DNA from: an uncultured Bacteroidales bacterium
Lineage (GTDB): Bacteria; Bacteroidota; Bacteroidia; Bacteroidales; UBA932
Assembly: GCA_946405645.1 (NCBI GenBank)
Contig: CAMJHW010000026.1
Span: forward strand, 1-13,272
DNA length: 13,272 bases
Direction of reading: 5' to 3'
Each line of letters starts with the position of its first letter. Position 1 is the stretch's first letter. Below, piece by piece: positions 1 to 13,272 of the stretch. Both the position numbers and the translations under genes were made by a program. The notes beneath the pieces were generated by a model. That model saw only the letters and a program-made list of their open reading frames with translations. It had not been told where the DNA came from and did no database searches.

Positions 1-69
1 AGGAGGACCGAAGCGATGAATAAGACGTGTGTTTTCATTTTTAGAATCTCCTATAATTGATAAAATTTG

Positions 70-77
70 TATCTTTG
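70..77 (+). promoter_or_regulatory. Putative -7 promoter box of the proS operon
   Basis: TATCTTTG matches the Bacteroidota -7 consensus TAnnTTTG. It lies 102 bases before the proS ATG, so transcription would begin near base 84 and leave a leader of roughly 95 nt. No convincing TTTG-type -33 box is visible at the expected distance. It would drive proS, the DUF3078 gene and tilS, since those genes are separated by only 11 and 6 bp. The call rests on motif match and position only. Confidence 0.55.
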
Positions 78-82
78 CAAAC

Positions 83-126
83 GTTGCTTGCAACTTTTAT
101 ACCTTTCCAATCCGTCTGTAAGACGG
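83..126 (+). promoter_or_regulatory. Two small hairpins in the proS 5' leader
   Basis: Two inverted repeats lie between the putative start of transcription and proS. Bases 83-87 (GTTGC) pair with 90-94 (GCAAC) around a 2-nt loop. Bases 112-117 (CCGTCT) pair perfectly with 121-126 (AGACGG) around the loop GTA. No run of T follows the second stem, so it does not look like an intrinsic terminator, and the leader has none of the T-box sequences known to me. It may affect stability or translation of the operon mRNA, or be chance. AT-rich sequence then runs from about 131 to the ATG. Confidence 0.35.
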
Positions 127-179
127 GGAAACTTTCACAATGTTAACAAGAAAATTGATTTTTAGCAAATTTAATAGTT

Positions 180-1658
180 ATGGCCAAGGAAGTGACTAAA
201 AGGTCCGACAATTATTCGCAGTGGTACAACGATCTGGTGGTGAAAGCCGACCTCGCCGAACAGTCCGCAGTCAGGGGCTGCATGGTCATCAAACCGTACG
301 GCTACGCCATCTGGGAGAAAATGCAGAGCGTACTCGACGGAATGTTCAAGGAGAAAGGCGTCCAGAATGCGTATTTCCCCCTCTTCATACCCAAATCATT
401 CTTCTCGCGCGAGGCCGAGCACGTGGCAGGTTTCGCCAAGGAATGCGCCGTGGTGACCCACCACAGGCTCATGAACGACCCCGAAGGCAAGGGGGTTGTC
501 GTGGATCCTGACGCCAAGCTCGAAGAGGAACTCATCGTACGCCCGACTTCCGAAACTATTATCTGGAGCACATATAAGAACTGGGTGACTTCCTGGCGCG
601 ACCTCCCCATCCTCTGCAACCAGTGGTGCAACGTCGTGCGCTGGGAGATGCGCACCCGACTGTTCCTCCGCACCGCGGAGTTCCTCTGGCAGGAAGGCCA
701 TACCGCCCACGCCACTGCCGAAGAAGCCGAGTCCATGGCTCGTCAGATGGTCCACGTGTACGCCGACTTCGCCCGCAACTGCCTGGCCCTCCCCGTAATC
801 GTCGGCCATAAGAGTCCCAACGAGCGTTTCGCCGGAGCCCTCGACACCCTCACCATCGAAGCCATGATGCAGGACGGCAAGGCTCTGCAGGCCGGCACGT
901 CCCACTTCCTCGGACAGAATTTCGCCAAGTCTTTCGACGTGCAGTTCACGGGCAAGGACGGCAAGCAGGAGTATGTCTGGGCTACTTCCTGGGGTGTGTC
1001 CACCCGCCTTATGGGCGCGCTGATCATGGCACACGGCGACGACAACGGACTCGTGCTGCCTCCCGCGCTGGCTCCCATCCAGGTCGTGATGGTCCCGATC
1101 TACAAGAGCGACGAGGAGCGCAACGCCATCCTCGACAAGATGTACGAGGTCAAGAAGGCCCTCGAGGCCATGGGCCACAGTGTCAAGGTCGATGACCGCG
1201 ACACCCTCCGCCCCGGCTTCAAGTTCGCCGAGTGGGAGCTCAAGGGAGTCCCCGTACGCCTTGCCATGGGTCCCCGCGACCTGCAGAACGGCACGGTCGA
1301 GGTCCACAGGCGCGATACGCTTGAGAAGAATACCGTCGGCATCGAAGGGCTCGAGAAGTACATCGACGAGCTTCTCGCCGACATCCAGAAGGGCATCTAC
1401 GACAAGGCTCTCGCGTTCCGCACCGCCAACATCCGCAAGTGCGACGACTGGGAGGAGTTCAAGACCGAGATCCAGAAAGGCGGTTTCCTCCTCTGCCACT
1501 GGGACGGTACGCCCGAGACCGAGCAGAAGATCAAGGACGAGACCAAGGCCACCATCCGCTGCATCCCCATCGACAGCTGCGTCTGCGAGGAGGAGGGCAA
1601 GTGCATCTATTCCGGCAAGCCTTCGAGCCGCCGCGTCGTCTTTGCCATTTCCTACTAA
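180..1658 (+). CDS. proS: Prolyl-tRNA synthetase, short archaeal/eukaryotic-like type
   Basis: ProRS joins proline to tRNA(Pro) using ATP in the cytoplasm. This 492-residue protein is the compact form without the editing insertion found in the E. coli-type enzyme. Class II motif 1 lies near residues 40-65, motif 2 around [19 protein letters not shown] (about 153-171), and motif 3 around [21 protein letters not shown] (about 275-295). The anticodon-binding domain follows from about 300. The C-terminal extension has Cys421, Cys439, Cys461, Cys467, Cys469 and Cys475, consistent with the zinc-associated domain of this type, and the chain ends in the characteristic RRVVFAISY with terminal Tyr. The ATG follows an AT-rich leader, and [20 protein letters not shown] is a normal N-terminus for this form. 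It is the first gene of a likely three-gene operon and looks intact. Confidence 0.97.
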
Positions 1659-1669
1659 AAGTACACATT

Positions 1670-2725
1670 ATGAAGACTTTGCATACCATCATCGCCGGTG
1701 CGGCCGCGGCACTTTGCCTCGGCGGCGCCGCATATGCGCAGGATGCGCAGAGCGCGGCCGCTGCCGCAGCCGCGGAGCTCGCCAAGGCTCCCGAAGTGGA
1801 GAAGGCTGATGAGAAGCCCAATTTCTGGACCAGCGCAGCCGAGTTTACCTTCGGACTGAACCAGACCAGCCTCTGGGACTGGGCGGCCGGCGGCTACAAC
1901 AACCTCAGCCTCAATTCCGGCCTTGACGCCAACGCCAAGTACGAGAAGGACCTCACGACCTGGGGCAACCGCCTCCAGCTCCAGTACGGCACCCTCTCTT
2001 CGGCCGACAAGAAAGGCCTGATCCAGAAAACTACCGACCGTATCTACGCAGAAAGCAAATGGGGATACAAGACCCGCAAGGACTCCAAGTGGAGCTATAC
2101 CGCGGCCTTCGACTTCCGTTCCCAGTTCAGCGACGGATACAGCGACTACAAGCAGGGAACCGACGGCAAGTGGACCGGTACCCACAAGTCCGGATTCCTC
2201 GCTCCGGCCTACACCAATCTCGGTCTCGGTATGGACTGGACTCCGAACAAGTGGCTGAGCATCAACATCGCTCCCTTGACAGGCGGTTTCACCATCGTCC
2301 GTGCCGAGGACCTGCGCAAGACCTACGGAATGCAACTGCGCGACCCTTCGGCTTCGGCCGCCTCTCCTGCCGGCCCCGACTATCGCAGCGCCAAGTTCCA
2401 GTTCGGCGCCCAGGTCAAGGCCGATGCCAAGTTCGTCATCAACGAAGTGTTCAACTACGGCACCCAGTTGGTCCTGTTCACCGACTATCTCGACAATCCT
2501 TTCAAGGAATACCGCGTCAACTGGGACAACAAGATCACCTGGACCGTCGGCAAGTATTTCAAGATCGGACTCGACACCTGGCTCATCTACGACCCCAACG
2601 TCGTCATCAAGAACGAAAAGGACATCGCCCAGTACCCGGACGGACGCAACCGCGTCCAGTTCAAGGAGTTCACTTCCTTCAATTTCGCATACACCCTCAA
2701 GCCCAGGAGACTGCGGGACAAGTAA
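1670..2725 (+). CDS. DUF3078 family exported protein
   Basis: A 351-residue protein of the Bacteroidota DUF3078 family, whose function is unknown. The ATG at 1670 begins a clear signal peptide: MKT, a hydrophobic Ala/Leu/Gly stretch, then AAYAQ with likely cleavage after YA near residue 23. The reading frame is open further upstream inside proS, but that part is a shadow. A short Ala-rich and acidic linker (about 25-45) precedes the body. The body opens with NFWTSAAEFTFGLNQTSLWDW and AAGGYNNLSLNSG, and is rich in alternating aromatic and polar residues (YGTQLVLFTDYLDNP, NFAYTLKPRR), as in beta-barrel or outer-membrane-associated proteins. Its gaps are 11 bp to proS and 6 bp to tilS, so co-transcription is likely, although an envelope protein has no obvious link to tRNA enzymes. 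Family assignment is from recognition; outer-membrane location is inferred. Confidence 0.85.
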   Translation: MKTLHTIIAGAAAALCLGGAAYAQDAQSAAAAAAAELAKAPEVEKADEKPNFWTSAAEFTFGLNQTSLWDWAAGGYNNLSLNSGLDANAKYEKDLTTWGNRLQLQYGTLSSADKKGLIQKTTDRIYAESKWGYKTRKDSKWSYTAAFDFRSQFSDGYSDYKQGTDGKWTGTHKSGFLAPAYTNLGLGMDWTPNKWLSINIAPLTGGFTIVRAEDLRKTYGMQLRDPSASAASPAGPDYRSAKFQFGAQVKADAKFVINEVFNYGTQLVLFTDYLDNPFKEYRVNWDNKITWTVGKYFKIGLDTWLIYDPNVVIKNEKDIAQYPDGRNRVQFKEFTSFNFAYTLKPRRLRDK

Positions 2726-2731
2726 TCCGTC

Positions 2732-4165
2732 ATGAAGGTCCTGCTGGCTGTGAGCGGAGGCATCGACTCCATGTGCATGGCTGACATGTATGGCCGTGCC
2801 GGAGGAGATTATGCCGTAGCGCATTGCAACTTCCATCTCAGGGGCAGCGATAGCGACGCGGATGCGGAGTTTGTGGAGAAATGGGCGGAAACGCACGGTG
2901 TGCCGTTCTTCCGCGCAGATTTCGACACTTCAGGCTACGCTTCGGAACATGGCATCAGCATAGAAATGGCTGCGCGCGAACTGCGATATGCGTGGTTCGC
3001 GCGCATTGCCGTCCAATACGGCTTCGACGCCGTCGCCGTGGCCCACAATGCCAACGACAACGCCGAAACCCTCATCCTCAATCTCCTGCGCGGCACAGGC
3101 CTCCGCGGCCTCCGCGGCATGGCCTCAGATTCCTCCCTTCCGAGGGAACATGGCCCTGGAAATTGTCTTGCTCCGCAGGAGCCCCCCCATTGTAAACAAT
3201 GGGTCCCCCCCTCTTATGTTGCCGAGGGTGGCACAAATTTCCAGGGCCATGTTCCCTCGGGAATGGTAAGGCTGATAAGGCCGATGCTGGGGATGACGAG
3301 GGCGGAGATAGAGGAATATGCGAAAGCGAACGGAGTAGAGCACCGTGAAGACAGGACCAATGCGGAGAATGATGCGCACCGCAACCGTTTACGCAACAAT
3401 GTATTCCCGGAGTTCGCAAGGATCAATCCCTCCTTCGTGAAGACACTGAACTCCGACATGAGGCATTTCGCGCAGGCGGATGACATCGCTGAAGAGTATT
3501 TCCGAGAAGCACGGGCGAAGATCCTCTCCGAGGACGGGACGATCCGTGTAGACAAGCTTCTGGGTTTCAAGCATTGGAAGTACGTATTCTTCCGTCTGGC
3601 CGAACCATGCGGCTTCAGCGGGAAGACCTTGGATTCGATACTCGCGCTGATTGAAGAGCGCGCGCAGGGCCGCGGCACCTTCGCAGGAAAACGCTTCCAC
3701 TCCTCCACCCACGTCCTGGAGACTTCGCACGATGCGATATCATTCAGAGGGCGTGTTTCCGAAGATGACGGTCCCGACGAAGTGACCGTCACAGGACCGG
3801 GCGACTACCGATTCAAAGGCAGGACCGTCCGGATCGAAACAGTGGTACCCGGGTCGCTGAAGCAGGCGGAGGGCCTGCTCATCTGCGACGCTTCCGCACT
3901 CCTCTTCCCTTTCATCCTCCGCGGCTGGCAGTCCGGAGACTGGATGCGTCCCTTCGGAATGGGAGGCAGGGCCAAGAAACTCAGCGACATCTTTACCGAC
4001 AGGAAAATGTCCCTTTCGGACAAGGAAAGCGCCATCGTCGTATATAGTCCGGCCCTAGACGACGGCGGAGACGGCCGGGTAGCGGCCGTGGCCGGGCTCA
4101 GAATGGACGAAGCCCTCCGCGTGGCGAAGGGCTCCGTAAAAGTCTTGAGGATCTCAGTCCTCTAA
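2732..4165 (+). CDS. tilS: tRNA(Ile)-lysidine synthase with an in-frame palindromic insertion
   Basis: TilS attaches lysine to cytidine 34 of the CAU-anticodon tRNA(Ile), changing it to read AUA. The protein has 477 residues. The N-type ATP PP-loop SGGIDS is at 8-13, followed by HCNFHLRG, ARELRYAWF and AHNANDNAETLILNLLRGTG, all typical of the catalytic domain. The C-terminal TilS domain is seen around GDWMRPFG (from about 402) and KKLSDIFTDRKM. Residues about 137-177 (PREHGPGN to FQGHVPSG) have no counterpart in TilS proteins I know, where GM is followed after only a few residues by the LIRP motif. They are encoded by the palindrome at 3140-3260. Without them the protein would be about 436 residues, an ordinary size. 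Frame, PP-loop and C-terminal domain are all preserved, and the gene should be essential, so the product is probably functional. The ATG is 6 bp after the DUF3078 stop. The TAA directly abuts the sppA stop on the other strand. Confidence 0.95.
   Translation: MKVLLAVSGGIDSMCMADMYGRAGGDYAVAHCNFHLRGSDSDADAEFVEKWAETHGVPFFRADFDTSGYASEHGISIEMAARELRYAWFARIAVQYGFDAVAVAHNANDNAETLILNLLRGTGLRGLRGMASDSSLPREHGPGNCLAPQEPPHCKQWVPPSYVAEGGTNFQGHVPSGMVRLIRPMLGMTRAEIEEYAKANGVEHREDRTNAENDAHRNRLRNNVFPEFARINPSFVKTLNSDMRHFAQADDIAEEYFREARAKILSEDGTIRVDKLLGFKHWKYVFFRLAEPCGFSGKTLDSILALIEERAQGRGTFAGKRFHSSTHVLETSHDAISFRGRVSEDDGPDEVTVTGPGDYRFKGRTVRIETVVPGSLKQAEGLLICDASALLFPFILRGWQSGDWMRPFGMGGRAKKLSDIFTDRKMSLSDKESAIVVYSPALDDGGDGRVAAVAGLRMDEALRVAKGSVKVLRISVL
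3140..3260. repeat. Palindromic element, 25-bp perfect inverted arms, inside tilS
   Basis: Bases 3140-3164 are the exact reverse complement of 3236-3260 (25 of 25). In RNA the stem could gain two more pairs (3139-3261 as U-G and 3138-3262 as U-A). The 71-base interior has three smaller hairpins: 3170-3174 with 3178-3182 (GCTCC/GGAGC, loop GCA), 3186-3193 with 3196-3203 (CCCATTGT/ACAATGGG, loop AA), and 3220-3223 with 3230-3233 (TGCC/GGCA). Two C7 tracts (3182-3188 and 3205-3211) flank the central hairpin. The fold would be a four-way, cloverleaf-like shape. No transposase, clear target duplication or second copy is seen in the window. It is best described as a non-autonomous palindromic (REP/MITE-like) insertion that kept the host frame. 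The family is not recognised. Confidence 0.9.
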
Positions 4166-5965
4166 TTACCTGATATCGATAACGTAAGGGATGCGGGCGA
4201 ACATGACGTCCGCAGGATTATTCTTCACACGCTCATACCAGTCGAGAAGCATTTCCGCAGCATCTCCGAAAGGAGTGCCTGAGAAGATATTCTCAGGGGG
4301 AACACCCTGGCCGAACATCTCCATCATCCTCTCCATCTCGGACAGCGGCTTGGGATATTCTACCACGTTCCAGGCCGTCAGGTCGGCGTCACCGCCGGCG
4401 GAGGCCGCCCACTTCACTGCATCCTCCAGAGTGCCTATCTCGTCCACGAGACCGATCTTGATGGCATCGGAACCGGCCCACACACGACCCTGGGCAATCG
4501 AATCCACGAAGTCGGGCTCAAGGCCGCGTCCCTCGGAAACGGTGTTGACGAAACGAGTGTAGATGTTCTCGACGGAAGCCTGCATATAATCGAGCTCCTC
4601 CTGGTCGAGGGGACGCATCAGGGAATACATGTCGGCATGCTTGTTGGAGCCCACGGTTACGATGTTGACGTGGGCGAGGTCCATGACGGTCTTGCTGAGA
4701 TCGGGAATCATGCTGAAGACGCCGATGGATCCGGTGAGGGTGGTAGCGTCGGAGTAGATCTTGTCACAGTTGTTGGAAATCCAATAACCTCCGGATGCCG
4801 CATAGTTACCATAGGAAGCGACCACGGGCTTCTCTTTCATGAGCAACTCGATGCCCGCCTTGATCTTCTCGGAGGCGAGCACGCTGCCGCCGGGAGAGTT
4901 CACGCGGAAGACGACGGCCTTGATGGTGGAGTCTGCACGGACCTTGGAGATGACGCGGGCGAAATAGTCTCCGGCGACATTCTGCTTGCCTTCGCCGTCG
5001 ATGATCTCGCCGTCAGCATAGAGGATGGCGATCTTCTGTTTCACCTTGGTATTGGGAACGACCTTGGCCGAGATGTAATCGGCAAGGGTGAAGGACTTGA
5101 GTTTCTTGAACGATTCGACGACTGCAAGGTCCGCGAGCTTGTTCTCAAGGCCCTCGCGGTCGAGCAGTTCATCCACGAAACCTTCACGGAGGTAGTCTTC
5201 GGGAAGGTTGAGCTTAAGCTCGTCGATAGCTGCATTGACAGCCTCGACCGACATCCTGCGGCTCTCGGCGATCTCAGAAGCATAGCTGCCCCAGATCGCG
5301 TCGATCATTGCGCGGTTCTGCTCGAGGTTCTCGGGGCTGGGGCTGTTCTTGATATATCCCTCGCCGGCGGACTTGTACTTGCCATGACGTATGAGCTGTA
5401 CGTTGACGCCGAGCTTGTCGAGCAGGTCTTTGTAGAAGGTAAGCCTGCCGCCGATGCCCGTCAGCGAAGAGTTGGCGCCCTGATAGGATGTCATATAGAT
5501 CTTGTCGGAGACGGAAGCAAGATAGTAAGATGCTGTGGAAGGGCCCTCGATATAGGAGATGACAGGCTTTCCGCTCATGCGGAAGTTGGCCAGCGACTTG
5601 CGGAGCTCCTGAAGCTGCGCCATACCGCCGGAGGCGCCGTCGGCCTTGATGTAGATATACTTGACGGCGGGGTCCTCGGCGGCTTTGTTGATGGCCTGGA
5701 CGGCCTTCCAGAGGCCGATGTTCTGAACCATTGAACCGCCGCCGGACACGAGCGACATCACGTCGGGTGAAGCGGGAGTGGACTGCTCGGAGATAACGAT
5801 CTTGGACATATCCATGACCATGACTCCGGACTTGGGCAGCGCGGTGGAAGCGCTGCCGGCAGCAGCGAGCGACGACACGAAGCCCATGCCAAGGATCAAT
5901 GCGATGATTCCCGCAATAAAGAGGCCGCATACTACGGCGAGGACCATTTTGAAGAATTCTTTCAT
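4166..5965 (-). CDS. sppA: Signal peptide peptidase SppA, 67K type
   Basis: SppA is a membrane-anchored serine protease that degrades leftover signal peptides. The 599-residue length fits the long form with two ClpP-like halves. An N-terminal transmembrane anchor spans about residues 7-33, placing the rest on the periplasmic side. The catalytic dyad is visible: Lys198 in GKYKSAGE in the first half and Ser391 in NYAASGGYWIS in the second, matching the positions known for E. coli SppA. VNSPGGSV (355-362) and TLTGSIGVF (409-417) are further family motifs. Start MKEFF at 5965 lies about 16 bases downstream of the expected start site of the minus-strand promoter. The gene is divergent from hisS and convergent with tilS, its TAA lying immediately next to the tilS TAA with no base between. 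It appears intact and probably has its own promoter. Confidence 0.96.
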   Translation of the reverse strand: MKEFFKMVLAVVCGLFIAGIIALILGMGFVSSLAAAGSASTALPKSGVMVMDMSKIVISEQSTPASPDVMSLVSGGGSMVQNIGLWKAVQAINKAAEDPAVKYIYIKADGASGGMAQLQELRKSLANFRMSGKPVISYIEGPSTASYYLASVSDKIYMTSYQGANSSLTGIGGRLTFYKDLLDKLGVNVQLIRHGKYKSAGEGYIKNSPSPENLEQNRAMIDAIWGSYASEIAESRRMSVEAVNAAIDELKLNLPEDYLREGFVDELLDREGLENKLADLAVVESFKKLKSFTLADYISAKVVPNTKVKQKIAILYADGEIIDGEGKQNVAGDYFARVISKVRADSTIKAVVFRVNSPGGSVLASEKIKAGIELLMKEKPVVASYGNYAASGGYWISNNCDKIYSDATTLTGSIGVFSMIPDLSKTVMDLAHVNIVTVGSNKHADMYSLMRPLDQEELDYMQASVENIYTRFVNTVSEGRGLEPDFVDSIAQGRVWAGSDAIKIGLVDEIGTLEDAVKWAASAGGDADLTAWNVVEYPKPLSEMERMMEMFGQGVPPENIFSGTPFGDAAEMLLDWYERVKNNPADVMFARIPYVIDIR

Positions 5966-5987
5966 ATTCGTAACGGATTGATCGGGG

Positions 5988-5995
5988 CAAAAATA
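5988..5995 (-). promoter_or_regulatory. Putative -7 box for sppA
   Basis: Read on the minus strand the bases are TATTTTTG, which fits the Bacteroidota -7 consensus TAnnTTTG. The box ends 22 bases before the sppA ATG, implying a leader of only about 15 nt. No clear -33 element was seen. It sits in the 81-bp divergent gap shared with hisS. Confidence 0.5.
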
Positions 5996-6018
5996 ACAAA
6001 AAACTGCGACTTAAATGC

Positions 6019-6026
6019 TATATTTG
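6019..6026 (+). promoter_or_regulatory. Putative -7 box for hisS
   Basis: TATATTTG matches TAnnTTTG and ends 20 bases before the hisS ATG at 6047, implying a leader of roughly 14 nt. No -33 TTTG is obvious upstream. Its spacing mirrors that of the sppA box on the other strand, so the two genes probably have back-to-back promoters in a short AT-rich gap. Confidence 0.55.
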
Positions 6027-6046
6027 CATGATAAACCAATTGAAGC

Positions 6047-7456
6047 ATGGCACAGAAACCATCCATCCCCAAGGGAACCCGCGACTTCGGACAGCAGGAA
6101 ATGGCCGAGCGCAACTACATATTCGACACCATACGAAGCGTCTTCAAGACTTACGGCTATGCCCAGATCGACACGCCCGCGATGGAGAACCTCTCCACCC
6201 TGCTCGGCAAATACGGCGACGAGGGCGACAAACTCCTGTTCAGGATACTCAACTCCGGAGACGCCTTCTCCGGCATCGACTATGACAGTTTCAGGCTTGA
6301 GGACGGAGACCGTGCATACAACAGCAAGGCATTGTCACTCAAGGTCTGCGAGAAAGGTCTCCGCTACGACCTCACCGTGCCGTTTGCGCGTTTCGTGGTC
6401 CAGCACCAGAACGAGATTTCGTTCCCGTTCAAACGTTACCAGATCCAGCCCGTATGGCGAGCCGACAGGCCGCAGAAAGGCCGATACCGCGAGTTCTACC
6501 AGTGCGACGTGGACGTCATAGGTTCACGTTCGCAGGTCAACGAACTGGAGCTTGTCCAGATCATCGACCGGGTGTTCAAGCTGCTCGACGTGCGCGTGCT
6601 CATCAAGATCAACAACCGCAAGGTCCTCACCGGACTCGCCGAGATATGCGGATTCCCCGACAAGGTCGTGGATATCACCGTCGCCATCGACAAGCTCGAC
6701 AAGGTCGGACTTGACGCCGTCAAGGAAGAGATGCTCGGCAAGGGCCTGACGCCGGAGGCGGTGGCCGTGCTCGAGCCCGTGCTTCTGCTGTCCGGCACCG
6801 ACGCGGAGAAGATTGCCGCCATGCGCAAGCTCATGGGCGGCGGATCCGCGTCGGGCGCAGTCTCCGAGGCAGGCCTGAAGGGCCTGGACGAGCTCGAAGA
6901 GCTTTTCGGCCTCATCGATGCCGCCGGCATCGGATCGGCCGTAGAGATCGATCTCTCACTCGCGCGCGGACTGAATTACTATACGGGAGCCATCTTCGAA
7001 GTCAAAGCCCTCGATTTCGCCATCGGAAGCATCTGCGGCGGAGGCCGTTACGACAACCTTACCGGCATTTTCGGCTTGCCGGACATGTCCGGTGTAGGAG
7101 TCAGTTTCGGTGCCGACCGCATCTACGATGTGCTCAAAGGACTGGACAAGTTCCCCGCCGGGCTCAAGTCCGCCACACGCGTGCTATTTGCCAACATGGG
7201 CGGCAGCGAGCTGCTGTACGTGTTGCCCGTCGCCCGCGCTCTGCGCGAAGCCGGAGTCTCGGTGGAGGTCTATCCCGACTCCGCCAAGCTTAAGAAACAG
7301 TTCGACTACGCCGACCGCAAGTCCATTCCTTTCCTCTCCATCAACGGAGAGTCCGAAATGGCGGCCGGGGTCGTCCAGCTGAAGAATCTCGCCACAGGCG
7401 AGCAGAAAGCGTTCCCCAAGGACGACACCGTCGCCATCCTCGCCTTCCTCGGCTGA
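6047..7456 (+). CDS. hisS: Histidyl-tRNA synthetase
   Basis: HisRS charges tRNA(His) with histidine in the cytoplasm. The 469-residue protein starts [14 protein letters not shown], the usual N-terminus of the family. Class II motif 1 lies about residues 35-50 ([12 protein letters not shown]). Motif 2 is [20 protein letters not shown] (138-157). The histidine-binding signature is [10 protein letters not shown] (305-314), and motif 3 with its glycine-rich lead is GGGRYDNL to [11 protein letters not shown] (331-359). The anticodon-binding domain covers about 377-469 ([11 protein letters not shown] to VAILAFLG). It is somewhat longer than the 424-residue E. coli enzyme, with extra sequence around 215-290, which is usual for Bacteroidota. 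It starts just after a good -7 box, in the opposite direction to sppA. Nothing is missing. Confidence 0.97.
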
Positions 7457-7487
7457 CATTGCCGCTTTAGAGCCAGCCTCCATCGAC

Positions 7488-7508
7488 TAATAATATCAAC
7501 CCTTATTA
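7488..7508. other. AT-rich inverted repeat upstream of the GH95 gene
   Basis: TAATAA (7488-7493) and TTATTA (7503-7508) form a 6-bp inverted repeat with a 9-base spacer, ending 9 bases before the GH95 ATG at 7517. The 60-bp gap after hisS contains no TAnnTTTG box and no GC-rich stem with a T-run. The repeat could be an operator or chance in AT-rich sequence. The promoter of the GH95 gene was not identified, so read-through from hisS is possible. Confidence 0.25.
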
Positions 7509-7516
7509 CATCAGCT

Positions 7517-9877
7517 ATGAAAAGGATACTGTTTCTCTCCTATTTGATCCTGTCAGCATTTGTTTCATGCTCCAAATCCGCTCCCGAATCCAGCAGGGAG
7601 ATGGTCCTGTGGTACGACGAACCCGCCGGAGAAGTCTGGCTGGACGGCCTGTTCATCGGCAACGGCTATATGGGAGGCAATGTGTTCGGAAGGACGGAAA
7701 ATGAGCGGATTGCGCTCAATGAATCCACTTTCTGGTCCGGCCGCCCTCACGACTACAACGATCCCGAGGCGCACAACTACTACGATCAGATCAAGGAACT
7801 GATGTATGCGAAGGAGTACAAGGAAGCGGAGAAACTGGTAAACGAGCATTTCTACGGAAAACCCGCCAACCAGCAGACCTACGTTCCGGTCGGCGATATG
7901 CTCCTCGATTTCAAGCCCGGGAACGGGCCGGTCAAGGATTATTATCGTGAGCTTGACATGGAGACAGGAATTGTCAAGGTCAGCTATACCGAGGGCGACG
8001 TAAAGATGACCAGGGAGGTGTTCATGTCCTACCCCGATCATGTAATGGTGATGAAGGTCTCTGCCGACAAGCCCGGCAAGGTGAACGTGGAGGCGAAGCT
8101 CAAGAGTCCTTTCCAAAGGAAAGTCTCATCAAATGGCAACCGCCTGACCATGAACGGCACTTGGAGCTATCTCCCTACCAGGATCTTCGATCTGATCGCA
8201 AAGGTCGAGGGCGACGGGATGAGTTTCCAGACTGATGTCATCGCGATGCCTGAGAAGGGAACGCTCGTGGCTACGGATTCCAGCCTGGTGGTCGCAGACG
8301 CCAATTCGGTGACCTTCGTCCTGACCATAGCTACCGACTTCGTCAAATACAATGATATCAGCGGCGATCCCGCGGCGCGTTGCGACAAGGTCCTCGCCGC
8401 AGTCGAAGGAAAGAGCTTCAAGCAGCTCAGGGATACTCACCTCAAGGACTTTTCCGGGCTGATGAGCCGCGTCCATCTCACCGTCGGGGACGGTGCAGAG
8501 AACAGCAGGCCGACGAATGAAAGGGTCGCGGCGCTCAAGAACGGAGAGCCCGACTCGGATCTCCAGGCCAAGTTTTTCCAGTTCGGCCGTTACATCACGG
8601 TTTCCAGCAGCAGGGAAGGCAGCGAGCCCAGCAATCTCCAGGGCCGTTGGAGCCAGGACCTGCTCCCCAACTGGGGCAGCAAGTATACCCTCAACGTCAA
8701 CACGGAGATGAACTACTGGCCCGCCGAAGTCACCAATCTCTCCGAATGTACCGCACCTCTATTCCACCTGATCGAGGACCTTGCCGAGAACGGAGCCGAG
8801 ACCGCAAAGCTCTACTATGGAGCGGACGGCTGGGTGTCGCACCACAATACCGACCTTTGGCGCGGCACTGCTCCGGTGGACGCCGCCCGATACGGAATGT
8901 GGCCGATGAGCGGCGTTTGGCTGTGCCAGCATATCTGGGAGCACTATCTTTTTACGGAGGATATCGACTTCTTGAAGAAGTACTATCCCATTATGAAGGG
9001 CGCCGCTGAATTCCTTCTGGACATTCTGGAGGTGAACCCCAATTACGGTTACCTTACCATCCCGTTCTCCATGTCTCCTGAACAGGGATATTACATCGAA
9101 GGCAATCCTGAAGAAATGTTCCTTGCACCTTCGACCACGATGGACAACGCTTTGATCAGGGATCTCTTCCCCCACCTCATCGAGGCTTCGAAGCTTCTGA
9201 ACGTCGACAGCGAATTCAGCGCCAGGCTGGCGGACGTCCTCGAAAAGATTCCTCCATATATGATCGGAGAAAACGGTATGCTCCAGGGGTGGATTGAAGA
9301 CTGGACACGCGGCAGGGAGAACCACAACTGGTCGGGAACCTTCGGCCTCTATCCAGGCAATTCCATCACTCTCAGAGGAACGCCCGAGCTCGCAAAAGCA
9401 GTAGAAACCTGGCTCGAGCCGCGCCCGATCACTGTTTTCTGGAACAGCGCGATAGACATCTGCCAATGGGCAAGGCTCGAGAACGGCGCGAAAACTGACG
9501 AGGTGCTCAGGAAGATCTTCATGACCCCCGCCGGACGCAGGGGCGGTTTCGGCAACAACCTCCATTTCTCCGGATCGAACCAGTCCGACATCAACTTCGG
9601 TATCACAGCCGCCATCGCCGAGAGCCTCCTTCAGAGCCATGCCGGCGAAATATCCATCCTGCCTGCACTTCCGGTCAGCTGGAAGGACGGTTCCGTCAGC
9701 GGGCTCAAGGCCAGGGGCGATTATGAAGTGAGCATCAGCTGGAAAGACGGAAAAATGACTTCCTGCGAGATCAAATCCAATCTCGGGAAGCCATTTACCG
9801 TACGTTATGCCGGGAAGACCAAGGAGTTCAACCTCGCCGCCGGCAAATCCATCAAACTGGGGCCGGAACTGGAGTAG
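7517..9877 (+). CDS. GH95-family glycosidase lipoprotein (alpha-L-fucosidase or alpha-L-galactosidase type)
   Basis: GH95 enzymes remove terminal alpha-L-fucose or alpha-L-galactose from glycans by an inverting mechanism. The 786-residue length is typical. Residues 1-17 form a lipoprotein signal ending FVSC, with Cys18 the probable lipid anchor. No acidic surface-export signal follows the Cys, so periplasmic rather than cell-surface placement is inferred. The N-terminal beta domain is recognisable by GNGYMGGNVFGRTENERIAL and NESTFWSGRPHDY (about 48-80). The helical catalytic barrel has WGSKYTLNVNTEMNYWPAE (386-404), whose Asn393 and Asn395 match the catalytic asparagines of the family. Glu522 (SPEQ) and Asp691 (SDINFG) are, by spacing, the likely general acid and the Asp that activates an Asn. 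The family motif HRHxSHLxGLYPG is changed to NHNWSGTFGLYPG (602-614), and the usual RGDxxTGWS region to RPITVFWNS (636-644). Substrate is therefore uncertain. The stop is one base from that of the convergent GH43 gene. Confidence 0.88.
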   Translation: MKRILFLSYLILSAFVSCSKSAPESSREMVLWYDEPAGEVWLDGLFIGNGYMGGNVFGRTENERIALNESTFWSGRPHDYNDPEAHNYYDQIKELMYAKEYKEAEKLVNEHFYGKPANQQTYVPVGDMLLDFKPGNGPVKDYYRELDMETGIVKVSYTEGDVKMTREVFMSYPDHVMVMKVSADKPGKVNVEAKLKSPFQRKVSSNGNRLTMNGTWSYLPTRIFDLIAKVEGDGMSFQTDVIAMPEKGTLVATDSSLVVADANSVTFVLTIATDFVKYNDISGDPAARCDKVLAAVEGKSFKQLRDTHLKDFSGLMSRVHLTVGDGAENSRPTNERVAALKNGEPDSDLQAKFFQFGRYITVSSSREGSEPSNLQGRWSQDLLPNWGSKYTLNVNTEMNYWPAEVTNLSECTAPLFHLIEDLAENGAETAKLYYGADGWVSHHNTDLWRGTAPVDAARYGMWPMSGVWLCQHIWEHYLFTEDIDFLKKYYPIMKGAAEFLLDILEVNPNYGYLTIPFSMSPEQGYYIEGNPEEMFLAPSTTMDNALIRDLFPHLIEASKLLNVDSEFSARLADVLEKIPPYMIGENGMLQGWIEDWTRGRENHNWSGTFGLYPGNSITLRGTPELAKAVETWLEPRPITVFWNSAIDICQWARLENGAKTDEVLRKIFMTPAGRRGGFGNNLHFSGSNQSDINFGITAAIAESLLQSHAGEISILPALPVSWKDGSVSGLKARGDYEVSISWKDGKMTSCEIKSNLGKPFTVRYAGKTKEFNLAAGKSIKLGPELE

Positions 9878-9878
9878 T

Positions 9879-12479
9879 CTATTTCATCTGCCACCAGTCC
9901 CAGGTGAAGCCGTCGCCCTTGAACACAAAGTACAAGTCATGGACGCCGGATACGCCTTTCAATGAACAGCTGTTCGTCCTGTAGCCGTCACCAGGCTTGA
10001 TGTTCATGGTGCCGGCAAGCGGGCCGTCTTCGGCATCGAGCCTTATCTCGACGACAGCAGGCTTGACGGCGCACACATTCATCTGGAGATTCCTGGCGCC
10101 TCTCTTGAAGTCCACTCCCGACACTTTCAGGTATTCGCCTTCATCGATGTCCGTAACGACTATCACGTTGCCGCCCTTCTGGGTCTTGAGGCCATATCCC
10201 CATGACATCGTCTCTGCCTCCACCTTACGGAACGGGTTGAAGGGCTGGATCTGCTCCAGGACGTTGTCCTGCCAGTAAGGGACTTTCTGGATGCTGCCGT
10301 CAGGATTGTAATGCATCTCGGCAGCCGATACGCTGCGCCTTTCGTGATGACGGAACGTATCAATGTGCATTATCTCGTAATTCAGGCCGAAAACATAAGA
10401 TCTGCCCTTGTAGTCGATGATGCCGGGATGGTTGCCCCTGGTGCGCCATGTACGGTCCATGATGTGTCCCATTGATTTCCAGGGACCGGTGGGGCTGTCG
10501 CTCATAGCGTAACCTATTCCCTCGGGGCAGCAGGTGGAAGCGAAAGCCAGATAATACTTGCCGTTACGCTTGTAGAACCATGGCCCCTCCTGATAGTAAT
10601 CAATCTTGTAATCGAGTTTGTGGATCTCGCTGGCCAGGGAAATCATATCGTCGCCGAGCTCCGCCCAATAGACGTTGGGGTTGCCCCAGTACATATAGGC
10701 CTGTCCGTCGTCATCGACCCACACAGTAGGGTCGATGTCCTCCCAATGCTCCCTCTGCCATACAAGCGGCTTTCCTATAGGATCCACGAACGGGCCGTAA
10801 GGGGTATCTGCGACCAGCACTCCTATCCCGTGCCCATGGATGGGACAGTACATATAGAACTTGCCGTTCCTCTCCACTACCTGAAGGGCCCAAGCCCCGT
10901 TGTCGCCGTCATACCATTTGAAATCCTTGAGAGATGCCACGGCACCGTGGTCCTGCCAGTTCACCATATCATCCGAGGTGTAGAGCAGCCAGTCCTTCAT
11001 CACGAATCCGTTGGCGTAGTCCTCGTCGTGGGTGGTATAGAGGTAAACCTTGCCGTCATAGACCATAGGGGCGGGGTCCGCCGTGTATTTGGTCTGGATG
11101 ATCGGCATATTGACATGCGCGTTGAACTTCCACCAGTCAAGGTCGAAGAGCTCCTCGTCACCACCGTGGAAAAGCAGATAGACATCGTGCTTCCCGGTCA
11201 CTCCGGGACGTACCGGAGCGGTAATCATCATGTTGTCGTTGTTGACGGGCACGGTGGCTACCGGCCTCGCATCTATCATCTCGTCGATGAAGAAATCTAT
11301 GCTGCCGGGATTCTTGAAATTGAGCATCTCGATGACAACCATCGTGGCCTCCTCGTCGCCGAAGTCCACTTCGCGGACCTTGATCCAGTCTCCGTTGTGG
11401 ATGGAGGTTACATAATGACGCGTGCCGGGCAGGCGGTCAACCTTGACGCCATAGCTCTCGGCCATTGTCTCCGCCTCGACGGTCACATACGGATTGATAG
11501 TTCCTATGGGGTCCGGACCTTCCTTCGTCGCGGGGATGAAAGGGATGGTTCCGTCAGGGTTGAACTTGAACTCTTCCACTGCAGCGCTGCGGTGATAGCT
11601 GCTCCCGTTGGGCAACGAGGCAGTATGATAGAACATATAGTCGTGCCCCTTGTAATTGACGTATCCTCCGTGGATGGTAATGCTGTTGGGGATACGGTCC
11701 ATTATCTGTCCGCCGTATTTCCAGGGACCGTTGATCGTCGGAGCGGTGGAATAGGCCATGAACTCCGGGATGCCTCCTGCCGGATATATCGCATAATAGG
11801 TGCCGTCGCGTTTGCAGACCCACGGGCCTTCTTCGTAGGAAGTCATGTCGATCACTCTTCCCAACGACCATTTTGTCCTAGGGACAAAAGGGCCGAAAGC
11901 CTCCGGATCGGGATATCCGGGAACTTCCTTGTATCCGTCCTTGAACGAAATCATATCATCGTTCAACTGGCCGTAGAAGAAACCCTGGAGACCCCAGAAC
12001 AGCCATGCCGAACCGTCGTCATCTATCCAGACCGTGGGGTCTATGAAACCGTTGCCGTAGCAGAGGGGGCCGCCGATGGCGTCCTCCCACGGGCCCTGAG
12101 GGTCGTCAGCGACGGCTACGGCCAGGCATTCGCCGTAGCCGCGCGCCATACAGCAGCAGTACCAATACCACTTGCCATTCCTCTCGACAGCCTGGGAGGC
12201 CCAGGCGCGGTTCCCCTGAAGGGCCCAGCTGAAGGTGGCGGTCGACATCGGAGTGCCGAGATAAGTCCAGTTGACCATATCCTCGGTGCTGAACAGCACC
12301 CAGTCCTTCATCTTGTAGTTCGTTGCGTCGTCTTCATCGTGGTCGACGAACATGTAGAGCTTGCCGTCATGCACATAAGGGGCGGGATCCGGGGTGTACA
12401 TCACGGAGGTGATGGGGTTTTGGGCAAAGGCGGCCATTCCGGCAACTGCAAGCCCAAGAAGGGTCAGAAATCGTTTCAT
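9879..12479 (-). CDS. Double-headed GH43-CBM6-GH43-CBM6 enzyme
   Basis: An 866-residue secreted enzyme made of two copies of a GH43-CBM6 unit. Residues 1-20 are a signal peptide (AFA|Q). GH43 domain 1 covers about 24-320, CBM6-like module 1 about 333-453 (VEAETMAESYG to DLDWWKFN), GH43 domain 2 about 461-740, and CBM6-like module 2 about 752-866 (VEAETMSWGYG to WDWWQMK). GH43 is a five-bladed propeller whose three acidic catalytic residues appear in both copies: Asp31, Asp147 and Glu217 in the first, and Asp468, Asp583 and Glu631 in the second (motifs DPAP, IDPTVW, EGPW). Both heads should be active. The sequence resembles XynD-type arabinoxylan arabinofuranohydrolases, but GH43 also holds xylosidases and galactosidases, so the substrate is inferred. 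Domain 1 carries about 28 extra residues before its acid Glu. The ATG lies 2 bases after the stop of the SGNH gene, so translation is probably coupled. Confidence 0.92.
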   Translation of the reverse strand: MKRFLTLLGLAVAGMAAFAQNPITSVMYTPDPAPYVHDGKLYMFVDHDEDDATNYKMKDWVLFSTEDMVNWTYLGTPMSTATFSWALQGNRAWASQAVERNGKWYWYCCCMARGYGECLAVAVADDPQGPWEDAIGGPLCYGNGFIDPTVWIDDDGSAWLFWGLQGFFYGQLNDDMISFKDGYKEVPGYPDPEAFGPFVPRTKWSLGRVIDMTSYEEGPWVCKRDGTYYAIYPAGGIPEFMAYSTAPTINGPWKYGGQIMDRIPNSITIHGGYVNYKGHDYMFYHTASLPNGSSYHRSAAVEEFKFNPDGTIPFIPATKEGPDPIGTINPYVTVEAETMAESYGVKVDRLPGTRHYVTSIHNGDWIKVREVDFGDEEATMVVIEMLNFKNPGSIDFFIDEMIDARPVATVPVNNDNMMITAPVRPGVTGKHDVYLLFHGGDEELFDLDWWKFNAHVNMPIIQTKYTADPAPMVYDGKVYLYTTHDEDYANGFVMKDWLLYTSDDMVNWQDHGAVASLKDFKWYDGDNGAWALQVVERNGKFYMYCPIHGHGIGVLVADTPYGPFVDPIGKPLVWQREHWEDIDPTVWVDDDGQAYMYWGNPNVYWAELGDDMISLASEIHKLDYKIDYYQEGPWFYKRNGKYYLAFASTCCPEGIGYAMSDSPTGPWKSMGHIMDRTWRTRGNHPGIIDYKGRSYVFGLNYEIMHIDTFRHHERRSVSAAEMHYNPDGSIQKVPYWQDNVLEQIQPFNPFRKVEAETMSWGYGLKTQKGGNVIVVTDIDEGEYLKVSGVDFKRGARNLQMNVCAVKPAVVEIRLDAEDGPLAGTMNIKPGDGYRTNSCSLKGVSGVHDLYFVFKGDGFTWDWWQMK

Positions 12480-12481
12480 CT

Positions 12482-13144
12482 TTATTCAGGTAAACTCTCT
12501 ATGAGCTGGTCGCAGATGCTTCTCATTCCGTTGATGGAAGGATGGCCGTTCTGCTTTTCGATGTCGTGAAGCTCGATGAGCTGGACATTATAATGCTGGC
12601 AGACCGTCCGCATGGATTCGTTGATTTCTTCCTGCAGTTCAGAGTTCAGGATGGAATAGACCTTCGCCTTCGGATAGAGCTTCTGCAGAGTGTCCAGAAG
12701 GTAGGCCAGCGCCGGACGGAAAGTCATGCAGTCGGCTTTCGTCAAGCCTTCATATTTGTACTCGCCGAGCGGGGAACGCTGCCAGGCGTCGTTCGTGCCG
12801 CCGAACACAAAGATGATATCGGGATCGCCGAGCATGAACATGCGGCTCAGGAAACACGATGAGGACACGTCCCTGTTGAAAAAGCCGGTCCCGCAGATAG
12901 TGGTGCCTCCCCAGGAGTTGTTCTTATCCAACTCATAGCCCTTTTCCTTGATAAACAGGCTCCACCAGGTTTGTTCCACCTCCTTGACATCATTTTTGGA
13001 GTCAGGGTAGAAGGGAGCATACCCCTCGGGGTTGGAACCTTTGAAGGTTGAATAAGAGTCTCCCAGGATGGAGACCTTCTTTGTCTGCGCCGATGCCGCG
13101 ACCACGGTAAAAGCCAGCAATACCAATACGACAAATTTCTTCAT
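12482..13144 (-). CDS. Secreted SGNH/GDSL hydrolase, probable carbohydrate esterase
   Basis: A 220-residue SGNH-fold hydrolase, a family of esterases and lipases that often remove acetyl or other acyl groups from polysaccharides. The signal peptide covers residues 1-20 (AASAQ). Block I is ILGDSYS with nucleophile Ser30. The block II glycine lies in NNSWGGTTICGTG (75-87). Block III is FGGTND with Asn128. The block V histidine is His201 in NGHPSINGM. The Asp normally three residues before that His is Gln198 here, so the catalytic acid is missing at the usual place. It may be supplied elsewhere (Asp194 is near), or the enzyme may use a Ser-His dyad. The gene lies 28 bp after a partial membrane-protein gene and 2 bp before the GH43 gene on the same strand, implying an operon and a role as accessory esterase on the same glycan. 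Substrate is unknown. Confidence 0.88.
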   Translation of the reverse strand: MKKFVVLVLLAFTVVAASAQTKKVSILGDSYSTFKGSNPEGYAPFYPDSKNDVKEVEQTWWSLFIKEKGYELDKNNSWGGTTICGTGFFNRDVSSSCFLSRMFMLGDPDIIFVFGGTNDAWQRSPLGEYKYEGLTKADCMTFRPALAYLLDTLQKLYPKAKVYSILNSELQEEINESMRTVCQHYNVQLIELHDIEKQNGHPSINGMRSICDQLIESLPE

Positions 13145-13172
13145 AACAGTTATTATTTAGCAAGTGATCAAG

Positions 13173-13272
13173 TCACAACTTCTTTGCAAGCATATAGCCG
13201 ATAGCGGCGACGGCAACGGCTTCGGCCGTGACGATGAGCTCGAGCGGAAGCATTCCGACCGACTTCTGGAGC
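13173..13272 (-). CDS. C-terminus of an unidentified membrane protein (partial)
   Basis: The minus strand is open from the window edge to a TGA at 13173-13175. It encodes at least 32 residues that include SVGMLPLELIVTAEAVAVA and AIGYMLAKKL. This reads as one hydrophobic helix followed by a short basic end, as at the C-terminus of an inner-membrane protein. The family cannot be recognised from this fragment. Only 28 bases separate it from the downstream SGNH gene, and no -7 box is seen in that gap, so the membrane protein, SGNH hydrolase and GH43 enzyme are probably co-transcribed. A sugar transporter would fit the context, but that is a guess. Confidence 0.6.
   Translation of the reverse strand, partial: LQKSVGMLPLELIVTAEAVAVAAIGYMLAKKL

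Follow-up and report, generated by a model that had tools for sequence, protein, structure and literature searches.

The window analyzed here (the whole stretch of Bacteroidales DNA, 13,272 nucleotides) carries a tilS gene with a long palindrome inside its reading frame. The question raised by this locus is what kind of DNA the palindrome is, and how it came to be read as part of a protein.

The palindromic element in tilS

The host gene and the parts of the element were located as follows.

2732..4165, + strand: tilS, tRNA(Ile)-lysidine synthase, the element's host gene (ORF of 477 aa; ATP_bind_3, TIGR02432/TIGR02433)
3140..3260, + strand: whole palindromic element, arms and core, read in frame as residues 137-177, with its C-rich strand as sense strand of tilS
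3140..3164, + strand: left arm, 25 nt, locus-specific (inverted-repeat search)
3165..3182, + strand: core hairpin 1, GCTCC-GCA-GGAGC at 3170-3182 (fold; alignment A1)
3186..3203, + strand: core hairpin 2, CCCATTGT-AA-ACAATGGG (fold; alignment A1)
3209..3228, + strand: core hairpin 3, CCCTC-TTATGTTGCC-GAGGG (stem invariant in 67 aligned copies)
3220..3233, + strand: pseudoknot, loop TGCC at 3220-3223 with GGCA at 3230-3233 (covariation in 18 distinct sequences, two subfamilies)
3236..3260, + strand: right arm, 25 nt, perfect complement of the left arm (inverted-repeat search)

The product of the tilS ORF matched Pfam ATP_bind_3 at 1.5e-43; in NCBIfam it matched TIGR02433 and, over two stretches, TIGR02432 (1.8e-48). 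Solved relatives were 1wy5, 3a2k and 1ni5; for 1wy5 and 3a2k the matched stretches stop and then restart, flanking the insert loop of the window's TilS. The element (121 nt) lies wholly within the ORF, in frame and with no stop codon, and residues 137-177 correspond to DNA 3140-3262. A sequence-only reading of this DNA had described perfect 25-bp arms around 71 nt, in frame in tilS, and was borne out by the inverted-repeat search and the ORF check: the arms are 100% complementary with 71 nt between them, and were the only 100% pair among the 25 inverted pairs listed (33 were found in the window). The element segment folded at -78.7 kcal/mol, against -45.8 ± 4.1 kcal/mol for 200 shuffles (z -8.0), 0/200 of which were as stable.

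In an AlphaFold2 model of TilS (73 rows, mean pLDDT 83.2), residues 139-176 were the sole segment of three or more residues with pLDDT below 50. The model is consistent with the ∼36-41 extra residues most likely forming a tolerated disordered loop, and the insert is probably kept in the TilS protein with near-neutral effect. Elsewhere in the window, positions 9879-12479 of the minus strand encode an 866-aa protein of two homologous halves, with DNA repeats at 10956/12267 and 10684/11992, adjoined by other secreted-looking ORFs; this region may be a carbohydrate-use cluster.

A dispersed family with a conserved core

The names CPE (the element family), type 2 and HLE were coined in this analysis. 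Copies were collected with a 21-base hairpin-3 pattern; since 18 of the 20 nt of hairpin 3 lie inside the pattern, the invariance of the hairpin-3 stem in 67 copies is partly built in. The sequence-only reading had named many copies elsewhere with conserved arms as what would speak for a mobile element. The copies exist, at no fewer than 120 loci in genome contigs and in 73/101 genomes of the genus-level group of genome G001 (covariance model, E ≤ 1e-6, 1-31 matches per positive genome), but it is the core that is conserved, the arms being locus-specific. All 80 loci listed of the at least 120 were in Bacteroidales, Bacteroidia or Prevotellaceae records, a host lineage that is not Rickettsiales. 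The genus of G001 includes G003, the genome of locus L041, 'Candidatus Cryptobacteroides caccocaballi'. Order-wide, 4/295 genomes matched at E ≤ 1e-8 (G001 itself and three at only 44-53 bits); this search was stricter in E-value than the genus search, and 4/295 and 73/101 are not on one scale. Four genomes contained 13-43 covariance-model matches each at E ≤ 1e-3. The window's element scored 83 bits, the window being among the 67 sequences from which the model was built. Across positions 2700-4300 of the window nothing matched an Rfam 15 covariance model at E ≤ 1, phages and plasmids gave only chance matches of 19-25 nt to the element, and viral contigs gave 0 exact matches to the hairpin-3 pattern.

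The conserved core is 65-75 nt long and consists of three hairpins with CCCCTCCC-type linkers, enclosed by arms that vary by locus. Clear arms were present in 123/145 distinct copies (22 were dropped for an arm score under 12), and these armed copies were 94-151 bp long, ∼120 bp being typical. The arms were mostly 20-32 bp (median 26 bp), complementary within a copy (3107/3220 pairs Watson-Crick) and divergent between copies, with a mean pairwise identity of 0.38 over the first 20 positions (n = 104 arms) and a loose consensus only, near the core. Alignment A1 contained 67 copies, 28 of the 95 extracted being left out. In these 67 the arm helix had 88.9% of cells paired, with changes on both sides at 12/12 pairs, and the covariation score of the whole structure was 0.446 against at most 0.126 when slid.

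The pseudoknot is formed by the 3' part of the hairpin-3 loop and the four bases past the stem, with one spacer base between. For its test 37 copies were chosen, of which L232 and L234 did not fit the fixed spacing, and repeats were merged to 18 distinct sequences. Standard pairs made up 97.2% of cells and 3/4 pairs changed on both sides, through the variants TGCC/GGCA, GGCC/GGCC, AGCC/GGCT, TTGC/GCAA and GGTC/GACC; 2/18 sequences lack one or two of the four Watson-Crick pairs.

A second subfamily, type 2, has the same architecture with a different hairpin 3 (e.g. CCCGTTCACGAGGCCACGGGCGGCC) and was seen at L235-L236, L238-L245, L262:1500-1646, L106:6006-6097 and L112:4370-4473. Eleven weak model matches were fetched (L235-L245), of which 10 were type 2 and L237 was a half element. 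L040, L080 and L094 are also half elements, with hairpin 3 and the right arm only. The copy at L100:3698-3789 is chimeric: its arms do not match each other and resemble those of L005 and L017, which would fit recombination of two elements inside the core. At L033 and L098 several overlapping partial repeats adjoin the element copy and look like local tandem amplification.

Genomic sites

By greedy ORF picking, 64/123 armed copies lay inside a long ORF (36 antisense, 28 sense). Since 94% of random points count as coding by this picking, the element occupies coding sites less often than chance would give, yet commonly. Hosts were identified by HMM for 20 ORFs and TilS only (with Pfam also for ten), and 19/20 submitted ORFs matched an NCBIfam family at E ≤ 1e-5, several below the curated cut-off; the ORF at L206 had no match to an NCBIfam HMM. 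The hosts were MtaB, TruB, UvrA, AtpG, AroK, RsmE, IspE, DnaX, MurU, RibF, RecR, HemW, FumA, a PcrA/UvrD-like protein, TsaB, RlmB, an M16 peptidase, a family-2 glycosyltransferase and TIGR02757. In-frame copies in ∼20 kinds of host gene agree with the earlier proposal that the family tolerates coding sites. Within genes the core was read in frames used by 23, 14, 13, 13 and 1 copies.

Of the 59 armed copies outside ORFs, 48 had the 3' end of a gene within 60 nt. As a rough control, consisting of points and not of 120-bp stretches, 468/1550 random intergenic points lay near a gene 3' end. Between neighbours of the same direction the C-rich strand was the sense strand in 16/19 cases, orthologous copies being counted separately. 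Several sites were common to different species, and part of the distribution is therefore inheritance. Empty DNA sites, lacking the core and both arms, were found at L117 (compared with L120) and L005 (compared with L004, L087 and L092). No clean target-site duplication was seen at the DNA level in empty/filled pairs, which were only 74-84% alike. The idea that arms are inverted copies of the target was rejected as a general rule, the empty sites L117 and L005 having neither arm.

TilS homologues with and without the insert

TilS sequences comprised the best 120 of 7824 homologues (8000 scored candidates, E 0.001) and the window. Of these 121 rows, the 115 of at least 400 aa were used and 6 shorter ones were dropped. 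The insert was missing in 64, in sense orientation in 29, in antisense orientation in 17 and something else in 5, the latter rows with other inserts being left unlabelled. The sequence-only reading had held that ∼41 added residues (137-177) are absent from homologues, and this is the case for 64/110 classified rows. On a tree of the 110 classified rows, calculated with the insert columns left out, 26 changes between insert and none were counted; since each of 100 label shuffles gave at least 29, the trait follows the TilS tree weakly.

Empty and filled alleles occur in near-identical proteins. Outside the insert, empty P0071 was 96.6% identical to filled P0043, empty P0067 97.5% identical to filled P0028 and empty P0064 97.4% identical to filled P0039. 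The difference in length between filled and empty TilS was 39-41 residues for P0013/P0021, P0028/P0067, P0043/P0071 and P0039/P0064, 50 residues for P0045/P0049 and 36 for the window against P0021. P0013 (sense), P0016 (antisense) and P0021-P0027 (none) were 91.5-97.5% identical across classes outside the site, and at least 94.5% except in pairs with P0026. Among the best 120, the nearest insert-free TilS proteins to that of the window (P0021-P0025) were 72-73% identical over the match. The window and P0002 were 98.1% identical outside the site, yet their inserts differ.

P0004-P0012 group with the insert-free P0021 clade, yet their insert and its near flanks are almost those of the window, a pattern in the protein sequences which suggests that the segment may have been transferred between species by homologous recombination. 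In P0071/P0043 the outer arm seems, as judged from the protein letters, to overlap a pre-existing 'SPLPG'. P0046, P0061 and P0040 have other short repeated inserts at the tilS site, e.g. 'CPQVPPENGTTCGK'-like units, and the loop therefore accepts unrelated repeats.

Evolution of arms and core

Arm changes were counted in 15 orthologous pairs, taking one pair per site with arm identity of 0.6 to below 1 and at most 20 positions. Both arms had changed with pairing kept in 61 cases, one arm only in 14, and 3 were other; the count favours paired cells because the arms were delimited by their own complementarity. These figures lend support to the active maintenance of the arms that had been suggested from the window, and joint change of both arms is also a mark of template-switch repeats.

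Of the 44 orthologous DNA pairs left after flank filtering, 15 had a core inverted relative to the flanks. In 4 of the 15 the arms were 79-90% alike (best L055/L105), which indicates inversion in place. In the other 11 the arms were under 70% alike, and to judge by the sequences these may be separate insertions at one site. At the protein level P0013 and P0016 have both arms in common and opposite cores, so that spacer inversion between unchanged arms, a second mark of template switching, is seen in this pair, beside the four DNA pairs with arms 79-90% alike.

Arm homogenisation and spacer inversion in coding DNA are published template-switch effects (PMC8604942, as far as the cited part goes), and perfect RNA stems are described as created and maintained in single template-switch events (PMC8794818, in the section used here). 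The inverted spacers given in that portion of the yeast study were 2-5 bp (PMC8604942), against ∼70 bp in CPE. Template switching is probably the cause of the arm and core changes.

Origin of the tilS segment

The tilS segment is probably a copy of the mobile non-coding CPE family, with arms rewritten by template switching. An agent would disperse a core of three hairpins and a pseudoknot, up to tens of copies per genome. Copies would survive where they are least harmful, either close behind stop codons or in frame in protein loops; in-frame copies are possible because about four of the six core frames are free of stops. Once a copy is in place, its inverted arms would undergo template switching at replication. 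One arm would be copied onto the other, so that both change together, stay complementary and drift between copies, and from time to time the core would be inverted between the arms. CPE is more likely to have moved by transposition than through recombination between genomes.

The sequence-only reading of the tilS palindrome is supported in large part. Conservation of the core rather than the arms, the invertible core and the pseudoknot go beyond it.

A further step can be proposed tentatively, namely that the mobile entity is a pseudoknotted RNA or ssDNA core without fixed ends, around which a private stem is built and rewritten at each site by template switching. If true, CPE would belong to a class of mobile elements that is defined by fold and not by terminal repeats, and would have remodelled many essential proteins in a single gut lineage.

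Alternatively, the element could be a functional structured RNA, such as an mRNA 3'-end or regulatory element, with the stem selected for pairing and the coding copies as side effects. The clustering of intergenic copies behind genes (48/59 against 468/1550 in the rough control), the covarying pseudoknot and the sense bias of the C-rich strand (16/19) would fit such a function, as would an asymmetry among arm mismatches, which on the C-rich strand were A.C in 35 and G.T in 11 cases (89 flank clusters). The A.C excess is wobble-compatible on the G-rich strand and is therefore a hint of an RNA role, superfluous to the neutral account. Sense (15:2), antisense (7:3) and intergenic (13:6) copies all show the asymmetry in one direction, however, so that it does not follow the host transcript; nor is it decisive, because template switching can itself explain asymmetric frequencies of stem pairs, according to the part of PMC8794818 used here. 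Roughly half of the copies are within reading frames, whichever way round, both core orientations are found at one site, presence is erratic between near-identical proteins and there was no Rfam match at E ≤ 1, all of which make the RNA function unlikely.

Slightly less probable again is a REP/BIME-type element with a RAYT (Y1 HUH) transposase from the HLE cluster as its mobiliser; this cluster was delimited by a best E below 1e-105, separated by a gap from 8e-74. Y1_Tnp was detected (E ≤ 0.001) in 19/19 element-bearing genomes against 9/17 without a model match. In a sample taken in listing order (60 of the 73 positive and 20 of the 28 negative genus genomes), HLE was present in 38/60 element-positive against 2/20 negative genomes (Fisher p 5e-5; copy number p 7e-8), but the genomes are related, and common descent may account for the association. 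Within 1 kb of 4/10 cluster-2 Y1 genes, and of 4/24 Y1 ORFs, lay an element or a degenerate relative, three of the four being weak matches (14.8-28.7 bits). At 30 further HLE loci, however, there was no element at E < 0.01, and other short palindromes were present at 17/26 readable HLE loci. The element also has no GTAG/CGTC tag and is 3-6 times as long as a REP. RAYT was set aside as mobiliser, co-occurring with the element and mostly not adjacent to it. L279-L308 are HLE-type Y1 genes, several HLE-type genes have internal stops, and the palindromes near them are often pairs that bear GGTCCA or GTCCC, with 54-60 nt between the arms.

A reverse transcriptase was likewise rejected as mobiliser, RVT_1 being found in just 3/10 element-bearing draft genomes. 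A larger autonomous form was sought at 13 loci whose copies are half, chimeric, cut or poorly armed; a search of each locus, allowing ≤ 3 mismatches in 18, gave no distant left arm. The search for a mobiliser among Y1_Tnp, reverse transcriptase and larger autonomous forms yielded none.

It is very improbable that the segment is skipped or removed by RNA processing, ribosome bypass or protein splicing to leave a mature TilS without the insert. A 25-bp mRNA stem with a structured core and the disorder of the insert in the AlphaFold2 model are what such removal might use, but in-gene copies (which were picked by lying inside an ORF) keep an open frame that would be needless, and no Rfam family matched. 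A TilS loop peculiar to the lineage, or an assembly artefact, with no link to mobile DNA in either case, is favoured by nothing except that the site is common to several TilS lineages, and can be dismissed: the same core is dispersed through ∼20 kinds of unrelated gene in many assemblies, empty and filled alleles exist at 96-98% identity, and an artefact, which the sequence-only reading had itself considered, is unlikely because protein clusters encoded on separate contigs (P0001, P0003-P0012) have an insert that is identical or closely similar.

Comparison with known systems

A mobile CPE family with template-switched arms was compared with described systems. Template-switch (quasipalindrome) repeats share arm homogenisation and spacer inversion with CPE (PMC8604942, PMC8794818, both for the portions cited), but they are local, whereas CPE is dispersed with ∼70 bp between the arms. 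Because dozens of loci have different stems around the same core, CPE offers a direct test of template switching keeping stems perfect.

In tested features CPE differs from both MITEs and REPs. Like CPE, MITEs are short and non-coding with inverted repeats, and in-frame fusions are possible in general (PMC10969869, in the part cited). The copies of CPE have no conserved terminal repeat in common (mean arm identity 0.38), however, and no target duplication was seen for it (empty sites 74-84% alike). In Bacteroidota, MITEs include MITECca01 of Cardinium and BrickBuilt of Porphyromonas gingivalis; in the text used from these two reports the Cardinium MITE derives from an IS, those of P. gingivalis are treated as intergenic and in-frame copies are not described (PMC9769881, PMC5771137). 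REP/BIME sequences are palindromic and lie mostly behind genes, with some within genes (PMC3733652, in the cited part), but they are 20-40 bp against ∼120 bp for CPE, which has no GTAG/CGTC tag in the A1 consensus and is mostly not beside a RAYT. In Nematomorpha mitochondria long perfect inverted repeats also lie inside coding genes, but there both arms encode conserved protein sequence, and the portion of that report used here mentions no shared mobile core (PMC6649704).

Protein-invading palindromes are best known from Rickettsiales as RPE (PMC10969869, PMC3767692, PMC3733652, each in the part cited), and the cited section of a MITE review calls a similar mechanism in other prokaryotes 'conceivable' (PMC10969869). 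RPE and the Wolbachia protein-coding palindromic repeats resemble CPE in a length of 100-150 bp, in many copies both intergenic and in frame, in unrelated housekeeping hosts and in occupying the same site in orthologues. The kinds of host also overlap: the excerpts used report RPE-1 in the tRNA pseudouridine synthase B gene (PMC3733652) and list excinuclease and DNA polymerase III in a table of an RPE paper (PMC3767692). CPE differs in phylum, in its pseudoknotted conserved core and non-conserved arms, in opposite cores between the same arms and in the use of four frames, RPE being taken by description. CPE appears to work like RPE; it was not filed as RPE because its host lineage is Bacteroidales and the likeness rests on description rather than on sequence. 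Among the top-ranked papers listed by literature searches in which subscription journals were thinly covered, none described palindromic elements lying in frame in Cryptobacteroides or elsewhere in Bacteroidota, in agreement with the sequence-only reading. CPE brings protein-invading palindromes to Bacteroidota, in ATP synthase gamma, DNA polymerase III gamma/tau, TilS and TruB, and its presence or absence in near-identical proteins is a natural experiment on the origin of new protein segments.
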